A stretch of 64,000 nt of DNA from Clostridiales bacterium. Its GTDB lineage: Bacteria; Bacillota; Clostridia; Christensenellales; Aristaeellaceae. A program made the position numbers and the translations under genes. The DNA lies in contig CP069419.1 in the NCBI GenBank assembly GCA_017569285.1, forward strand, positions 3,038,001-3,102,000, in the 5' to 3' direction. Under the pieces are notes generated by a model that worked only from the letters and a program-made list of their open reading frames with translations, was not told the DNA's origin and ran no database searches. Below are positions 1 to 64,000 of the stretch, one piece after another. How positions within the stretch are numbered: the first letter of the stretch is position 1; each line of letters opens with the position of its first letter.

Positions 1-1
1 G

Positions 2-1537
2 ATGATCCGGTTTACGGTCCGGCACGAGTACCTTCCGTATTTCTTTGAACTGTACCGCCTCGGCTTCCTGCCATACCCGATCCAGGAGATTGCTCCCGGA
101 TGCAAGGTGTTTGACGACGGGGAGGGTGCCTATATCGGAAATGCCAATCCCGGCGTGGACCGGGAGATCTTCTCGAAGGAACTGCTGCAGGCGACGGTGA
201 TGGATCCCCGGTTCGGATACCTCTCTTACCCGACTGTGGGCTGCGGGCCGTACGTCCTGACCGGCTGGGACGGGAAGGAAGCGACCTTCCGGATCAACCC
301 GTACTTCAAAGGGGATGAGGAAGGCAATGTGCCGACCATTCCCAACCTGCGCTTTACCCTGGCGGAGAACGACAACATGGTGGAAAAACTGGCCGCCGAC
401 GAGCTGCAGCTGCTGAACAAGGTAACGCGGAAGGATACCATCGACAAAGGCATTGAGCTTTCCGGAACCGATGGCTACTCCGTGAGCAACTATCCCCGGA
501 TCGGCCTGACGTTCTTCACCTTCACCCCGGACCGGCCGGCACTGCAGGAGAAGAACGTCCGCAAAGCCATTGCGTACTGCCTGGACAAGGAGCCGATGGT
601 TTACGACTATACGAGCGATGAGTACGGACTCCCGATGGACGGATTGATGGGCATCGGACAGTGGATGTACGAACTGGTCGGCTCATCGGAAACCCGCTAT
701 GAAACCATTGCCGGCGGACCGCTGCAGAATCCGACCGCGGCAGAGAAGAAGGCGTTCGAGGACACAGTCGAAGAATGGAAGAAGCTCAGCTTTGACGGAC
801 TGACCAAGTATTCCCTGGACGTGGAAAAGGCAGTTCAGCTGCTGGAGGAAAACGGCTGGAACCTGAATGAGAACGGCGAGCCGTATGAGGCGGGACGCGA
901 CGCTTTCCGGTGCAAGGAGATTGACGGGGAACTCACGGCGCTGGACCTGACCTGCGCCTACCCGGAGACCAACCAGACCGGTACGATCTCGATGGACCGG
1001 TACCTGATTCCGCACCTGCAGGAGGCCGGGATCCGGCTGACACTGGTGCCCATGACGATGAAAGACCTGCTGAAGGCATACAACGACCGGGATGCGGATA
1101 TCGACATCTTCTACCTGGGCGATGACTTCAACATTGAATTTGACCCGCAGCTGTTCTTCCTGCCGGGGGATCCGGAAGCACCGGAAGAAGACTCCCTGGC
1201 CTGGGTGCATGCGCAGATGTACGAGTACTGCCGACTGATGTGCGAAACCGAACCGCACGACATCCTCGGCTACATGCAGAAGTGGATCACCATGCAGGAA
1301 AAGCTGACGGAATACCTGCCGCTGATTCCCTTGTACTCGAACGTTTACTTTGACTTCTACACGAGCGAACTGCAGAACTACAGGATCCTGGATTTCATCA
1401 CCTGGGGCGACGCCATCGTGGCGGCAACCTATGGCCCGGCACCGGAGAATCCGGGAACTGAAGCGGCGGGACAGCCGGCAGCGGAAGCAACGCCGGAAGC
1501 GGATGCGGCTTCGGCCACACCCATTCCCGGTATCTGA
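2..1537 (+). CDS. ABC transporter solute-binding protein, family 5 (5' partial)
   Basis: This is the C-terminal part of an oligopeptide/dipeptide-type extracellular solute-binding protein (SBP family 5, OppA/DppA-like), which would deliver peptides or similar ligands to an ABC importer outside the membrane. The frame is open to the window edge, and no signal peptide or lipobox is present, so the first visible Met is internal and the true start lies upstream. About 511 residues are seen. Typical family features are GCGPYVLTGWD, followed by the FRINPYF stretch, and NVRKAIAYCLDKE in the hinge and second lobe. The last about 25 residues are a low-complexity Ala/Pro/Glu tail. The permease and ATPase genes are not downstream and may lie upstream. 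Ligand unknown. Confidence 0.85.
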   Translation: MIRFTVRHEYLPYFFELYRLGFLPYPIQEIAPGCKVFDDGEGAYIGNANPGVDREIFSKELLQATVMDPRFGYLSYPTVGCGPYVLTGWDGKEATFRINPYFKGDEEGNVPTIPNLRFTLAENDNMVEKLAADELQLLNKVTRKDTIDKGIELSGTDGYSVSNYPRIGLTFFTFTPDRPALQEKNVRKAIAYCLDKEPMVYDYTSDEYGLPMDGLMGIGQWMYELVGSSETRYETIAGGPLQNPTAAEKKAFEDTVEEWKKLSFDGLTKYSLDVEKAVQLLEENGWNLNENGEPYEAGRDAFRCKEIDGELTALDLTCAYPETNQTGTISMDRYLIPHLQEAGIRLTLVPMTMKDLLKAYNDRDADIDIFYLGDDFNIEFDPQLFFLPGDPEAPEEDSLAWVHAQMYEYCRLMCETEPHDILGYMQKWITMQEKLTEYLPLIPLYSNVYFDFYTSELQNYRILDFITWGDAIVAATYGPAPENPGTEAAGQPAAEATPEADAASATPIPGI

Positions 1538-1574
1538 TGAACCCCAAACATTACTGACAGAGGAGAGTGACGAC

Positions 1575-1964
1575 ATGGCAAAAAACATGCTGAAAAGCTA
1601 TGGCCGGTTTGAACTCCTGGAACTGATATACAACATGCGCAAGGAAAACCTCGAGTTGCGGGAACGCTGCGAGAAAGCGGAAAAGCAGGCGGAGGAGACG
1701 AAGATCGCGGCGGAAAAGCAGCTGGAAACCGCCCGGAAGGATTTTGAAAGCCGGATTGAGGAACTCCGGATGCAGGGCGCGGCCAAAGACCTGCAGATCC
1801 GCATGAAGAAGATTGAAGAGCAGCTGCGCCTGATGCAGAAGCTGACATCCATCGACGTGAATCCCGATGACCTCCCGAGCCAGGAGGAAGTGGACCAGCT
1901 GGCGAAGGACATCCGGGAAAACGGGAACCGGGAAGAAAAGGAAAAAGAAGCCGGGGCGGAATAA
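1575..1964 (+). CDS. small coiled-coil protein of unknown function
   Basis: A 129-residue protein starting MAKNMLKSYGRFELLELI. The ATG at 1575 follows a GAGGAGAG Shine-Dalgarno; in-frame upstream codons overlap the preceding gene and are not used. Roughly residues 20-95 are a continuous charged heptad-like coiled coil rich in Glu, Lys, Arg and Gln, and the tail is strongly acidic/basic. There is no signal peptide or membrane segment, so it is presumably cytoplasmic. It lies 37 bp after the solute-binding protein and 68 bp before the signal peptidase, in the same direction, so co-transcription is likely. The family is not recognised. A structural or scaffold role is only a guess. Confidence 0.75.
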   Translation: MAKNMLKSYGRFELLELIYNMRKENLELRERCEKAEKQAEETKIAAEKQLETARKDFESRIEELRMQGAAKDLQIRMKKIEEQLRLMQKLTSIDVNPDDLPSQEEVDQLAKDIRENGNREEKEKEAGAE

Positions 1965-2032
1965 TCCCCGGGACGGGACGCCGGCCCGGTAAAACCGGCT
2001 GAAATACAGCACACAAAGGACACGAGCGGAGT

Positions 2033-2626
2033 ATGGCGAGGAAACCGAAGGGAGACTATCTTCCGGGGCTGAAGGAAATCGAAACCGAGATGAGCCAGAC
2101 CCGGAGCAAGGGAAAATACCGGCAGGCCCTGAAGGGTACCGCCGGAACGGTCGTCGTGGTCGCGGCGATCGCGGTATTGATCGCTACCCTGGTTCTCCCG
2201 GTGATCCGGATTACCGGCACCAGCATGCAGCCGGGCTTCCAGCCGGGGGATATCGTGCTGGTGTACAAGACGAACAAACTGGAAAAGGGCGATATCTGCG
2301 CGTTCTATTTCAACAACAAGCTGATCCTGAAACGGATTATCGGAGAGGGCGGGGATACCATTGAGATTGACGAGGAAGGTCACGTAACGGTAAACGGAGT
2401 AACCCTGGTGGAGGATGACTACATCTCGGAGTATGCGCTTGGGCAGTGCGATATCGAGTTTCCCTACACTGTACCCCAGGGCGAATTCTTCGTGATGGGG
2501 GACAACCGGGACAACTGCGAGGACAGTCGGGCGACCAACTACGGGTGTATCAAGGAGGAGGAGATGATTGGCAAGATCTTTGTACGGGTCTGGCCGCTGA
2601 ACAGCCTGGAGTATTACGGATTCTGA
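2033..2626 (+). CDS. lepB: type I signal peptidase
   Basis: A 197-residue membrane serine protease that removes signal peptides from exported proteins. The N-terminal about 37 residues are cytoplasmic and are followed by one membrane segment (about 38-58). The catalytic Ser64 lies in the GTSMQPGFQPGD box, the general-base Lys100 in LILKRIIGEGGD, and the GDNRDN box is at 156-161, so the Ser/Lys dyad and conserved boxes are intact. The length is typical of the single-membrane-span Gram-positive enzymes. It sits 246 bp upstream of a wall-anchored pilin gene. Dedicated signal peptidases often accompany pilus loci, but the pilin has its own strong promoter, so a specific link is inference. The start ATG is the first with good family alignment; GGACACGAGCGGAGT precedes it. 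Confidence 0.93.
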   Translation: MARKPKGDYLPGLKEIETEMSQTRSKGKYRQALKGTAGTVVVVAAIAVLIATLVLPVIRITGTSMQPGFQPGDIVLVYKTNKLEKGDICAFYFNNKLILKRIIGEGGDTIEIDEEGHVTVNGVTLVEDDYISEYALGQCDIEFPYTVPQGEFFVMGDNRDNCEDSRATNYGCIKEEEMIGKIFVRVWPLNSLEYYGF

Positions 2627-2669
2627 CGGAGAATTTAAACCGGATGCCCTTTTAAAGGCCGTGAAAGTA

Positions 2670-2698
2670 TTGACAATCAACGGTTGGAGCGATAAAAT
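2670..2698 (+). promoter_or_regulatory. sigma-A promoter of the pilin gene
   Basis: TTGACA (2670-2675), a 17-bp spacer and TAAAAT (2693-2698) form a near-consensus promoter, the strongest in the window. It implies a 5' leader of about 165 nt before the pilin ATG. The leader is A-rich and ends in AGAAGAGAGG as ribosome-binding site. Confidence 0.8.
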
Positions 2699-2872
2699 GA
2701 TATAAATAAAGAAGCAATAATACTATTGCACCGGTTTCCGGAAGAAAATATTGAAAGATAATGTCATCAAAAGACACAACAACATGTGTTTCCGGTTTCG
2801 GGAAAAAGCAACAGCACAGAATTTCCTGAAACAGTCAAGAGAGAATATTAATCAGAAGAGAGGTAGCGAATC

Positions 2873-4249
2873 ATGAAGAAGCTGATTTCCCTGGTATTGA
2901 CCTTGGTGATGATCCTGATGGTCGGCAGTGCGTTTGCGGGTACGATTACAGTCCAGAATGTTCTTGATGATGAGACCTACACCGCGTACAAAATCCTGAA
3001 CTACACGGAAAGCGTCACAGGAGAAGACAAAGCGGTCAGTTATTTCCTGTCTGCTGAGGAGTATACCGCCATCGGTTCTGTACTTGTAAGTGCCGGTTTT
3101 ACATTTACTCCCAGTTCTGATGGCACACAATATACCCTTAATAATGCTGATGCACTAAATGAAAGCGGCGTAGCTGAAGTGGCAGCATACCTGGCAGAGC
3201 ATGTTTCCGAGCTCGGCAATGCTCTGGGAAAAGCAACGGCAACAGGAGCGAATGGTGAAGCGGTATTTACCAACCTTCCTGCTGGATACTATTTTGTGAC
3301 TTCTTCCGCCGGTTCTCTGTGTGCACTTCACAGCGACCAAGATATTGCTAAAGTTGTTGAAAAGAATACGGTTCCAACAGTAGACAAGAAAGAGAAAACA
3401 ACTGGTGAAGACTATGCTGATGGCCCGGTTGATGCAAACGTTGGTGATACAGTCCATTATCAGATTGTCGTAACTGATGGAACTGGCACAAACGCTTCGA
3501 TTACCCTGAAAGATACAATGACGGATGGCTTGGATTACACTGCCGGTACGATCAAGATTAACGGTACAGAAGTGGCAGATGATGCAGATACCGAGAACTG
3601 GAAAGTCACTGTTTCAGGCAGAACGATTACTATCGTATTCTCTGCTGTTTATGTGGCTACAGTAGATGAGGAAGAAACAATTACAGTAACCTATGATGCG
3701 ATTATTAATGCGAATGCAGTTGTTGACAGTGCTACTGATAATGTGAATAAAGTCGAACTTGATTATTCAGAACAGCATTCAGAAGATCAGGTTTATGTAG
3801 AGACCTATGATTTCGTTGTTAAGAAAACAGATGGAACGAACTTCCTGGATGGCGCTGAATTCAAACTGTATGATGCTTTGACTGATGGTAATCAGATCCT
3901 AATTGCTGCGGACGGAGAAGGCAAGTATGTCAAAGATCCCACTGCCGATGAGGACGTGACGATTGACATTAACAGTGCCACAGGCTGCAATGTCCGCGGT
4001 CTTGCCCCTGGAGAGTATTACCTGGAAGAAGTTGTTGTTCCCGACGGTTACAACAAGCTTCCGTCCAGAACAGAAGTTAAAATCACAAAGGGACAGACGG
4101 AATCGGTAAAAATTACCGTTGAGAACAAGGCTGGTACTGAGCTTCCTTCCACAGGTGGCATCGGTACGTCGATCTTCTACGTCATCGGCGGTATCCTGCT
4201 GGTTGGCGCAGCGATCGTATTGGTGGCCCGCCGCAAGGCAAACGACTGA
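2873..4249 (+). CDS. LPSTG-anchored isopeptide-forming pilin/backbone protein
   Basis: A 458-residue surface protein with the layout of a sortase-assembled pilin subunit. An N-terminal signal peptide runs MKKLISLVLTLVMILM to about residue 22 (SAFA). Next come an N-terminal pilin domain, a fimbrial D2-type isopeptide domain (about residues 165-305, with DTVHYQIVVTDG), a SpaA/Cna-B-type domain (about 312-420, starting FVVKKTDG and containing GAEFKLYD), the sorting signal LPSTG (bases 4142-4156), a membrane anchor and a KAND tail after ARR. Pilin sortases cut between Thr and Gly. The gene is clearly richer in A+T and in A/T-ending codons than the housekeeping genes around it, which fits a variable surface locus. 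No sortase gene is in the window. A strong terminator follows directly. Confidence 0.9.
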   Translation: MKKLISLVLTLVMILMVGSAFAGTITVQNVLDDETYTAYKILNYTESVTGEDKAVSYFLSAEEYTAIGSVLVSAGFTFTPSSDGTQYTLNNADALNESGVAEVAAYLAEHVSELGNALGKATATGANGEAVFTNLPAGYYFVTSSAGSLCALHSDQDIAKVVEKNTVPTVDKKEKTTGEDYADGPVDANVGDTVHYQIVVTDGTGTNASITLKDTMTDGLDYTAGTIKINGTEVADDADTENWKVTVSGRTITIVFSAVYVATVDEEETITVTYDAIINANAVVDSATDNVNKVELDYSEQHSEDQVYVETYDFVVKKTDGTNFLDGAEFKLYDALTDGNQILIAADGEGKYVKDPTADEDVTIDINSATGCNVRGLAPGEYYLEEVVVPDGYNKLPSRTEVKITKGQTESVKITVENKAGTELPSTGGIGTSIFYVIGGILLVGAAIVLVARRKAND

Positions 4250-4277
4250 TTCCTGATCGGTTGAACAACTGACACGT

Positions 4278-4310
4278 CCCGGTCTCCCGGATGGGAGACC
4301 GGGATTTATT
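4278..4310 (+). terminator. rho-independent terminator after the pilin gene
   Basis: A perfect 11-bp stem CCCGGTCTCCC / GGGAGACCGGG with a GGAT loop, followed by ATTTATT. A closely similar terminator follows the pilin remnant at 5259-5287. Confidence 0.9.
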
Positions 4311-4378
4311 GTATTCATAAAACCCCACGCTAGGCGTGGGGTTCGGGAGAGCTTATAGCTATGCGAATGAAAGAGAAA

Positions 4379-4432
4379 CTCCTTTTGCTATAATGCCAAT
4401 GCGGTCTGCCAACTGCAAAGGAGCAAAAGGAG
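4379..4432 (+). promoter_or_regulatory. hairpin sequestering the tnpA ribosome-binding site
   Basis: CTCCTTTTGC (4379-4388) is perfectly complementary to GCAAAAGGAG (4423-4432), which contains the tnpA Shine-Dalgarno. A TATAAT at 4389-4394 lies just after the left arm, without a clear -35 box; a transcript starting there would lack the left arm. Repression of IS200 tnpA translation by a 5' leader structure is established for the family; its application here is inference. Confidence 0.6.
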
Positions 4433-4440
4433 GTCATTAG

Positions 4441-4908
4441 ATGGCTAACGACTTACAGAGTTTAGCACACACGAGATGGAACTGCAAATATCACATAGTG
4501 TTTGCGCCGAAGTATCGAAGGATAGTGTTTTACGGGGAAAAGAAAACGGAGATCGGAAAGATCATCCGACAGTTATGTGAATGGAAAGGTGTAGAAATCC
4601 ATGAAGCAGAGGTATGCCCGGATCATATCCACATGTTGGTGAGCATACCACCCAAGGTAGCGGTATCAAGTTTCATGGGTTACCTGAAAGGAAAAAGCAG
4701 TGTGCTAATCTACGAAAAGTTTGGGGAACTAAAGTACAAGTACAGGAACCGTGAATTTTGGTGCCGGGGGTATTACGTAGATACGGTAGGAAAGAATACT
4801 AAGGCAATCGCAGAGTATATCCGGCATCAGTTGGAAGAGGACAAGATGGGAGAACAGTTAACAATGCTGGGAAAGGCCAACGATAACCCGTTTACGGGTG
4901 GCCAGTAA
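4441..4908 (+). CDS. tnpA: IS200-type Y1 HUH transposase
   Basis: A 155-residue single-strand DNA transposase that cuts and joins the element ends through a 5'-phosphotyrosine. The HUH metal-binding motif is His62-Ile-His64 in CPDHIHMLVS, and the catalytic Tyr126 is in AIAEYIRHQ. Length and order match IS200-family TnpA, and no frameshift or stop is seen, so it is probably functional. The start ATG follows AAAAGGAGG at a 7-base distance. Translation from outside transcripts may be blocked by the leader hairpin at 4379-4432. It is a stand-alone transposase without the accessory TnpB. Confidence 0.95.
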   Translation: MANDLQSLAHTRWNCKYHIVFAPKYRRIVFYGEKKTEIGKIIRQLCEWKGVEIHEAEVCPDHIHMLVSIPPKVAVSSFMGYLKGKSSVLIYEKFGELKYKYRNREFWCRGYYVDTVGKNTKAIAEYIRHQLEEDKMGEQLTMLGKANDNPFTGGQ

Positions 4909-5024
4909 CAGTCTACGCGGTTGGCAGACCGTAATTGCGCCTGCGAGGGCGCGGGCTAGTATTCTAGGCCTATGGCCGCATAAGAAAAGCCACCGGCTAT
5001 GCCGGTGGATCTTTACTTCTCCAG

Positions 5025-5142
5025 CACCGGTGGTCATCGACAGCCGCATCCTCAATGGTCGCAACTCCACACTGTGGAGCTTGCTCCCTTTCGGATGAGA
5101 AACCAGCCGATGAGATTTCCGCCACCGGCGGTCATCGGCCGG
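5025..5142 (+). repeat. imperfect direct repeat around a small hairpin, 3' of the IS200 element
   Basis: CACCGGTGGTCATCG (5025-5039) recurs as CACCGGCGGTCATCG (5123-5137), 98 bp apart. Between them lies a hairpin with stem CTCCACA / TGTGGAG (about 5065-5079). Both copies resemble the codons for a Thr-Gly-Gly sorting-signal core. The stretch probably derives from rearranged pilin 3' sequence or a small inserted repeat. Confidence 0.4.
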
Positions 5143-5229
5143 TTTCCCACGATCTTCTACATCGTCGGCGGCATCCTGCTGGTTGGTGCTGCAATCGTCC
5201 TGGTTGCCCGCCGCAAGGCCAACAACTGA
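5121..5229 (+). pseudogene. 3' remnant of a second LPXTG pilin gene
   Basis: Codons 5149-5229 read TIFYIVGGILLVGAAI followed by VLVARRKANN and a stop. This is almost identical to the membrane anchor and tail of the intact pilin ending at 4249. Just upstream an ATGG-type sorting core (SATGG, about 5119-5133) is visible but lies in another frame, so the anchor and the sorting motif are separated by a frameshift. No start codon, signal peptide or pilin domain remains. The paralogue's terminator (5259-5287) is kept. The body was therefore lost, most simply by deletion associated with the adjacent IS200-type element or by recombination between pilin copies. Confidence 0.8.
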
Positions 5230-5258
5230 TCTACCAACCAGTTAACCTAACGACTTTT

Positions 5259-5287
5259 CCCGGTCTCTTCGGAGACCGGGATTTCTC
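5259..5287 (+). terminator. rho-independent terminator of the lost pilin copy
   Basis: Stem CCCGGTCTC / GAGACCGGG closed by a TTCG tetraloop, followed by ATTTCTCT. It matches the terminator of the intact pilin in its outer stem and tail, showing that the duplication included the terminator. Confidence 0.85.
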
Positions 5288-5341
5288 TGTTTTGGAGACC
5301 GGTTCAGAAATTGTTTTTCATATGAAATAGTGCAAAATGTA

Positions 5342-5370
5342 TTGCACCATTTGGATTTGTCTTGTATAAT
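5342..5370 (+). promoter_or_regulatory. sigma-A promoter of the 5476 membrane protein
   Basis: TTGCAC (5342-5347), 17-bp spacer, TATAAT (5365-5370). The leader is about 100 nt and ends in GAGGG before the ATG. Confidence 0.75.
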
Positions 5371-5475
5371 TGTATTATCGGAGAATATGTGCAACCGAGT
5401 AAAAAAGAGGAATTCCTATATCGGATTCTGATGATTACATAGGTTTGGCGATTTTTTTCAGAAGAGGGAAACGGC

Positions 5476-6069
5476 ATGGTTTTTATTGAAATATGTATTC
5501 TTGTCGGGGAGATTGTTGCCCTCATCCTGACGAGTATTGAGGCAGGATGGCGGCAGTTTTATTACTATACCCAGCTCAGCAATTATTTCCTGACAGTGGT
5601 GACAGCTATCCACCTGTTTACCGTGCTTCGGAAAAAGCCGGTGAGTGAACGGCTGAACCGATACCTGTACACCGCAACCTGTCTGACGACTGTGACCTTT
5701 TCTGTAGTAGCCTTTGTACTGATGCCGATGGAAGGACGCTTTTACAGCTACATGCTGGGAACCAACGCGCTGTTCCATCATACGATATGCCCGATCATGG
5801 GAGTCGCCCTGGTGACGATGCTCCGGCCGGTTCGGAAAAAGGATGCCGCACTGGCACTGGTCCCGACCCTGATCTATACACTGATCATGTTTATTGTGAA
5901 CCTGTGTATTCCCGACTTCGGGCCGTATCCATTCTTCAAGATCTACAACCAGCCGATCTATATGAGCTTCGTCTGGCTGTTCTGCCTGCTGACGCTCGTG
6001 TACGGTGCAGCACTGCTGATGTGGATGCTCAGCGGCAAGAGATACCGGCCAATGTATGAAGGGCAATAA
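5476..6069 (+). CDS. polytopic membrane protein (Pr6Pr-like)
   Basis: A 197-residue protein made almost entirely of hydrophobic segments, about six membrane helices. The early motif YYYTQLSNYF followed by a long helix, and the later ALFHHTICP, resemble the Pr6Pr/FAR-17a-like family of small integral membrane proteins, whose function is unknown. It is transcribed from its own promoter and was originally followed by a bidirectional terminator, now split by the IS3 element 35 bp past the stop. The family link is from general pattern only. No enzymatic residues can be pointed out. Confidence 0.7.
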   Translation: MVFIEICILVGEIVALILTSIEAGWRQFYYYTQLSNYFLTVVTAIHLFTVLRKKPVSERLNRYLYTATCLTTVTFSVVAFVLMPMEGRFYSYMLGTNALFHHTICPIMGVALVTMLRPVRKKDAALALVPTLIYTLIMFIVNLCIPDFGPYPFFKIYNQPIYMSFVWLFCLLTLVYGAALLMWMLSGKRYRPMYEGQ

Positions 6070-6086
6070 TAAAACTGAGTAACATC

Positions 6087-6103
6087 AAAAAGGAGCAGGG
6101 AAG
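6087..6103. terminator. left half of a bidirectional terminator split by an IS3 element
   Basis: AAAAAGGAGCAGGG plus AAG, the left copy of the target duplication. Joined to the right half (7583-7599) it gives A-tract, stem GGAGCAGGG / CCCTGCTCC, loop AAGTGAT and T-tract, serving the converging genes at 5476 and 8248. Confidence 0.85.
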
Positions 6104-6110
6104 TGATATG

Positions 6111-6149
6111 TACCCTCTTTACTGGACACCCAGTAAGGAGGGTATTTTT
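6111..6149 (+). promoter_or_regulatory. left-end hairpin of the IS3 element covering the orfA ribosome-binding site
   Basis: TACCCTC-TTTACTGG (6111-6125) pairs with CCAGTAA-GGAGGGTA (6130-6144) through a 4-base loop, about 15 pairs with one wobble, followed by TTTTT. The 3' arm contains GGAGGG, the orfA Shine-Dalgarno, 7 bases before the ATG at 6150. Transcripts entering from outside would fold and be terminated and/or untranslated. Confidence 0.75.
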
Positions 6150-6722
6150 ATGCGTTACAGTTATGAGTACAAGATGAAATGTATTGAGATGTACAGAGAA
6201 GGAAGGTGGCCTGAGACCCCTACAGGTATTAAAGAAGCGCGATACTTTCATAATATGATCCTGCGATGGTTTCATGTAGTAGAAGCAAATGGGCCAGATA
6301 TTCTCAAACCCCGGGAAACTAATAAGGATTGGACCCCAGAAGAGAGATATGAGCTGGTTGCAAAAGTCCTAGGTGGTTCATCAATCCAGTTTGTAGCTAA
6401 TGAGGCGGGTATAAATAGCGGATTACTTACTTGCTGGGTTCGCAAATATAAGAACGAGGGGTATAATGGCCTTATAAACAAGAGAAAAGGTCGACCACCA
6501 AAGGAGCCCCATATGAAGAAAATCAATTACAACAACCCTAGGAAACTTAATGAGTCCGAGTATGAAGAACTCGTAAGGCTAAGGGCTGAAAACGAGTATA
6601 TCAAAGCGGAAATCGAAGTCATAAAAAAAGAGATCGCCTTGAGAGAAGAAAAGGAAGCTGCGCGTCTCAAGGCGAAAAAGCAGCGATCATCAAAGAACTC
6701 AGAGAAGAAGGATACCAACTGA
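6150..6722 (+). CDS. IS3-family OrfA (DNA-binding component of the transposase)
   Basis: A 190-residue OrfA beginning MRYSYEYKMKCIEMYREG. It has two helix-turn-helix-type modules (about residues 1-60 and 65-125, the second with GINSGLLTCWVRKYKNEG) and a C-terminal leucine-zipper-like coiled coil (about 140-180). An upstream in-frame ATG at 6108 lies inside the terminal inverted repeat without a ribosome-binding site; 6150 has GGAGGG at the right distance and was chosen. OrfA alone recognises the element ends. Fusion to OrfB by -1 frameshifting makes the transposase. Possible slippage sites are A-AAA-AAA at 6623-6629 and GAAAAAG at 6674-6680. Confidence 0.9.
   Translation: MRYSYEYKMKCIEMYREGRWPETPTGIKEARYFHNMILRWFHVVEANGPDILKPRETNKDWTPEERYELVAKVLGGSSIQFVANEAGINSGLLTCWVRKYKNEGYNGLINKRKGRPPKEPHMKKINYNNPRKLNESEYEELVRLRAENEYIKAEIEVIKKEIALREEKEAARLKAKKQRSSKNSEKKDTN
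6623..6680 (+). other. candidate programmed -1 frameshift region between orfA and orfB
   Basis: In the orfA frame the run ATA AAA AAA G gives a canonical A-AAA-AAA heptamer at 6623-6629, and a second run GAAAAAG lies at 6674-6680. The -1 frame is open from before 6620 through the whole orfB. Slippage at the second site joins OrfA to an AAIIKELREEGYQLKYLLK stretch that looks like the usual OrfB start, so it seems the better fusion point. Confidence 0.55.
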
Positions 6723-6739
6723 AGTATCTTCTTAAAGCG

Positions 6740-7534
6740 ATGTGCCTTTCCAGATCAACGTACTATTACGAAGTTTCAAAAGAAGATGTGGTAGCCAAAA
6801 GGAGCGAAGCAGTCGCAAGTGTGATCAGGGAAATCTTTGAACATAATAAAGGTCGATACGGTGTCCGGAGAGTACACCACGAACTGATCAACAGAGGATA
6901 TAAGGTAAACCACAAAAAGGTCCAGCGATTAATGCACTGCATGGACCTTAAAGGCAAACGCCCGAAAGAAAAATACCATTCTTATCAGGGAGAAGTTGGA
7001 AAGGTGGCAGATAACCTCATTAACCGAGACTTCAGTACAACAAAGCCTTTGCAAAAATGGACAACAGATGTTTCTCAATTCAATTTATCTTGGGGAAAAT
7101 GCTATCTTTCTCCAATTCTGGATATGCACACAAATGAGGTCATCTCATACGATCTCTCGTTAAGTCCAAACATGGAACAGATCCGACGGATGCTGGATAA
7201 GGGGCTGAGCAGGTTTTCCTCACTTAATGGTCTGATCTTTCATTCTGACCAGGGTTGGCAGTACCAACATGCTTATTTCAGAAATACGATTGAGAAACGT
7301 GGCATTATTCAGTCCATGTCCCGAAAAGGAAACTGTTATGACAACAGTATTATGGAGACATTCTTCGGACGACTAAAGAACGAGATGTTTTATGGATACG
7401 AGAAAGACTACAAATCATATGAGGAATTCTCCAAAGCTATGGCCAAGTATATTGACTACTACAACAATGAGCGCATCCAGGCAAAAACAAAATGGATGCC
7501 ACCCGTAAAATACAGGTTGGCATCCATGGGTTGA
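6740..7534 (+). CDS. IS3-family OrfB (DDE integrase/transposase)
   Basis: A 264-residue catalytic component with an N-terminal HTH_21-type region (CLSRSTYYYE, IREIFEHNKGRYGVRRVHHEL) and an rve integrase core. The catalytic triad is Asp110 (WTTDVSQF), Asp170 (HSDQGWQY) and Glu206 (METFFGRLK), with exactly 35 residues between the second Asp and the Glu. The C-terminal YYNNERIQAKTKWMPPVKY is typical of IS3. The ATG at 6740 is only the first Met; the active protein is expected from -1 frameshifting out of orfA. No inactivating change is seen. Confidence 0.93.
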   Translation: MCLSRSTYYYEVSKEDVVAKRSEAVASVIREIFEHNKGRYGVRRVHHELINRGYKVNHKKVQRLMHCMDLKGKRPKEKYHSYQGEVGKVADNLINRDFSTTKPLQKWTTDVSQFNLSWGKCYLSPILDMHTNEVISYDLSLSPNMEQIRRMLDKGLSRFSSLNGLIFHSDQGWQYQHAYFRNTIEKRGIIQSMSRKGNCYDNSIMETFFGRLKNEMFYGYEKDYKSYEEFSKAMAKYIDYYNNERIQAKTKWMPPVKYRLASMG

Positions 7535-7582
7535 GCCTCGAGCATAAATCAATGTGTCCAGGAAACTGGGTACATATCAAAG

Positions 7583-7600
7583 TGATCCCTGCTCCTTTTG
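7583..7600. terminator. right half of the bidirectional terminator split by the IS3 element
   Basis: TGAT then CCCTGCTCC and TTTT, complementary to the left half at 6087-6100. It lies 16 bp past the stop of the minus-strand gene that ends at 7616. Confidence 0.85.
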
Positions 7601-7615
7601 TAATGTGGGTATCAT

Positions 7616-8248
7616 TTATTTCTGGATAATCGTATAGGCTGAGATATCAAAGAGGGATTCATCCACTTCGGAGTCGATGGCACTCACTGTGTAGAACAGT
7701 TCTCCCAGGGAAGAAATTGAATCGTTGCGTACATAGGAGAGACGACCGGATTCATCGAAGTAGAAAGCAACTTCCGTGCCGCCGTCGGCCGGGTATACTT
7801 CGACCGTATAGGAAACACTGTCCACTTCGCGCGTTTCGATTTTATAGCTTGAGTTATGGGCCCATTTGTCTATTAGCTTGCCCAGCTCATCCGAGCGAAT
7901 ATAGCTGTGATATTTCAGGAGGGAGGGCGAGAGGGTTAGGACGGCCTGGGCCTCCATCTGATCCGGATTCAGCATGTAGGATGTATCTCCGATAAAACAG
8001 CTTGCACTGACAGCAGACAGCCCGAAGGCATAGGAAGTCTTAACTGTGTAGCCGGATGTGCCTTTTGCATGGACATCATAATTGATTTCGGCACCCATGG
8101 ATGCAGAATGCATCGTGTAGTTCAGATGGATGCCGACATCAGCATCCAGACTGTTATAAACCGCATCCAGCATGGAACCTTCCGCACTGGCAAAGCACAG
8201 GACTGAAACAAGTGACACGACCATGACCAGGAAAAGGATTTTCTTCAT
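7616..8248 (-). CDS. small secreted protein of unknown function
   Basis: A 210-residue protein starting MKKILFLVMVVSLVSVL, with a classic signal peptide ending near FASA-EGS. The start at 8248 has AAGGAGG 9 bases upstream; an in-frame ATG at 8269 would put charged residues before the signal and lies upstream of that site. The mature part (about 187 residues) is rich in Ser, Tyr and beta-prone stretches such as GTSGYTVKTSYAF and SYTVEVYPADGG, suggesting an all-beta fold like LolA/LppX-type lipid carriers, but no motif settles this. There is no lipobox and no membrane anchor. It is divergent from the giant adhesin gene and originally shared a terminator with the gene at 5476. Confidence 0.8.
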   Translation of the reverse strand: MKKILFLVMVVSLVSVLCFASAEGSMLDAVYNSLDADVGIHLNYTMHSASMGAEINYDVHAKGTSGYTVKTSYAFGLSAVSASCFIGDTSYMLNPDQMEAQAVLTLSPSLLKYHSYIRSDELGKLIDKWAHNSSYKIETREVDSVSYTVEVYPADGGTEVAFYFDESGRLSYVRNDSISSLGELFYTVSAIDSEVDESLFDISAYTIIQK

Positions 8249-8398
8249 GTCGGGAGCCTCCTTATTCAATTCAAAAAAATGTCTATTATATATATTAATT
8301 TTCTGCGAGCATATATTCGTTTCCTGCTGAACCCGGAACGGTCAGAGACAGAAAAAAACATGAAACAGGAAAAAACCTTCAAAGACAAGTCGCAAAGG

Positions 8399-8427
8399 TT
8401 GCAGTTCCGCCGCTTTTCAAGTATAAT
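8399..8427 (+). promoter_or_regulatory. sigma-A promoter of the giant adhesin
   Basis: TTGCAG (8399-8404), 17-bp spacer, TATAAT (8422-8427); leader of about 95 nt to the ATG at 8528. Confidence 0.75.
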
Positions 8428-8527
8428 ATCAATTGTATAAGTATGTCCCGAAAGAAACATATTTAATTTTCTATCCGTGACTCGGATTGCCTGTAAATAC
8501 CAGGTGAACACGAAAGAAGGTTGTTTC

Positions 8528-11500
8528 ATGAATCGGCAATATGCAGGGAAGGACATCAGGCGCCGTCTGCTGGCGGTACTGCTGAGCTTCCTAATGCTGT
8601 TGCAAACCGTGGGTGCGTTTGCAGAGGATATTGCTGTACCTGAAACGGAACCTGCCGAAATTGCCGAAACGACAGCAGAACCCGCACAGGAGCTCCCGGA
8701 TGTGAGTGTCGCAGAGGAAGAAACAGATATCCCATCCGAAACGGAGCCCGGGGAAGAACCGGCAGCACCGTTATCCATTGAAATCCCGGAAGAAACAGAC
8801 GGGGAAATTCCGGCTGCAGAAGAACCGGAGATTCCGGTGGAAACCGGGGAAATGCAGGAGGACAACGAGGATGTGCCTGTCAGCGATCCGGCAATCCTGA
8901 CAGATGAGGGAAATCCCATTGAGCCGGCAGATGCTCTGGAAGATATTCCTGAATCATTGGAAACCGTTCCGGTGATTGACACATCAGAATCCATTACCAT
9001 GCTCCAGGCGGGCTTTGTTCCCATTCCTGTATACTTCGAGGGAACATTAGTTCATGAGGGCGCGGACTATACCGTTACCGCTGTGATCGGGAAGGATGCC
9101 ATGCTCCCGGCAGATGTTTCCATGCGCGTGGCGGAGGTCCTGCCCGGAACGGAACTGTATGAGTTTTACCGGGAAATGATGGCGGAAACCCTGGAGGAAG
9201 ACGAGGAGATGGGCGAGTTTGCCCGGCTCTTTGATATCGCGTTTATTGCGGTGATTGACGGGGAAGAAACCGAGTTCGAACCGGCAGCGGACATTGATGT
9301 GCAGATCACCTTCCTGGAAGCGATTGCTGTTACGGAAGAGATCGATGTACAGGCTGTCCATTTCGATGAGAATACCCCGGAGGTTATGGACGTTTCCACG
9401 GATTCCCTGGCCGCAGCGGCGGATGATGATGAAGCGATTGATACCCTGTCTTTTACAAGCGACAGTTTCTCCATCTACGGTTTTTTCCAGAAGGTGAAGA
9501 AGGTCATCAAGGTGATCACAGCGAGCGGTGAGACCTTTGCGATTGACGTGTCCTTCACATCCGATTCCGGCATTCCGGATGATGCGGAGCTGACGGCTGC
9601 GGAGATTACGCCGGATGATCCAAGATATTATATATATAAAACACAGGCTGCAAGGGCGCTGAATGCAGAAGATGTCGGGACTGCTCATTTCTTTGACATT
9701 GGAATTGCCTATGAAGGTGAGAAGATTGAGCCCAATGGAACGGTTACGGTCAATATCTCACTAGATGAAATGCCGGATGATCCGGATACAGTGGCAGTTG
9801 TACACTTCGGAGATGAAGGTACGGAAGTAATCGAGAGCGTTGAGGTATCCGAAAATGATATCCAGTTCCAAGCGGAATCGTTCTCGGTTTATGGCGTAAT
9901 TACAGATCCCGGAGAACAGGGATTTGACCTGGTGGGACAAGCAGCGATATTCAGCAACACTTATGGCGGCAGAACATATTATGTAACAGCGTTGCGTACT
10001 TATGACCAAAATATTCGACGTCTGCAGGAAACAACTACCCAATCCGACGCTGCTTTATGGTTCTTTGAAACAACCGGAACACGGGGAGAGTACTATATCT
10101 TCACTGTCGAGAATGGTACAAAAAGATACCTGAATTTCAGGAACGGGAATGGACAAAGCGCTGAGGTAGTCATCGGGGATACGCCACAGGCTTTCTCAGT
10201 AGAACAGCAGAGAGACAACACCTATAAAATCAAAGGAACACTGGGTGAAACAATCTATCACCTTAACCGCTGGGGGAACGGCAATCCCGGTGGATTCGCA
10301 GCCTATCGACAGGATAACGGCGACAATATCGGAGAACATATTGCCTTTACATTCCGGAATACGACTCCGCCAGGGAACAACAAGTATGTCGTAATTGTCA
10401 AACAGGGGAATGAGTATTATACCGTTCAAGCGGATGGAACGCTGATTCCATGTATTTATCATGCAGATACAAACATGGTTGAAATGGATTCCCCGGTGAT
10501 GTGGACCTACAGTGAAGCAAATGGGAATTCACATAATCTGAAGATGACCGAGGAGGCTCTTCGGTTTGACGGTAATCAGCTGCCGATTGAGTTCTCATAC
10601 AGATATATTAATCCGAATGCAGATTCAGGTATTACAGTTGAGGAAGTCCAGGGAAGCGGAAACAATAAAACTGCGGTCAGCCAGGCGGCAGCCAGTGCGC
10701 TTCAGTATGATAATACTAACCATACAATCCATGGGAACGGAAATAATAATTATATAGGCGTTAAAGAAGAACTGGGGAAGCTGAAAATTTCCGGCAATAA
10801 TCCTGCTTCATCAGCTGCGGAGGTATTCCTTGCTATTCCTATGCTGCCGACGAGCCCCTATGGGGTCACCAATGCGGTAAATCATATTGATATTTCAGTT
10901 ACGGGCCACGTGAACCTGAACATGGCATTCGCTTATGGCACGTATTACAAAGCAGACGGAACCGCCATTGTTGTAGATAAAGACAATCCATATACCTGCA
11001 CAATTGACCGTGAAAAGATTGCGATCAAGCAGGAAGATATGGTTTATTCCGAAATAACCGCATATAAGATGAATGAGGACGGATCCACCACTCCCATGGA
11101 CAACATGTTCTATGTGACTGGTTATTCAAACAACGGTAAGAATGACGGGCCGAGTGACTCAGACCAGGTTCGGATTGAAGGCTTCTTTAAAGTATCTTAC
11201 ACGGATGTTCCTGGACAAAATGGCAATTATGATAGCCAACAGGCACGTCTTCGCACACCAGTTTACTATACTGTGACTGTTCCGAAGGAAGTTACCGTTC
11301 CGCTAAGACACAACGGTGAACTGGTTTATGCGGAGAATCCGAATGAAAACCTAAATGCTAAACCCATTGAAGCTACGACAACAGTGCTGCTGTCTGCAAG
11401 CTTCAATTACTGGGATTTCCAGAATAACAAGTGCCCTGCCTGCCTGAACGGGCTTGGAGGTACCTGGTACTGGGGAGATATTCCGGATGGTATTGATAAT

Positions 11501-14500
11501 GATAAGTATCACTCCGGCAGCGGAATGGATTTTGTACTGGGTGATACCGGCAATAATGGCAGCGTCGCAGTTGAAATCATCAAATATGTGGTGGACAAGC
11601 AAGGCAATCCTATTGAGGTTGCAAGTGATCCCAAATACTCGTTTGATATCTACTACAGCAAAAACAAAAGCGCCAATTATGTCGCGGATTATTATGGCGT
11701 TCAGGATCCCTCTGTTCTGAATGGACTGGACCTTGAATCCTATACCAAGCTACATACCAAGAATATCATGGTTGGTGCCAACGGTTCCGGCACGCTGTAT
11801 GATTATGACGTTGGGAAAATCGTATCAAATAACACGTATGCCTTGATATATATCAAAGAAGACCAGGAAAGCATTCCCCAGACCATTATGGATAAAAATG
11901 GAGACATCTGGGAATATACCGGCAACACGAAAATCGTGACTGAGTATGTCAAACGGCCGGATGCCCACCCGGATCATGAGATAAGCGGATATACCGCGAT
12001 TCCGGATGTGCTTGGAACGTTTACGATGACCAACCGGCAGAATAAACTGAGCGCGTTCCTTGAATTCTATGTTTATAACGAATATGAGCGCAAGACAGAT
12101 ATTACTGTTAAGAAAACGTGGACTGACGGAAACGATAATCACGCCAATGACAGTGTGACAGTGCGCCTGATTCGTTATGCGGATACCAGTGCACCACCCA
12201 CACCGCCAGATCCTGTACTGACAGACGGAAAACTCGACCTGACACATGAAGTTGTTGGCTATAACGGAAACCTGCCAGCTGGATTTAAGTATTACGCGAC
12301 AAAGGATGGCGTGACGCGACAGCTTGTATTGGGAGAAAACACGCTGCCTGCCGGAACATACACATTATCGGTGGACAGCAGCAATGTCACACACCCGGAT
12401 CATTTCCAACATAGAAGAACATCTATCAGCCCGACCAGAGTAACGATTACGGCCGGATCAACCAGTTATGCGACAGTAAATACTACATACCGGGAGAAAA
12501 ACAACAATAACGAGACCAAGGTTACCATACGTGTTCATACATCAAACGCCTCGAACCCGTATTACGGCGTATGGATTGGAAACGTGCATAATCCGGATCA
12601 TTCTGTGCAGTATAACTGGACGCTTGGGACAATCACTGCAAATACAGAACAAGTATCTGAAGTGACAGTTCCACGGCAGGATACAAATGGAAACCCAATT
12701 CAGTACTCGTTTGATATTTCACCATACAATTACACAAGAAAGAGAGTTGTTGTACATAACGGATCTTTAAGCAACAACGATAATACGATATCGTTCCGGA
12801 ATGTGAACGGTGATGTGACTGTAGACATTTACCTTGATGCGAATTCCGGAAAGAGGATATTCAATTCCGGTATGCTGATCGCTTCCGGCGGTGTTGCTGT
12901 ACTGGGCGGCAACAGGAGCAATTCAGGCCTGCCAGAAGGGTATGCGGTCGATTCCGATTTCCAGACACTCACCATGGTACTGAACAGTGGAAACAGTTGG
13001 GAGAATGTATTCAGGCATCTGGATATTTTTGATGACTATGGCCGTGAATACTATTACGGGATTGAAGAAATCTCTATACCTGGATATATCACAACTATCA
13101 ATCCAAGCGGACCGATATCTGCCAGGACAGAGAATATAGCATTTACGGTTACCAATGATCCTGTTTTGCCAACACTTGGCGACATTTCCCTGAAGAAAAC
13201 GGTTGCCGGCGAGGGATGTGATCCAAACCGGGAGTTTGTATTCACGATTACCATTGTGGATGAAAACGGAGATGCAGTGGCTTCCTTTACGGGCGAGCAC
13301 GGGGATGTGACGTTCACAAATGGAACCGCGACAGTGACACTGAAGGGAAGTGACACTGAGCCGAAGTGGATCCGCAACCTGCCGAGCGGAACAAGATTTA
13401 CTATTCAGGAGACGCCGGTTGAAGGCTATCAGCAGGGCGTAGTGACGATTACACCGGAAGGCCGTGCATCAGTGGACGGTGATGGTGTAATCTCCGGAAC
13501 CATAATCGGTGGAGAACAGGACGGGCTGAACAGCGCAGTCACCATTCAGGTTCAGAATATTCATGTTCCGACGGTGAACATCAGCGTAACCAAGAACTGG
13601 GCAGAAGGAACGACGGATTACCAGAAGGCAAAGGGAATCCGGTTCGAACTGTATCGAACTGCGGGTGAAGGTGGAGAGAAGACAGCGGTTCCGGCGGAAG
13701 AAGCCGGAGAGAATCCGGCCGTACTTGTTGGGAACACTGACTGGACAAACAGCTATACATGGGAGAAATTGCCCCGGTATGTGGATTCCATGGCGGATCC
13801 GCTGGTGGAGTATATCTACAGCGTTGAAGAAACGGCGGCATACTTTGGAGAGTTGGAAGAAGGACAGGTGCCCGATGACGCAGCATGGTCGTCTGCTGCA
13901 CCGGATGATATTTATACAATTGAGTACAGCGATATCACTGCCGGCGTGATTACTGTAACCAATACGCCGAAGACCATTAATATTCCGGTGGAGAAAAAGT
14001 GGACCGGCATTGAAGCCGACACACTTGACTGGACAATCACAGTAAAGCTGCAGTCCGATCATGAGGTTACGGTGGATCCGGATACAATGACCATCTCCAA
14101 AGCAACCGCTGAATCAGAGCGAACATTCCGGAACCTGCCGAAGTACTACAATGGCCAGGAAATCGTGTATACCGTTGAAGAAACAGGATACCTGGTTAAG
14201 CGGGGGGATGAAGTTCTTTACTCCAAAGACGGTACAACAACCGTTGGTGAAAAAGAAGTCACGACTTATTATTCTTATCTGATGGATGAAAGCAGGGAGA
14301 ACCAGAAAGCCCTCATAACCAACAGTATTGCCACAGCTACATTTACAGTTTACAAGGAATGGAAGGATATTGTTAATAAGAACGATATGCCGGCCGTTCA
14401 CTTTACACTGTACTGCTACAGAACATCGGAAGGCAATAACAGCGCAAGGGTTTATGTGGATGAAAACAACATACGATATGAGAACCTGGAACTGAGCCCA

Positions 14501-17086
14501 GCAACCCAGTGGAAATGGGAGAAAGAACTGCCGGATTATTATCCGGGTGATGAAGAAACTCCCGGGAACAAGTTGTGCTACTATATTATTGAAACCAAGG
14601 AGAATGGTAAGGTTGCTTTTGACAAAACCACAATTCCAGAAGAATTAAGGAACAGCCGTTTCATTGAAGAGGACAGCTATGTTTCCAGCCAGGGAAGACA
14701 CACAGATCCAAATTCAGAACAGGTCCAGGACCCATACAATGCGTACGTGGAGGGTGGAACAGGGTCCATCACCGTTACAAACAGAGCACCGGGCGGATAC
14801 ATGCAAATGGATATCAAGAAAAAATTCCTTATGCATCAGGACGGATCCCTGTATACGGTGACAGGTTTTGATGTCCTTAAGCAAAACCGTGTAATCGAGG
14901 TACAGATATACCGCAGGGCGGTTGAAGACATAGCAATAACGATTCAACAATTCCACCCAAACGTCCCAATTGTTCAAAAAGACGGATGGAGACCATATGG
15001 AGATCGAATCCGGGTTGGATATGACAGCGCAGGGAATCCTGTGAAAGATCCAGGTAATAATACATTTACGGTGGATTATGCCGGAGACTGGCACTGGACG
15101 ATCAATCAGGGAGAGCATAAGGGCGGACTTCCCAAATATGGTTTTATCTATAACAACAATACAAACCAGTATGAATCAGTCCGATATCAATATGTGCTGG
15201 TAGAAACCGGTATGTACAAAGATTTGTCCGGCACACAACTCGATGACGGCTTTGACTGGTATGCGATTCTTCCGGCGGTTTGGGAAGCTAACGGGCAGAT
15301 CATTATGTTTGATCAAGAGATTGCACAGGACCAGGACCGCCTGATGAATGCCCAGGGAACGGATCTTACTATTACCAAGGCCTGGAAAGGCAAGCCACAA
15401 CCGGGAACAAAAGTGTATATCAAGGTATACCGGCTTGCAGACATGAATTATAATCCGGGAAGTGCTGAAGACTATACAGCAAAGATTAATAAACCTATTG
15501 CAAACTGGTCCGGCGGTGCTGGGCTCCCCATCCCGAATGACGGCAATGTGGGTGACCAATACCTGGACACGACGACAGCAGGCGGGCCGTACATTGTGCT
15601 GAGCGAGGAAACAAACTGGACGGTTACAATTAACAGGACACTTGCGGCCGGGAAAAACGGGGCATACCGCTATTGGATTCAGGAAGTGGGTTACAGCTAT
15701 CAAAACGGAGAGTTTATCCAGAATGTTTCCCAGTTTAATCCTGAATACAGTGTGATATCCGGATGGAGCCAGGGAGTGTTTAACAATAATCCGACAGGTA
15801 TCAAAGCAATCGTGTTGGAACGGAAGGGCCAGAATAATCTGGGCGTAACCAATACTGTTACAGAGACAGCAGAAGATTTCTCCAAGACATGGCAGACTCA
15901 CCTGGGAGAAGCGGTTGACTGGCCGACAGACAAGAGCCTGACCGTTGTGCTGAGCCGGTACAGCGGAGAAGGCGATGCACGACAGAAGGATACCTCGTTT
16001 GAATATACGATCACGGTAACACCCGACGGGGAGAATTTCAGTTGCAGCGTTACGCCTCAGACGGACGCAATCACGGTGGAAAAGGTCAGCATGACGGAAG
16101 GAAAGAAGTATACCTTCCGGATCAGCGGACTGCCGGCAAGGGACGGAGAAACCGAGTGGGACTACGTTGTTGAAGAAACACAGGAGCCTGATGGTTACAC
16201 CTTCATGGCTGGAGAAGGAGAAAACGAGTTTATCAACAAGGCAGAATTCACGCAACGGCATGCGACCAAAGTCTGGGATGATGAAGGCAATAGGTATGAT
16301 ACACGTCCGGGAAGCATCACATTCAGGCTGATTGCCAAAGTGAACAATACCGCACTGAACGATGCAGAAATGGCCAGTGAAGGGATTACGACAGATGAGC
16401 AGCCGGCGGAACAGACACTGACCCGTCCGGAAGACGAAACCGCAGACTGGGGAACTGTTAACTGGACAAACCTGCCCAAGATCACAAAAGCGGGGCAGAC
16501 CATTGAGTATTCGATTGAGGAACTGCCAGTTCCTGGTTACACATCAGAGGAAGCCACATTGAATGAGGATAACCTGACCTGGACAGTTACCAACACACTT
16601 AACAAAACGGATATCAGAATCATCAAGCGGAAGCACAAAGAAGAAGGCGATGAATCTCCTGATGAGTTCCTGACCGGAGCCGAATTCCGCCTTGACCGGA
16701 AGAACGGCGGAAGTGCATTCGTCCCCGTTGGGGATGCTGCCGCGGTAAATAATGTCGGTGAACTGTCATTTACAGGACTGCCGGACGGCGAATATCGGAT
16801 TGTGGAAACGGAGGCACCAGCCGGATATATGCCGCTGGCATCGCCGATCACGTTCACAATTGCAAACGGGAAGGTCAACGAAGAGTCAATTGTCGCATCC
16901 AGCCTGGTAACCTATACAGCAGCGACGGAAAGCCTACCTGCTACATTCACTGTGGACAACAGGCCCGGTGTGGCACTGCCTTCCACAGGCGGCGAAGGCA
17001 CCGCACCGTACATCCTGACCGGAATTGCCCTGATGGCGTTTGCGGGAATACTCCTGATGGACCGGAAAAGAAAAGCACACAAATGA
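8528..17086 (+). CDS. giant Cna-B-repeat LPSTG-anchored surface adhesin
   Basis: About 2852 residues. The start MNRQYAGKDIRRRLLAVLLS gives an extended signal peptide ending VGAFA; an upstream ATG at 8477 adds 17 residues before it. Order: an acidic Pro/Glu/Thr-rich stalk (to about residue 155); two related beta modules with repeated VSFTSDSG/DAELTAAEITPDDP-type elements (about 160-460); a large folded N-terminal part (about 470-1180); then an array of about eight Cna-B-like modules. These are marked by VKKTW (about 12.1 kb), TKNW, EKKW, YKEW, IKKKF, TKAW, SKTW and TKVW, each with a downstream YxxEE or YxIE partner. Next come a SpaA-type module (GAEFRLDRK, about 16.65 kb), LPSTG (16976-16990), a membrane helix and RKRKAHK. 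The Lys and Glu positions suit intramolecular isopeptide bonds. It is expected to be anchored by sortase and to act in attachment; the ligand is unknown. Confidence 0.92.
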   Translation: MNRQYAGKDIRRRLLAVLLSFLMLLQTVGAFAEDIAVPETEPAEIAETTAEPAQELPDVSVAEEETDIPSETEPGEEPAAPLSIEIPEETDGEIPAAEEPEIPVETGEMQEDNEDVPVSDPAILTDEGNPIEPADALEDIPESLETVPVIDTSESITMLQAGFVPIPVYFEGTLVHEGADYTVTAVIGKDAMLPADVSMRVAEVLPGTELYEFYREMMAETLEEDEEMGEFARLFDIAFIAVIDGEETEFEPAADIDVQITFLEAIAVTEEIDVQAVHFDENTPEVMDVSTDSLAAAADDDEAIDTLSFTSDSFSIYGFFQKVKKVIKVITASGETFAIDVSFTSDSGIPDDAELTAAEITPDDPRYYIYKTQAARALNAEDVGTAHFFDIGIAYEGEKIEPNGTVTVNISLDEMPDDPDTVAVVHFGDEGTEVIESVEVSENDIQFQAESFSVYGVITDPGEQGFDLVGQAAIFSNTYGGRTYYVTALRTYDQNIRRLQETTTQSDAALWFFETTGTRGEYYIFTVENGTKRYLNFRNGNGQSAEVVIGDTPQAFSVEQQRDNTYKIKGTLGETIYHLNRWGNGNPGGFAAYRQDNGDNIGEHIAFTFRNTTPPGNNKYVVIVKQGNEYYTVQADGTLIPCIYHADTNMVEMDSPVMWTYSEANGNSHNLKMTEEALRFDGNQLPIEFSYRYINPNADSGITVEEVQGSGNNKTAVSQAAASALQYDNTNHTIHGNGNNNYIGVKEELGKLKISGNNPASSAAEVFLAIPMLPTSPYGVTNAVNHIDISVTGHVNLNMAFAYGTYYKADGTAIVVDKDNPYTCTIDREKIAIKQEDMVYSEITAYKMNEDGSTTPMDNMFYVTGYSNNGKNDGPSDSDQVRIEGFFKVSYTDVPGQNGNYDSQQARLRTPVYYTVTVPKEVTVPLRHNGELVYAENPNENLNAKPIEATTTVLLSASFNYWDFQNNKCPACLNGLGGTWYWGDIPDGIDNDKYHSGSGMDFVLGDTGNNGSVAVEIIKYVVDKQGNPIEVASDPKYSFDIYYSKNKSANYVADYYGVQDPSVLNGLDLESYTKLHTKNIMVGANGSGTLYDYDVGKIVSNNTYALIYIKEDQESIPQTIMDKNGDIWEYTGNTKIVTEYVKRPDAHPDHEISGYTAIPDVLGTFTMTNRQNKLSAFLEFYVYNEYERKTDITVKKTWTDGNDNHANDSVTVRLIRYADTSAPPTPPDPVLTDGKLDLTHEVVGYNGNLPAGFKYYATKDGVTRQLVLGENTLPAGTYTLSVDSSNVTHPDHFQHRRTSISPTRVTITAGSTSYATVNTTYREKNNNNETKVTIRVHTSNASNPYYGVWIGNVHNPDHSVQYNWTLGTITANTEQVSEVTVPRQDTNGNPIQYSFDISPYNYTRKRVVVHNGSLSNNDNTISFRNVNGDVTVDIYLDANSGKRIFNSGMLIASGGVAVLGGNRSNSGLPEGYAVDSDFQTLTMVLNSGNSWENVFRHLDIFDDYGREYYYGIEEISIPGYITTINPSGPISARTENIAFTVTNDPVLPTLGDISLKKTVAGEGCDPNREFVFTITIVDENGDAVASFTGEHGDVTFTNGTATVTLKGSDTEPKWIRNLPSGTRFTIQETPVEGYQQGVVTITPEGRASVDGDGVISGTIIGGEQDGLNSAVTIQVQNIHVPTVNISVTKNWAEGTTDYQKAKGIRFELYRTAGEGGEKTAVPAEEAGENPAVLVGNTDWTNSYTWEKLPRYVDSMADPLVEYIYSVEETAAYFGELEEGQVPDDAAWSSAAPDDIYTIEYSDITAGVITVTNTPKTINIPVEKKWTGIEADTLDWTITVKLQSDHEVTVDPDTMTISKATAESERTFRNLPKYYNGQEIVYTVEETGYLVKRGDEVLYSKDGTTTVGEKEVTTYYSYLMDESRENQKALITNSIATATFTVYKEWKDIVNKNDMPAVHFTLYCYRTSEGNNSARVYVDENNIRYENLELSPATQWKWEKELPDYYPGDEETPGNKLCYYIIETKENGKVAFDKTTIPEELRNSRFIEEDSYVSSQGRHTDPNSEQVQDPYNAYVEGGTGSITVTNRAPGGYMQMDIKKKFLMHQDGSLYTVTGFDVLKQNRVIEVQIYRRAVEDIAITIQQFHPNVPIVQKDGWRPYGDRIRVGYDSAGNPVKDPGNNTFTVDYAGDWHWTINQGEHKGGLPKYGFIYNNNTNQYESVRYQYVLVETGMYKDLSGTQLDDGFDWYAILPAVWEANGQIIMFDQEIAQDQDRLMNAQGTDLTITKAWKGKPQPGTKVYIKVYRLADMNYNPGSAEDYTAKINKPIANWSGGAGLPIPNDGNVGDQYLDTTTAGGPYIVLSEETNWTVTINRTLAAGKNGAYRYWIQEVGYSYQNGEFIQNVSQFNPEYSVISGWSQGVFNNNPTGIKAIVLERKGQNNLGVTNTVTETAEDFSKTWQTHLGEAVDWPTDKSLTVVLSRYSGEGDARQKDTSFEYTITVTPDGENFSCSVTPQTDAITVEKVSMTEGKKYTFRISGLPARDGETEWDYVVEETQEPDGYTFMAGEGENEFINKAEFTQRHATKVWDDEGNRYDTRPGSITFRLIAKVNNTALNDAEMASEGITTDEQPAEQTLTRPEDETADWGTVNWTNLPKITKAGQTIEYSIEELPVPGYTSEEATLNEDNLTWTVTNTLNKTDIRIIKRKHKEEGDESPDEFLTGAEFRLDRKNGGSAFVPVGDAAAVNNVGELSFTGLPDGEYRIVETEAPAGYMPLASPITFTIANGKVNEESIVASSLVTYTAATESLPATFTVDNRPGVALPSTGGEGTAPYILTGIALMAFAGILLMDRKRKAHK

Positions 17087-17089
17087 CAG

Positions 17090-17123
17090 ATCCGGGGACT
17101 GAGAAATCGGTTCCCGGATTTTG
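17090..17123 (+). terminator. terminator after the giant adhesin
   Basis: ATCCGGGGA / TTCCCGGAT stem (one G-T pair) with a 12-base loop that pairs partly, followed by TTTTG. Confidence 0.75.
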
Positions 17124-17160
17124 TATGCACAAATACCTTCTAAGCCTTGAAAAAAAAGGA

Positions 17161-17189
17161 TTGCAAACCCATATGAAGTATGTTATACT
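17161..17189 (+). promoter_or_regulatory. sigma-A promoter of the rimP-nusA-infB operon
   Basis: TTGCAA (17161-17166), 17-bp spacer, TATACT (17184-17189). It starts the translation-factor operon with a leader of nearly 190 nt. Confidence 0.75.
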
Positions 17190-17195
17190 GACGTG

Positions 17196-17384
17196 CGTGT
17201 GGTGATTCACACAGTATATATGGCATAACGCCTTGAAAGAAGGGTTTATCGTAAAGAGTGGAAAAGGCCTGAAGGTTCCCGGAGTCCGGAAAGACATGGC
17301 TTTTCCGGCTGACAGGGGGACTGAAGAAGGGTCTTGTTTCCGCTCTTTTTGATTGCCCGGAAAGACGAAAGAAACGGAGCACAA
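17196..17384 (+). other. long 5' leader of the rimP operon
   Basis: Untranslated stretch with a possible hairpin CCGGAAA / TTTTCCGG (about 17287-17311) and a T-rich run near 17344-17350. No known riboswitch was recognised. It may carry attenuation or autoregulation. Confidence 0.35.
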
Positions 17385-17876
17385 ATGGCAAAAGCGGAAG
17401 TTGCGGCAATTGAGAAACGGTGCGAGCAAATCGCGGCGGACATGGGCTACGAGCTGGTGGACGTTGCGATTGAAAAGGAACCGACGGGAAAGTACCTGCG
17501 GTTCTATATCGACCGGCCGGAAGGCATCTCCCTGGATGACTGCGAAGCGTACCACAAGGCTGTCCGCCAGCTGGCCGACGCGCTGGATTACGACTTCATG
17601 GAAGTCTCCTCGCCGGGGATTGACCGCCCGCTGAAGAAGGACCGCGATTTCGAGCGCGCGCTGGGAACAGAAGTGGAGATCAAGCTGTTCAAGGCGATTG
17701 ACGGCGTGAAGGTGATTACCGGAACGCTGGCCGGGCTCGAAGACGGAGACATTGTGCTGGATACGCCGGAAGGTGAGAAGCGGGTTGCCCGCAAGGCCGC
17801 CGCGCTGGTGAAGCCGATCGTCGATATGAGTGGTGTGGAAGACGTCGACCTCGGCGACGAAACGGAACAAGAATAA
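17385..17876 (+). CDS. rimP: ribosome maturation factor RimP
   Basis: A 163-residue cytoplasmic protein that helps 30S subunit maturation. An N-terminal alpha/beta domain contains GYELVDVAIEKEP and YLRFYIDRPEGISLDDCE; the signature DFMEVSSPGIDRPLKK is near residue 75; the C-terminal SH3-like barrel follows. The start MAKAEV at 17385 was chosen over an earlier in-frame ATG because it matches the family's N terminus and has ACGGAG upstream. It is first gene of the operon, 40 bp before nusA, the usual Firmicute order. Confidence 0.95.
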   Translation: MAKAEVAAIEKRCEQIAADMGYELVDVAIEKEPTGKYLRFYIDRPEGISLDDCEAYHKAVRQLADALDYDFMEVSSPGIDRPLKKDRDFERALGTEVEIKLFKAIDGVKVITGTLAGLEDGDIVLDTPEGEKRVARKAAALVKPIVDMSGVEDVDLGDETEQE

Positions 17877-17916
17877 TCATTGCATTGACAACGGATACGA
17901 AAGAGAGGATGCACCA

Positions 17917-19104
17917 ATGAAGTCGGAAGTTATTGAAGCCATCAGAATGCTGGCAAAGGAGAAGGAAATCAGCGAGGAATCGCTGTTCGGGACCATTGAG
18001 GAGGCGCTGAAGGCTGCTTACAAGAAGAACCTTCCGAAGGGCGAGAACGCTCCGAACAACCTGGACGTGACGGTGAACCGGGAAAACGGCGCCATTTCCG
18101 TGTATGCCCGGAAGCTGATCCTGGAAGACGAGGAAATCGAGGATCCCACGAACCAGATTTCCCTGAAGGACGCGCAGAAGATCAATCCCACCTACCAGAT
18201 GGGCGACATCGCCGAAGTGAACGTGACGCCGAACGGCTTCCTGCGGGTGGCCGCGCAGACGGCGAAGCAGGTGATCATCCAGCATATCCGTGAGGCGGAG
18301 CGCGGCAAGATCTACGACGAGTATGTGGAGAAGGAAAGCGAAATCCTGACCGGTATCGTCGAGCGGATTGAGCCGAAGGTTGTGTATGTGGACCTGGGCC
18401 GGACCGAAGGCGTGCTGGAAAAGGACGAGATGATCCCAGGCGAAACCTTCCATGACGGTGACCACATCAAGGTTTACATCCTGGAGGTGCACCGCAGCAA
18501 CCAAAACTCCGGATACACCCCGCAGGTGTATGTGAGCCGGATCCATCCGAACCTGGTGAAGCGCCTGTTCGAAATGGAAGTGCCGGAAATCGCCGGTGGT
18601 ATCGTGACGATCAAGAACATCGCCCGTGAAGCCGGAAGCCGGACCAAGATCGCCGTGCACAGCGCGGACATGCTGATCGACCCCGTCGGCGCCTGCGTCG
18701 GACAGCGGGGCGGCCGTGTGGACCGGGTTGTGGCTGAACTGAAGGGTGAGAAGATCGACATCATCAAGTGGAGCAGCAATCCCGCGGAATTTGTGGCGAA
18801 CGCCCTGAACCCGGCGCACGTGCTGAGCGTGTACCAGGCCCGGGATGAAAAGGCCTTCCGCGTGATCGTTCCGGACAACCAGCTGAGCCTGGCCATCGGC
18901 AAGGAAGGACAGAACGCCCGCCTGGCCGCGAAGCTGACCGGATGGAAGATCGACATCAAGAGCCAGAGCCAGGCCGCCGAAATGGACGACATGGTGGACG
19001 AGAACGGCCAGGCGACCGAATACGTGCAGGTGGAGACGCCCACGTATGACAGCTTCACGATGGACTTCGACGCCAGCCTGATGGGCGACGACGACACGAT
19101 GTAA
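17917..19104 (+). CDS. nusA: transcription termination/antitermination factor NusA
   Basis: A 395-residue RNA polymerase-associated factor acting in pausing, termination and antitermination. It has the N-terminal RNAP-binding domain (MKSEVIEAIRMLAKEKEISE, with EEALKAAYKK), an S1 domain (about residues 135-200), then two KH domains with the hallmark CVGQRGGRVDRVV and SLAIGKEGQNARLAAKLTGWKIDI. The C-terminal acidic repeats of Proteobacteria are absent, as normal in Firmicutes. The start at 17917 has AGAGAGG upstream; earlier in-frame codons overlap rimP. It is followed after 9 bp by rnpM. Confidence 0.97.
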   Translation: MKSEVIEAIRMLAKEKEISEESLFGTIEEALKAAYKKNLPKGENAPNNLDVTVNRENGAISVYARKLILEDEEIEDPTNQISLKDAQKINPTYQMGDIAEVNVTPNGFLRVAAQTAKQVIIQHIREAERGKIYDEYVEKESEILTGIVERIEPKVVYVDLGRTEGVLEKDEMIPGETFHDGDHIKVYILEVHRSNQNSGYTPQVYVSRIHPNLVKRLFEMEVPEIAGGIVTIKNIAREAGSRTKIAVHSADMLIDPVGACVGQRGGRVDRVVAELKGEKIDIIKWSSNPAEFVANALNPAHVLSVYQARDEKAFRVIVPDNQLSLAIGKEGQNARLAAKLTGWKIDIKSQSQAAEMDDMVDENGQATEYVQVETPTYDSFTMDFDASLMGDDDTM

Positions 19105-19113
19105 GGAGCACAG

Positions 19114-19401
19114 ATGAAGCCGAAGAAGATCCCCATGCGGATGTGCGTCGGATGCCGGGAAATGAAGGAAAAGAAGACGCTGATCCGGGTGGTGCGGAAT
19201 CCCGAGGGAGAGGTTTCCATCGATCCCACGGGGAAGAAGAGCGGCCGGGGCGCCTATGTATGCCGGAATCCGGAATGCCTGAAGCGCGCGATTAAGCAGA
19301 AGCAGCTGGAACGCCAGCTGGAAGCGGTGCTGGGACCGGAAACGGCCGAGGCGCTGCAGGCGGAGCTGGCGGCGGCGCTCGCGGGAGAAGCCCATGAATG
19401 A
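19114..19401 (+). CDS. rnpM: RnpM (YlxR, DUF448) RNA-binding protein
   Basis: A 95-residue protein with the family signature MRMCVGCREMKEKKTLIRVVR and GRGAYVCRNPECLKRAI. YlxR of Bacillus subtilis, renamed RnpM, modulates RNase P activity, and a nucleoid or transcription role has also been reported. The conserved Cys pairs are present. It overlaps the next gene (ylxQ) by 8 bp, which suggests translational coupling. The C-terminal about 25 residues are an Ala/Glu-rich helix. Confidence 0.93.
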   Translation: MKPKKIPMRMCVGCREMKEKKTLIRVVRNPEGEVSIDPTGKKSGRGAYVCRNPECLKRAIKQKQLERQLEAVLGPETAEALQAELAAALAGEAHE

Positions 19402-19699
19402 GCAGCGGCTGAAGGGCCTGATGGGCCTGTGTGTACGGGCCGGCCAGGCGGTGTTCGGTGAGGACGCGTGCCGGAAGGCCATAACGACCGGGCAGTGCGG
19501 AATCCTGCTGACAAACGGCGACATGAGCCGGAACACGCGGGAACGCTACGAGCGCGTGTGCGAAGTGACCGGAACGGAGATGGCGGTGCTTCCGGCAGGA
19601 CTGCTGGAAGAGGCGACCGGACGGCCCGGGGCAGCGATGGCCGTAAAAACGGGATCGTTCGCGGAACAGATATCCTGCTGTATGAAACAGGACAGCTGA
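19394..19699 (+). CDS. rplGA: L7Ae-type ribosomal protein YlxQ
   Basis: A 101-residue member of the L7Ae/L30e family, which binds kink-turn RNA. LMGLCVRAGQAVFGEDAC and the ILLTNGDMSRNTRERYE region correspond to the usual YlxQ core. It is placed between rnpM and infB, as in other Firmicutes. The role in the ribosome is poorly known. The ATG lies inside the last codons of rnpM. Confidence 0.9.
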   Translation: MNEQRLKGLMGLCVRAGQAVFGEDACRKAITTGQCGILLTNGDMSRNTRERYERVCEVTGTEMAVLPAGLLEEATGRPGAAMAVKTGSFAEQISCCMKQDS

Positions 19700-19756
19700 G
19701 GAATACCAACTACGACTATTTTAGATGCCGGAAAACGGCGGGGGGACAAACGTCGA

Positions 19757-22651
19757 ATGGCGAAGGTAAACTTGAAAGATGCCACCAAGGGACTTGTGGA
19801 CGAGGCTTCCGAAATTCTGGAAAAGGCCGTAGGAATGCGCCGTGAGGCGGATTCCCTGATGGACGCGCTCCGCAGGATGGACGCGGAGATGAACCGCCAG
19901 AAGGAAGAGGAGGAATTCCGCCGGAAGCAGCAGGAGCAGCTGAAGGCCCAGTCCGCCCACACGAAGGCGTTCACCATGCTGGACGAAGACGAAAAGCAGA
20001 TGATGGAAGCTGCCATGCAGGAAGAGCAGGTAGCCGCCGCCGAGGCGCCCGCGGAGGAGAAGAAACCCGAACCGAAGCAGGAAGCGGAAGAACCGGTGAA
20101 AGCCGAAGCCAAGGCAGAGCCCAAGGCTGAAGAAAAGCCGGAAGCCCCTGCGGCGGAAGAAGAAAAGAAAGAACCCGCGCCGGAACCCGCGAAGCCTGCC
20201 CGCCCGGCAGAGCCGAAGAAACCGGCGATCGGCCAGATTGTGAGCCGGCCCGGAGATGCCCCGCAGCGTCCGGCCCAGGGCACAGCACGCCCGGCAGGAC
20301 AGCCTGGCCAGTATGGCCGTCCGGCAGGACAGCCCGGCCAGCCCGGTCAATACGGCCGTCCGGCGGGACAGCAGGGCCCCTATGGCCGTCCGGCAGGACA
20401 GCCCGGCCAGCCCGGTCAGTACGGTCGTCCGGCGGGACAGGGCCCCTATGGCCGTCCGGCAGGACAGCCCGGCCAGCCCGGTCAGTATGGCCGTCCGGCA
20501 GGACAGGGTCCCTACGGCCGTCCGGCAGGACAGCCCGGCCAGCCCGGTCAGTATGGACGCCCGGCAGGCCAGCAGGGACAGTTTGGCCGTCCGGCAGGCG
20601 GCCCCCAGGGCGGAGCACGCCCGCAGCAGGGCGGCGGATTCGGCCAGAACCGCGGCGGCGGTGCGGGCCGTGCCCGGACCCCCGAGCTGACGGTTCCGAT
20701 GGAAAAGGAACGGGTATCCAACTATGACCCGAACAAGAAGAACTATATCCGCCAGCACGATCCGGAGCATGTGAGCCGGAACCGGAAGCAGGCGAGCAAG
20801 AACACCTTCAACGGCTATGACGATGAGGTGATCCGCGGCGGCAAGCGCGCCCGGGCCAAGAAGCCCAGCGCCCAGCAGATGATGGCGCCCATCAAGATTG
20901 AGACGGCGTACATGGCCGGCGACACCATCACCGTGCGCGACCTGACCGAAAAGATCGGCAAGCCCGCCGGCGAAATCATCAAGAAGCTGTTTATGCTGGG
21001 CAATATGGCCACCATCAACAGCGAAATCGACTTTGATACCGCCCAGCTGGTATGCTCCGACTTTGAGATTACCCTCGAGCGGAAGCAGGAACAGACGGCC
21101 GAAGCCGCGCTGGTTGCCGAAGACTTTGACGATACCGAGGAGAATCTCGTGACCCGTCCGCCGGTTGTGACCATCATGGGCCACGTTGACCACGGCAAGA
21201 CGAGCCTGCTGGACTACATCCGCAAGAGCCGGGTGACGGCCGGGGAAGCCGGCGGCATTACCCAGCACATCGGTGCGTACACCGTGGACGTGGACGGACG
21301 GCAGATCACCTTCCTCGACACCCCCGGCCACGAAGCGTTTACCGCCATGCGTGCCCGCGGAACCCAGGCGACGGATATCGCCGTACTGGTTGTCGCGGCG
21401 GATGACTCCGTAATGCCGCAGACCGTTGAATCCATCAACCACGCCAAGGCGGCCGAAGTGCCGATCATCGTGGCGATCAACAAGATGGACAAGCCGGCCG
21501 CGAACCCCGAGAAGGTAAAGCAGGACCTGACCCAGTACGGCCTGGTGTGCGAAGACTGGGGCGGCGAGACGATCTGCGTGCCGGTATCCGCGCATACCGG
21601 CGAAGGCGTGGACGAACTGCTGGAGATGATCCTGCTGCAGGCGGACGTGCTGCAGCTGACGGCCAACCCGAACCGGATGGGCCGCGGCGTTATCATCGAA
21701 GCGAAGCTGGACAAGGCCCGCGGACCCCTGGCGACCGTGCTGCTGCAGAACGGTACGCTGCACGTGGGCGACAGCATTATCGCGGGTATGGCTTCCGGCC
21801 GTGTCCGCGCGCTGATCAACGACAAGGGCGAGCGGGTGGAATCCGCCGGTCCGTCCATGCCGGTTGAGATCATGGGCTTTGACGACGTGCCGAGCGCCGG
21901 TGACGAGATGATCGCCGTGAGCGACGACCACCTGAGCCGCCAGGTTGCGGACGAGCGCCGCGAGAAGCTGAAGGCCAGCCGCGAGGCCACCATGGCCAAG
22001 ATGAGCATGGAGAACCTGTTCTCCACCATCGAGGCGGGCAAGGTGACCACGCTGAACCTGATTATCAAGGCAGACGTGCAGGGCTCCGTGGAAGCGGTGA
22101 AGCAGGCCATGGAGAAGCTGAGCAGCGACGAGGTGAAGATCCGCGTGCTGCACAGCGCTGCCGGCGCCATCACCAAGGACGATGTGAACCTGGCTTCCGC
22201 GTTCAACGCCATCATCATCGGCTTCAACATCCGGCCGGATGCTTCCGCCCGGGAAGCCGCCGAAAAGGCGAAGGTGGACGTGCGGCTGTACACCGTGATT
22301 TACAAGGCCATCGAGGATATGGAACTGGCCATGAAGGGCATGCTGGAGCCGGAGTACCGCGAGGTGCTGCTGGGCCATGCCGAGGTGCGGAACGTATTCA
22401 AGATCACCGGTTCCGGCATCATCGCCGGCTGCTATGTGCAGGACGGCAAGGTGCAGCGGAACGCGGGTGTCCGCCTGCTGCGTGACAACGTGGTTGTATT
22501 CGAAGGCAAGCTGAGCAGCCTGCGCCACCTGAAGGATGACGTGAAGGAAATGGCAGCCGGCTATGAATGCGGTATGAGCCTGGAAGGCCACAACGATATC
22601 AAGGAAGGCGATATCGTCGAGTGCTACATCATGGAGGAAATTCCGCGCTGA
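19757..22651 (+). CDS. infB: translation initiation factor IF-2
   Basis: A 964-residue GTPase that brings initiator tRNA to the 30S subunit. The N-terminal region is long and unusual: helical charged segment (1-95), Ala/Glu/Lys/Pro stretch (95-160), then a Gly/Pro/Gln/Arg/Tyr tandem repeat (about 175-295). The IF2 N-terminal domain (about 385-450) follows. The G domain begins at Gly475 in GHVDHGKT, with DTPGHEA and NKMD motifs. Domains II, III and IV follow to the end. All nucleotide-binding motifs are intact. It is the largest gene of the operon and lies 44 bp before rbfA. Confidence 0.97.
20281..20610 (+). repeat. in-frame tandem repeat in infB
   Basis: Imperfect coding repeat built from a [13 protein letters not shown] element alternating with GRPAGQ-GPY, total unit about 22 codons (66 bp), with several near-identical DNA copies. 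It encodes a flexible, positively charged linker. Confidence 0.9.
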
Positions 22652-22695
22652 GATTTGCGGAAGATCTTCGGACGAGAATTGATTAAGGATTAATC

Positions 22696-23079
22696 ATGAG
22701 CAGTTATCAGAGAATTGACCGGATATCGGAAGAAGTCCGCCGTGAGCTGGACGCGATTATCCGGGAAGAGCTGAACGACCCCCGGGTGGACGGAACCTTT
22801 TCCATCACCCGGGCGGAAGTGACCGGCGACCTGCGCTTTGCGAAGGTCTATGTGAGCGTGCTGGAGGATGACAAGCGGGACGGGCTGATGGAAGCCCTGA
22901 AGAACGCCAAGGGATTCATCCGCCGCTCCCTCGGAAAGCGGATGATTATCCGCTACGCGCCGGAGCTGATTTTCGTCAGCGACAAGAACATTGAGTATGG
23001 CGTGCATATCGCCAAGGTGCTCTCGGAAACCATCAAGACAAATGATGACGGGGGAGAACCGGATGAAACGGAATCCTGA
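22696..23079 (+). CDS. rbfA: ribosome-binding factor A
   Basis: A 127-residue KH-type protein that binds the 30S subunit during late 16S rRNA processing. Signatures are RISEEVRRELDAIIREELNDPRV and ITRAEVTGDLRFAKVYVSVL, ending with GFIRRSLGKRMIIRYAPELIF. The last 17 bp overlap the start of nrnA, so the two are likely coupled. Confidence 0.96.
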   Translation: MSSYQRIDRISEEVRRELDAIIREELNDPRVDGTFSITRAEVTGDLRFAKVYVSVLEDDKRDGLMEALKNAKGFIRRSLGKRMIIRYAPELIFVSDKNIEYGVHIAKVLSETIKTNDDGGEPDETES

Positions 23080-24034
23080 AGCGGTTGCTGAAGCGATACG
23101 GGAAGCCCGGAAAATCGCGATTGTGAGCCATGTGAACCCGGACGGGGACACAATCGGCTGCGCGGCCGCGATGCGCCTCGGACTGCTTTCCCTGGGGAAA
23201 GAAGTCGAAATGTATTGCGAGGATCCGGTGCCGGAGTACCTGGCGTTCCTGCCGGGCGTGTACATGTTCCGTACCCCCGGGGAGAACGACGGGCCGTTTG
23301 ACCTGCTGCTTTCGGTGGACGTAAGCGACATCAAGCGGATGGGCAAATGCGAAGCGCTGCGGAAGGTGAGCCGGAAAACCGCGCAGATTGACCATCACGG
23401 GACCAACCCGGAATTTATGGAGATCAACAGCGTGGACGGGGACGTACCGGCCGCATGCGTGCTGGTGCGCGAACAGCTGAAGGTGCTGGGCGTGGAGCTG
23501 ACCGAGGATATTGCGAAATGCCTTTACACGGGCATCAGCACGGATACCGGGAACTTCGCCTTCTCCACCACAAGCGCGGAATGCTTTGAAGTGATGAGCG
23601 AGCTGATGCAGGCCGGGCTGCCGCTGGCTGAGCTGAACCGGATGCTGTTCCGCGTGAAAAGCCGGCCGCACATCAAGCTGCTGGGCCGGGCGCTGGAAAG
23701 CCTGACGTTCCGCGGCTACGGCCAGATCGCCGTGATGAAGCTGACACAGAAGGATTTTGAGGACAGCAATGCAACCGGAGAGCACGCGGATACCATCGTC
23801 AACTACGGGCTGGATACCATAGGGACGACGATGGCGCTGCTGGCCCGGGAAACCGCAGGCGGAATGATCAAGATGAGCCTGCGCGCCAAAGAACCGGCCC
23901 GGGTGGATGACGTTGCCCAGATCTTTAACGGCGGCGGTCATGAACAGGCGGCCGGAATCACGATGCCGGGCACGCTGGATGAAGCAACCGAGCGTGTGCT
24001 GGCAGAAATGGAGCGGAAGATTAAAGCGGAATGA
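23063..24034 (+). CDS. nrnA: DHH-family nanoRNase / pAp phosphatase
   Basis: A 323-residue cytoplasmic DHH/DHHA1 phosphoesterase, the NrnA type that degrades very short RNAs and hydrolyses pAp. Motif I is SHVNPDGDTIG (His23, Asp27, Asp29), motif II VDVSD, motif III DHHGTNP, motif IV STDTGNF, and the DHHA1 signature is GGGHEQAAG near the end. The start at 23063 has GGGGGAG upstream; longer in-frame alternatives extend back into rbfA. It overlaps truB by 4 bp (ATGA). The gene order rbfA-nrnA-truB-ribF is common in Clostridia. Confidence 0.95.
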   Translation: MKRNPEAVAEAIREARKIAIVSHVNPDGDTIGCAAAMRLGLLSLGKEVEMYCEDPVPEYLAFLPGVYMFRTPGENDGPFDLLLSVDVSDIKRMGKCEALRKVSRKTAQIDHHGTNPEFMEINSVDGDVPAACVLVREQLKVLGVELTEDIAKCLYTGISTDTGNFAFSTTSAECFEVMSELMQAGLPLAELNRMLFRVKSRPHIKLLGRALESLTFRGYGQIAVMKLTQKDFEDSNATGEHADTIVNYGLDTIGTTMALLARETAGGMIKMSLRAKEPARVDDVAQIFNGGGHEQAAGITMPGTLDEATERVLAEMERKIKAE

Positions 24035-24924
24035 ATGGCTTTTTCAATATCATGAAGCCCTCCGGGATGAGCAGCGCCGCCGTGGTGGCGGTGATGCGGC
24101 GCCTGACGGGTGAAAAACATGTGGGCCATGCCGGGACGCTGGATCCGGAAGCCGCGGGTGTTCTGCCTGTGATGACAGGGAAGGCCGCGCGGCTTTTTGA
24201 CTATTTGGTGGACAAGGAAAAGGAATACGAGGCGGTATGCGCCTTCGGCAGCCGGACGGACACACAGGATGCGACCGGTACAGTGCTGGAGACGGGCGAA
24301 AATTACCCGGACCTGGACACCGTGCGGGAAAAGGCCGCGGAACTGACCGGCGACATCATCCAGAAGCCGAGCATGTACAGCGCGATCAAGGTGGGCGGGA
24401 AACCGCTCTATGCGCGGGCCCGGAAGGGCGAAACCGCCGAAGTGCCGGAGCGCACGGTGCATATCTATGCCATTGAGGTGGCAGGCGAGGAGCCGGACCA
24501 CGGCGTACGCATCCGGGTGAAGTGCGGCAAGGGCACCTATATCCGGACACTGTGCGAGGACCTGGGAAAGAAATGCGGCTGCCCCGCGCATATGCGGAGC
24601 CTGGTGCGCATCCGGAGCGGCGTGTTTACCCTGGATACTGCCATCCCGCTGGACGAAGCGCGGCAACTGGCGGAGCGGGGTGAACTGCTGCGCCGGATGA
24701 TGGCGCCGGACGCGCCGATCGGGCATATTCCCCGGATTGACATCCGGCCGCGGTACGGCAAGGCGGTGGCTGCCGGGGCGAAGCTTCCGGCGGAAGCCGT
24801 GATGAATGAGCTGCCGTCGGACGGGACAATCGTCCGGGTTTACCTGGAAAACCAATTCTGGGGCATGGCGGAGCGGCAGGGAGACCTGATCGTATGGCGG
24901 GCTGTGATTGCGCCGGAAAACTGA
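24031..24924 (+). CDS. truB: tRNA pseudouridine(55) synthase
   Basis: A 297-residue enzyme that makes pseudouridine 55 in the T loop of tRNA. The N terminus NGFFNIMKPSGMSS and the catalytic motif HAGTLDPEAAGVLPV (Asp38) are typical. Later motifs are KPSMYSAIKVGGKPLY and GTYIRTLCEDLG. A C-terminal domain of about 65 residues follows. It starts on the ATGA overlapping the nrnA stop. Confidence 0.96.
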   Translation: MNGFFNIMKPSGMSSAAVVAVMRRLTGEKHVGHAGTLDPEAAGVLPVMTGKAARLFDYLVDKEKEYEAVCAFGSRTDTQDATGTVLETGENYPDLDTVREKAAELTGDIIQKPSMYSAIKVGGKPLYARARKGETAEVPERTVHIYAIEVAGEEPDHGVRIRVKCGKGTYIRTLCEDLGKKCGCPAHMRSLVRIRSGVFTLDTAIPLDEARQLAERGELLRRMMAPDAPIGHIPRIDIRPRYGKAVAAGAKLPAEAVMNELPSDGTIVRVYLENQFWGMAERQGDLIVWRAVIAPEN

Positions 24925-24945
24925 TATTCAGGAGAAAGACAAAGC

Positions 24946-25758
24946 ATGAAAGTGATTTGGCAGAAGGAAACTGCCGGGGCACGGATTGTGGCGCTGGGCA
25001 CCTTTGACGGGGTGCACCGGGGCCACCGGGAGCTGCTGGATACGGCGATCCGCTATGCCCGGGAGAACAGGATCCGGATGCGGGTATGTACGTTTGACCG
25101 GCACCCGCTGGAGGTGATCCGGCCGGAATTTGCGCCGAAGATCCTGACGACGATTCCGGAACGGGCCGGCCTGCTGGCCAAAGCCGGGGCGGACGAGACG
25201 GCGCTGATCCGTTTCCGCAGGGAAATTGCGGACATGGAGCCGGAAGACTTCCTGGCGATGCTGCGGGAGACGGTCCAGCTGCGGGCAGTCGCGGCCGGAT
25301 GGAACTACACCTTCGGCCGGCAGGGCCGGGGAACTGCCGATATGCTGCGCGAAGACGGGGAGAAGCATGGATACGATGTACTGATCCAGCCGCCGGTGAC
25401 CATGGAAGACGGGACACCGGTTTCCTCCAGCGTGATCCGCGAAAAGATTTCCTCGGGAAAGATCCGGGAAGCGGAAGAACTGCTGGGGCATGAGTATGAG
25501 GTGAGCGGCCGGATACCGGACGATGCCGTGACGACAGAAGCAGAAGAATTTCCGGTCCGGGTGCCGGCACGGAAGCAGCTCCCTGCGGGCGGAGCCTACT
25601 CCTGCCTGGTGAAGACCCATGACGGACTGTACGCGGCGGCGGTAAACGTTTGCGGCGGAGACGGCACCGTAACGGCGCGGCTGCTGCCGGAGACGGCGGC
25701 GGACATCGCCGGAAGGGCCGTGCGGCTGGTGTTTACGGACCGGCTGCACATGGCATAG
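24946..25758 (+). CDS. ribF: RibF-type FAD synthetase with a degenerate riboflavin kinase domain
   Basis: A 270-residue protein, shorter than the usual about 305-315. The N-terminal FMN adenylyltransferase domain (1 to about 185) is well conserved: LGTFDGVHRGHRELL, GWNYTFGRQGRGTADML, VSSSVIREKISSGKI. The C-terminal part is only about 85 residues. It starts as expected (GHEYEVSGRI) but lacks the GFPTAN signature and most of the later kinase core, including the usual acidic and IxxD-type ending. The protein probably makes FAD from FMN, while the first step (riboflavin to FMN) is doubtful. It is last gene of the rimP operon. Confidence 0.85.
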   Translation: MKVIWQKETAGARIVALGTFDGVHRGHRELLDTAIRYARENRIRMRVCTFDRHPLEVIRPEFAPKILTTIPERAGLLAKAGADETALIRFRREIADMEPEDFLAMLRETVQLRAVAAGWNYTFGRQGRGTADMLREDGEKHGYDVLIQPPVTMEDGTPVSSSVIREKISSGKIREAEELLGHEYEVSGRIPDDAVTTEAEEFPVRVPARKQLPAGGAYSCLVKTHDGLYAAAVNVCGGDGTVTARLLPETAADIAGRAVRLVFTDRLHMA

Positions 25759-25786
25759 ATGGTAGAAAATCGGACATTTCGTTGCC

Positions 25787-25816
25787 TTGTAATACAAGAT
25801 ATCGGAATGGTATAAT
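25787..25816 (+). promoter_or_regulatory. promoter of glgP
   Basis: TTGTAA (25787-25792), 18-bp spacer, TATAAT (25811-25816). The glgP ribosome-binding site GGAGGAGG lies about 45 bp downstream. Confidence 0.65.
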
Positions 25817-25866
25817 AATATGGTATGTAGTTATCGGAACCCGGACGGAACCGGAGGAGGTTCAGT

Positions 25867-28335
25867 ATGCCAGCTACGAAGTTTGACAAGGAATCGATTA
25901 AAAACACGATCATCGGAAAGGTGCAGCGGTACAACGGCCTGCCCATCGAGGAAGCCTCGAACGCGCAGATTTACCGCGCGCTGGCTTCCACGGTGCGCGA
26001 CCAGATTATGCAGAAGGTTGTGGAATGCCGTGATATCCGCAAAAAGAGCAAGGGCAAGCGCCTTTACTACCTGAGCGTGGAATTCCTGATGGGCCGCAGC
26101 ATGTACTGCAATATGCTGAACCTGCTGTCCACGAAGGAATATACCGAAGCGCTGCAGGAACTGGGGATTGACCTGCGGGAGATCCTGAAGGAAGAGCCGG
26201 AACCCGGCCTGGGCAACGGCGGACTCGGCCGCCTGGCCGCCTGCTTCCTGGACAGCCTGAGCAGCCTGAACCTGCCGGCGATGGGCTGCACCATCCGCTA
26301 CGAATACGGCCTGTTCCGCCAGAAGATTGTGGACGGACAGCAGGTGGAGCTGCCGGACAGCTGGCTGGACAACGGCAACGCATGGGAAACCGCCCAGATG
26401 GAGGACACCTGCGAGGTGCACTTCGGCGGCCATGTGGAAGAAACCATGATTAATGGGCAGCAGAAGTTTGTGACCCGTGACTACTATACCGTGGAAGCGG
26501 TTCCGTACGACATGCCGGTGGTCGGCTACGATGCCGTGACCGTGAACCCGCTGCGCATGTGGTCCGCCCGGAGCCCCAAGAAGCTGGACCTGAAGGACTT
26601 CAGCGAAGGCCGGTATGTGCAGGCTTCCGAGGAGATTGAGCTGGCCGAGACGATCAGCAAGGTGCTGTATCCGGAAGACCGGCACTACGAAGGCAAGATG
26701 CTGCGGCTGAAGCAGCACTACTTCTTCACGAGCGCCTCGCTGCAGTACATCCTGAAGGAATACAAGCAGACCTTCGGCAACGACATGTCCAAGCTGCCGC
26801 AGAAGGTGGTTATCCATATCAACGACACGCATCCCGGCATGGCGATTCCGGAACTGATGCGCCTGCTGATCGATGAGGAAGGCCTGGGCTGGGACGAAGC
26901 GATGAACATCACGCGGCAGACCATTGCCTACACCAACCACACGATTATGGCGGAAGCGCTGGAAAAGTGGCCGGTGAACATGGTGCAGCAGCTGCTGCCG
27001 CGGTGCTACCAGATCATCTGCGAGATGAACCGCCGCCTGTGCGAGCGGCTGTGGAACTTCTTCCCGGGAGACTGGGACCGGATTGCCCGGATGGCCATCG
27101 TAAGCTACGACAACGTGCATATGGCCAACATGCTGGTGGCGATGAGCTACTCCGTGAACGGCGTGAGCAAGCTGCACGGCGAGATCCTGAAGGAAGAAAC
27201 CTTCCATGACTTCAACCTGGTGATGCCAGAGAAGTTCAGCGCGATCACCAACGGCATTACACACCGCCGCTGGCTGATGAGCTGCAACCCCGAGCTGACC
27301 GACCTTATCAACCGGTCGATCGGTACGGACTGGATCCGCGAGCCCGAAAAGCTGAGCGAGCTGCGTCCCTTTGCGGATGACGCCGCGTTCCGCGAGGAGT
27401 TCGCGAAGATCAAGCAGCACAACAAGGAACGCCTGGCGAAGATGCTGAAGGACCGCCAGAACGTGGACGTGGATCCCGCGTTCATGTTTGACGTCCAGGC
27501 CAAGCGCCTGCACGAGTACAAGCGGCAGATGCTGAACGCGCTGCACATCCTGGTGCTGTATAACCGGATTGTGAACGACGAGAACTTTACCATGCAGCCG
27601 CGCGTGTTCATCTTCGGCGCGAAAGCCAGCCCCGGATATACCCGCGCGAAGCAGATCATCCGCATGATCTGCGCACTGAGCCGGCTGATTGAAAAGCATC
27701 CGCGGGCCCGGAAGATGCTGCAGGTGGTGTTCCTGGAGAACTACGACGTGAGCAGCGCGGAAGTGTTGATTCCCGCGGCGGAAGTTTCCGAGCAGCTGAG
27801 CACGGCCAGCAAGGAAGCCAGCGGCACCGGCAACATGAAGTTCATGATGAATGGCGCGGTGACCATCGGCACGCTGGACGGCGCGAACGTGGAAATCAGC
27901 GAGCAGGTGGGGATGGACAACATCTACATCTTCGGCATGCGGAGCAATACGGTGCGCGATATGTACCGCGAGAACACCTATAATCCCATGACGATCTACG
28001 AATCGAACCATGAGATCCGCGAAGCGATGACCCAGATGATCGACGGCACGCTGATGCCCGAGAATCCCGCCGCCCTGCAGGAACTGTACCACAGCCTGCT
28101 GCTGGGCAGCTGGGGAAGCATCGGCGACAGCTACTTCGTACTGAAGGATTACGGAAGCTACTCCATGGCGCAGAAGCGGCTGAACGCCGACTATGCCGAC
28201 CAGGTGAAGTGGCAGAAGATGGCAGTGACCAACACGGCCATGTCCGGTATCTTCTCCTCTGACCGCACGATCCGCGAGTACAACGAGAAGATCTGGCACC
28301 TGGAACCGCTGGCAAAGCCCGGAAAAAAGAAATAA
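25867..28335 (+). CDS. glgP: glycogen/alpha-glucan phosphorylase
   Basis: An 822-residue PLP enzyme that releases glucose-1-phosphate from alpha-1,4-glucans in the cytoplasm. Signatures include YYLSVEFLMGRSM, EPEPGLGNGGLGRLAACFLDS, HINDTHPGMAIPELMR and the PLP-binding EASGTGNMKFMMNGA with Lys658. Length is normal for the family. It is monocistronic, with its own promoter and a strong bidirectional terminator. No other glycogen gene is next to it. Confidence 0.97.
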   Translation: MPATKFDKESIKNTIIGKVQRYNGLPIEEASNAQIYRALASTVRDQIMQKVVECRDIRKKSKGKRLYYLSVEFLMGRSMYCNMLNLLSTKEYTEALQELGIDLREILKEEPEPGLGNGGLGRLAACFLDSLSSLNLPAMGCTIRYEYGLFRQKIVDGQQVELPDSWLDNGNAWETAQMEDTCEVHFGGHVEETMINGQQKFVTRDYYTVEAVPYDMPVVGYDAVTVNPLRMWSARSPKKLDLKDFSEGRYVQASEEIELAETISKVLYPEDRHYEGKMLRLKQHYFFTSASLQYILKEYKQTFGNDMSKLPQKVVIHINDTHPGMAIPELMRLLIDEEGLGWDEAMNITRQTIAYTNHTIMAEALEKWPVNMVQQLLPRCYQIICEMNRRLCERLWNFFPGDWDRIARMAIVSYDNVHMANMLVAMSYSVNGVSKLHGEILKEETFHDFNLVMPEKFSAITNGITHRRWLMSCNPELTDLINRSIGTDWIREPEKLSELRPFADDAAFREEFAKIKQHNKERLAKMLKDRQNVDVDPAFMFDVQAKRLHEYKRQMLNALHILVLYNRIVNDENFTMQPRVFIFGAKASPGYTRAKQIIRMICALSRLIEKHPRARKMLQVVFLENYDVSSAEVLIPAAEVSEQLSTASKEASGTGNMKFMMNGAVTIGTLDGANVEISEQVGMDNIYIFGMRSNTVRDMYRENTYNPMTIYESNHEIREAMTQMIDGTLMPENPAALQELYHSLLLGSWGSIGDSYFVLKDYGSYSMAQKRLNADYADQVKWQKMAVTNTAMSGIFSSDRTIREYNEKIWHLEPLAKPGKKK

Positions 28336-28342
28336 GGGAACA

Positions 28343-28378
28343 AAAAAGGAACCGGAATTTTTCATCCGGTTCCTTTTT
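28343..28378. terminator. bidirectional terminator between glgP and the 28633 gene
   Basis: AAAAAGGAACCGGA and TCCGGTTCCTTTTT form a 13-14 bp stem with A- and T-tracts on both sides, between converging genes. Confidence 0.9.
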
Positions 28379-28390
28379 CTATGGGAAGGA

Positions 28391-28633
28391 TTACTTGCCG
28401 AAGAGGCTCTTGATCTTGTCAAGCAGGCCTTTGCCTTCCTTCACGACATCACCGACGTTGCTGCCGAGCTTTTCGGTAACGCCCTTGACGACCGCGTCCA
28501 GCTGGTCCTTATCCAGGTCGATGCCGAGGAGTTCCTTGATGGCGCCGAGCGGATCCGAGGTGAACTTGCCGATCAGGTCCTTGTTGCCGGTCAGCTTCGG
28601 TACGAGTTCGGAGATAATTTTCTGGATATCCAT
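28391..28633 (-). CDS. small helical protein of unknown function
   Basis: An 80-residue protein, MDIQKIISELVPKLTGNKDL onward, ending KIKSLFGK. It is predicted to be mainly amphipathic helix with a central DPLGAIKELLGIDLDKDQLD element. There is no signal peptide, Cys or membrane segment. The start has GGGGGC 8 bases upstream. Similar small DPxxxxxxLLGxDL proteins occur in Clostridia and resemble leader-like sequences, but no partner enzyme is nearby. It is monocistronic between a promoter with a leader hairpin and a terminator, which suggests a well-expressed real gene. Confidence 0.75.
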   Translation of the reverse strand: MDIQKIISELVPKLTGNKDLIGKFTSDPLGAIKELLGIDLDKDQLDAVVKGVTEKLGSNVGDVVKEGKGLLDKIKSLFGK

Positions 28634-28657
28634 GAAAAAGCCCCCTTCTATTTTTTG

Positions 28658-28680
28658 AATCGGATATCAACCATCCGATT
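28658..28680 (-). promoter_or_regulatory. 5' leader hairpin of the 28633 gene
   Basis: AATCGGAT / ATCCGATT stem of 8 bp with a 7-base loop, between the promoter and the ribosome-binding site. It may stabilise the message or control translation. Confidence 0.45.
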
Positions 28681-28692
28681 TGTATTATATAT

Positions 28693-28721
28693 ATTATACA
28701 AAACAGGAAACGGCATGACAA
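28693..28721 (-). promoter_or_regulatory. promoter of the 28633 gene
   Basis: On the minus strand TTGTCA (28721-28716), 17-bp spacer, TATAAT (28698-28693). A second TATAAT lies at 28689-28684. Confidence 0.65.
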
Positions 28722-28762
28722 GAGGAAACGGAAAATTTCCATATAGCAGAAGGGCTTCGGGG

Positions 28763-28792
28763 TTGAAACCGGAAGGGGAAATGGAGTACAAT
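28763..28792 (+). promoter_or_regulatory. promoter of the XRE/H1-like gene
   Basis: TTGAAA (28763-28768), 18-bp spacer, TACAAT (28787-28792); AAAGGAGG precedes the ATG at 28835. Confidence 0.6.
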
Positions 28793-28834
28793 ACAGGCAG
28801 CAGAACCGGAAAATAGAAAAGGAGGCATCCGTAT

Positions 28835-29572
28835 ATGGCAACAAAGAAGGTTGGAGCGCTGATTAAGGAAGCGCGCACGGCCGCAAAACTGACCCAGGAA
28901 AAGCTGGCCAAGGCGGCCGGAGTGACGGCCAATGATATCGGGAAGTGCGAACGGGGAGAGATCGACCTGAGCGCTGCCCAGCTGAAGAAGATTGCGGTAG
29001 CCTGCGGCGTGACGCAGACATCCCTGGTAAACGCGCCGAAGAATCTCTCTGCCGCGGCCGCGAAGAAGGCGGCTGCCGCTGCCAAGACCGCTGCCGCCAA
29101 GACGACCGCAGCGAAGAAGACGACCACAGCCAAGACCACCACCGCGAAGACCGCCGCAGCGAAGAAGACGACGGCTGCCAAGACAACCGCCGCCAAGACT
29201 ACGGCAGCCAAGAAGACGACCACCGCCGCCAAGAAGACCACGACAACGGCCAAGAAGCCTGCGGCAGCGAAGACCACCACAGCCAAGAAGACTGAAGCCA
29301 AGACCACCGCGAAGAAGCCTGCTGTGCCGGCAAACGCAAACACCTCCATGAAGGTGACGGCGGCCGAGCAGAAGCTGGTGGAAGCCTACCGGGCAGCCAC
29401 TTCCGACAATAAGAAGATCTCCCTGAAGGTGCTGAAAGGGGAGTACGGCGAGACTGCGCTGAACCTGCTGAACATGGTGGGCGGCGCCGGAAGCGCCGGT
29501 TCCAACGCAGCCGACAACATCGGCGACAAGATCGGAACCCTGCTGGGCAACCTGATCGGCGGCGGGAAATAA
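28835..29572 (+). CDS. XRE-type HTH protein with histone-H1-like Ala/Lys/Thr tail
   Basis: A 245-residue protein in three parts. Residues 1-66 are a Cro/CI-type helix-turn-helix (LIKEARTAAKLTQEKLAKAA, then IGKCERGEIDLSAAQLKKIA). Residues about 70-168 are almost only Ala, Lys and Thr in KTTAAKK-type repeats, like bacterial histone-H1-like proteins. Residues about 172-245 form a conserved-looking helical C-terminal region with a Gly-rich end. The likely location is the nucleoid, with the tail giving non-specific DNA or RNA contact and the HTH specificity. The DNA of the linker is repetitive and may vary in length between strains. It is monocistronic. The target is unknown. Confidence 0.8.
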   Translation: MATKKVGALIKEARTAAKLTQEKLAKAAGVTANDIGKCERGEIDLSAAQLKKIAVACGVTQTSLVNAPKNLSAAAAKKAAAAAKTAAAKTTAAKKTTTAKTTTAKTAAAKKTTAAKTTAAKTTAAKKTTTAAKKTTTTAKKPAAAKTTTAKKTEAKTTAKKPAVPANANTSMKVTAAEQKLVEAYRAATSDNKKISLKVLKGEYGETALNLLNMVGGAGSAGSNAADNIGDKIGTLLGNLIGGGK

Positions 29573-29589
29573 ACCTGACAGCAAATGAA

Positions 29590-29623
29590 AAACTGCGGTA
29601 TGGCAGATGCCATACCGCAGTTT
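29590..29623. terminator. bidirectional terminator at 29.6 kb
   Basis: A perfect 15-bp stem AAACTGCGGTATGGC / GCCATACCGCAGTTT with AGAT loop, between converging genes. Confidence 0.9.
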
Positions 29624-29633
29624 GCTTATCTGA

Positions 29634-29882
29634 TTACTTTTCCCGGGATTCCCGGACCAGGGAGATGACCAGGGAAATCACGAGGGTCGGGATGCCGACT
29701 GCCCCGGCAAGAACATACCAGCTTGCGCAGAAGTTCTTGAACTGCTCCAGTGCGAAATCGTAGCGGTACCGGGCGCTGAACGCATCGGGGTTATTCGTGA
29801 CGGTGAGACCGACCACAAATACAACCGTCAGCAGGACGCCGATGAAAATCGCAACCGCGTTGGATTTCGAACGCTGCTTCAT
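29634..29882 (-). CDS. small two-helix membrane protein
   Basis: An 82-residue protein with two hydrophobic segments (about residues 9-29 and 55-75), a short basic start (MKQRSKSN) and a charged end (RESREK). The middle loop NNPDAFSARYRYDFALEQF is polar and aromatic. The start codon is 1 bp after the stop of the upstream SH3-repeat gene, so the two form an operon. No family is recognised; a helper of the secreted SH3 protein is possible. Confidence 0.75.
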   Translation of the reverse strand: MKQRSKSNAVAIFIGVLLTVVFVVGLTVTNNPDAFSARYRYDFALEQFKNFCASWYVLAGAVGIPTLVISLVISLVRESREK

Positions 29883-29883
29883 C

Positions 29884-31086
29884 TTACTTCAGGAACTCCT
29901 TCTTCATGTAGTATTCCTTACCGTCGATCTTGACCTTGACCCAGGCCTTGTCCTTGGGATAGGTGCCCACAACCTGCACGGTGGTGCCGGGATCGAGGCG
30001 CATGACCGCAGAGGACTTGTAGGGCTTGGAGCGGACGTTCACCTTTTCGCCTTCAGGGCAGGTAACGGTGGCCGTGTAGGGCTGGAAAGGAGTCGCCGTG
30101 GGCTTGGGAGAGGTATCCACGCCCGGGGCGGGAGTGGCATAACCGCTCGGCAGGGACAGGGTGATGAACTTGTTCTGCATATAGCCGGTTTTGCCGTTCT
30201 GCTCGATCTTGTCCCACTTGTCGTTATGCTCGAGGACCTTGATCTCAGAGCCGTAGGGAGCCTTGAAGAGGACGGTGTAGCCGGTGCCGGGGCCCTTGCG
30301 GATGTTGACAGACTTGCCGTTGTCACTGGTGACGTAGGCCGTGTAGGCGCCGGGCTTGGGGGTAGGAGTGGCAGGCACATCCGTCGGGGCGGGCTTGGCC
30401 GTGGTGAGGAATTTGGTCATCATATAGCCCGTGTTGCTGCCGACCTGGATGTAATCCCAGTCAGCCCCATGGGAAATGACGTTGACTTGCGTTCCGGTGG
30501 GATAGTACATGATGATCGCAGACTTGGTGCTCGGTTCCGCACGCAGGTTGACGACGCGGCTGCCGTTGGTGACATAGGCCGTGTAGTTGGCATTGGGCTT
30601 GAAGGCGGGGACGGACGCGTTGCCGGAAGCCTTGACCTTCTTCTTGCTCAGCCAGCCGTTCATGACATATCCATAGCCGATGGAGCTCTTGACGTAGTCA
30701 TACTTTTTGCCGTGGGTGAGCACGGTGACCTTCGCACCGCGGGCAAGACGGCCCACTTCGGTGGAATTGTACGCAACGCCCTCCCGGATGGGAGTATCGT
30801 CATTCGTGACCCAGGCAGAGTAGCTCTTGATTTTGGAAATGTACTTGGTCTGGACGTAGCCTTCCTTACCGCCGATGAATTCGACATAAGACCACTTGCT
30901 GTCGATCTTCTTGGAATACTTCAGCGCGGTGTCGAGGGAGTAGCTGGCCAGCTTGGTGGCGTCATCCTCGGGCAGCATACGCACGACCAGGGAAGAGGTG
31001 TTGACACGGTAGTAGGTGACTGCGGAAGCAATCGCCGGCACCAGCATCAGCAGGACAAGAACCAGGGCCACAACACGTTTTTTCAT
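29884..31086 (-). CDS. secreted protein with multiple bacterial SH3 domains
   Basis: A 400-residue exported protein. The signal peptide MKKRVVALVLVLLMLVP ends near IASA. The start at 31086 has AGGAGGA upstream; an in-frame ATG at 31140 would add 18 non-signal residues. The mature part holds five SH3-like (SH3_3) repeats recognisable by VNLRAEPSTKSAII, VNIRKGPGTGYTVLF, VNVRSKPYKSSAVM and similar, each ending in YxxxxFL/I. Pro/Thr-rich linkers join the last three. Such repeats bind peptidoglycan or cell-wall polymers. No hydrolase domain is present. Confidence 0.9.
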   Translation of the reverse strand: MKKRVVALVLVLLMLVPAIASAVTYYRVNTSSLVVRMLPEDDATKLASYSLDTALKYSKKIDSKWSYVEFIGGKEGYVQTKYISKIKSYSAWVTNDDTPIREGVAYNSTEVGRLARGAKVTVLTHGKKYDYVKSSIGYGYVMNGWLSKKKVKASGNASVPAFKPNANYTAYVTNGSRVVNLRAEPSTKSAIIMYYPTGTQVNVISHGADWDYIQVGSNTGYMMTKFLTTAKPAPTDVPATPTPKPGAYTAYVTSDNGKSVNIRKGPGTGYTVLFKAPYGSEIKVLEHNDKWDKIEQNGKTGYMQNKFITLSLPSGYATPAPGVDTSPKPTATPFQPYTATVTCPEGEKVNVRSKPYKSSAVMRLDPGTTVQVVGTYPKDKAWVKVKIDGKEYYMKKEFLK

Positions 31087-31145
31087 AGTGATTCCTCCTG
31101 TTTTATCCACTCCCGGCCAACCCGGGAGATTCAAATCCAACTTAT

Positions 31146-31173
31146 ATTATATCTAAAAAAACATAAAATGCAA
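31146..31173 (-). promoter_or_regulatory. promoter of the SH3-repeat operon
   Basis: Minus strand TTGCAT (31173-31168), 16-bp spacer, TATAAT (31151-31146). Confidence 0.65.
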
Positions 31174-31314
31174 ACCTGTTCAAAAGGTACAAACGGCGTC
31201 ATACCGCCATTTTGGCCGGATGAAACCGACCCAAACCACAAGATGTACCCCCCGGGAATCCGGGCAGGCACAAAAAGCGGAAAAACGCGGGAAATTATTA
31301 AATTTTTCAGGGCA

Positions 31315-31344
31315 CAAAAAACAGGCCGGCAGCAGGTGCCGGCC
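31315..31344 (-). terminator. terminator of the alcohol dehydrogenase gene
   Basis: Minus strand GGCCGGCA / TGCCGGCC stem with a 5-base loop, then TGTTTTTTG. It lies 13 bp past the stop. The rest of 31174-31314 shows nothing recognisable. Confidence 0.85.
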
Positions 31345-31356
31345 CGGGAAAAACGA

Positions 31357-32532
31357 TTACAGCATCAGGCGGTAGATGTTCGCGCAGTCCTCCTCACTGA
31401 GGGTGACAAAGCCCGAAATGGAGCCCTGGCGGCCGTCGCCCCAGCAGAGGGCTTTGACCAGCGCGGGGATATCCTCTTCCTTTGCGCCGAGATCCGCGAA
31501 ATTCTTCGGCATGCCGATGGAAGTGAAGAAGGCACGCAGCTTTTCGATTCCCTCCCGGGCGGTGACTTCCGGATGGGCAAAGTCCATCTGGCAGCCCCAG
31601 ACGCGGACGGCTGCCTGCGCAAAGCGCATGACATCGTGATTCATGACATAGGTAAACACCGCAGGCAGGGTGACCGCGAGGCCGGCACCGTGCACGCAGT
31701 CATACAGGGCGGAAAGCTCATGCTCGATATTGTGGCTGTTCCAGTCCTGGCTGCGGCCGACACCGCAGGAGTTGTTATGGGCCATCATACCGGCCCACAT
31801 GATGTTTGCGCGGGCATCATAGTTATCCGGATCGGCGATGACGCGGGGGCCTTCGTGGATCATGGTGAGGAGCAGGGATTCGATGAGCCGGTCGGTGACT
31901 TCCACCTCTTTGGTGTTGGTGAGATACCGCTCATAGAGGTGCGCCATGATGTCCGTGATGCCGGCGGCCGTCTGGTAGGGCGGGAGGGTCTGCGTGAGGG
32001 CAGGATTGAGGATGGAGAAGCGGGGACGGATTGCATCGCCGCTGGCGCCGCGCTTGAACATGCCGTCCTCCCGGGTGATGACGCTGTCCGGGCTGCCTTC
32101 GCTGCCGGCGGCGGCAATAGTGAGCACCGTACCGACCGGCAGGGCTTTTTCGATCCGCTTTCCGCTGTAGAAATCCCAGAAATCCCCGTCGTACACCGCA
32201 CCGGCAGCAATCGCCTTGGAGGAGTCAATGGAGCTTCCGCCGCCGACGGCCAGGATGAAGTCGATGTTTTCCTTTCGGCACAGCTCAATGCCCTCGTAGA
32301 CGAGGCCGCTGCGGGGATTGGGCCGGACGCCGCCCAGCAGGAAATAGGGGATGCCTTCCGCCTGGAGGGAAGCCTCGACCCGGCCGATGAGACCGGAACG
32401 GACAGCGCTGCCGCCGCCGTAATGAATGAGCACGCGGGAACCGCCGAAACGCCTGACCAGCGCACCGGCCTGCGACTCCGTATCCTTGCCGAAAACGAAG
32501 CAGGTGGGCGAGTAGAAGATAAAGTTATTCAT
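31357..32532 (-). CDS. iron-containing alcohol dehydrogenase
   Basis: A 391-residue NAD(P)H-dependent group III alcohol dehydrogenase, close in pattern to the butanol dehydrogenase (BdhA/YugJ/YqhD) branch. The N terminus has PTCFVFGKD, the nucleotide-binding loop ILAVGGGSSIDSSKAIA and TIAAAGSEGSPDSVIT, and the metal site contains WNSHNIEHELSALYDCVHGAGLA and a later His. The start MNNFIFYSP at 32532 has AAAGGATGG upstream; earlier in-frame Met codons at 32541 and 32580 lack a good site. It would reduce aldehydes in the cytoplasm. The MerR-type promoter upstream suggests induction by aldehyde stress. Confidence 0.93.
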   Translation of the reverse strand: MNNFIFYSPTCFVFGKDTESQAGALVRRFGGSRVLIHYGGGSAVRSGLIGRVEASLQAEGIPYFLLGGVRPNPRSGLVYEGIELCRKENIDFILAVGGGSSIDSSKAIAAGAVYDGDFWDFYSGKRIEKALPVGTVLTIAAAGSEGSPDSVITREDGMFKRGASGDAIRPRFSILNPALTQTLPPYQTAAGITDIMAHLYERYLTNTKEVEVTDRLIESLLLTMIHEGPRVIADPDNYDARANIMWAGMMAHNNSCGVGRSQDWNSHNIEHELSALYDCVHGAGLAVTLPAVFTYVMNHDVMRFAQAAVRVWGCQMDFAHPEVTAREGIEKLRAFFTSIGMPKNFADLGAKEEDIPALVKALCWGDGRQGSISGFVTLSEEDCANIYRLML

Positions 32533-32575
32533 AAAATCCATCCTTTCCGGAAAGAGTTTCAATAGGTGTAAGACC

Positions 32576-32606
32576 ATCATAAGAGATAGAGTTCACTCTA
32601 AGTCAA
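32576..32606 (-). promoter_or_regulatory. MerR-type promoter/operator of the alcohol dehydrogenase
   Basis: Minus strand TTGACT (32606-32601), an over-long 19-bp spacer, TATGAT (32581-32576). The spacer holds a perfect dyad TAGAGT-TC-ACTCTA (32587-32600). An over-long spacer filled by a dyad is the hallmark of MerR-family activation, and the sequence resembles sites of aldehyde-responsive AdhR-like regulators. No merR gene is in the window. Confidence 0.8.
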
Positions 32607-32637
32607 TAACAGGCAGAAATTCTTTTGAAAATCCCCC

Positions 32638-32666
32638 TTGACTTTATCACAGTAAAGCAGTAATAT
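32638..32666 (+). promoter_or_regulatory. sigma-A promoter of the his operon
   Basis: TTGACT (32638-32643), 17-bp spacer, TAATAT (32661-32666). Confidence 0.8.
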
Positions 32667-32675
32667 GATGAAGTA

Positions 32676-32707
32676 TTTTGGCGAGGGGGTTCCCCCGGCC
32701 GCCAAAA
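32676..32707 (+). promoter_or_regulatory. leader hairpin of the his operon
   Basis: TTTTGGCG (32676-32683) pairs with CGCCAAAA (32700-32707), and an inner GGGGG / CCCCC stem has a TT loop. It begins only about 3-4 nt after the expected transcription start. No T-box features or His-codon leader peptide were found. Confidence 0.6.
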
Positions 32708-32750
32708 GAATGTATAGTAGGATGAAACCGAACGGATGAGGTGAACCGGA

Positions 32751-33698
32751 ATGATGATCGAGGATCAGGTAATGGACGCGCAGGAGCGGATCGGCTTCCG
32801 CCTCCGGGGACTGTATAACGGCTACGGGTACAGCCGGTACCGGATGGGCAAGTTTGAGGAATACGACCTGTACAGCCGGAACAAGGACTTCCTGTTTTCC
32901 GACAGCGTGATTACCTTTACGGATACGAACGGGCGCCTGATGGCCCTGAAGCCGGACGTGACGCTGTCCATAATCAAGAACGGACGGGACAATCCCGGGC
33001 AGATCCGCAAGGTATACTACCATGAGAACGTATACCGCGTGACATCCGCCGAGGACGGCTTCCGCGAGCAGACCCAGGTCGGCGTGGAATGCATGGGCAG
33101 CGTGGACGGCGCGTGCGTGGCCGAGGTGCTAAAGCTGGCGGCGGAAAGCCTGAAGCTGTGCGCGGATGAGTTTGTGCTGGAAGTGAGCCACCTGGATATC
33201 CTGAGCTCCTTTGTGGACCAGATTGCCCCTGACGCGGCAACGCGGGAGGCGATCCTGCACTGCGCCGGGGAGAAGAACCTGCACGGGATCCGCCGCATCT
33301 GCCGGGAAAACGGCATTGCGGAAGGCGCCGAGGAGCCGCTGATCCAGCTGCTGAGCCTGTATGGTACGCCGAAGAGCGTAATGCCCAAAATCCGGGCACT
33401 GGCCGAGGAAAACGGCGTGGGTGAAGCCGCGGCGGAGCTGGGCCGGGCGGTAGCCGGATTCGCGGGAACCCCGATGGAGAACAAGATCCGCGTGGACTTC
33501 TCCGCGACGGGAGACACGAAGTACTACAACGGGATCGCTTTCAAGGGATTCATCAGCGGCATTCCCGGCAGTGTGCTCTCCGGCGGGCAGTATGACCACC
33601 TGATGCGCCGGATGGGCCGGCACGACAAGGCCGTGGGATTCGCGGTATTCCTGAATATGCTGGAACGGCTGAACGAGGAGGCAGGGACGAATGCTTAA
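32751..33698 (+). CDS. hisZ: ATP phosphoribosyltransferase regulatory subunit
   Basis: A 315-residue histidyl-tRNA-synthetase-like protein lacking tRNA-charging ability. It is needed by the short form of HisG for activity and histidine feedback. Class II synthetase-like features are FRLRGLYNGYGYSRYRMGKFEEYDLY, LMALKPDVTLSIIK and RVTSAEDGFREQTQVGVEC, with GGQYDHLMRR near the C terminus. The first two codons are both ATG, so the start may be 32751 or 32754. It opens the operon and overlaps hisG by 8 bp. Confidence 0.94.
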   Translation: MMIEDQVMDAQERIGFRLRGLYNGYGYSRYRMGKFEEYDLYSRNKDFLFSDSVITFTDTNGRLMALKPDVTLSIIKNGRDNPGQIRKVYYHENVYRVTSAEDGFREQTQVGVECMGSVDGACVAEVLKLAAESLKLCADEFVLEVSHLDILSSFVDQIAPDAATREAILHCAGEKNLHGIRRICRENGIAEGAEEPLIQLLSLYGTPKSVMPKIRALAEENGVGEAAAELGRAVAGFAGTPMENKIRVDFSATGDTKYYNGIAFKGFISGIPGSVLSGGQYDHLMRRMGRHDKAVGFAVFLNMLERLNEEAGTNA

Positions 33699-34317
33699 CA
33701 TCGCACTTCCCAAGGGCAGACTGGGGGAAAAGGTTTACGCCATGTTTGCCGGGGCGGGCTTTGAGTGCCCCGCCCTGCTGGAGAACAGCCGGAAACTGAT
33801 TTTTGACAACGAGGAAGCCGGCGTCCGCTATTTCTGGGTGAAGCCTTCGGACGTGGCCATCTATGTGGAACGCGGCGCCGCGGATATCGGCGTGGCAGGC
33901 AAGGACATCCTGCTGGAGTACCGGCCGGATGTGTACGAGCTGCTGGACCTGAACGTGGGCAAATGCCGGATGGCCGTGGCTGCGCCGGAAGGATTCAAAG
34001 ACAACCAGGACCGGACGCTGCGGGTGGCAACGAAGTTCAGCCGCATTGCAAGAGACTATTACACCTCCCTCGGACGGGACATCGACATCATCCACCTGAA
34101 CGGATCGATTGAGATTGCCCCGATCCTGGGACTGAGCGACGTGATCGTCGATATCGTGGAGACGGGGACGACCCTGCGGGAAAACCACCTGGAGGTTATT
34201 GAGACCATCGTGCCAATCTCCGCCCGGCTGATTGCGAACAAGGCGGGATTCAAATTCAAGACGGAACCGATTGAACGGCTTGTGAATGAGCTCAGGAAGG
34301 AAGTGTCCCAGGAATGA
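33691..34317 (+). CDS. hisG: ATP phosphoribosyltransferase, short form
   Basis: A 208-residue catalytic subunit for the first step of histidine synthesis (ATP + PRPP). IALPKGRLGEK and DIGVAGKDILLEYRP are typical, and the PRPP loop is SDVIVDIVETGTTLRENHLE. The C-terminal regulatory domain of long HisG is absent, consistent with HisZ upstream. Overlaps hisZ (8 bp) and hisD (4 bp). Confidence 0.96.
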   Translation: MLNIALPKGRLGEKVYAMFAGAGFECPALLENSRKLIFDNEEAGVRYFWVKPSDVAIYVERGAADIGVAGKDILLEYRPDVYELLDLNVGKCRMAVAAPEGFKDNQDRTLRVATKFSRIARDYYTSLGRDIDIIHLNGSIEIAPILGLSDVIVDIVETGTTLRENHLEVIETIVPISARLIANKAGFKFKTEPIERLVNELRKEVSQE

Positions 34318-35588
34318 TCCGGATTATGAAATACGGCGAGACGCCGAATACGGAGATTTTTGCCCGCACGATGCCGACCGTGAACGTGACGGACACCGTG
34401 GCGGAAATTATCCGCAACGTGCGCGAAAAGGGCGACAAGGCGCTGCGGGAATATACAAAGAAGTTTGACAAGGCGACGGTGCGGAGCCTGACCGTAACGA
34501 AGAAGGAGATGGAGGAAGGCATCCGGCAGGTGGAGCCGGAATTCATCGCCGTGCTGGAAAAGGCTGCGGCGAACATCCGGAAATTCCACAGCCGGCAGGT
34601 GCGGAACTCGTTTATCATCAACGATGAGGATGGCATCGTGATGGGCCAGAAGGTGATTCCTGTGGACCGAGCGGGCCTGTATGTACCCGGCGGCACCGCG
34701 GCATACCCCTCCACCGTGCTGATGGATGTGATCCCCGCGAAGATCGCCGGGGTGAAGGAAGTGATCGTGACCACCCCTCCGGGAGCGGACGGGAAGATCA
34801 ATCCCGTGATCCTGGCGGCGGCGAAGATCGCCGGGGCGGACCGAATCGTGAAGGCAGGCGGCGCGCAGGCCATCGCGGCGCTGGCATACGGAACGGAATC
34901 CGTGCCGAAGGTGGACAAGATTGTCGGGCCCGGGAACGCGTTTGTGGCGGAGGCAAAGCGCCAGGTATACGGCGTGGTTTCCATCGATATGATCGCCGGG
35001 CCGAGCGAGATCCTGGTGGTGGCGGACGGAAAGAGCAACCCGGCTTACCTGGCGGCGGACCTGCTGAGCCAGGCGGAGCACGACAAGCTGGCCAGCGCGG
35101 TGCTGGTGACCGACTCCATGAAGCTGGCCAAGGCAGTCAGCAAGGAGCTGGAGAAGCAGCTGCCGGAGCTGGAACGGTACGAAATCGCCCGGGCATCCAT
35201 TGACAACAACGGCAAGATCATTGTGGCAGACGACCTGAAGAAGGCCATCGACATCGCAAACGAGATCGCGCCGGAACACCTGGAGCTGTGCGTGGACAAT
35301 CCGTTTGACTACCTGGACAGCATCCGGCACGCGGGATCCGTATTCATGGGCCGTAACTGCCCGGAGGCGCTGGGCGACTACCTGGCGGGACCGAACCACA
35401 CCCTGCCCACGCAGGGAACGGCGAAGTTCTCCAGCCCGCTGTCGGTGGATGACTTTGTGAAGAAAACGCAGTATACTTACTTCACGCGGGACGCGCTGGC
35501 ACGGGTTGCGGAGGACGTGGACCTGTTTGCGCGGAAGGAAGGGCTGACCGCGCACGCGCGCAGCGCCACGATCCGCACCAGGGAATAA
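34314..35588 (+). CDS. hisD: histidinol dehydrogenase
   Basis: A 424-residue zinc enzyme that oxidises L-histidinol to L-histidine in two NAD-dependent steps. Motifs are VPGGTAAYPSTVLMDVIPAKIAGV, GPGNAFVAEAKR, SIDMIAGPSEILVVAD, LLSQAEHD and AGPNHTLPTQGTAKFSSPLSV; the zinc and catalytic His/Glu residues (SQAEHD, EIAPEHLEL) are present. It starts ATGA on the hisG stop. Length is normal. Confidence 0.97.
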   Translation: MIRIMKYGETPNTEIFARTMPTVNVTDTVAEIIRNVREKGDKALREYTKKFDKATVRSLTVTKKEMEEGIRQVEPEFIAVLEKAAANIRKFHSRQVRNSFIINDEDGIVMGQKVIPVDRAGLYVPGGTAAYPSTVLMDVIPAKIAGVKEVIVTTPPGADGKINPVILAAAKIAGADRIVKAGGAQAIAALAYGTESVPKVDKIVGPGNAFVAEAKRQVYGVVSIDMIAGPSEILVVADGKSNPAYLAADLLSQAEHDKLASAVLVTDSMKLAKAVSKELEKQLPELERYEIARASIDNNGKIIVADDLKKAIDIANEIAPEHLELCVDNPFDYLDSIRHAGSVFMGRNCPEALGDYLAGPNHTLPTQGTAKFSSPLSVDDFVKKTQYTYFTRDALARVAEDVDLFARKEGLTAHARSATIRTRE

Positions 35589-35620
35589 AAAGATTAACGG
35601 AATCAGGGAGACAGTGGAAT

Positions 35621-36679
35621 ATGAGCCGTTATTTTTCGGATAAGTACGCGACCCTGAAGGCATATGTACCGGGAGAACAGCCGCGGAACCAGAAGTACAT
35701 CAAGCTGAACACCAACGAGAATCCGTATCCGCCGCACCCCGCGGTGGCAAAAGCCGCGGAGGAGGCCGCAAAGAGCCTGCAGCTCTATTCGGACACAGAA
35801 AGCACCAGCCTGCGGGCGGCCCTGGCCAAACGGCTGAACGTTTCGATGGATGAGCTGATCATCACAAACGGATCGGATGAGGTGCTGAACTTCGCGTTTA
35901 TGGCATTCTGCGACAAGCATACGCCGGCGGTATTCGCGGATATCACTTACGGATTCTACCCGGTGTTCGCGCAGATTGACCAGGTGCCGTACCGGGAGAT
36001 TCCGCTGCAGGACGACCTGACCATCCGGATTCAGGACTATTTCCAGACAGCCGGGACGATCTTCATCGCCAACCCGAACGCACCGACGGCCATTGCCCTG
36101 ACGCGGGAGGAGATTGTGCAGATCCTGGAGCAGAATCCCTACAACGTGGTGGTTGTGGACGAGGCGTATGTGGACTTCGGCGCGGAAAGCTGCGTGCCGC
36201 TGATCCGGGAATATGACAACCTGCTGGTAACCCAGACGTTCTCCAAGAGCCGCAGCATGGCGGGCGCCCGGCTGGGAATCGGCATCGCGAACCCGGAGCT
36301 GATCCGGGACCTGAAGACGGTGCAGTTTTCCACCAATCCCTACAACATTGACAGCGTGACCATGGCGGCCGGGACGGTGTGCGTGGAGAACGACGAATAC
36401 AACATGGAGAACTGCCGCAGGATTATCGAAACCCGCGAGTGGGCCCGGCAGAAATTCGAGGAGCTTGGATTTGAGGTAACGCCTTCCCGGACGAACTTCC
36501 TGTTTGCCCGGCACCCGGAAATCTCCGGTGAGGACCTGTACCTGAAGCTGAAGGAACAGGGCGTCCTGATCCGCCACTTCAGCGTGGAACGGATCAAGGA
36601 TTACAACCGGATTACGATCGGTACCCGGGAAGACATGGAGACGGTGATCGAAAAGATCAGCCGGATCCTGAAAGCATAA
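35621..36679 (+). CDS. hisC: histidinol-phosphate aminotransferase
   Basis: A 352-residue PLP-dependent class I/II aminotransferase. [12 protein letters not shown] and [11 protein letters not shown] are typical of HisC. NPNAPTA contacts [12 protein letters not shown] carries the Asp for the pyridine nitrogen, and [14 protein letters not shown] carries the Schiff-base Lys209. The spacing of 32 bp from hisD includes its own AGGGAG ribosome-binding site. Confidence 0.96.
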
Positions 36680-36695
36680 AAAGGAGGACTGCGGT

Positions 36696-37283
36696 ATGCG
36701 GCAGAGCGAGATCAGCCGGAAGACGGGCGAAACGGACGTGCAGGTCCGGCTGGACCTGGACGGAACCGGAGAATACGCGATTGACACGGGAGTCGGATTC
36801 CTGAACCACATGCTGGAGCTGTTTGCCCGGCACGGCCGGTTCAACCTGCAGGTGACCTGCAAGGGCGACACCTGGGTGGACGACCACCACTCCACAGAGG
36901 ATATCGGAATCGCCCTGGGCCAGGCCTTTGACAAGGCGCTGGGCGACCGGAAGGGAATTACCCGGTACGGGAGCATGCTGCTGCCGATGGACGAGAGCCT
37001 GATCGAGAGCGCCGTGGACATTTCCGGACGGGGAATGCTGGCTTACGGGCTGGTCATTCCGACGGAGAAGGTCGGGACATTCGACACCGAGCTGGTGGAG
37101 GATTTCTTCCAGGCATTTGCCCAGAACGCGCGGTGCACGCTGCATATCCGCCAGCTGGCGGGACGGAACAGCCACCACATCATTGAGGGGGCGTTCAAGA
37201 GCGTGGCCCGGAGCCTGCGGGCGGCCGTGAAGATCGACCCGGACACAGCGGGTGAGATTCCCTCCACGAAAGGAGTACTGTGA
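36696..37283 (+). CDS. hisB: imidazoleglycerol-phosphate dehydratase
   Basis: A 195-residue monofunctional Mn-dependent dehydratase. [34 protein letters not shown] and [19 protein letters not shown] hold the metal-binding His/Glu residues. It has no fused phosphatase, so the phosphatase step falls to hisJ at the operon end. It follows hisC after 16 bp with AAAGGAGG. Confidence 0.97.
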
Positions 37284-37903
37284 TGACAGCCATCATTGAC
37301 TATGGCGTCGGGAATTTGTTTTCCCTTCGCTCCTCCTTCGCGGCAATCGGCGAGGATGCCGAGGTGACTGCCGATCCGGAACGGATCCGGTCGGCAGACC
37401 GGGTGATCCTGCCCGGCGTCGGCGCCTTTGAAGACGCCGCGCGCAAGCTGCGGGAAAGCGGACTGGATGAAGTGGTCCGGGAGGAGGCGGCGAAGGGAAA
37501 GCCGCTGCTGGGCATCTGCCTGGGAATGCAGATGCTGTTTGAGCGCAGCTATGAATACGGCGAGCATCCGGGACTGGGCCTGCTGAAGGGCGTGATCCGC
37601 CCGATGGCCGGTCGGATTCCGGAAAACCTGAAGATTCCCCAGATGGGATGGAATGACCTGAAGATCAAAAAGGAATCCCCGCTGCTGAAGTACACCCGGG
37701 AGGGGGATTATGTGTACTTTGTCCACTCCTTCAGCGCGGTGGAATGCGAAGAGTCCCTGCTGGCCACGGTGGAATACGGCGAAGAGATTACCGCGTGTGT
37801 CGGCAAGGACAACGTGTTCGGCTGCCAGTTCCATCCGGAAAAGAGCAGCAATACGGGACTGCAGATCCTGCGGGCCTTCTGTGAAACGGAGGGAATCGCA
37901 TGA
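37283..37903 (+). CDS. hisH: imidazole glycerol phosphate synthase, glutaminase subunit
   Basis: A 206-residue class I glutamine amidotransferase that feeds ammonia to HisF. The catalytic triad is Cys79 (LLGICLGMQMLF), His184 and Glu186 (CQFHPEKSSNTG). YVHSF-like VYFVHSF is present. The ATG at 37283 follows AAAGGAGT and shares its A with the hisB stop (TGATG); a GTG one codon earlier is less likely. Confidence 0.96.
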   Translation: MTAIIDYGVGNLFSLRSSFAAIGEDAEVTADPERIRSADRVILPGVGAFEDAARKLRESGLDEVVREEAAKGKPLLGICLGMQMLFERSYEYGEHPGLGLLKGVIRPMAGRIPENLKIPQMGWNDLKIKKESPLLKYTREGDYVYFVHSFSAVECEESLLATVEYGEEITACVGKDNVFGCQFHPEKSSNTGLQILRAFCETEGIA

Positions 37904-38613
37904 TCCTGTTTCCCGCGATTGATTTGTTTGAAGGCAAGGCGGTCCGCCTGTTCAAGGGCGACTATGCCCAGATGACCGTTTACAGCGAGCATCCGGAAGA
38001 GATCGGGAAGGACTTTGCCGCCTGCGGCACGACCCATGCCCACCTGGTGGACCTGGAGGGCGCAAAGAGCGGCGAGACACCGAACCTGGAGACGGTGATC
38101 CGGATCCGGGAGAGCAGCGGACTGTTCTGCGAGATCGGCGGCGGCATCCGGAGCATGGAGGTTGTGAAGCGCTACCTGGACGCCGGGCTGGACCGGGTGA
38201 TCCTCGGGACGGCGGCGGTGGAGGATGAGAAATTCCTGACCGCGGCGGTGGAAAAATACGGGGAGAAGATCGCCGTCGGCGCGGACGTCCGGGACGGATT
38301 TATCGCCGTGAAGGGATGGACGGAAAAATCCTCCATCGGCCTGATGGACTTCTGCCGGAAGATGGAAAAGATCGGCGTAAAGACCCTGATCTGCACGGAT
38401 ATCTCCCGGGACGGCGCAATGCGCGGGACAAACCGCGAAATGTACAGGCAGCTGTCTGAGGAACTGGGGCTGCAGATTACGGCATCCGGCGGGGTATCCA
38501 GCCTGGAGGACGTGGAAAGCCTGCGGAAGATGAACCTGTACGGCGCGATTATCGGCAAGGCCTACTACACAGGCGATATTGACCTGAAGAAAGCATTGGA
38601 GGCGGCCCGGTGA
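37900..38613 (+). CDS. hisA: phosphoribosylformimino-AICAR-phosphate isomerase
   Basis: A 237-residue TIM-barrel isomerase. The N-terminal FPAIDLFEGKAVRL has the catalytic Asp8, the first phosphate motif is EIGGGIRSME and the second SGGVSSLEDV. Asp in ICTDISRDGAM is the second acid. It overlaps hisH and hisF by 4 bp each. Confidence 0.96.
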   Translation: MILFPAIDLFEGKAVRLFKGDYAQMTVYSEHPEEIGKDFAACGTTHAHLVDLEGAKSGETPNLETVIRIRESSGLFCEIGGGIRSMEVVKRYLDAGLDRVILGTAAVEDEKFLTAAVEKYGEKIAVGADVRDGFIAVKGWTEKSSIGLMDFCRKMEKIGVKTLICTDISRDGAMRGTNREMYRQLSEELGLQITASGGVSSLEDVESLRKMNLYGAIIGKAYYTGDIDLKKALEAAR

Positions 38614-39368
38614 TTACCAAGAGAATTATACCCTGCCTGGACGTGAAGGACGGACGGGTGGTCAAGGGCGTGAATTTCCAGAACCTTGGGGACGTGGATT
38701 CCCCGGTGAAGCTGGCCAAGTATTACAGCGACTGCGGCGCGGACGAGCTGGTGTTTTACGACATTACCGCCAGCGCGGAGGGCCGGGCGCTGTTTACGGA
38801 TATCCTGACGGAAACCGCGCGGACGGTATTCATTCCGCTGACGGTCGGCGGAGGCATCAACACGACGGATGACTTTGACCGTGTGCTGAAGTGCGGTGCG
38901 GACAAGGTGTCGGTCAACTCCGGCGCGATCCGGGATCCTTCGCTGGTGGGCAAGGCAGCCAGGCTGTACGGCGACCAGTGCGTGGTGCTGAGCGTGGACG
39001 TGAAGCGGGTGGACGGCGTATTCCGGATCTTCGCCAAGGGCGGCCGGGAGAACACCGGGCTGGAAGCAATCGAGTGGGTCCGCCGCTGTGTCGGCGAAGG
39101 CGCCGGTGAGGTCGTGGTGAACTCCATGGACACGGACGGCGTGAAGCAGGGATTTGACCTGGAACTGCTGGAGAAGGTGTGCTGCGCGGTGAAGGTGCCG
39201 GTGATCGCCTCCGGCGGCGCCGGGAAGATCGAGGACTTCATTACGCTGTTCAAAACGCTGCCCGGTGTGGACGCGGGGCTGGCGGCTTCCATCTTCCACT
39301 TCGGGGAAGTGAAGATTGCCGACCTGAAGCAGGAAATGCGAAGGAACGGGATCAGCGCGAGGATCTGA
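38610..39368 (+). CDS. hisF: imidazole glycerol phosphate synthase, cyclase subunit
   Basis: A 252-residue TIM barrel making imidazole glycerol phosphate and AICAR with HisH. It starts with GTG at 38610 inside the hisA stop. [18 protein letters not shown] holds Asp11, [18 protein letters not shown] the second catalytic Asp, and VGGGI and SGGAG are the phosphate-binding loops. AICAR produced here can enter purine synthesis. Confidence 0.97.
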
Positions 39369-39414
39369 ACCGGATTCCGGTAAAATATATACATCTGTAA
39401 AGGAGCAGGAAACC

Positions 39415-40062
39415 ATGCTGAATATCGATGAACTGAAGTTTGATGAAAAAGGACTGATTCCGGCGATTGTGACGGATGCCATCAGCGGCAAGGTGCTGAC
39501 GCTGGCGTACATGAATAAGGAAAGCCTGAAGATCTCCATGGAGAAGGGGCTGACCTGCTTCTGGAGCCGGAGCCGGCAGGAACTGTGGCTGAAGGGTGAG
39601 ACCAGCGGCAACTACCAGCATATCGTATCCATTACGGCGGACTGCGACCGGGATGCCCTGCTGGTGAAGGTGGAAAAGGACGGCCCGGCCTGCCATACCG
39701 GCGCGGAATCCTGCTTCAACGACGAAGTGTGGGAGAGCGATGAGCTGCATGAGTTCACCTACGAAGGGCTGATGAACCTGCTGATCGGCCGGAAGATCGA
39801 GAAGAAGGAAGGCTCCTATACTACCTACCTGTTTGAGAAAGGACTGGACAAGATCCTGAAGAAGGTGGGCGAGGAGACCACGGAAGTGATCATCGCCGCG
39901 AAGGACAAGGACAAGAAGAACACTGTGTATGAAATCGCGGACCTTGCGTACCACGTCATGGTGCTGATGATTGAAGCGGGGATCTCCCTGGAGGATATCC
40001 ACCGGGAGCTGGCATCCCGCCATGTGATTGACAAGAAAGTAAAGCAGGAGAAAATGGTCTGA
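39415..40062 (+). CDS. hisIE: bifunctional phosphoribosyl-AMP cyclohydrolase / phosphoribosyl-ATP diphosphatase
   Basis: A 215-residue fusion. The HisI part (1 to about 115) has [36 protein letters not shown] and the metal site DCDRDALL...[12 protein letters not shown]. The HisE part (about 120-215) is the MazG-like EEKxxEExxE helix pair, here [17 protein letters not shown]. These are steps 2 and 3 of the pathway. The 46-bp gap before it is the largest after hisZ and contains AAAGGAGCAGG as ribosome-binding site. Confidence 0.95.
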
Positions 40063-40793
40063 TGTTCGATCTTCACATGCATACCGTCTGGTCCGACGGG
40101 ACGAATACGGCGGAGGAGATGGTACAGGAAGCAATCCGGAAGGGACTGGAAACCGTCGGGATTTCCGACCACAGCTCCGGGGACCCCTGCGGGATGACGC
40201 TGGAGCAGAGCGCGGACTACCGTGCGGAGATCGCCCGGCTGAAGGAAAAGTATGCCGGACAGATCCGCGTGCTGTGTGGGCTGGAACGGGACTACTTTAC
40301 CGACGACTTTGCTGATTACGACTATACGATCGGATCGGTTCACTGGCTTGCCATGCCGGACGGACATCATGTGCCCGTTGACTACATGGCGGAAAAGCTG
40401 CGGGAAGGTGCGGACAAGTATTTCGGCGGCGACTTCTACGCCCTGGCGGAAGCTTACTACGCGATGATGGCCAAAGTAGTGGAAGTGACGAAATGCGACA
40501 TCATCGGGCATTTTGACCTGATTACCAAGTTCATCGAGCAGGATCCTGCCTTTGACACAAACCATCCGCGGTATGTGAAAGCCTGGCAGCAGGCGGCGGA
40601 TGAGCTGCTGAAGACCGGGAAACCCTTTGAGGTGAACACCGGCGCAATCTCCCGGGGATACCGGACAACGCCGTATCCGGCGAAGGAGATCCGGGATTAT
40701 ATCCGGGAACACGGCGGAAAGCTCATCATGTCCAGCGACGCGCACGCGAAGGAGAATATCGCGTTCCGGTTTGATGAGTGGGAAGGGAAATAA
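40062..40793 (+). CDS. hisJ: histidinol-phosphatase, PHP type
   Basis: A 243-residue PHP-domain phosphatase that makes histidinol from histidinol phosphate. Metal-binding motifs are DLHMHTVWSDGT, ISDHSSGD, CGLERDYF, IGHFDLITKF and the C-terminal SSDAHAKENI. It starts on the hisIE stop (TGATG). Its place at the end of an otherwise complete his operon lacking any other phosphatase supports the assignment over a general PHP enzyme. Confidence 0.9.
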   Translation: MFDLHMHTVWSDGTNTAEEMVQEAIRKGLETVGISDHSSGDPCGMTLEQSADYRAEIARLKEKYAGQIRVLCGLERDYFTDDFADYDYTIGSVHWLAMPDGHHVPVDYMAEKLREGADKYFGGDFYALAEAYYAMMAKVVEVTKCDIIGHFDLITKFIEQDPAFDTNHPRYVKAWQQAADELLKTGKPFEVNTGAISRGYRTTPYPAKEIRDYIREHGGKLIMSSDAHAKENIAFRFDEWEGK

Positions 40794-40815
40794 GCAGGGG
40801 AAACCCTGCTTTTTC
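40793..40815 (+). terminator. terminator of the his operon
   Basis: AGCAGGG / CCCTGCT stem with a GAAA tetraloop followed by TTTTC. It begins right at the hisJ stop codon. Confidence 0.9.
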
Positions 40816-40853
40816 TTTGTAAAAAACATATAATGATGCTCAAACTCAGTAAA

Positions 40854-41031
40854 ACCCGATTTGGGATTTTTCTTGCCTGGTCGCTCCTCAGTTCGCTTCA
40901 ATCCGAGGAATTTCGTCTCGGGACACGGCTCTCGCCTGTATTCAGCACGCAGCGGCTGCTAAGCTCTGCCGTCGCTTTACAGCTCGGCAATCGCTAAGCA
41001 TCGGCTTGCTTCATAACGTCCCGAAACGAAA
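40854..41031. other. non-coding stretch with long-range inverted repeat
   Basis: Between the his terminator and the vWA gene. TTTCGTCTCGGGAC (40911-40924) is complementary to GTCCCGAAACGAAA (41018-41031) with one mismatch, enclosing 93 bp that hold further short related elements (GCTAAGC at two places, AGCTCTGCCG and AGCTCGGCAA). A small hairpin of the CCCGATTTGGG type with a following T-run lies near 40857-40872. No coding frame fits, and no known RNA family was recognised. It may be a structured RNA or a dispersed repeat. Confidence 0.4.
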
Positions 41032-41171
41032 CACCCCGGGTTTTCGCTTGTCAGAAAATACTTGCAATTGAAAGGATGTAAAAAATAAAAATCGGCCGGG
41101 AACTTTTTCGGATTCCGTGCGTCTGACAGGATGAGACCGGGAGAACCGGACACTGAAAGGAGAACACGGAG

Positions 41172-43007
41172 ATGAAAAAGATCATTGCGGCATTGCTGGC
41201 GGCGGTCCTGGCGCTGACCGGGATGGCGGCGGCGTTCGCGGAAGGAAACGAGATCCTGCGGAAGGGCGACAGCGGAGAGAAAGTGACATGGATCCAGACG
41301 AGGCTGATTGAGCTGGAGTACCTGGAGGGAAATGCCACCGGAACATTTGATGACGCTACGGAGAAAGCGCTGCAGTGGTTCCAGAAGGATAACAGGCTGC
41401 TGGCAACGGGAATGGCGGACGAGACCACGATGAACGTGCTGGCGGAATGTACGAAGAAAGCGTACAAGCCGACCGATTCGGGCCTGGAATGGTTGTTCGG
41501 GGACAGTGTGGTGTACGAGGCGTGCACGGAAGCCGACGCAAGTGTGAATTACGCACCCATGCCGATGACCACCGCAGCCGCCATGAAGATGATGGATACG
41601 GGTTACTGGAATACGGAGGAGTACACCACATTCCGGGGCAACCGTTTCCTGAGCACGAAGGTATCCCCGCTGAGCACCTTTGCGGCGGACGTGGATACCT
41701 CCAGCTACACACTGCTGCGGCGGAAGATTCTGAGCGGGGAACGGGTGCCGGCAGACAGCGTGCGGATTGAGGAGATGCTGAATTATTTCCGGTATGACTA
41801 CAAACAGCCGGAAGGGGACGAGCCGTTCGGCGTGACGATTACCTGCGCACCGTGCCCCTGGAATGAAAAGACACAGCTGCTGCAGATCGGCCTGCAGGCG
41901 AAGGTGATTGAGGAAGAAAACCGGCCGGGGCATAACCTGGTGTTCCTGATTGATACATCGGGCAGCATGCAGGGGGAAGACCGGCTGGACCTGGTGAAGC
42001 GCGCGTTCCTGATGCTGCTGGATGACCTGAAGCCGGAAGACACGGTGTCCATCGTAACCTATGCCAGCCGGGACCGCGTGGTGATTGAAGGCGTGCCGGC
42101 CCGGGAAAAGACCCGGATTATGGAAGCCATCAACGAGCTGGAAGCTCACGGATCGACCAACGGCAGCGCCGGCATCATGCGGGCATATGAAATCGCGGAG
42201 AAGTACTACCTGAAGGATGGTGTGAACCGCATCCTGCTGGCGACAGACGGCGACCTGAACGTCGGCATGACCAGCGAGGGCGACCTGGCCCGGCTGGCGG
42301 AAGAAAAGCGCAAAGGCGGCGTAAGCCTGACCTGCCTGGGGTTCGGCATGGGCAACTACAAGGACAACAAGATGGAAGCGCTGGCGGATTACGGCAACGG
42401 CAACTGTTGGTATATCGATACGATCCATGAGGCGCGGAAGGCCCTGGTGACCGAAGGCGGCGGAACCTTCATCACCGTGGCGAAAGACGTGAAGATCCAG
42501 GTGGACTTCAATCCGGCATATGTGCGCGGATACCGGCTGATCGGCTATGAAGACCGGCTGCTGGAGGCGGAGGATTTCGCGAATGACGCGGTGGACGGCG
42601 GCGAGATCGGCAGCGGGCACCGGATGACAGCCCTGTATGAGATCGTTCCGGCAGGCTCCGACTTTGACTTCGGTGACGCGGAAAGCCGGTATTCCATGGC
42701 AGTTCAGAAAGTGGGCAGCCAGGAAATGCTGACTGTCAGCATCCGTGCCAAGGAGCCGGACGGCAACGAAAGCCGGCTGTATGAATATCCGGTGAGTGCC
42801 GCGACGGTGAGCACAGAGATGGATGACAACATGAAGTTTGCGGCGGCGGTGATCGAGACCGGCATGATCCTGCGGGACAGCGAGTGGAAGGGAACCGCCA
42901 CATATGCCGGCGCACTGGAACTGCTGCGGAGCTGCGGCAGCGTGACCGGGGACAGCTGCAAGGAAGAATTTGTGTACCTGGTGAACCTGCTGGAGCGTGG
43001 AAACTGA
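41172..43007 (+). CDS. secreted vWA-domain protein with peptidoglycan-binding domain
   Basis: A 611-residue exported protein. The signal peptide MKKIIAALLAAVLALTGMA ends near AFA. A peptidoglycan-binding domain (about residues 28-95, LRKGDSGEKVTWIQTRLIEL) is followed by a YfbK-type N-terminal vWA-associated segment (PLSTFAADVDTSSYTLLRRKI), the von Willebrand A domain with the MIDAS motif DTSGS starting at Asp261, and a DUF3520-like C-terminal beta domain. Such proteins are thought to mediate metal-dependent protein contacts at the envelope. A hairpin follows the stop. No lipobox is present. The start has GAAAGGAGAAC upstream. Confidence 0.9.
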   Translation: MKKIIAALLAAVLALTGMAAAFAEGNEILRKGDSGEKVTWIQTRLIELEYLEGNATGTFDDATEKALQWFQKDNRLLATGMADETTMNVLAECTKKAYKPTDSGLEWLFGDSVVYEACTEADASVNYAPMPMTTAAAMKMMDTGYWNTEEYTTFRGNRFLSTKVSPLSTFAADVDTSSYTLLRRKILSGERVPADSVRIEEMLNYFRYDYKQPEGDEPFGVTITCAPCPWNEKTQLLQIGLQAKVIEEENRPGHNLVFLIDTSGSMQGEDRLDLVKRAFLMLLDDLKPEDTVSIVTYASRDRVVIEGVPAREKTRIMEAINELEAHGSTNGSAGIMRAYEIAEKYYLKDGVNRILLATDGDLNVGMTSEGDLARLAEEKRKGGVSLTCLGFGMGNYKDNKMEALADYGNGNCWYIDTIHEARKALVTEGGGTFITVAKDVKIQVDFNPAYVRGYRLIGYEDRLLEAEDFANDAVDGGEIGSGHRMTALYEIVPAGSDFDFGDAESRYSMAVQKVGSQEMLTVSIRAKEPDGNESRLYEYPVSAATVSTEMDDNMKFAAAVIETGMILRDSEWKGTATYAGALELLRSCGSVTGDSCKEEFVYLVNLLERGN

Positions 43008-43024
43008 CAGCGGGAAATGAAACG

Positions 43025-43055
43025 GGCGGGGTATCTGGAAGGATATCCCGCCTTT
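43025..43055 (+). terminator. terminator after the vWA gene
   Basis: GGCGGGGTATC / GATATCCCGCC, 11 pairs with one wobble, 6-base loop, then TTTG. The T-tract is short. Confidence 0.65.
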
Positions 43056-43076
43056 GCGCGTTATATGGATGTCCGG

Positions 43077-43105
43077 TTGATTTTTGCGGGGGACAATGCT
43101 ATTCT
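43077..43105 (+). promoter_or_regulatory. promoter of the CXXC/Fe-S/TlpA operon
   Basis: TTGATT (43077-43082), 17-bp spacer, TATTCT (43100-43105). Confidence 0.6.
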
Positions 43106-43145
43106 CTTGGAAGAACCTCCGGAAAAAAAGGAGTGATCGGGCATA

Positions 43146-43289
43146 ATGAAAGAATGGCGGAGATGGCTGCCGGCGGTGTTCTTCATCGCGGCCCTGGGCA
43201 TGTGCGTATACGGCGCGGTGACCGGGCAGGCGGAGGACGTGCTGCGGAAGGCCATCCGGATCTGTATGGAGTGTATCGGCCTTGGGTAA
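43146..43289 (+). CDS. CD1871A-type 47-residue CXXC membrane protein
   Basis: A very small protein: a basic start (MKEWRRW), one membrane helix (about residues 8-25), then RKAIRICMECIGLG at the end, with Cys40 and Cys43 forming the CXXC motif. This ending is the signature of the CD1871A family of CXXC small proteins. It overlaps the following Fe-S protein gene by 8 bp and belongs to a three-gene operon with it and a thioredoxin-like protein, so a role in electron or thiol transfer at the membrane is likely. AAGGAG lies about 12 bases before the ATG. Confidence 0.85.
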   Translation: MKEWRRWLPAVFFIAALGMCVYGAVTGQAEDVLRKAIRICMECIGLG

Positions 43290-44199
43290 GTTTTTCAGGA
43301 AGATGGCCTCAGCCATCGGAAGGCACCGGAGGAAGATCGTCCAGCTGGGATGGGGCCTGCTGTCCAATGCCTATGTCCAGGGATTCCTCCCGGGAGGCCC
43401 AAACCTGTACGAAGGCGGGCTGAAGCGCGTATGCGTGCCCGGACTGAACTGCTATTCCTGCCCCGGAGCGCTCGGTTCCTGCCCGGTCGGAGCGCTGCAG
43501 AACGCGCTGAGCGCGCGGAGGCTGAAATTCCCGTTTTATGTGCTGGGATACCTGATCGCCATCGGGATGCTGGCGGGCCGGCTGATCTGCGGATGGCTGT
43601 GTATCTTCGGCCTGATCCAGGAGCTGCTCTACAAAATCCCGACGCCGAAGCTGAAAATACCCGAAAAAATCGACCGGCCGCTGCGGTGGCTGAAGTACAT
43701 CGTGCTGGCGGTGCTGGTGATCGGGCTTCCGCTGTTCTGGAGGGATGAATTCGGATCCGGCGCACCGTTCTTCTGCGAATACCTGTGCCCGGTCGGCACG
43801 CTGCAGGGCGGGATTCCGCAGGTGCTGATGAACGACGTACTGCGCCCGGCCCTCGGATGGCTGTTCCGGTGGAAGATGGCAATCCTGGTCCTGTGTGTGC
43901 TGAGCTCCATATTCATTTACCGGCCGTTCTGCAAGTACCTGTGCCCCCTGGGCGCGTTCTACTCCCTGTTCCAGAAGGTGAGCATCGTCCGGATGAAGGT
44001 GGACAGGGAGGCCTGTGTGGACTGCGGCGCCTGCGGAAAGGCATGCAGGATGAACGTGGATCCGCATCAGATACCGAACAGCACGGAATGTATCCGCTGC
44101 GGGGAGTGCATGAAGGCATGCCCCGTACACGCACTGAAATATACCGTTGCGGGAAAGGAAATCCGCAAACGGGAAGGAAAGAAGGGGAATGCTGTATGA
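43282..44199 (+). CDS. NapH-like membrane 4Fe-4S binding protein
   Basis: A 305-residue polytopic membrane protein with about five helices. The N-terminal cytoplasmic part and LNCYSCPGALGSCPVGALQ, the later CEYLCPVGTLQGG and CKYLCPLGAFYSL match NapH/YccM-type electron-transfer proteins. Two ferredoxin [4Fe-4S] motifs are at the C terminus (CVDCGACGKAC and CIRCGECMKACPV). The start is TTG at 43282, inside the CXXC gene's last codons; the next candidate is ATG at 43303. It overlaps the thioredoxin-like gene by 4 bp. It probably passes electrons across the membrane to reduce the partner. Confidence 0.92.
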   Translation: MGKFFRKMASAIGRHRRKIVQLGWGLLSNAYVQGFLPGGPNLYEGGLKRVCVPGLNCYSCPGALGSCPVGALQNALSARRLKFPFYVLGYLIAIGMLAGRLICGWLCIFGLIQELLYKIPTPKLKIPEKIDRPLRWLKYIVLAVLVIGLPLFWRDEFGSGAPFFCEYLCPVGTLQGGIPQVLMNDVLRPALGWLFRWKMAILVLCVLSSIFIYRPFCKYLCPLGAFYSLFQKVSIVRMKVDREACVDCGACGKACRMNVDPHQIPNSTECIRCGECMKACPVHALKYTVAGKEIRKREGKKGNAV

Positions 44200-45248
44200 A
44201 GAACCATGGAATGATGAAAACCATCCTGACCCTGATCCTGGCATTATCCATCTGCCTGATTCCGGCCTGTGTAACGGCGGAAGAGATTCCGCAGGACACA
44301 CCGGTGTTCAAGTATCCGGGTACCGGTGTACAGATTGAAATACTGCCGGCTTTCGAGGAGGCAGAAGGTGTTATCACGCCCTCGTACGATTTTGAATTTA
44401 CGGGCACCGGCGTATATGTGGCAGGCCTGACCTACTATGCCTTTACAAGTGAGAAATATGCCGAACTGGCCGGGAAGGACCAGCTGACAGACGAGGAAAT
44501 GGAATTCGTGACACAGCGGACAGCCGACCTGCTCTGGGTATTCGGTATCAAAAAGGACCGGGATGTGAGACAACTGCTGGATGTACTGGGCGGCGTTGTC
44601 GGCATCCAGGTGGACGGACTGCAGGAAATCGAATCAGCCGGAGAATACCGCTACTTCCGCAAGACCGGACCTGACCGGGAAATTGCCGGCGGATTTGAAG
44701 CAAAGTACCGGGACGAATACGAAGCACTGGTGAAGGCCTGTGAGGAAAAAACGTCCATGATCCGGGTAACGGAACCGGCAATACAGGCATCGGCGGAAAG
44801 CGGATCCGTGATTTCCTTTGAGACGACCGACCTGGCCGGGAATCCGGTGAAATCAGAAGAGCTGTTCAGTCCTTATAAACTGACGATGATCAACCTGTGG
44901 GGGACCTTCTGCGGACCGTGCATCCAGGAGATGCCGGGACTGGAAACCCTATACCAGACAATGAAAGCGAAGGATGTGAACGTCATCGGGGTGGTGGTGG
45001 ACATCAGCGGACCCAACGACAAGGGCCTGATTGAAGAAGCTGAGGACATTATCAGCACGACCGGCGTGAAATACATGAACCTGCTGCCCTGGGACGGAAT
45101 CGACGCGGCGCTGCCGGCAACGGCCATCCCGACCACCTACTTTGTGAATTCGCAGGGACAGCTTGTCGGGAGACCGGCTGTGGGCTCCCGGAGCGCGGCT
45201 GCCTATGAGGGACTGATTGACTCGGTTTTGGCGCAGATGGGCAAATAA
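44196..45248 (+). CDS. secreted TlpA-like thioredoxin-fold protein
   Basis: A 350-residue exported protein. The signal peptide (MKNHGMMKTILTLILALSIC) ends near VTA-EE; a Cys in PACVTA might serve as lipobox but the context is weak. Residues about 20-190 form an unknown domain. The C-terminal about 140 residues are a thioredoxin/redoxin fold with WGTFCGPC (Cys239, Cys242) and the cis-Pro in AIPTTYFVN. It works outside the membrane, likely reduced by the upstream Fe-S protein. A strong terminator follows. Confidence 0.9.
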   Translation: MKNHGMMKTILTLILALSICLIPACVTAEEIPQDTPVFKYPGTGVQIEILPAFEEAEGVITPSYDFEFTGTGVYVAGLTYYAFTSEKYAELAGKDQLTDEEMEFVTQRTADLLWVFGIKKDRDVRQLLDVLGGVVGIQVDGLQEIESAGEYRYFRKTGPDREIAGGFEAKYRDEYEALVKACEEKTSMIRVTEPAIQASAESGSVISFETTDLAGNPVKSEELFSPYKLTMINLWGTFCGPCIQEMPGLETLYQTMKAKDVNVIGVVVDISGPNDKGLIEEAEDIISTTGVKYMNLLPWDGIDAALPATAIPTTYFVNSQGQLVGRPAVGSRSAAAYEGLIDSVLAQMGK

Positions 45249-45268
45249 CCCGGTAAGGAAAACAGTAC

Positions 45269-45299
45269 GGAACGCCCGGAAGGGCGTTCCGCTTTTTTT
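45269..45299 (+). terminator. terminator of the CXXC/Fe-S/TlpA operon
   Basis: A perfect 9-bp stem GGAACGCCC / GGGCGTTCC with GGAA loop, followed by GCTTTTTTT. Confidence 0.92.
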
Positions 45300-45324
45300 G
45301 TCAACAACAGGCACGGTTTTTATC

Positions 45325-45353
45325 TTGCGAAGCGGATGGGTTTCGTGTAATAT
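45325..45353 (+). promoter_or_regulatory. promoter of the PHP gene
   Basis: TTGCGA (45325-45330), 17-bp spacer, TAATAT (45348-45353). Confidence 0.65.
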
Positions 45354-45386
45354 AAGACGGTTGCTGAGGGAAGGAGATCGGAAATC

Positions 45387-46169
45387 ATGCCGTTTTTGTA
45401 TGAAACCCACATGCACACTTGCCTGGCGAGCGCCTGCGGGACGAGCACCGGGAAGGAACACGCGCAGTATTACAAATCCATCGGATATACCGGAATTATC
45501 ATGACGGACCACTTTTTCCGGGGGAACACGGCGGTGCCGCGGGACCTGCCCTGGGAGGAACGGGTGGATCTGTACTGGCGCGGATATGAAGACGCAAAGG
45601 AAGAGGGCGACCGGATCGGGCTGGACGTTTTCTTCGGAATTGAAGAGAACCATAAAGGAGACGAATACCTGATCTACGGCCTGACGAAGGAATATATGAA
45701 AGCCCATCCGGAAATGGAACACTGGACCCGGCAGCAGCAGCTGGATGAGGTGCACAAGGCCGGGGGCTGTGTGATCCAGGCCCATCCTTTCCGGATGCGG
45801 AACTACATGGACCGGATCCGCCTGGGACTGCACTTCTGCGACGGAATTGAGGCCGCCAACTTCGGAAACGACCCGCTGGACGACGCACGGGCAATCCGGT
45901 ACGGACGGGAGTTCGGCCTGGTGATGACCGCCGGATCGGACAACCACAAATCCCCGGCAAAGGAAACCTACGGGGTGGAGCTGCCGAGGAGGCTGACCTG
46001 CATCCAGGACTATGTTCAGATGATCCTGAACCATGAAGAGATCAAACTGCATGTGCCGGAAGAAAGGTTTGCGATGGAGCCCGGGATTATCCCGGATGAA
46101 CGCCATAAGGCATATATGCTGAACGAACGCGAGGAGGATGTCCCCGCGGGCAAGGAATGGCTGGACTGA
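45387..46169 (+). CDS. PHP-domain metal-dependent phosphoesterase
   Basis: A 260-residue protein with PHP motifs: YETHMHTCLASACG, MTDHFFRGN, FGIEENHKGDEYLIYG, IQAHPFRMRNYM and the C-terminal TAGSDNHKS. This is the RNase AM/TrpH-like or COG0613 group of PHP phosphoesterases, distinct from HisJ upstream. The substrate cannot be read from the sequence. It has its own promoter and ends in a bidirectional terminator shared with the convergent metallophosphoesterase. AGGGAAGGAG precedes the ATG. Confidence 0.88.
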   Translation: MPFLYETHMHTCLASACGTSTGKEHAQYYKSIGYTGIIMTDHFFRGNTAVPRDLPWEERVDLYWRGYEDAKEEGDRIGLDVFFGIEENHKGDEYLIYGLTKEYMKAHPEMEHWTRQQQLDEVHKAGGCVIQAHPFRMRNYMDRIRLGLHFCDGIEAANFGNDPLDDARAIRYGREFGLVMTAGSDNHKSPAKETYGVELPRRLTCIQDYVQMILNHEEIKLHVPEERFAMEPGIIPDERHKAYMLNEREEDVPAGKEWLD

Positions 46170-46187
46170 GCCGCCCATGCCGGAAAG

Positions 46188-46225
46188 AAAAAGCCGGCCG
46201 CTTCACTCGAAGCGGCTGGCTTTTT
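46188..46225. terminator. bidirectional terminator overlapping the end of a minus-strand gene
   Basis: AAAAAGCCGGCCGCTT (46188-46203) and AAGCGGCTGGCTTTTT (46210-46225) pair with one wobble around a 6-base loop. The right arm codes the last residues of the metallophosphoesterase that stops at 46203. Confidence 0.88.
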
Positions 46226-46868
46226 CCATGATGCGGAGTCCCCGGCGGGACGGTTCCTTTCGGTCCGGGGTATCCGGAAGATCGAACACATAGGATGTGG
46301 AGGCATTGATGACCGGAATGCCGTGGTAATCCCGCTGGCGCTGGAAAAACGCGGAATAGGCCTGGTGCACATGACCGTGGATCATGACGGCGGGACGGTA
46401 CTTGTCCAGCAGGGGCCCGAAACATTCGAACCCGCGGTGGGAGATATGCTCCTGGTCGCCCACACCGCGGATCGGGGAGTGGGTGAGGAGAATATCGAAA
46501 CCGCCGGTGGAACGGAGATTCCAGCGGAGCGACCGGATCCGGTCTTCCATCTCCTGCTCGGAATACATATTGACGGCATCCGGCCGGTAACGCAGGCTGC
46601 CGCCGAGACCGAGAATCCGGACCCCTTTGAGCTGCACGATCTTTCCGTCCGCACAGAGGCAGCCCTCCGGCGGCTTCTGGGCATACTTGTCATCATGGTT
46701 GCCGTGGACATAGATTACCGGGGCATTGGTGAAGCATGTGATGAATGACAGGTAGCTGGAGGGAAGGTCACCGGCGGAAAGGATCAGGTCAATTCCGCTG
46801 AGCGCATCCCTGCACCGGTCGCTCCACAGCCGATCGGAAGGTTCATCCGCGAGAGCCAGAATCCGCAT
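46203..46868 (-). CDS. calcineurin-like metallophosphoesterase
   Basis: A 221-residue phosphoesterase of the YfcE/MJ0936-like or Rv0805-like type. Motifs are MRILALADEP (the usual first D-x-H is replaced: DEP), LSAGDLPSSYL, VHGNHDDKYA, LLTHSPIRG and IHGHVHQAY. The first motif lacks its His, which could change metal binding, although the other ligands are intact. It is 10 bp downstream of the ParB-BMP gene on the same strand, so probably co-transcribed. Substrate unknown. Confidence 0.87.
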   Translation of the reverse strand: MRILALADEPSDRLWSDRCRDALSGIDLILSAGDLPSSYLSFITCFTNAPVIYVHGNHDDKYAQKPPEGCLCADGKIVQLKGVRILGLGGSLRYRPDAVNMYSEQEMEDRIRSLRWNLRSTGGFDILLTHSPIRGVGDQEHISHRGFECFGPLLDKYRPAVMIHGHVHQAYSAFFQRQRDYHGIPVINASTSYVFDLPDTPDRKEPSRRGLRIMEKASRFE

Positions 46869-46878
46869 AATTGTTTGC

Positions 46879-48804
46879 TCACTTTCTGTTCCAGCTGAAG
46901 GAGGAGAGCTCCGGACGAAGTTCGCCCCGGATGCCCTGGAGACGGACGAGCGGACGTGCGGTTTCGATCAGTTCCTCCTCCGCGGGGAAGGAACCAACAA
47001 TATTATCGACCAGGTAATCCATGCAGAGGATTTCGGCCGGGGTCATGCGGCGGTCGGCTTCGCAGCGCAGCGTTCCGGCCTGGTCCCGGATCTCGCCCTC
47101 GAAGGGGGAGAACGTGTCTTCCTTCAGCTCATCGCGGAAGTGACGGATGATCCGGGCAGCATAGGGATCGAAGCGGGAAGAGAACGCCACATCAATGATG
47201 CGGGAGCCGAGGCCCCACCAGTAGTTGGTTACGGACTGCCGGTCACCGGCAGCATCGAAGGTGCCGTCCAGCATCATTTCAATCATCGTGCGGTAGAGGA
47301 CACCCCAGCGTGGGACCAGGGTGGCCATGTTGATGATATCCTTTCCGTCCCGCACATACAGGCCGTAGTCGCGGGCGGTGTGGATCGGGGCGGTGATATC
47401 CCGGTTGCAGATGACGCGGATTTCCGGGTCCTCAAACGGGTTTTCCGGATCGAACCAGGAGGCGGAAGACCAGTTGAGGAAGACCTTTGCCTTCGGGTTG
47501 ACCATCCGGGCACCGAGGGCGAAGGCATTGGCGGCGGAAGGGGAACCGTGGATCGGGAAGTCGGCGATGTAGCCGATTTTTCCGCTTTCCGACAGGATGC
47601 CCGCCGCCAGGCCGAGCAGGAACTTCGGCTCGTAGAACCGGATGTAGTAGTTGCGGATGTTCTTGTAGTTGGACAGCAGCGAGCAGCAGAGGAAGCGGAC
47701 TTCCGGATGTTCAAGCGCCGGCTGGATCGCGCTGTTGAGCATGACAGGGGATGTGGCGAAGATGGCAGTGTAGCCGTCTTTGATCAGGGCGTCGACCTCA
47801 TCGGCAAAATCCGCCCGGGAAGGAATAATCCGCATAGCGGTTTCCAGCTTGCTGCCGAGCTTTTCCTCCGCTTCGATCCGGCCCAGGTTGTGCCAGTAGT
47901 TCCAGGCAGAAAGCTCAACCTGCCTTGTAAACAGGAAGGCGGCCCGGACCTTTGAGGGGGCGAACAGCTGGCCGAGAATCGGGATGGGCGCCGGCTTGCT
48001 CCGGTCCATGACGAGGCGGACCTGGCCGTCGTGCGCTTCGAATTCGCGGGCCATCAGGCGGATCCGCTCTTTGGTTTTGCCCATGTCGTCATCCCGGACT
48101 TCCTTATAGCCGAAGGCCACCAGGTAGGCCAGGAAGGCATCCCCGGCGGGAATGGAGGGCGTACCGCGCATGACGGAATTGTAGGACGAGTAGAAATAGT
48201 GATACAGCTTCCGGAGGGACATGATTTCGTCTTCCGTCCACTTTTCCCCGGCACGGACACCGGGGAAGGAAACCAGCTTCTGGTAGGAGCCGGGACGGGA
48301 GAACAGGATGTTGTACAACCCTGTTTCTTTCGTGAAGTCACAGTATTCATAGTAGGCGATGACATCCGGATCGTTCGTATGCTCCGGCAGGACGCGGGTG
48401 ACATCGGCCTCGATATCCTCGGCTTCCATGGCCTTCATGACGGAAACACGCTTGTTTCCTTCAATTACATAATACAAGCCCATATACTCGAGCGCGGTGA
48501 TGGGCATGTTGACGCCTTCCGCCTCGACACTCTCGTACAGGCGGTCCCATTTGGCGGCGAACTCGCTGCCGCCGTCGAGGATCGGCAGGAAATTTTCCGT
48601 AAACGCGAAGGCGCGGCCCTGGGATACGGAACCGACCACCCGATCCAGTGGGACGGTCATGACCCCCAGGGAAAGACGGCTCAGCTGGGCAAGGTTCGGC
48701 ACCTTGTTCTCCAGCACGGGCAGGTAGGGATCTGTATTGGCCTGGATTGCGGCGGTATAGATCCGCAGGCCGTCGCGGCGGGCTTTGCCATAATGATCGC
48801 TCAT
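46879..48804 (-). CDS. cytoplasmic ParB-like / BMP-family fusion protein
   Basis: A 641-residue protein without signal peptide or lipobox. Residues about 45-137 are ParB/sulfiredoxin-like (SLGVMTVPLDRVVGSVSQGR, then YYVIEGNKRVSVMKAM and IEADVTRV), matching the GxRRxxA nucleotide-binding box region. A helical region (about 140-265) follows. Residues about 275-590 are a BMP/PnrA-type periplasmic-binding fold (AAFLFTRQVELSAWNYWHNLG, GLAAGILSESGKIGYIAD, NAFALGARMVNPKAKVFLNW), normally a secreted purine-nucleoside binder. The gene lies 40 bp downstream of purC on the same strand. It may be an intracellular nucleoside sensor, which is inference. GGGAGGGAG precedes the ATG. Confidence 0.85.
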   Translation of the reverse strand: MSDHYGKARRDGLRIYTAAIQANTDPYLPVLENKVPNLAQLSRLSLGVMTVPLDRVVGSVSQGRAFAFTENFLPILDGGSEFAAKWDRLYESVEAEGVNMPITALEYMGLYYVIEGNKRVSVMKAMEAEDIEADVTRVLPEHTNDPDVIAYYEYCDFTKETGLYNILFSRPGSYQKLVSFPGVRAGEKWTEDEIMSLRKLYHYFYSSYNSVMRGTPSIPAGDAFLAYLVAFGYKEVRDDDMGKTKERIRLMAREFEAHDGQVRLVMDRSKPAPIPILGQLFAPSKVRAAFLFTRQVELSAWNYWHNLGRIEAEEKLGSKLETAMRIIPSRADFADEVDALIKDGYTAIFATSPVMLNSAIQPALEHPEVRFLCCSLLSNYKNIRNYYIRFYEPKFLLGLAAGILSESGKIGYIADFPIHGSPSAANAFALGARMVNPKAKVFLNWSSASWFDPENPFEDPEIRVICNRDITAPIHTARDYGLYVRDGKDIINMATLVPRWGVLYRTMIEMMLDGTFDAAGDRQSVTNYWWGLGSRIIDVAFSSRFDPYAARIIRHFRDELKEDTFSPFEGEIRDQAGTLRCEADRRMTPAEILCMDYLVDNIVGSFPAEEELIETARPLVRLQGIRGELRPELSSFSWNRK

Positions 48805-48831
48805 AATCTCCCTCCCATCAGAAAAGCAAAC

Positions 48832-48855
48832 AAAAAAGCGCGGGTTAACCCACGC
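48832..48855 (-). terminator. terminator built around the purC stop codon
   Basis: Minus strand GCGTGGG / CCCGCGC stem with loop TTAA, followed by TTTTTTG. The stop TAA lies in the loop. Some read-through would supply the ParB-BMP gene, whose own promoter is not visible in the 40-bp gap. Confidence 0.75.
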
Positions 48856-49561
48856 CGATCATACGATGAAGCACTTCCTGGTATGCTTCCGCGACATTGT
48901 CCATATCTCTCCTGAAACGGTCCTTGTCGAGCGGCTCGTGGGTACTGCTGTCCCAGAAACGGGAAGTGTCCGGGGTAATTTCATCGGCCACGATGATCTT
49001 TCCATGGAAACGGCCGAACTGCAGCTTGAAATCAATCAGCTCAATATTGATGCTTCCGAGGTACTCCTTGAGGATGGTGTTCACCTTCAGGGCGGTTTCG
49101 TCAATCTGCTTCATGTCCTCCGGGGTGGCGGCCTTCATGGCGTAGATATGGGTATGGTTGATCACGGGATCCAGGTCCATATCGGTATCACGCATGATAT
49201 ACTCCACCACCGGCTGCTCCAGCTTCATACCGATGGGAAGACCGGTGCGCAGGGACAGCTGGCCCGCGACCACGTTGCGGATCTTGACGGAGAAGGGGAA
49301 CATTTCACAGCGCTTGATAAGACTGTGGCGCGCGTCGATCCGGCGGATGAAATGGCTTTCGATGCCATGTTCCGCCAGGAGGTTGAACAGGGTTTCACAA
49401 ATCTGGTTATTCACTTCGCCCTTGCCGAGAATGCGGCCGCGCTTGAGCCCGTGGAAGGACATTGCTTCATCTTTAAAGAAAACAATCGCCTCGTCCGGGT
49501 TGTCCGTTGCGTAGATTTTTTTCCCTTTTCCTTCCCGCAAAACTGCCCCGATCTCCGGCAT
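48845..49561 (-). CDS. purC: phosphoribosylaminoimidazole-succinocarboxamide synthase
   Basis: A 238-residue SAICAR synthetase of purine biosynthesis. Conserved stretches are REGKGKKIYATDNPDEAIVF, FKDEAMSFHG, GKGEVNNQIC, RRIDARHSLIKRCEMFPFSVKIRNVVAG, KLEQPVVEYIMRD and LIDFKLQFGRFHGKIIVADEITPDTSRFWD. The start MPEIGAVL at 49561 has GGAGG at 9 bases; an ATG at 49582 lies upstream of that site. No other pur gene is in the window. Confidence 0.96.
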   Translation of the reverse strand: MPEIGAVLREGKGKKIYATDNPDEAIVFFKDEAMSFHGLKRGRILGKGEVNNQICETLFNLLAEHGIESHFIRRIDARHSLIKRCEMFPFSVKIRNVVAGQLSLRTGLPIGMKLEQPVVEYIMRDTDMDLDPVINHTHIYAMKAATPEDMKQIDETALKVNTILKEYLGSINIELIDFKLQFGRFHGKIIVADEITPDTSRFWDSSTHEPLDKDRFRRDMDNVAEAYQEVLHRMIGVG

Positions 49562-49597
49562 CGCAACAAATCCTCCACCCATTAAAATTGATATGGT

Positions 49598-49626
49598 ATT
49601 TTATCATTTTTTGCTGAATATCTCAA
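49598..49626 (-). promoter_or_regulatory. promoter of purC
   Basis: Minus strand TTGAGA (49626-49621), 17-bp spacer, TAAAAT (49603-49598). No PurR box or riboswitch was recognised in the short leader. Confidence 0.6.
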
Positions 49627-49761
49627 GACGTACAAATTGTCACGCCTTTGACCCAAATCAGACAAATTGCGGACAATTCCGGACGGCTGACGGGGAACGT
49701 TCGGGAAAACGGCCCGGAACCGGGCAAAAAAAGAACGCTGAAAGTCTTATCAGGAAAGGGA

Positions 49762-49790
49762 TTGCAATGGAAAGAAACTTATGGTAGAAT
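49762..49790 (+). promoter_or_regulatory. promoter of tig
   Basis: TTGCAA (49762-49767), 17-bp spacer, TAGAAT (49785-49790). Upstream, 49627-49761 holds two ACAAATTG copies and a GCCCGG / CCGGGC hairpin of unknown meaning. Confidence 0.7.
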
Positions 49791-49856
49791 CGCATGCGGC
49801 GTATTGTGGATGCGCCGGTGTATTCAGTGTGAGACAACACAGGAGGAAAGATATTC

Positions 49857-51386
49857 ATGAGCCACACCTATGAGAAGGTATCCGGAAACAAAGCGAAGCT
49901 GACCTTTACCGTTCCCGCCGAACAGTTCGACGAGGCGATGCAGAAGGCGTATCTGAAGATGCGCGGACGTATCAACGTTCCCGGATTCCGGAAGGGCAAG
50001 GCTCCCAGAAGCCTGATTGAAAGAATGTACGGCGAAGGCGTATTCTACGAAGACGCGTTCGACCTGATCTTCCCGGAAATCTACCAGGAAGCCGTGAAGG
50101 CGGAAGATATCCATCCCGTCGACCAGCCGAACATCGACATCGATGAAATCGGCGCCGGCAAGGAACTGAAGTTCCACCTGGAAGTGTTCGTGCGGCCCGA
50201 CGTGGAACTGGGCGAATACAAGGCGCTGAGCGTGGAAGCGGAACAGCAGAAGGTGACCGACGCCATGATCGACGCCCGGATCGGCCAGGACCAGGATAAG
50301 GCCAGCCGCACCATCGACGTGGAAGACCGTCCCGTGCAGGAAGGCGACACCGTGAACCTGGACTATGCCGGAACCGTGGACGGCGTTGCGTTCGCCGGCG
50401 GCACCGCGGAAAAGCAGACCCTGAAGATCGGCAGCCATCAGTTCATCGAAGGCTTCGAGGAGCAGATGATCGGCATGAACATCGGCGAGGAGAAGGACCT
50501 GCAGGTCAAGTTCCCCGATGAGTACCACGCCGAAGAGCTGAAGGGCAAGGACGCGGTGTTCCATGTGAAGGTGAACGGCATCCAGGTGACTGAGAAGCCC
50601 GAGCTGGACGACGATTTCGCCGCCGATATCAGCGAGTTCGACACGTTTGCCGCCTACAAGGACAGCATCGTGAAGGAACTGACCGAGCAGGTTGAACGCA
50701 GCAACAACGCCGCGCTGGAAAACGCGCTGGTGGACAAGGCCGCGGAGAACGCCAAGGTGGATATTCCCCAGGCGATGATCGATGACCAGGCGGAATACAT
50801 GCTGCGCGACATGGCCATGCGGATGAGCTACCAGGGACTGCGCCTGGAAGACTACATGAAGTATACCGGCCAGACCCGCGAGGACATGGTGAACATGCAC
50901 AAGCCCGAAGCCGCGAAGCGCGTGAAGGCTGAGCTGGTGATCGAAGCGATCCGCAAGGCGGAGAAGATCGAGCCCACCGAGGAAGATGTTGAAAAGGCGA
51001 TTGCCGACCAGGCGAAGAGCATGGGCCAGGACGTGGAAGAATTCCGCAAGGGCCTGACCGATGAGCAGAAGAATTACCTGAAGGAAAACGCCGCGATCCA
51101 GCTGGTGCTCGACCTGCTGAAGAAGGACGCGAAGATCGTCGAGAAGAAGGAAGAAAAGGCTGAGAAGCCCGCGAAGAAGACCACCGCGAAGAAGGCTGCC
51201 AAGGCCGACGACGCGGAGGAGAAGCCCGCGAAGAAGCCCGCCGCGAAGAAGGCTGCCAAGGCCGACGACGCGGAAGAGAAGCCTGCGAAGAAGCCCGCCG
51301 CGAAGAAGGCTGCCAAGGCCGACGACGCGGAGGAAAAACCCGCGAAGAAGCCGGCCGCCAAGAAGGCCGCCAAGACCGCGGAATAA
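49857..51386 (+). CDS. tig: trigger factor with extra Lys/Ala-rich tail
   Basis: A 509-residue ribosome-bound chaperone and prolyl isomerase. The N-terminal ribosome-binding domain has VPGFRKGKAPRSLIERMYG, the FKBP-type domain (about 160-245) has EGDTVNLDYAGTVDGVAFAGG and FIEGFEEQMIGM, and the substrate-binding helices follow to about 430. The normal protein ends there; an extra tail of about 75 residues holds three perfect 19-residue repeats (KKAAKADDAEEKPAKKPAA) rich in Lys, Ala and Pro, unusual for the family. AGGAGG lies before the ATG. It is placed upstream of clpP-clpX, as usual. Confidence 0.95.
   Translation: MSHTYEKVSGNKAKLTFTVPAEQFDEAMQKAYLKMRGRINVPGFRKGKAPRSLIERMYGEGVFYEDAFDLIFPEIYQEAVKAEDIHPVDQPNIDIDEIGAGKELKFHLEVFVRPDVELGEYKALSVEAEQQKVTDAMIDARIGQDQDKASRTIDVEDRPVQEGDTVNLDYAGTVDGVAFAGGTAEKQTLKIGSHQFIEGFEEQMIGMNIGEEKDLQVKFPDEYHAEELKGKDAVFHVKVNGIQVTEKPELDDDFAADISEFDTFAAYKDSIVKELTEQVERSNNAALENALVDKAAENAKVDIPQAMIDDQAEYMLRDMAMRMSYQGLRLEDYMKYTGQTREDMVNMHKPEAAKRVKAELVIEAIRKAEKIEPTEEDVEKAIADQAKSMGQDVEEFRKGLTDEQKNYLKENAAIQLVLDLLKKDAKIVEKKEEKAEKPAKKTTAKKAAKADDAEEKPAKKPAAKKAAKADDAEEKPAKKPAAKKAAKADDAEEKPAKKPAAKKAAKTAE
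51165..51386 (+). repeat. in-frame 57-bp tandem repeat in the tig 3' end
   Basis: Three near-identical 57-bp copies encoding a 19-residue Lys/Ala/Asp/Glu/Pro unit, with a partial copy at each end. The unit is about as close as the code allows, pointing to recent expansion. Confidence 0.9.
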
Positions 51387-51398
51387 CAGCATATGAAC

Positions 51399-51418
51399 GG
51401 CGGCCCGGCCGGGCCGCC
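51399..51418 (+). terminator. strong GC hairpin between tig and clpP
   Basis: GGCGGCCC / GGGCCGCC with GGCC loop, followed by ATTCCTG rather than a T-run; probably a partial terminator or message-processing point. Confidence 0.5.
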
Positions 51419-51444
51419 ATTCCTGTCAAAGGGAGGGAAACACA

Positions 51445-52035
51445 ATGCCGCTCGTACCGATGGTTATTGAACAAACGAACAGGGGAGAACGTTCCTACGA
51501 TATCTACTCCCGGCTGCTGAAGGACCGGATTGTGTTCCTCGGCGGCGAAATCACCGACGACACCGCCAACCTGGTGGTGGCGCAGCTGCTGTTCCTGGAA
51601 ATGGAAGACCCGGACAGCGATATCAGCCTGTACATCAACAGCCCCGGCGGTTCCGTGACTGCCGGCATGGCCATCTATGACACGATGCAGTACATCAAGC
51701 CGCAGGTGCGGACCGTATGCGTCGGCATGGCTGCCAGCATGGGCGCGTTCCTGCTGATGGCCGGCGAGAAGGGAAAGCGCCTGGCGCTGCCCAATGCCGA
51801 AGTGATGATCCACCAGCCGCTGGGCGGCGCCCAGGGCCAGGCGACGGACGTCGCGATCCGCGCTGAATGGCTGATGAAGACCAAGAAAAAGATGACCAAC
51901 ATGATGGCCGAGATGACCGGCCAGCCGCTGAAGAAGATCCAGGCGGATGTGGAACGCGACTATTTCATGAGCGCGGAGGAAGCGCTGCAGTACCACATCA
52001 TCGATGAGATTTACCAGCCGCGCGAAAAGAAATAA
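51445..52035 (+). CDS. clpP: ATP-dependent Clp protease proteolytic subunit
   Basis: A 196-residue serine protease forming the tetradecameric chamber used with ClpX or ClpC. Catalytic Ser98 is in [12 protein letters not shown], His123 in [10 protein letters not shown] and the Asp in [11 protein letters not shown], at the normal family positions. The N-terminal [22 protein letters not shown] is typical, so the start is certain; GGGAGGG lies before it. Confidence 0.98.
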
Positions 52036-52067
52036 GGATCGGCTTTAACAGCCGAGAGGTTTAATGC

Positions 52068-53372
<1,305 letters not shown>

Positions 53373-53402
53373 CCGGAGGCGTTCGGATTATCGGAGGAAT
53401 GA

Positions 53403-55715
53403 ATGAAAAAGATCCAGACCATCGACCTGCCGGTACTCCCGCTGCGGGGCCTGATGATTTTCCCGAATATGGTGCTGCATTTCGACGTCGGCCGGAAAAA
53501 ATCCGTGGCGGCGCTGGAAGAGGGCATGACCGGAAACCAGAAGGTATTCCTGGTCAGCCAGAAGCAGGACGACACGGAGGAACCGGGATTCGGCGACTTG
53601 TGCCGGGTCGGCACCATCGCGGAGATCCGCCAGGTGATGAACCTGCCCGGGGAAAACATCCGTGTGCTGGTGGAAGGCGAGAACCGGGGAATCATTGAAG
53701 AGACACTGGGCGACGACCCGTGCATGAAGGCACGGATCCGTGTATGCCCGGACCGCGCGGCGCGCTCCGCGGAAGAGAAGGCGCTGCTGCGCACCTGCCA
53801 GGACCTGTTTGACGACTATGCCCGGAACAGCCAGCGGGTGGGGCAGGACACAGTGGACGCCATCCGCAATATGGAAAAGCCCGGCGAAGCGGCGGACCTG
53901 CTGGCCGCGAACGTACTGACCCGGCGTGAGGACCGGCAGCAGATCCTGGACGAGCTGGACCCGGTGAAACGGCTGGAGAAGGTATGCGCCATCCTGATCC
54001 GCGAGAGCGATATGGCGGACATGGAAAAACAGATCCAGGCCCGGATCCGGAAGCAGGTGGAGAAGAACCAGAAGGATTACTACCTGCGCGAGCAGATCAA
54101 GGCCATCCAGACGGAACTGGGCGAACGCGATGATTCGGACGTTGCCGAGCTGCGGAAGCGGATGGAGGAAACCCCGCTGAACGAGGAAGCGCGGTCCAAG
54201 TGCGAAAAGGAACTGGACCGGCTGACCCGGATGGGCCCGGGTACGCCTGAGAGCTCCATCAGCCAGACCTATATCGAGTGGATCCTGGACCTGCCGTGGG
54301 GCAAGGAGACCGAGGACAACCTGGACCTGGCCCGCGCGCGGGAGATCCTGAACCGGGATCACTACGGCATGGAAGACGTGAAGGAGCGGATTGTCGAGTA
54401 CCTTGCGGTGCTGCAGATGAAGAAGGACATGAAAGGCCCGATTCTCTGCTTCGTCGGACCTCCCGGCGTCGGCAAGACCAGCATCGTGAAGGCCATCGCC
54501 GAGGCGGTCGGCCGGAAATTTGTGCAGATGAGCCTGGGCGGCGTGCGGGATGAAGCGGAAATCCGCGGCCACCGCCGGACGTATATCGGCTCCATTCCCG
54601 GACGGATCATCTCCGGCATGAAACAGGCCGGAACGATGAACCCGGTATTCCTGTTTGATGAAATTGACAAGATGAGCGGCGATTTCCGCGGCGATCCGGC
54701 ATCCGCGATGCTGGAAGTGCTCGATTCCGAGCAGAACAACGCCTTCCGGGACCACTACATGGAGCTTCCGTTTGACCTGAGCAAGGTGATGTTCATCACC
54801 ACGGCCAACAGCATGGATACGATTCCCGAGCCGCTGCTGGACCGGATGGAGCTGATTGAGGTTCCCAGCTATACCGAAGAGGAAAAGCTGCAGATCCTGA
54901 AGCGGCATCTGCTGCCCAAGCAGATCCGGGAACACGGAATGCGCGAGAATGCCCTGAAGGTAACCGAAGGCGCCATGAAGGCGATGATCGAGGGATACAC
55001 CCGTGAAGCCGGCGTGCGCACCCTGGAGCGGGTCGCCGCCCGGGTATGCCGGAAGAGCGCGGTGGAGATGCTCGAAAAGAAAAAGAAGACGCTGTCCATT
55101 TCCGAAAAGAAGCTGCACGAGCTGCTGGGCGCGCCGCGGTTTATCCGCGAGGAGCCCGAGAAGGAACCCCGGATCGGGATCGTGAACGGACTGGCGTATA
55201 CCTCCGTCGGCGGGGAAATGCTGGAAGTGGAGTGCATGCTGATGCCCGGGAAGGGCGGCATGCGGATGACCGGCCAGCTGGGCGACGTGATGAAGGAATC
55301 CGCGGAAGCGGCCTTCAGCTGGGTGCGCTCCCACAGCGCGGAGCTGGGGCTGGATCCCGAATTCTACCAGACGATTGACGTGCATATCCATGTGCCGGAA
55401 GGCGCGGTGCCGAAGGACGGACCGTCCGCCGGCGTTACGATGACGACAGCGCTGGTGAGCGCGCTGACCCGGAAACCCGTGCGCCAGAATGTGGCGATGA
55501 CTGGTGAGATCACGCTGCGCGGACGTGTGCTGCCCATCGGCGGACTGAAGGAGAAGACCCTGGCGGCCTACCGCGCGGGGATCAATACCCTGATCATCCC
55601 CGAGGAAAACAAAAAGGACCTGGAGAAGATCCCGGATTACGTGCTGGAGAAGTTCAAAATCATTCCGGTGAAGGAAATCCAGCAGGTACTGAGCGCGGCA
55701 ATCATGGAGGGCTGA
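53403..55715 (+). CDS. lon: ATP-dependent protease Lon
   Basis: A 770-residue AAA+ serine protease. The N-terminal substrate domain ([22 protein letters not shown]) spans about 1-195, then a helical domain, Walker [10 protein letters not shown], Walker [10 protein letters not shown], and the C-terminal protease with [11 protein letters not shown] (Ser675) and [14 protein letters not shown] (Lys718). Length is normal for Lon A. It starts 30 bp after clpX with ATCGGAGGA. Confidence 0.98.
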
Positions 55716-55718
55716 ACG

Positions 55719-56321
55719 GTGCTGGAAATCAAAACGGCGGAATTCATCACTTCCATGGCGGATTACGGGAAGTTCCCCGGAAAGGGGCTTCCCCAGATTG
55801 CCGTGGCCGGAAAAAGCAACGTCGGCAAGAGCACGCTGATCAACACGCTGTGCCGGCGGAACAAGCTGGCACGCACCAGCACCACCCCCGGCAAGACGCG
55901 GCTGCTGAACGTTTTCCTGCTGAACAACGCATTCCACCTGATCGACCTTCCGGGATACGGATTCGCAAAGGTGGACAAGAAGGAAAAAGCCCGCTGGGGC
56001 CAGATGATGCAGGACTACTTCGAGAAAGCGGACGAGCTGCGCCATGTGCTGTGCCTGGTGGACATCCGGCATGAGCCGACCGAGGATGACCGGATGATGA
56101 ACCGTTTCCTGCGGGATTCGGGCATTCCGTTCACCGTAGTTGCGACCAAGGCGGACAAGATCAGCCGCGGCGCACGGATGAAATACCTCGCACCGATCTG
56201 CCGGGCTCTGAGCGTCCAGCCCTGGGAAATCCTGTGCGTAAGCGGCGAGGACGGAACCGGCCGGGACGAGCTGCTGAAGCGGATTGAGGAAATCCTTTCC
56301 GCCCCGGAAGACGCGGAATAA
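55719..56321 (+). CDS. engB: ribosome-biogenesis GTPase EngB/YsxC
   Basis: A 200-residue TrmE-Era-EngA-EngB-Septin family GTPase needed in 50S assembly. G1 is GKSNVGKSTL, G3 DLPGYGFAKV, G4 TKAD; SVQPWEI and the C-terminal VSGEDGTGRDEL are typical. It starts with GTG at 55719, just after the lon stop, and ends the protease operon; the lon-engB pairing is common in Firmicutes. Confidence 0.95.
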   Translation: MLEIKTAEFITSMADYGKFPGKGLPQIAVAGKSNVGKSTLINTLCRRNKLARTSTTPGKTRLLNVFLLNNAFHLIDLPGYGFAKVDKKEKARWGQMMQDYFEKADELRHVLCLVDIRHEPTEDDRMMNRFLRDSGIPFTVVATKADKISRGARMKYLAPICRALSVQPWEILCVSGEDGTGRDELLKRIEEILSAPEDAE

Positions 56322-56350
56322 TTAAAAAAACGGGAAAAACAAATTCCCTA

Positions 56351-56379
56351 TTGCATCATACAGGGGATGAGAGTATAAT
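56351..56379 (+). promoter_or_regulatory. promoter of the zinc-ribbon gene
   Basis: TTGCAT (56351-56356), 17-bp spacer, TATAAT (56374-56379). Confidence 0.75.
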
Positions 56380-56385
56380 CCCGTC

Positions 56386-56566
56386 GTGGTTCAGGAGGAC
56401 ATAGGCTGGAAGCCGGGTGGGCCGGGCATACACGAAAGTGGAATGGCGCACCTGATTTTTTCCTGCGAAACGGGATTTTCCGCCCGGAAACGGGTGAAAT
56501 CCGGAACCGCGGGCCACAAAGTGGCAGAATAATCCTGATGGGACCATCGAGGAGGAATAGGAACAA
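56386..56566 (+). other. structured 180-nt leader before the zinc-ribbon gene
   Basis: Contains a hairpin GGATTT / AAATCC enclosing CCCG-GAAA-CGGG (about 56472-56503). Earlier GGCTGG, AGCCGGG and GGGCCGGGC elements can pair in several ways. No known riboswitch consensus was recognised. Confidence 0.4.
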
Positions 56567-56992
56567 ATGCAGCTGATCAAATGCCCCCGTTGCGATCTGA
56601 ACTACATCCGGGAGGATGAAAAGTACTGCAAGGTCTGCCTACGGGAGCTGAAGGGCGAAAAGAACACCGAAGAAGTGGAACTGTGCAGCATCTGCAATGA
56701 AGAACCGGCCCTGCCCGGACGCGACGTCTGCATTTTCTGCCTGAAGGAAATGAACAAGAGCAACAGCCTGCCCGAGGAACAGGAAGAGGAAAACGCCGAG
56801 CCGGTGGATACCAGCAGTATCGGCGATATGGATTCCGTGAGCGGTATGGATGAGATCATCCCTGAGGTGGAAGAGGATTCCGATATTCCGAGCCAGGAGT
56901 TCGGTGAGATTGAGAACGAGCTGAGCCTGGAAGATGTCCGCGAGGACGAGGAACGCAAAGCGGACGAAGACGAATCGGAGGAAGAAGAATAA
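56567..56992 (+). CDS. zinc-ribbon protein with acidic tail
   Basis: A 141-residue protein. Residues 1-65 hold two four-Cys clusters: CPRCDLNYIREDEKYCKVC and CSICNEEPALPGRDVCIFC, each a CxxC...CxxC zinc ribbon. The rest (about 70-141) is strongly acidic, Glu/Asp/Ser rich, and probably disordered. The family is not recognised; nucleic-acid or protein binding is plausible. The metallophosphoesterase gene begins 4 bp later, so the two form an operon. The start has GGAGGAAT 8 bases upstream. Confidence 0.8.
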   Translation: MQLIKCPRCDLNYIREDEKYCKVCLRELKGEKNTEEVELCSICNEEPALPGRDVCIFCLKEMNKSNSLPEEQEEENAEPVDTSSIGDMDSVSGMDEIIPEVEEDSDIPSQEFGEIENELSLEDVREDEERKADEDESEEEE

Positions 56993-56996
56993 GACC

Positions 56997-57710
56997 ATGC
57001 GCCTGTTTGCTATTGGAGACCTGCATATGCCCGGGGGCGACGATAAACCCATGGACGTATTCGGGCCCCAGTGGGACAGGCATTTTTTACGCATCAGCGA
57101 GAACTGGCGGAATACCGTCGGGGAGGAGGATATCGTCCTGGTTCCCGGCGATATCAGCTGGGCGATGCAGCTGAAGGACGCCATACCGGACCTGGAGGAA
57201 ATCGGCCGGCTTCCCGGGAAAAAAATCCTGTGCAAAGGCAACCATGAATACTGGTGGAGCGGTATCGGACGGGTACGCGCAGCGCTGCCGGAAGGTATGG
57301 CGGCCCTGCAGCATGACGCCATGGACCTCGGTCCGTGCGTGGTATGCGGAACGCGGGGATGGACATTTCCGACAGAACACATGCCCCTGGAAGCCGAAGA
57401 CCGGAAGATCCTCGAACGGGAGCTGCAGCGGCTGAAAATGGCGCTGGATGACGCGGAGCGGATTGCCCCGGACAAGCCCATCCTTGTAATGATGCATTTT
57501 CCGCCGCTGCTCCAGACAGACCGGGAAACGGTGTTTACGGAAATACTGGAAGCCAGGAAGAATGTGGCAGCGGTCGTTTCCGGCCACCTGCACGGGGCAG
57601 CCTGCGCGAACGGATTCACGGGAGAACAGCGGGGGATCCGATACTATCCGGTATCCTGCGACGCCATCGAATTCTGCCCGCTGGAGATTCCATGGCCTGC
57701 TAAATCTTAA
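56997..57710 (+). CDS. metallophosphoesterase
   Basis: A 237-residue calcineurin-like phosphoesterase. Motifs are AIGDLHMPGG (D-x-H), PGDISWAMQL, CKGNHEYWW, MMHFPPLL and VSGHLHGAAC, so all metal ligands are present. The start MRLFAIGD at 56997 is taken from the family's usual beginning; in-frame codons further up overlap the acidic tail of the zinc-ribbon protein. Substrate unknown. It belongs to the same broad family as the protein ending at 46203, but has an intact first motif. Confidence 0.88.
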   Translation: MRLFAIGDLHMPGGDDKPMDVFGPQWDRHFLRISENWRNTVGEEDIVLVPGDISWAMQLKDAIPDLEEIGRLPGKKILCKGNHEYWWSGIGRVRAALPEGMAALQHDAMDLGPCVVCGTRGWTFPTEHMPLEAEDRKILERELQRLKMALDDAERIAPDKPILVMMHFPPLLQTDRETVFTEILEARKNVAAVVSGHLHGAACANGFTGEQRGIRYYPVSCDAIEFCPLEIPWPAKS

Positions 57711-57743
57711 TTTTTTGTAACAAAATATTTGTTCCCCTTGACA

Positions 57744-57775
57744 AAAGCCGAACCTTTGAACGGGTTCGGCTTTTT
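57744..57775 (+). terminator. terminator after the metallophosphoesterase
   Basis: AAAGCCGAACC / GGTTCGGCTTT stem with about an 8-base loop and TTTTT. Confidence 0.9.
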
Positions 57776-57830
57776 CTGTCCACAAAATATGGTAAAGGGG
57801 AACAAAACAGAGGCACAAACGGCCAATAAT

Positions 57831-57863
57831 TATTACAAAAATATTACAAATAGTTTACAATAA
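57831..57863 (+). repeat. three phased 11-bp repeats upstream of mraZ
   Basis: TATTACAAAAA, TATTACAAATA and GTTTACAATAA follow one another, so TTACAA recurs exactly every 11 bp (57833, 57844, 57855). They lie about 50-80 bp upstream of the mraZ -35 box. An inverted copy (TTGTAA) lies at 57715-57720. Confidence 0.6.
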
Positions 57864-57910
57864 ATTTAAATCAGGAGTCCGAAGAGCCGGAAAAAAATAT
57901 GATTTTTTTC

Positions 57911-57939
57911 TTGCACTGAGGCAAATTCTATGTTAAATT
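57911..57939 (+). promoter_or_regulatory. promoter of the mraZ/dcw cluster
   Basis: TTGCAC (57911-57916), 17-bp spacer, TAAATT (57934-57939). It places transcription start near 57946, so the ATG at 57930 cannot begin MraZ. Confidence 0.7.
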
Positions 57940-57981
57940 TGTGGGGAAAAAGGGAAGAGAAACCCAAAAATGAGCATAAAA

Positions 57982-58008
57982 GTGGTAGAAAGGGGTGTGA
58001 AAGCGTGG
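57982..58008 (+). promoter_or_regulatory. putative MraZ operator repeats
   Basis: GTGGT (57982), GGGGT (57992) and GCGTGG (58003) recur at about 10-bp steps over the ribosome-binding site and start codon. MraZ is known to repress its own cluster by binding G-rich repeats with about one helical-turn spacing upstream of mraZ; assignment here is by resemblance. Confidence 0.5.
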
Positions 58009-58526
58009 ACGAGAACCATGAAACCAACAACAAGCAGTCCACCGAAACCCCTGCAAATACAAGGAAATACCGCTTTATCGGCTCATTCAGCCACGGCCTG
58101 GATGCCAAAGGCCGCCTGGTGATCCCGCAGCCGTTCCGCGAAAAACTGGGCGAGGAGTTTTATATTGCCCCGTCTTTCGATTTCAAATCGATTGCGATTT
58201 ACCCGAACGACAAGTGGGAAGAGCGAAGCGCCGAGCTGGAAAGCCGGAACAAAATGAGCCCCGAGCTGAACATCGTGAAGAATTTCTTCTACGCGTTGAG
58301 CTACGACGGCCAGACCTGCGACGGACAGGGACGTGTCCTGCTGCCGGCCAACATCCGCCAGAAAATCCTGGGCGAAGAGCGGGACGTTGAGATTACCGGT
58401 GCAAACGACCATATCCTGATTAACGCCGCGGCTGCCAGCGCCGACAACTGGACGCAGTTCCTGAACAACCTGCCCGCCATGCTGGAAAGAATCGCAGGGC
58501 TCGGGAATTCGGACGAAAAGGAATAA
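58005..58526 (+). CDS. mraZ: transcriptional regulator MraZ
   Basis: A 173-residue SpoVT/AbrB-fold DNA-binding protein that controls the division and cell-wall cluster. The two repeats are FIGSFSHGLDAKGRLVIPQPFREKL and ALSYDGQTCDGQGRVLLPANIRQKI, the second DxxGR signature intact. The start is taken as GTG at 58005, preceded by AAAGGGGTG; it gives a polar extension of about 20 residues before the conserved part, so a slightly later start cannot be excluded. The usual mraW/rsmH gene does not follow; ftsL-like comes directly. Confidence 0.9.
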   Translation: MDENHETNNKQSTETPANTRKYRFIGSFSHGLDAKGRLVIPQPFREKLGEEFYIAPSFDFKSIAIYPNDKWEERSAELESRNKMSPELNIVKNFFYALSYDGQTCDGQGRVLLPANIRQKILGEERDVEITGANDHILINAAAASADNWTQFLNNLPAMLERIAGLGNSDEKE

Positions 58527-58574
58527 ACCCCGGAAAGGGGCTATCATATCAAATCGTAACGGAGTGAGGAAAGG

Positions 58575-59135
58575 ATGACGATATTCTCCACCACAGCCGG
58601 AAAACTTCAGACAACCGCGGCCGACTGGATTGAGAACAGACGGCGGAAGAGCGAATTCCGCGTACAGGATGTCGACATCTACCGGCAGCGTATGCGCTGC
58701 GCGGATTCGGTCCGTTTTGATACCAGCCCCCAGAACTGGACCGGAAGCATGCAGATGAGCCCGAGCGGCCGCTTCCAGGTGATTGAGGAAGCCCGGCCGA
58801 AGCGGAAGATTGTGAGCGCTGAAGGCGTCCGGTGGGACGCGGCCGTGATCGCGATCATCGCGGTGGTGATCCTCTGCACGGCAATCCTGCTGGGTGACCT
58901 GGCGAACATGGGAACCGGCACGAGGACGATCTCCCGGCTGGAAAACCAGATTGCCGGAAGCACGGAATACAACGCGGAGCTGCAGCGGGAGCTGGCGCAG
59001 ATTGCCAACGACGTTACGGTATGCACGGAGGCCGTGAAGCTGAACCTGATCTCCAGCAACGCGGTGCAAACCATCCGCCTGACGGTGGCGGCGGACACGA
59101 ACATGACCGTAACGGCAATGCGTGCCGGGGAATAA
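58575..59135 (+). CDS. ftsL: FtsL/DivIC-like septum protein
   Basis: A 186-residue bitopic membrane protein. The N-terminal cytoplasmic part (about 85 residues, Arg rich) precedes one membrane helix (about 88-110, WDAAVIAIIAVVILCTAILL) and an extracytoplasmic coiled coil (RTISRLENQIAGSTEYNAEL). Layout and position between mraZ and murE identify it as the FtsL equivalent; sequence similarity is weak, as usual for the family. The cytoplasmic extension is longer than usual. Confidence 0.75.
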   Translation: MTIFSTTAGKLQTTAADWIENRRRKSEFRVQDVDIYRQRMRCADSVRFDTSPQNWTGSMQMSPSGRFQVIEEARPKRKIVSAEGVRWDAAVIAIIAVVILCTAILLGDLANMGTGTRTISRLENQIAGSTEYNAELQRELAQIANDVTVCTEAVKLNLISSNAVQTIRLTVAADTNMTVTAMRAGE

Positions 59136-59143
59136 AAACAGCG

Positions 59144-59171
59144 TGGGAGACTGACATCGTCGGTCTCCCGC
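59144..59171 (+). promoter_or_regulatory. hairpin between ftsL and murE
   Basis: GGGAGAC / GTCTCCC stem (59145-59151 and 59163-59169) with an 11-base loop, no T-run. It may reduce or process the message ahead of murE. Confidence 0.45.
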
Positions 59172-59212
59172 TTGGTGTATACTACAGGCAATAAAGAAAA
59201 GGATGAGCGCGT

Positions 59213-60688
59213 ATGAAACTGTGGGAACTGCTGACAGAACTGCCCTATGTGGTGGATACCCGGGGAGACATGAACACGGAAATCCGGGAGATTACATCAT
59301 CCAGCCGGGACAAAACAGACCACGGACTCTTTTTCTGCATTGTCGGCGCCCGGTTTGACGCGCATGACTATGCCTGGGAAGCGGTTGAAAACGGCTGCGT
59401 GGCGCTGGTTGTGGAGCATTATGTGGAGATGGAAGTGCCGCAGATCCGCGTGAACAACGGCCGCGGCGCCATGGCGCGGATTGCGGATGCTTTCTACGGC
59501 CATCCTTCCCGGCAGATGCGGATGATCGGAATCACCGGGACGAAAGGGAAGACAACAACAACCTACCTCCTCAAGAGTATCTGCGAAAGCGCAGGACTGA
59601 AGTGCGGAATCATCGGTTCCACCGGTACGCTGGTGGAGAACCAGCACCTGGACAGCAAACTGACCACGCCGGATCCCATCGACCTGCAGAAGACGCTGCG
59701 GATGATGGCGGATGAGGGCGTGCAGGTGTGCTGCATGGAAGTTTCCGCCCACGCGATCGATATGTGCCGGCTGGACGGAATGAGCTTTGAGGTGGGCTGC
59801 TATACCAACCTCAGCCAGGACCACCTGGACTATTTCTACACAATGGAACGGTATTTTGAGACGAAAAAGCGTTTCTTTACCGAAGGGATGGCGCGCAATG
59901 CCGCAGTGAACGCGGATGACGAAACCGCCGGGAAGCTGATTCCCGACCTGGTGCAGCCGCATATCACCTACGGCATCTGCGTGGATGCGGACGTGTTTGC
60001 CCGGGATATCGAAATCACCGAGGAGGGCGTACGCTTTACCGTACAGCTGCACGGCATGAACGAGATCCTGATCCATATGCATATGACGGGCATGTTCAAC
60101 GTATACAATGCCCTGGCTGCGACCAGCTGCGCGCTGATCATGGGCATTGCGCCGGAAAAGATCCGTGCGGGCCTGGAGGCAGTGACCCGGGTTCCGGGCC
60201 GGATTGAGGTGCTGCCGACCGGCACCCCGTACAAGGTCATCCTGGACTACAGCCATTCCCCGGATGCTCTGGAGAACATCCTGAAGACGGTCCGCCAGTT
60301 CACCCGCAACCGCGTGATTGCGCTGTTCGGATGCGGCGGCGACCGTGACAAGGGCAAACGTCCGATGATGGGTGAAATCGGCGGCCGGCTGGCGGATTAC
60401 TGTATCCTGACATCCGACAACCCGCGGACGGAAAACCCGCAGGTAATCCTGGCCGCGATTGAAAAGGGAATCAAACCCACGGGCGGCAAGTATGAAGTGA
60501 TTGAGAACCGCCGGGCCGCGATCGACCGCGCACTGCGGATGGCCGAGGAGGGCGACGTGATTGTGCTGGCCGGCAAGGGACATGAAACCTATCAGGAAAT
60601 CATGGGAATCAAGCGGCCGTTTGATGAGAAGGTGATCGTAAGCGAACTGCTGCTCGAGATCCGGAAAGAGCAGGAAAACGGCATCTGA
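59213..60688 (+). CDS. murE: UDP-MurNAc-tripeptide synthetase
   Basis: A 491-residue Mur ligase adding the third stem-peptide residue. The N-terminal Mur domain has ITSSSRDKTDHGLFFCIVG, the ATP loop is GITGTKGKTTTTYLLKSI, the DPIDLQK and the carbamylated-Lys region follow, and SDNPRTENP carries the DNPR motif seen in meso-diaminopimelate-adding enzymes. The wall peptide is therefore probably mDAP type. No murF follows in this cluster. Confidence 0.96.
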   Translation: MKLWELLTELPYVVDTRGDMNTEIREITSSSRDKTDHGLFFCIVGARFDAHDYAWEAVENGCVALVVEHYVEMEVPQIRVNNGRGAMARIADAFYGHPSRQMRMIGITGTKGKTTTTYLLKSICESAGLKCGIIGSTGTLVENQHLDSKLTTPDPIDLQKTLRMMADEGVQVCCMEVSAHAIDMCRLDGMSFEVGCYTNLSQDHLDYFYTMERYFETKKRFFTEGMARNAAVNADDETAGKLIPDLVQPHITYGICVDADVFARDIEITEEGVRFTVQLHGMNEILIHMHMTGMFNVYNALAATSCALIMGIAPEKIRAGLEAVTRVPGRIEVLPTGTPYKVILDYSHSPDALENILKTVRQFTRNRVIALFGCGGDRDKGKRPMMGEIGGRLADYCILTSDNPRTENPQVILAAIEKGIKPTGGKYEVIENRRAAIDRALRMAEEGDVIVLAGKGHETYQEIMGIKRPFDEKVIVSELLLEIRKEQENGI

Positions 60689-60739
60689 AAAGCGAATTTT
60701 AATTAGATAGTTTTCCACGGAAAGGACGATGACACGGGA

Positions 60740-61756
60740 ATGGTATTCAGAATGACAGGCGCGCTGCTGGTAAGCGTGGCGATTGCCCTGCTGATCGGGC
60801 CAAAGCTGATCAGCGAGCTGAAAAAACTCCATTTCGGACAGACGATTTACGAACTGGGGCCGAGCCATCAGAGCAAGCAGGGAACACCGGTCATGGGCGG
60901 CCTGATGATGGCCGCGGGCATCCTGGTATCATCCCTCGCGTTCCATCCGGCAGAATGGAAAGGCGGCCTGGACGCCGTTATTCCGCTGCTGCTGGTGGCA
61001 TTCCTGAGCATGGCTGTCGGCTTTGCGGATGACTATATCAAGGCAGTTAAAAAACGCCATGACGGGCTGAATCCGTGGCAGAAGATCGCCGGACAGGTGA
61101 TCGTGGCCGTCGGATTCAGCGTTTACTGTTATTTCCACCCCGCAATCGGAAGCAAAATTCGTATTCCGTTTGCCGGAACGGACTGGGACCTCGGTCTGTT
61201 TTATATCCCGCTGATGACCCTGGTGACGATCTTTATTGTGAACAGCAGCAACCTGCAGGACGGCCTGGACGGACTGCTGGGCACCGTGACAGCCGTCAGT
61301 TCGTCGGCCTGGGCGGTGATCTGCGTGATGATCGCCGCCGTTCCAGCGATGCAGTCCATTGCCGACCGGGGAAACGCGCTGACTGCCGGGGTATTTGCCC
61401 TGGCAATGGCCGGCGCGTGCGTGGGCTTCCTGCGGTATAACCGCTATCCCGCCAGGACGTTTATGGGGGATACGGGCAGCATGCTGCTGGGCGGCGGCAC
61501 CGTGGCCATTGCGATGATCCTGAGGCTGCCCCTGCTGCTGGTACTGATTTTCTTTACCCCCATCATGAGCAGCGTGAGTGTGATCATGCAGCGGTATTAC
61601 TATAAGCTGACCCACGGGAAGCGCATTTTCCTGATGAGCCCGATTCATCATCATTTTGAAAAGAAAGGATATTCCGAAACCCAGATTGTGAGCATGTATG
61701 CCGGTATCACACTGGTGCTGAGCCTGATCGCAATCCTGAGCGTGAGCGGACTGTAA
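60740..61756 (+). CDS. mraY: phospho-MurNAc-pentapeptide transferase
   Basis: A 338-residue polytopic membrane enzyme making lipid I. Motifs are TPVMGGLMM, FADDYIKAVKKRHDGLNPWQK, NSSNLQDGLDGLLG, FMGDTGSMLLGG and the HHHFEKKGYSE loop, with the catalytic Asp residues present. About ten hydrophobic segments are seen. It lies 51 bp after murE and 21 bp before murD. Confidence 0.97.
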   Translation: MVFRMTGALLVSVAIALLIGPKLISELKKLHFGQTIYELGPSHQSKQGTPVMGGLMMAAGILVSSLAFHPAEWKGGLDAVIPLLLVAFLSMAVGFADDYIKAVKKRHDGLNPWQKIAGQVIVAVGFSVYCYFHPAIGSKIRIPFAGTDWDLGLFYIPLMTLVTIFIVNSSNLQDGLDGLLGTVTAVSSSAWAVICVMIAAVPAMQSIADRGNALTAGVFALAMAGACVGFLRYNRYPARTFMGDTGSMLLGGGTVAIAMILRLPLLLVLIFFTPIMSSVSVIMQRYYYKLTHGKRIFLMSPIHHHFEKKGYSETQIVSMYAGITLVLSLIAILSVSGL

Positions 61757-61777
61757 GCCGGAAAGAAGGCGGAACGC

Positions 61778-63139
61778 ATGAATTACGAGAACAAGAAGGT
61801 CCTGGTGGTCGGCATGGCCCGGAGCGGTGTTGCCGCAGCCCAGCTGCTGCGCGCATACGGCGCCGAGGTGACTGTGAATGACAGCAAGAGCGAGGAGGAA
61901 CTGGGATCCCAGCTGCGCCCCCTGGAAGGCCTGCAGCTGACCCGGCGCTTTGGCTGCCCGGCTATGGACCTGCTGGAGGGAATGGACGTCCTGGTGATTT
62001 CTCCCGGCATTCCGGATACCGCGCCGTTTGTGGTGCGGGCCAAGGAAGCCGGTATCTATGTGATCGGTGAGCTGGAACTTGCCGCACAGCTGTCCAAAGG
62101 TACGCTGACGGCGGTAAGCGGTACAAACGGCAAAACCACCACCGTGTCCCTGCTGGGCGAGATATTCGCCAACAGCGGCAAAGTGACGCATGTGGTCGGA
62201 AATATCGGATATCCATTCTCCCTGGCTGCCCTGGTGAGCAAGGAGGATGACGTGATTGTCTGCGAGGTCAGTTCCTTCCAGATGGAAACCGCGGACACCT
62301 TCCATCCGCATGTCGCACTTCTGACGAATATTACGGAAGACCACCTGAACCGCCACGGAACCATGGAAGTTTATACGGCCATGAAGATGCGGATGTTTGC
62401 CAACCAGACCGCGAATGATTATGCGGTATTCAACGCAGATGACCCGGGCCTGGAAGGGCTTGCAGCGCAGGTGCACAGCCATGTGCTCCAGTTCAGCCGG
62501 AAGACCGAGGTGAAGGAAGGCGCGTTTGTCCGCGACGGACAGATTATCATCCGGATGAACGGGACGGAGCGGAAGGTATGCGGGACCGAGGAAATCTACA
62601 TTCCCGGGCCGCACAACCTGGAAAACGCCCTGGGCGCCGTATGCGTGGCAGCTGCCATGAAGGTTCCGATACCGGTAATCCGGCACAGCCTGCGGACGTT
62701 CCGGGGCGTTGAACACCGTATTGAACGGGTGCGTGAGCTGGAAGGCATTACCTACATCAACGACAGCAAGGGAACGAATACCGATTCAACCATCAAGGCC
62801 GTACAGACGATGACCGCTCCGACTGTGATCATCCTTGGCGGTTATGACAAGCATACATCCTTTGAGCCGCTGAGCCGGGAAATGCGGCAGAGCCCGATGA
62901 TCCGCAAAGCAATCCTGATCGGCGAGACGGCGGACCTGATCCGGACCAGCCTGGAACGGAACGGGTTTACCAACTTTGAGTATGCCGGAAGCCTCGGTGA
63001 AGCGGTCCAGAAGGCCAGGGCATCCGCCGAAGGCGGCTGGAACGTCCTGCTGAGCCCCGCGTGCGCAAGTTTTGACATGTTCAAGGACTATGAGGAACGG
63101 GGTCGGGTGTTCAAGGAAATTGTAAACGGACTCGAATAA
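61778..63139 (+). CDS. murD: UDP-MurNAc-L-alanine:D-glutamate ligase
   Basis: A 453-residue Mur ligase adding D-glutamate. Motifs are VVGMARSGVAAAQLLRAYG (N-terminal nucleotide fold), ATP loop SGTNGKTTTVSLLGEIF, EVSSFQMETADTFHP, NITEDHLNRHG and YINDSKGTNTDSTIKAV. Length is normal. It follows mraY by 21 bp. Confidence 0.97.
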   Translation: MNYENKKVLVVGMARSGVAAAQLLRAYGAEVTVNDSKSEEELGSQLRPLEGLQLTRRFGCPAMDLLEGMDVLVISPGIPDTAPFVVRAKEAGIYVIGELELAAQLSKGTLTAVSGTNGKTTTVSLLGEIFANSGKVTHVVGNIGYPFSLAALVSKEDDVIVCEVSSFQMETADTFHPHVALLTNITEDHLNRHGTMEVYTAMKMRMFANQTANDYAVFNADDPGLEGLAAQVHSHVLQFSRKTEVKEGAFVRDGQIIIRMNGTERKVCGTEEIYIPGPHNLENALGAVCVAAAMKVPIPVIRHSLRTFRGVEHRIERVRELEGITYINDSKGTNTDSTIKAVQTMTAPTVIILGGYDKHTSFEPLSREMRQSPMIRKAILIGETADLIRTSLERNGFTNFEYAGSLGEAVQKARASAEGGWNVLLSPACASFDMFKDYEERGRVFKEIVNGLE

Positions 63140-63170
63140 ACAGACCAAAGTCTGGAAAGGGAGTGAACGT

Positions 63171-64000
63171 GTGGAAGGACCCGGAAAAAACTGGCCTGTC
63201 AAGCGGGCCGGCGATTCAAACGCCTCGCACGGCGCTCCCGGGGTACGGGACTGGCAGAAAAACACCTGGACCGGACCGATGCCGATGAACGCCAGTCCCT
63301 TTGAGGAACCGGAAGACGCACCGGAACTGCTGAAGGACCGGTCTGAAAACCTGAGCGACCGGGAAGGCGCATTCTGGCAGCAGGCAACAACCGGCTACCA
63401 GCACACTGCCGGCGGGGAACCCCAGCGTTCCGCCGCGGCGCAGGCAGCCAAATCCCCCCGAAAACCGAAAAAGAAAAAGACCAACAGAAGCAGCGCGGGC
63501 ATGCGGGCCGCGCTGGCGCTTGTCGCGCTGGCGGGCATTACGGTGTGCGTGCTGTATTTTATTGTGTTCCGGGTACGGGAAATCCGCGTGGAAGGGAATG
63601 AACTGATCTCCCGGGCGGACGTCATCCGCCTGAGCGGCATCCAGTACGGATCCAGCATCCTGACACTGAGCGAAGAAATTACCGGACGGGATTTGGAAGC
63701 CCGGGCGGTCAGCGAAGCGAAGCGCACCGGCAACTCAAATTACTACTGCCTGCAGTTCCGCTACCTGGACAAGCTGATGCCCGGGACAGTCGTAATCTCT
63801 GTGAAAGAGCGGGAACCCTGCTGCTGGATGACCCTGAGGGGCATCATGTTCGTGATGGACAAGAACCGGATGGTGCTGTATGAAACCGAGGACCCGACCA
63901 TCCGGCCGGCCAGCCTTGTGGAAGTGAAAGGGCTGAATATCCGCGGCGGAGATCATGCCGGACAGACGCTGACGCTGAATTCAGCGGTACAGCAGAGCAT
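63171..64000 (+). CDS. ftsQ: FtsQ/DivIB cell-division protein (3' partial)
   Basis: Starts with GTG at 63171 after AAAGGGAG and runs off the window end; 276 codons are seen. Residues 1 to about 110 are a polar, disordered cytoplasmic part ending in a basic KPKKKKTNR stretch. One membrane helix (about 113-135, MRAALALVALAGITVCVLYF) follows, then the POTRA domain VREIRVEGNELISRADVIRLSG (about residues 140-210) and the beta domain. It sits after murD where ftsW and murG would often come first. Confidence 0.88.
   Translation, partial: MEGPGKNWPVKRAGDSNASHGAPGVRDWQKNTWTGPMPMNASPFEEPEDAPELLKDRSENLSDREGAFWQQATTGYQHTAGGEPQRSAAAQAAKSPRKPKKKKTNRSSAGMRAALALVALAGITVCVLYFIVFRVREIRVEGNELISRADVIRLSGIQYGSSILTLSEEITGRDLEARAVSEAKRTGNSNYYCLQFRYLDKLMPGTVVISVKEREPCCWMTLRGIMFVMDKNRMVLYETEDPTIRPASLVEVKGLNIRGGDHAGQTLTLNSAVQQS

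Follow-up and report, generated by a model that had tools for sequence, protein, structure and literature searches.

Targeting of loops or palindromes by IS elements has, to our knowledge, been described mainly for REP sequences. The closest known elements, IS1397 and ISKpn1 of E. coli and Klebsiella, which we take to belong to the IS150 subgroup and to insert in loops, are likewise IS3-family elements found in palindromic repeats, while ISPpu9, ISPpu10 and ISPa11 are not known to be IS3 elements. Group IIC introns, which are retroelements that insert beside a hairpin, associate with intrinsic terminators. According to the accessible part of one paper (PMC1525189), IS1397 and ISKpn1, both of the IS3 family, and IS621 insert into REP sequences, the target choice of the first two is ascribed to the transposase, and REP association was noted for 7/7 copies of ISPpu9, 7/7 of ISPpu10, 6/6 of ISPa11 and 1 of the 2 IS150 copies in CFT073. 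Another IS3 subgroup, enriched in Firmicutes, has also been described, and the accessible part of that report (PMC6211511) makes no mention of terminator targeting. A search of open-access papers returned no earlier account of IS150-group elements that target terminator loops or carry inward terminators in pairs.

The element described here differs from IS1397 and ISKpn1 (REP/PU targets) in that the targets of the element and its relatives are mostly diverse intrinsic terminators and in that inward terminators are predicted at both ends of most of them. Terminators as opposed to REP sequences also distinguish it from ISPpu9, ISPpu10 and ISPa11, and both a DDE transposase and a target duplication, absent from group IIC introns, are found in IS150-group elements. 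From comparisons of sequence we consider it quite probable that a lineage of the IS150 group targets DNA hairpin loops, chiefly those of bidirectional intrinsic terminators, and that most of its members carry two inward terminator-like hairpins that would insulate the neighbouring genes.

The window, a stretch of 64,000 nucleotides from a Clostridiales bacterium (genome G000), had been read from sequence alone as containing an IS3-family element inserted within the loop of a bidirectional terminator that separates two converging genes, with the target AAG duplicated, and all of these features were confirmed. Thus, ORF B matched NF033516, the NCBI IS3 model, at 287.3 bits (curated cut-off 160) as well as Pfam rve, and the element is bounded by perfect 12-bp inverted repeats (TG...CA). 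From 6087 to 7599 the window reads AAAAA GGAGCAGGG AAG, followed by the element (TGATATGTACCC...GGGTACATATCA) and then by AAG TGAT CCCTGCTCC TTTT, and the flanks, when joined with a single AAG, folded into a hairpin of -26.9 kcal/mol. The neighbouring frames converge on this site, 5476-6069 on the plus strand facing a frame on the minus strand that ends at 7616. The protein of the former gave a weak match, 30.6 bits against a cut-off of 80, to the membrane protein family NF046009, while searches with that of the latter (7616..8248) against Pfam and NCBIfam gave no match at E 0.001. Coordinates of the features are collected in Table 1.

Table 1. Features of the element and of the split terminator, in positions of the window.
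Feature	Position	Strand	Basis or remark
Left neighbour frame, 197 aa	5476..6069	+	stops 34 bp before element
A tract and 5' arm of split terminator, AAAAA GGAGCAGGG	6087..6100	+	sequence, folding
Target duplication AAG, copy 1, within loop	6101..6103	+	sequence
IS3-family, IS150-group insertion sequence, 1,476 bp	6104..7579	+	copies, profile match, ends, tree
Left inverted repeat TGATATGTACCC	6104..6115	+	sequence
Left-end inward terminator-like hairpin, 15 pairs (6111-6144), with T tract (6145-6149)	6111..6149	+	folding, terminator scan, covariation
ORF A, transposase DNA-binding part	6150..6722	+	ORF list, profile search
ORF B, integrase (DDE) part, in the -1 frame with respect to ORF A	6740..7534	+	NF033516, Pfam rve
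Right-end inward terminator-like hairpin (7492-7527) with T-rich tail (7484-7491)	7484..7527	-	folding, terminator scan, covariation
Right inverted repeat GGGTACATATCA	7568..7579	+	sequence
Target duplication AAG, copy 2	7580..7582	+	sequence
Remainder of split terminator: loop TGAT, 3' arm CCCTGCTCC, T tract	7583..7599	+	sequence, folding
Right neighbour frame, convergent with left	7616..8248 (ATG), or start 8269 (TTG)	-	ORF list

The frame of ORF A is open from 6108, its likely start being the ATG at 6150, and that of ORF B is open for 314 codons and so overlaps ORF A, from which a -1 frameshift pair is predicted. In one sister copy (L002; G000:C1:1168447-1169923), which is 1,477 bp long, the two transposase frames read as a single open frame of 487 codons (483 aa from the first start), which makes this copy a natural variant with respect to the usual frameshifted ORF A/ORF B pair. 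In an ORF B tree of 89 rows, built by a quick method with no bootstrap and having several long branches, one 56-row group (SH-aLRT 98) took in IS150, the E. coli element and the relatives that target loops, whereas G144, G147, G151, G119 and G131 fell outside this group.

Two other features of the window were noted in passing. An IS200/IS605-type Y1 transposase (4441-4908) follows a gene with an LPXTG-like tail (2873-4249), and a frame beyond it (4999-5229) repeats the nearly identical C-terminal tail GGILLVGAAIVLVARRKAN of that gene, which looks as if the 3' end of the gene had been duplicated around the insertion. A 2,869-aa frame (8477-17086) ends in an LPSTGG-type tail and, judged from its translation, likely encodes a sortase-anchored surface protein.

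The window genome contains six copies of the element that are 99-100% alike. Five of these occupy hairpin loops and are bordered by the duplications AAG, ATC, CGGC, AAT and TCC, and all five sites are intergenic and between convergent frames: besides the window site, a copper-ATPase-like frame faces a sensor-kinase-like frame at L002, a MarR-like frame faces a CNNM-like frame at L003 (names from reading translations), and L004 and L005 lie between two further convergent pairs. The five hairpins differ from one another and look like ordinary terminators. At the sixth copy (L006) the duplication is ACT and a hairpin is absent; this copy abuts another IS3 element, of which matches to both ORF A and ORF B were found and in which it is apparently nested (L006 and L119, G000:C1:86629-89254). 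A stem score of at least 8, which together with an insertion point in loop position constituted the strict test, was noted for 5 of the 6 copies but for only 0.7% of flank positions and 1.3% of positions within 200 bp (P about 2e-9 under the latter background). The preference for hairpin loops that had been suggested from the window copy, with other insertion sites named as the place to look for it, is therefore far wider than one case, five of the six copies in this genome being in terminator loops and other genomes agreeing, as follows.

Among other genomes, 28 of 48 callable loci passed the strict test against a background of about 1%. These 48 remained from 84 loci (80 from a scan of genome contigs plus L010-L013) after loss of 26 without an end pair, 9 at a contig edge and L010, a duplicate of L111; their ends were called from motif and duplication only. 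Some of the 20 loci that missed the test resemble imperfect terminators by eye and others do not. Strict sites were also found for 6/6 copies in G023, for the single copy in G001 and for 1 of 3 plasmid copies, the background at flank positions ranging from 0 to 1.5% across the window genome, G023, G001 and the wide set. For the M. hyorhinis element, presumably IS1221, 11 of 22 distinct sites were in hairpin loops (background 3.2-4.4%), these 22 being what was left of 27 places, the flanks of which had been inspected before the count, after removal of 4 duplicates and 1 place without called ends. This element differs from the others in its genetic code (code 4) and AT-rich stems, and accessible passages on IS1221 gave no account of its target sites. 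In E. coli, 9 of 11 loci passed, although these loci, ten of them hand-picked from 60 listed matches (365 records matched) and the other being L260, represent four places only, namely cvrA-dadX, the end of an IS66, yejO and a transporter gene, of which the last two fail; two copies, L266 and L271, are situated within coding genes. At L260, L263-L265 and L270 the cvrA-dadX palindrome is the common target, with insertions that point either way and are slightly shifted from one another, in the manner of a hot spot. In L. salivarius, L225 lies in a phage gene at a stem of just 6 bp of AT.

Results from a held-out set were weaker. Of its 111 loci, 52 were uncallable and 4 were duplicates, and among the remaining 55, with element length limited to 1,200-1,560 bp, 18 (33%) passed the strict test (background 1.6-1.7%), which is below the level of at least 40% fixed after the loci had been listed and before the sites were read. 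This level was reached by genomes of the class (11/24, 46%) and missed by viral contigs (7/31, 23%). At a score of at least 6, a threshold picked afterwards, 37 of the 55 passed against a background of 7-10%. A count of pairs enclosing the insertion point in minimum free energy structures was dropped as a measure, since its background of 41-54%, depending on the group, gave no discrimination.

Three other IS3 lineages subjected to the strict test gave 0/32 (G144 0/10, G147 0/3 and G151 0/19), the copies fetched being 10 of 14 listed matches for G144, 3 of 3 for G147 and 20 of 24 for G151, one of which was uncallable. These multi-copy lineages from other genomes took the role of controls in place of other IS3 elements of the genus, for which a convincing end pair was found at none of 17 loci, one of them (L127) being identical with the clade locus L012. 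Two further lineages outside the 56-row group, G119 (1/3 strict) and G131 (1/2 strict, the third copy being uncallable), were excluded from the 0/32. Within G119 (L197-L199) one copy was observed in a palindrome of 27 pairs and two (L197 and L198) at hairpins that by eye are terminator-like, a hint at more than one origin, or an earlier origin, of terminator targeting.

The nature of the targets was examined in 54 strict sites pooled from the wide set (28), M. hyorhinis (11), G023 (6), G000 (5), and G001, the plasmid, G119 and G131 (1 each). At 52 of these, four or more consecutive A or T residues lay within the outer stem or next to it. With genes on both sides, 52 sites were divided into 26 convergent, 24 tandem and 2 divergent, the pattern expected of terminators, although the gene calls behind these counts were crude, the window site itself having been assigned a spurious antisense frame. 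Element orientation in the tandem cases was without bias (12 versus 12). The duplication lay near the dyad, with a mean offset of 0.4 and a standard deviation of 1.8 bases, and its position was not fixed. Near-random insertion, with selection retaining copies in harmless intergenic places and so enriching terminators, would agree with the intergenic position of the five hairpin sites in the window genome and with the mostly convergent or tandem context elsewhere. We consider this explanation very improbable, because positions within 200 bp reach a score of at least 8 in only 0-2.3% of cases (4.4% in M. hyorhinis) while the insertions are within a few bases of the loop, and because the same test was negative throughout the three control lineages.

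How the target is recognized is less clear-cut. The transposase might recognize particular palindromic sequences, whether those of a REP family or ones that resemble its own end repeats, with terminators being targeted by resemblance only. Copies in G023 and G001 do sit in one repeated palindrome family, GTGGACACYGGGGAC...GTCCCC (L008, L015, L017, L019, L021 and L023), as in the IS1397-like insertion into repeated extragenic palindromes; GTGGACACYGGGGAC has 20 matches on either strand in G023, 15 in G001 and 14 in G036, and the palindrome is also present without an insert in all three. GTGTCC/GGACAC, similar to a string in the inner part of the ends of the element, is moreover common to the target palindromes of E. 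coli and G023, and GGAG occurs in 4 of the 5 stems of the window genome. The shared GTGTCC/GGACAC strings may thus leave room for recognition of sequence in some members. On the other hand, stems of the wide and held-out sets were without a common string, as judged by eye, and the window genome, in which exact matches to GTGGACACYGGGGAC were absent, as they were from G002, uses unrelated terminators. Because stems differ between hosts, recognition of shape is favoured, the target most likely being chosen as a hairpin or cruciform and not as one sequence, and recognition of sequence appears doubtful as a general explanation, although it retains some weight.

Sites that lack the element were sought in relatives, as the sequence-only reading had advised, and were found for two sister copies and not for the window copy. 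Thus, both flanks of the window copy together were absent from the 44 genus genomes searched, which gave short partial matches only. In G015, where the sensor-kinase gene beside L002 is 98% identical, the joined L002 site gave an alignment of 1,800 bp with 95.7% identity, in which the element is absent and the terminator intact. The joined L003 site aligns in G004 at 77.5%, with both arms adjacent and the insert absent, and indicates a 4-bp duplication for L003; the empty-site hairpin in G004 is imperfect (strict score 4.8), and of 16 relatives examined at this place G004 alone keeps the same hairpin sequence. Five of the 30 records listed contained the whole of the joined query for L260 of E. 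coli (cvrA-dadX) at 100% identity (303/303 bp), and at least 80% of this query was covered in 4,191 records. The empty site of L225 of L. salivarius was found in two relatives; it lies inside a phage gene and offers no more than a weak AT stem. Chance or an assembly artefact was rejected as the origin of the element on account of its six copies, clean duplications and the empty sites of sister copies.

It had also been proposed that splitting of the terminator may allow antisense read-through into both neighbours, a proposal that finds no support in the anatomy of the element, since terminator-like hairpins face inward at both of its ends. The 81-nt stretch around the right-end hairpin has a folding energy of -31.8 kcal/mol (z -4.0). 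Inward terminators were predicted at the left and right ends, respectively, of 42/48 and 43/48 loci in the wide set, as compared with outward terminators at 1/48 and 4/48 and with 4-7% of internal windows. Corresponding values were 6/6 and 6/6 for the window genome, where 14-18% of internal windows also pass the terminator test, 6/6 and 6/6 for G023, 3/3 and 3/3 for the plasmid copies and 21/22 and 22/22 for M. hyorhinis, while in the held-out set they were 11/31 and 17/31 for viral contigs and 18/24 and 21/24 for the class. Outside the 56-row group, both ends were positive in G119 (3/3, 3/3) and G131 (2/2, 2/2) and negative in G144 (0/10, 0/10), whereas the control lineages G147 (0/3, 3/3) and G151 (0/19, 19/19) had the right-end terminator, which for this reason is not specific when taken alone. 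Neither end terminator was found in the E. coli relative L260, or in IS3 and IS2, and IS150, a member of the 56-row group, has the one at the right end only, its MG1655 copy being outside a hairpin. The lack of both end hairpins in the E. coli relative and the pass rate of internal windows in the window genome temper our confidence in the explanation as a whole.

Covariation in the two stems was assessed with hand-picked rows, comprising 20 of 32 right-end rows in a single register and 28 left ends. For the right stem (19 distinct rows) 96.1% of cells were paired and four pairs were changed on both sides, and for the left stem (26 distinct rows) 79.0% of cells were paired and 44 were changed on both sides. 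In 500 shuffles the paired share, the number of such changes and the covariation score were never reached for either stem, although two of five covariation measures were not above shuffles for the left stem. The hairpins might serve other roles, such as RNA folding for frameshifting or translation or extra binding of transposase, with termination being incidental. Such roles would agree with the position of the left hairpin, which partly coincides with the inverted repeat and is just upstream of the likely ORF A start, with that of the right one, which, read leftwards, lies within the last codons of ORF B, and with the E. coli relative, which does without either; the wide set, with T-rich tails inward at both ends and their rarity outward or in internal windows, speaks against them, and we regard this alternative as unlikely.

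With termination as the preferred role of the hairpins, transcripts that enter from either neighbour should stop, so that invading transcription is probably still halted at the element ends, contrary to simple read-through. Outward terminators at the right end, which were seen in 18/22 copies of M. hyorhinis, were found in 0/6 copies of the window genome and, as noted, were rare in the wide set, and the transposase transcript may read out through the right end.

The events at such a site may be pictured as follows. The transposase would pick a hairpin loop, mainly that of a bidirectional intrinsic terminator and, in some hosts, that of a REP-like palindrome, and the element ends are joined inside the loop with a stagger of 3 or 4 bp, as the duplications and empty sites show. 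Transcripts that formerly ended at the split terminator would then end just inside the element, from whichever side they came. If the inward hairpins terminate transcription as predicted, the net effect would be replacement of the split terminator, by which both neighbours would be kept insulated and the transposase gene shielded from outside transcription. The IS150 group was seen in Bacillota, in Bacteroidota MAGs, in Mycoplasmatota and in E. coli, and the chances seem about even that most of the group consists of terminator-exchange elements, which would read loops by shape, would typically carry two inward terminators outside E. coli, maintained partly by way of transposase codons, and would swap one terminator for two.

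What appears to be new is a set of loop-targeting IS elements that would be aimed at terminators and would mostly carry inward terminators of their own. If this is true of a large IS group, its members could multiply with little harm to host genes, their copies would serve as marks at the ends of genes and would reshape them, and recognition by shape or by sequence becomes a testable question. In genome annotation, a terminator that such an element has split should not be taken for lost; insertion may replace a stop signal and not merely break it.
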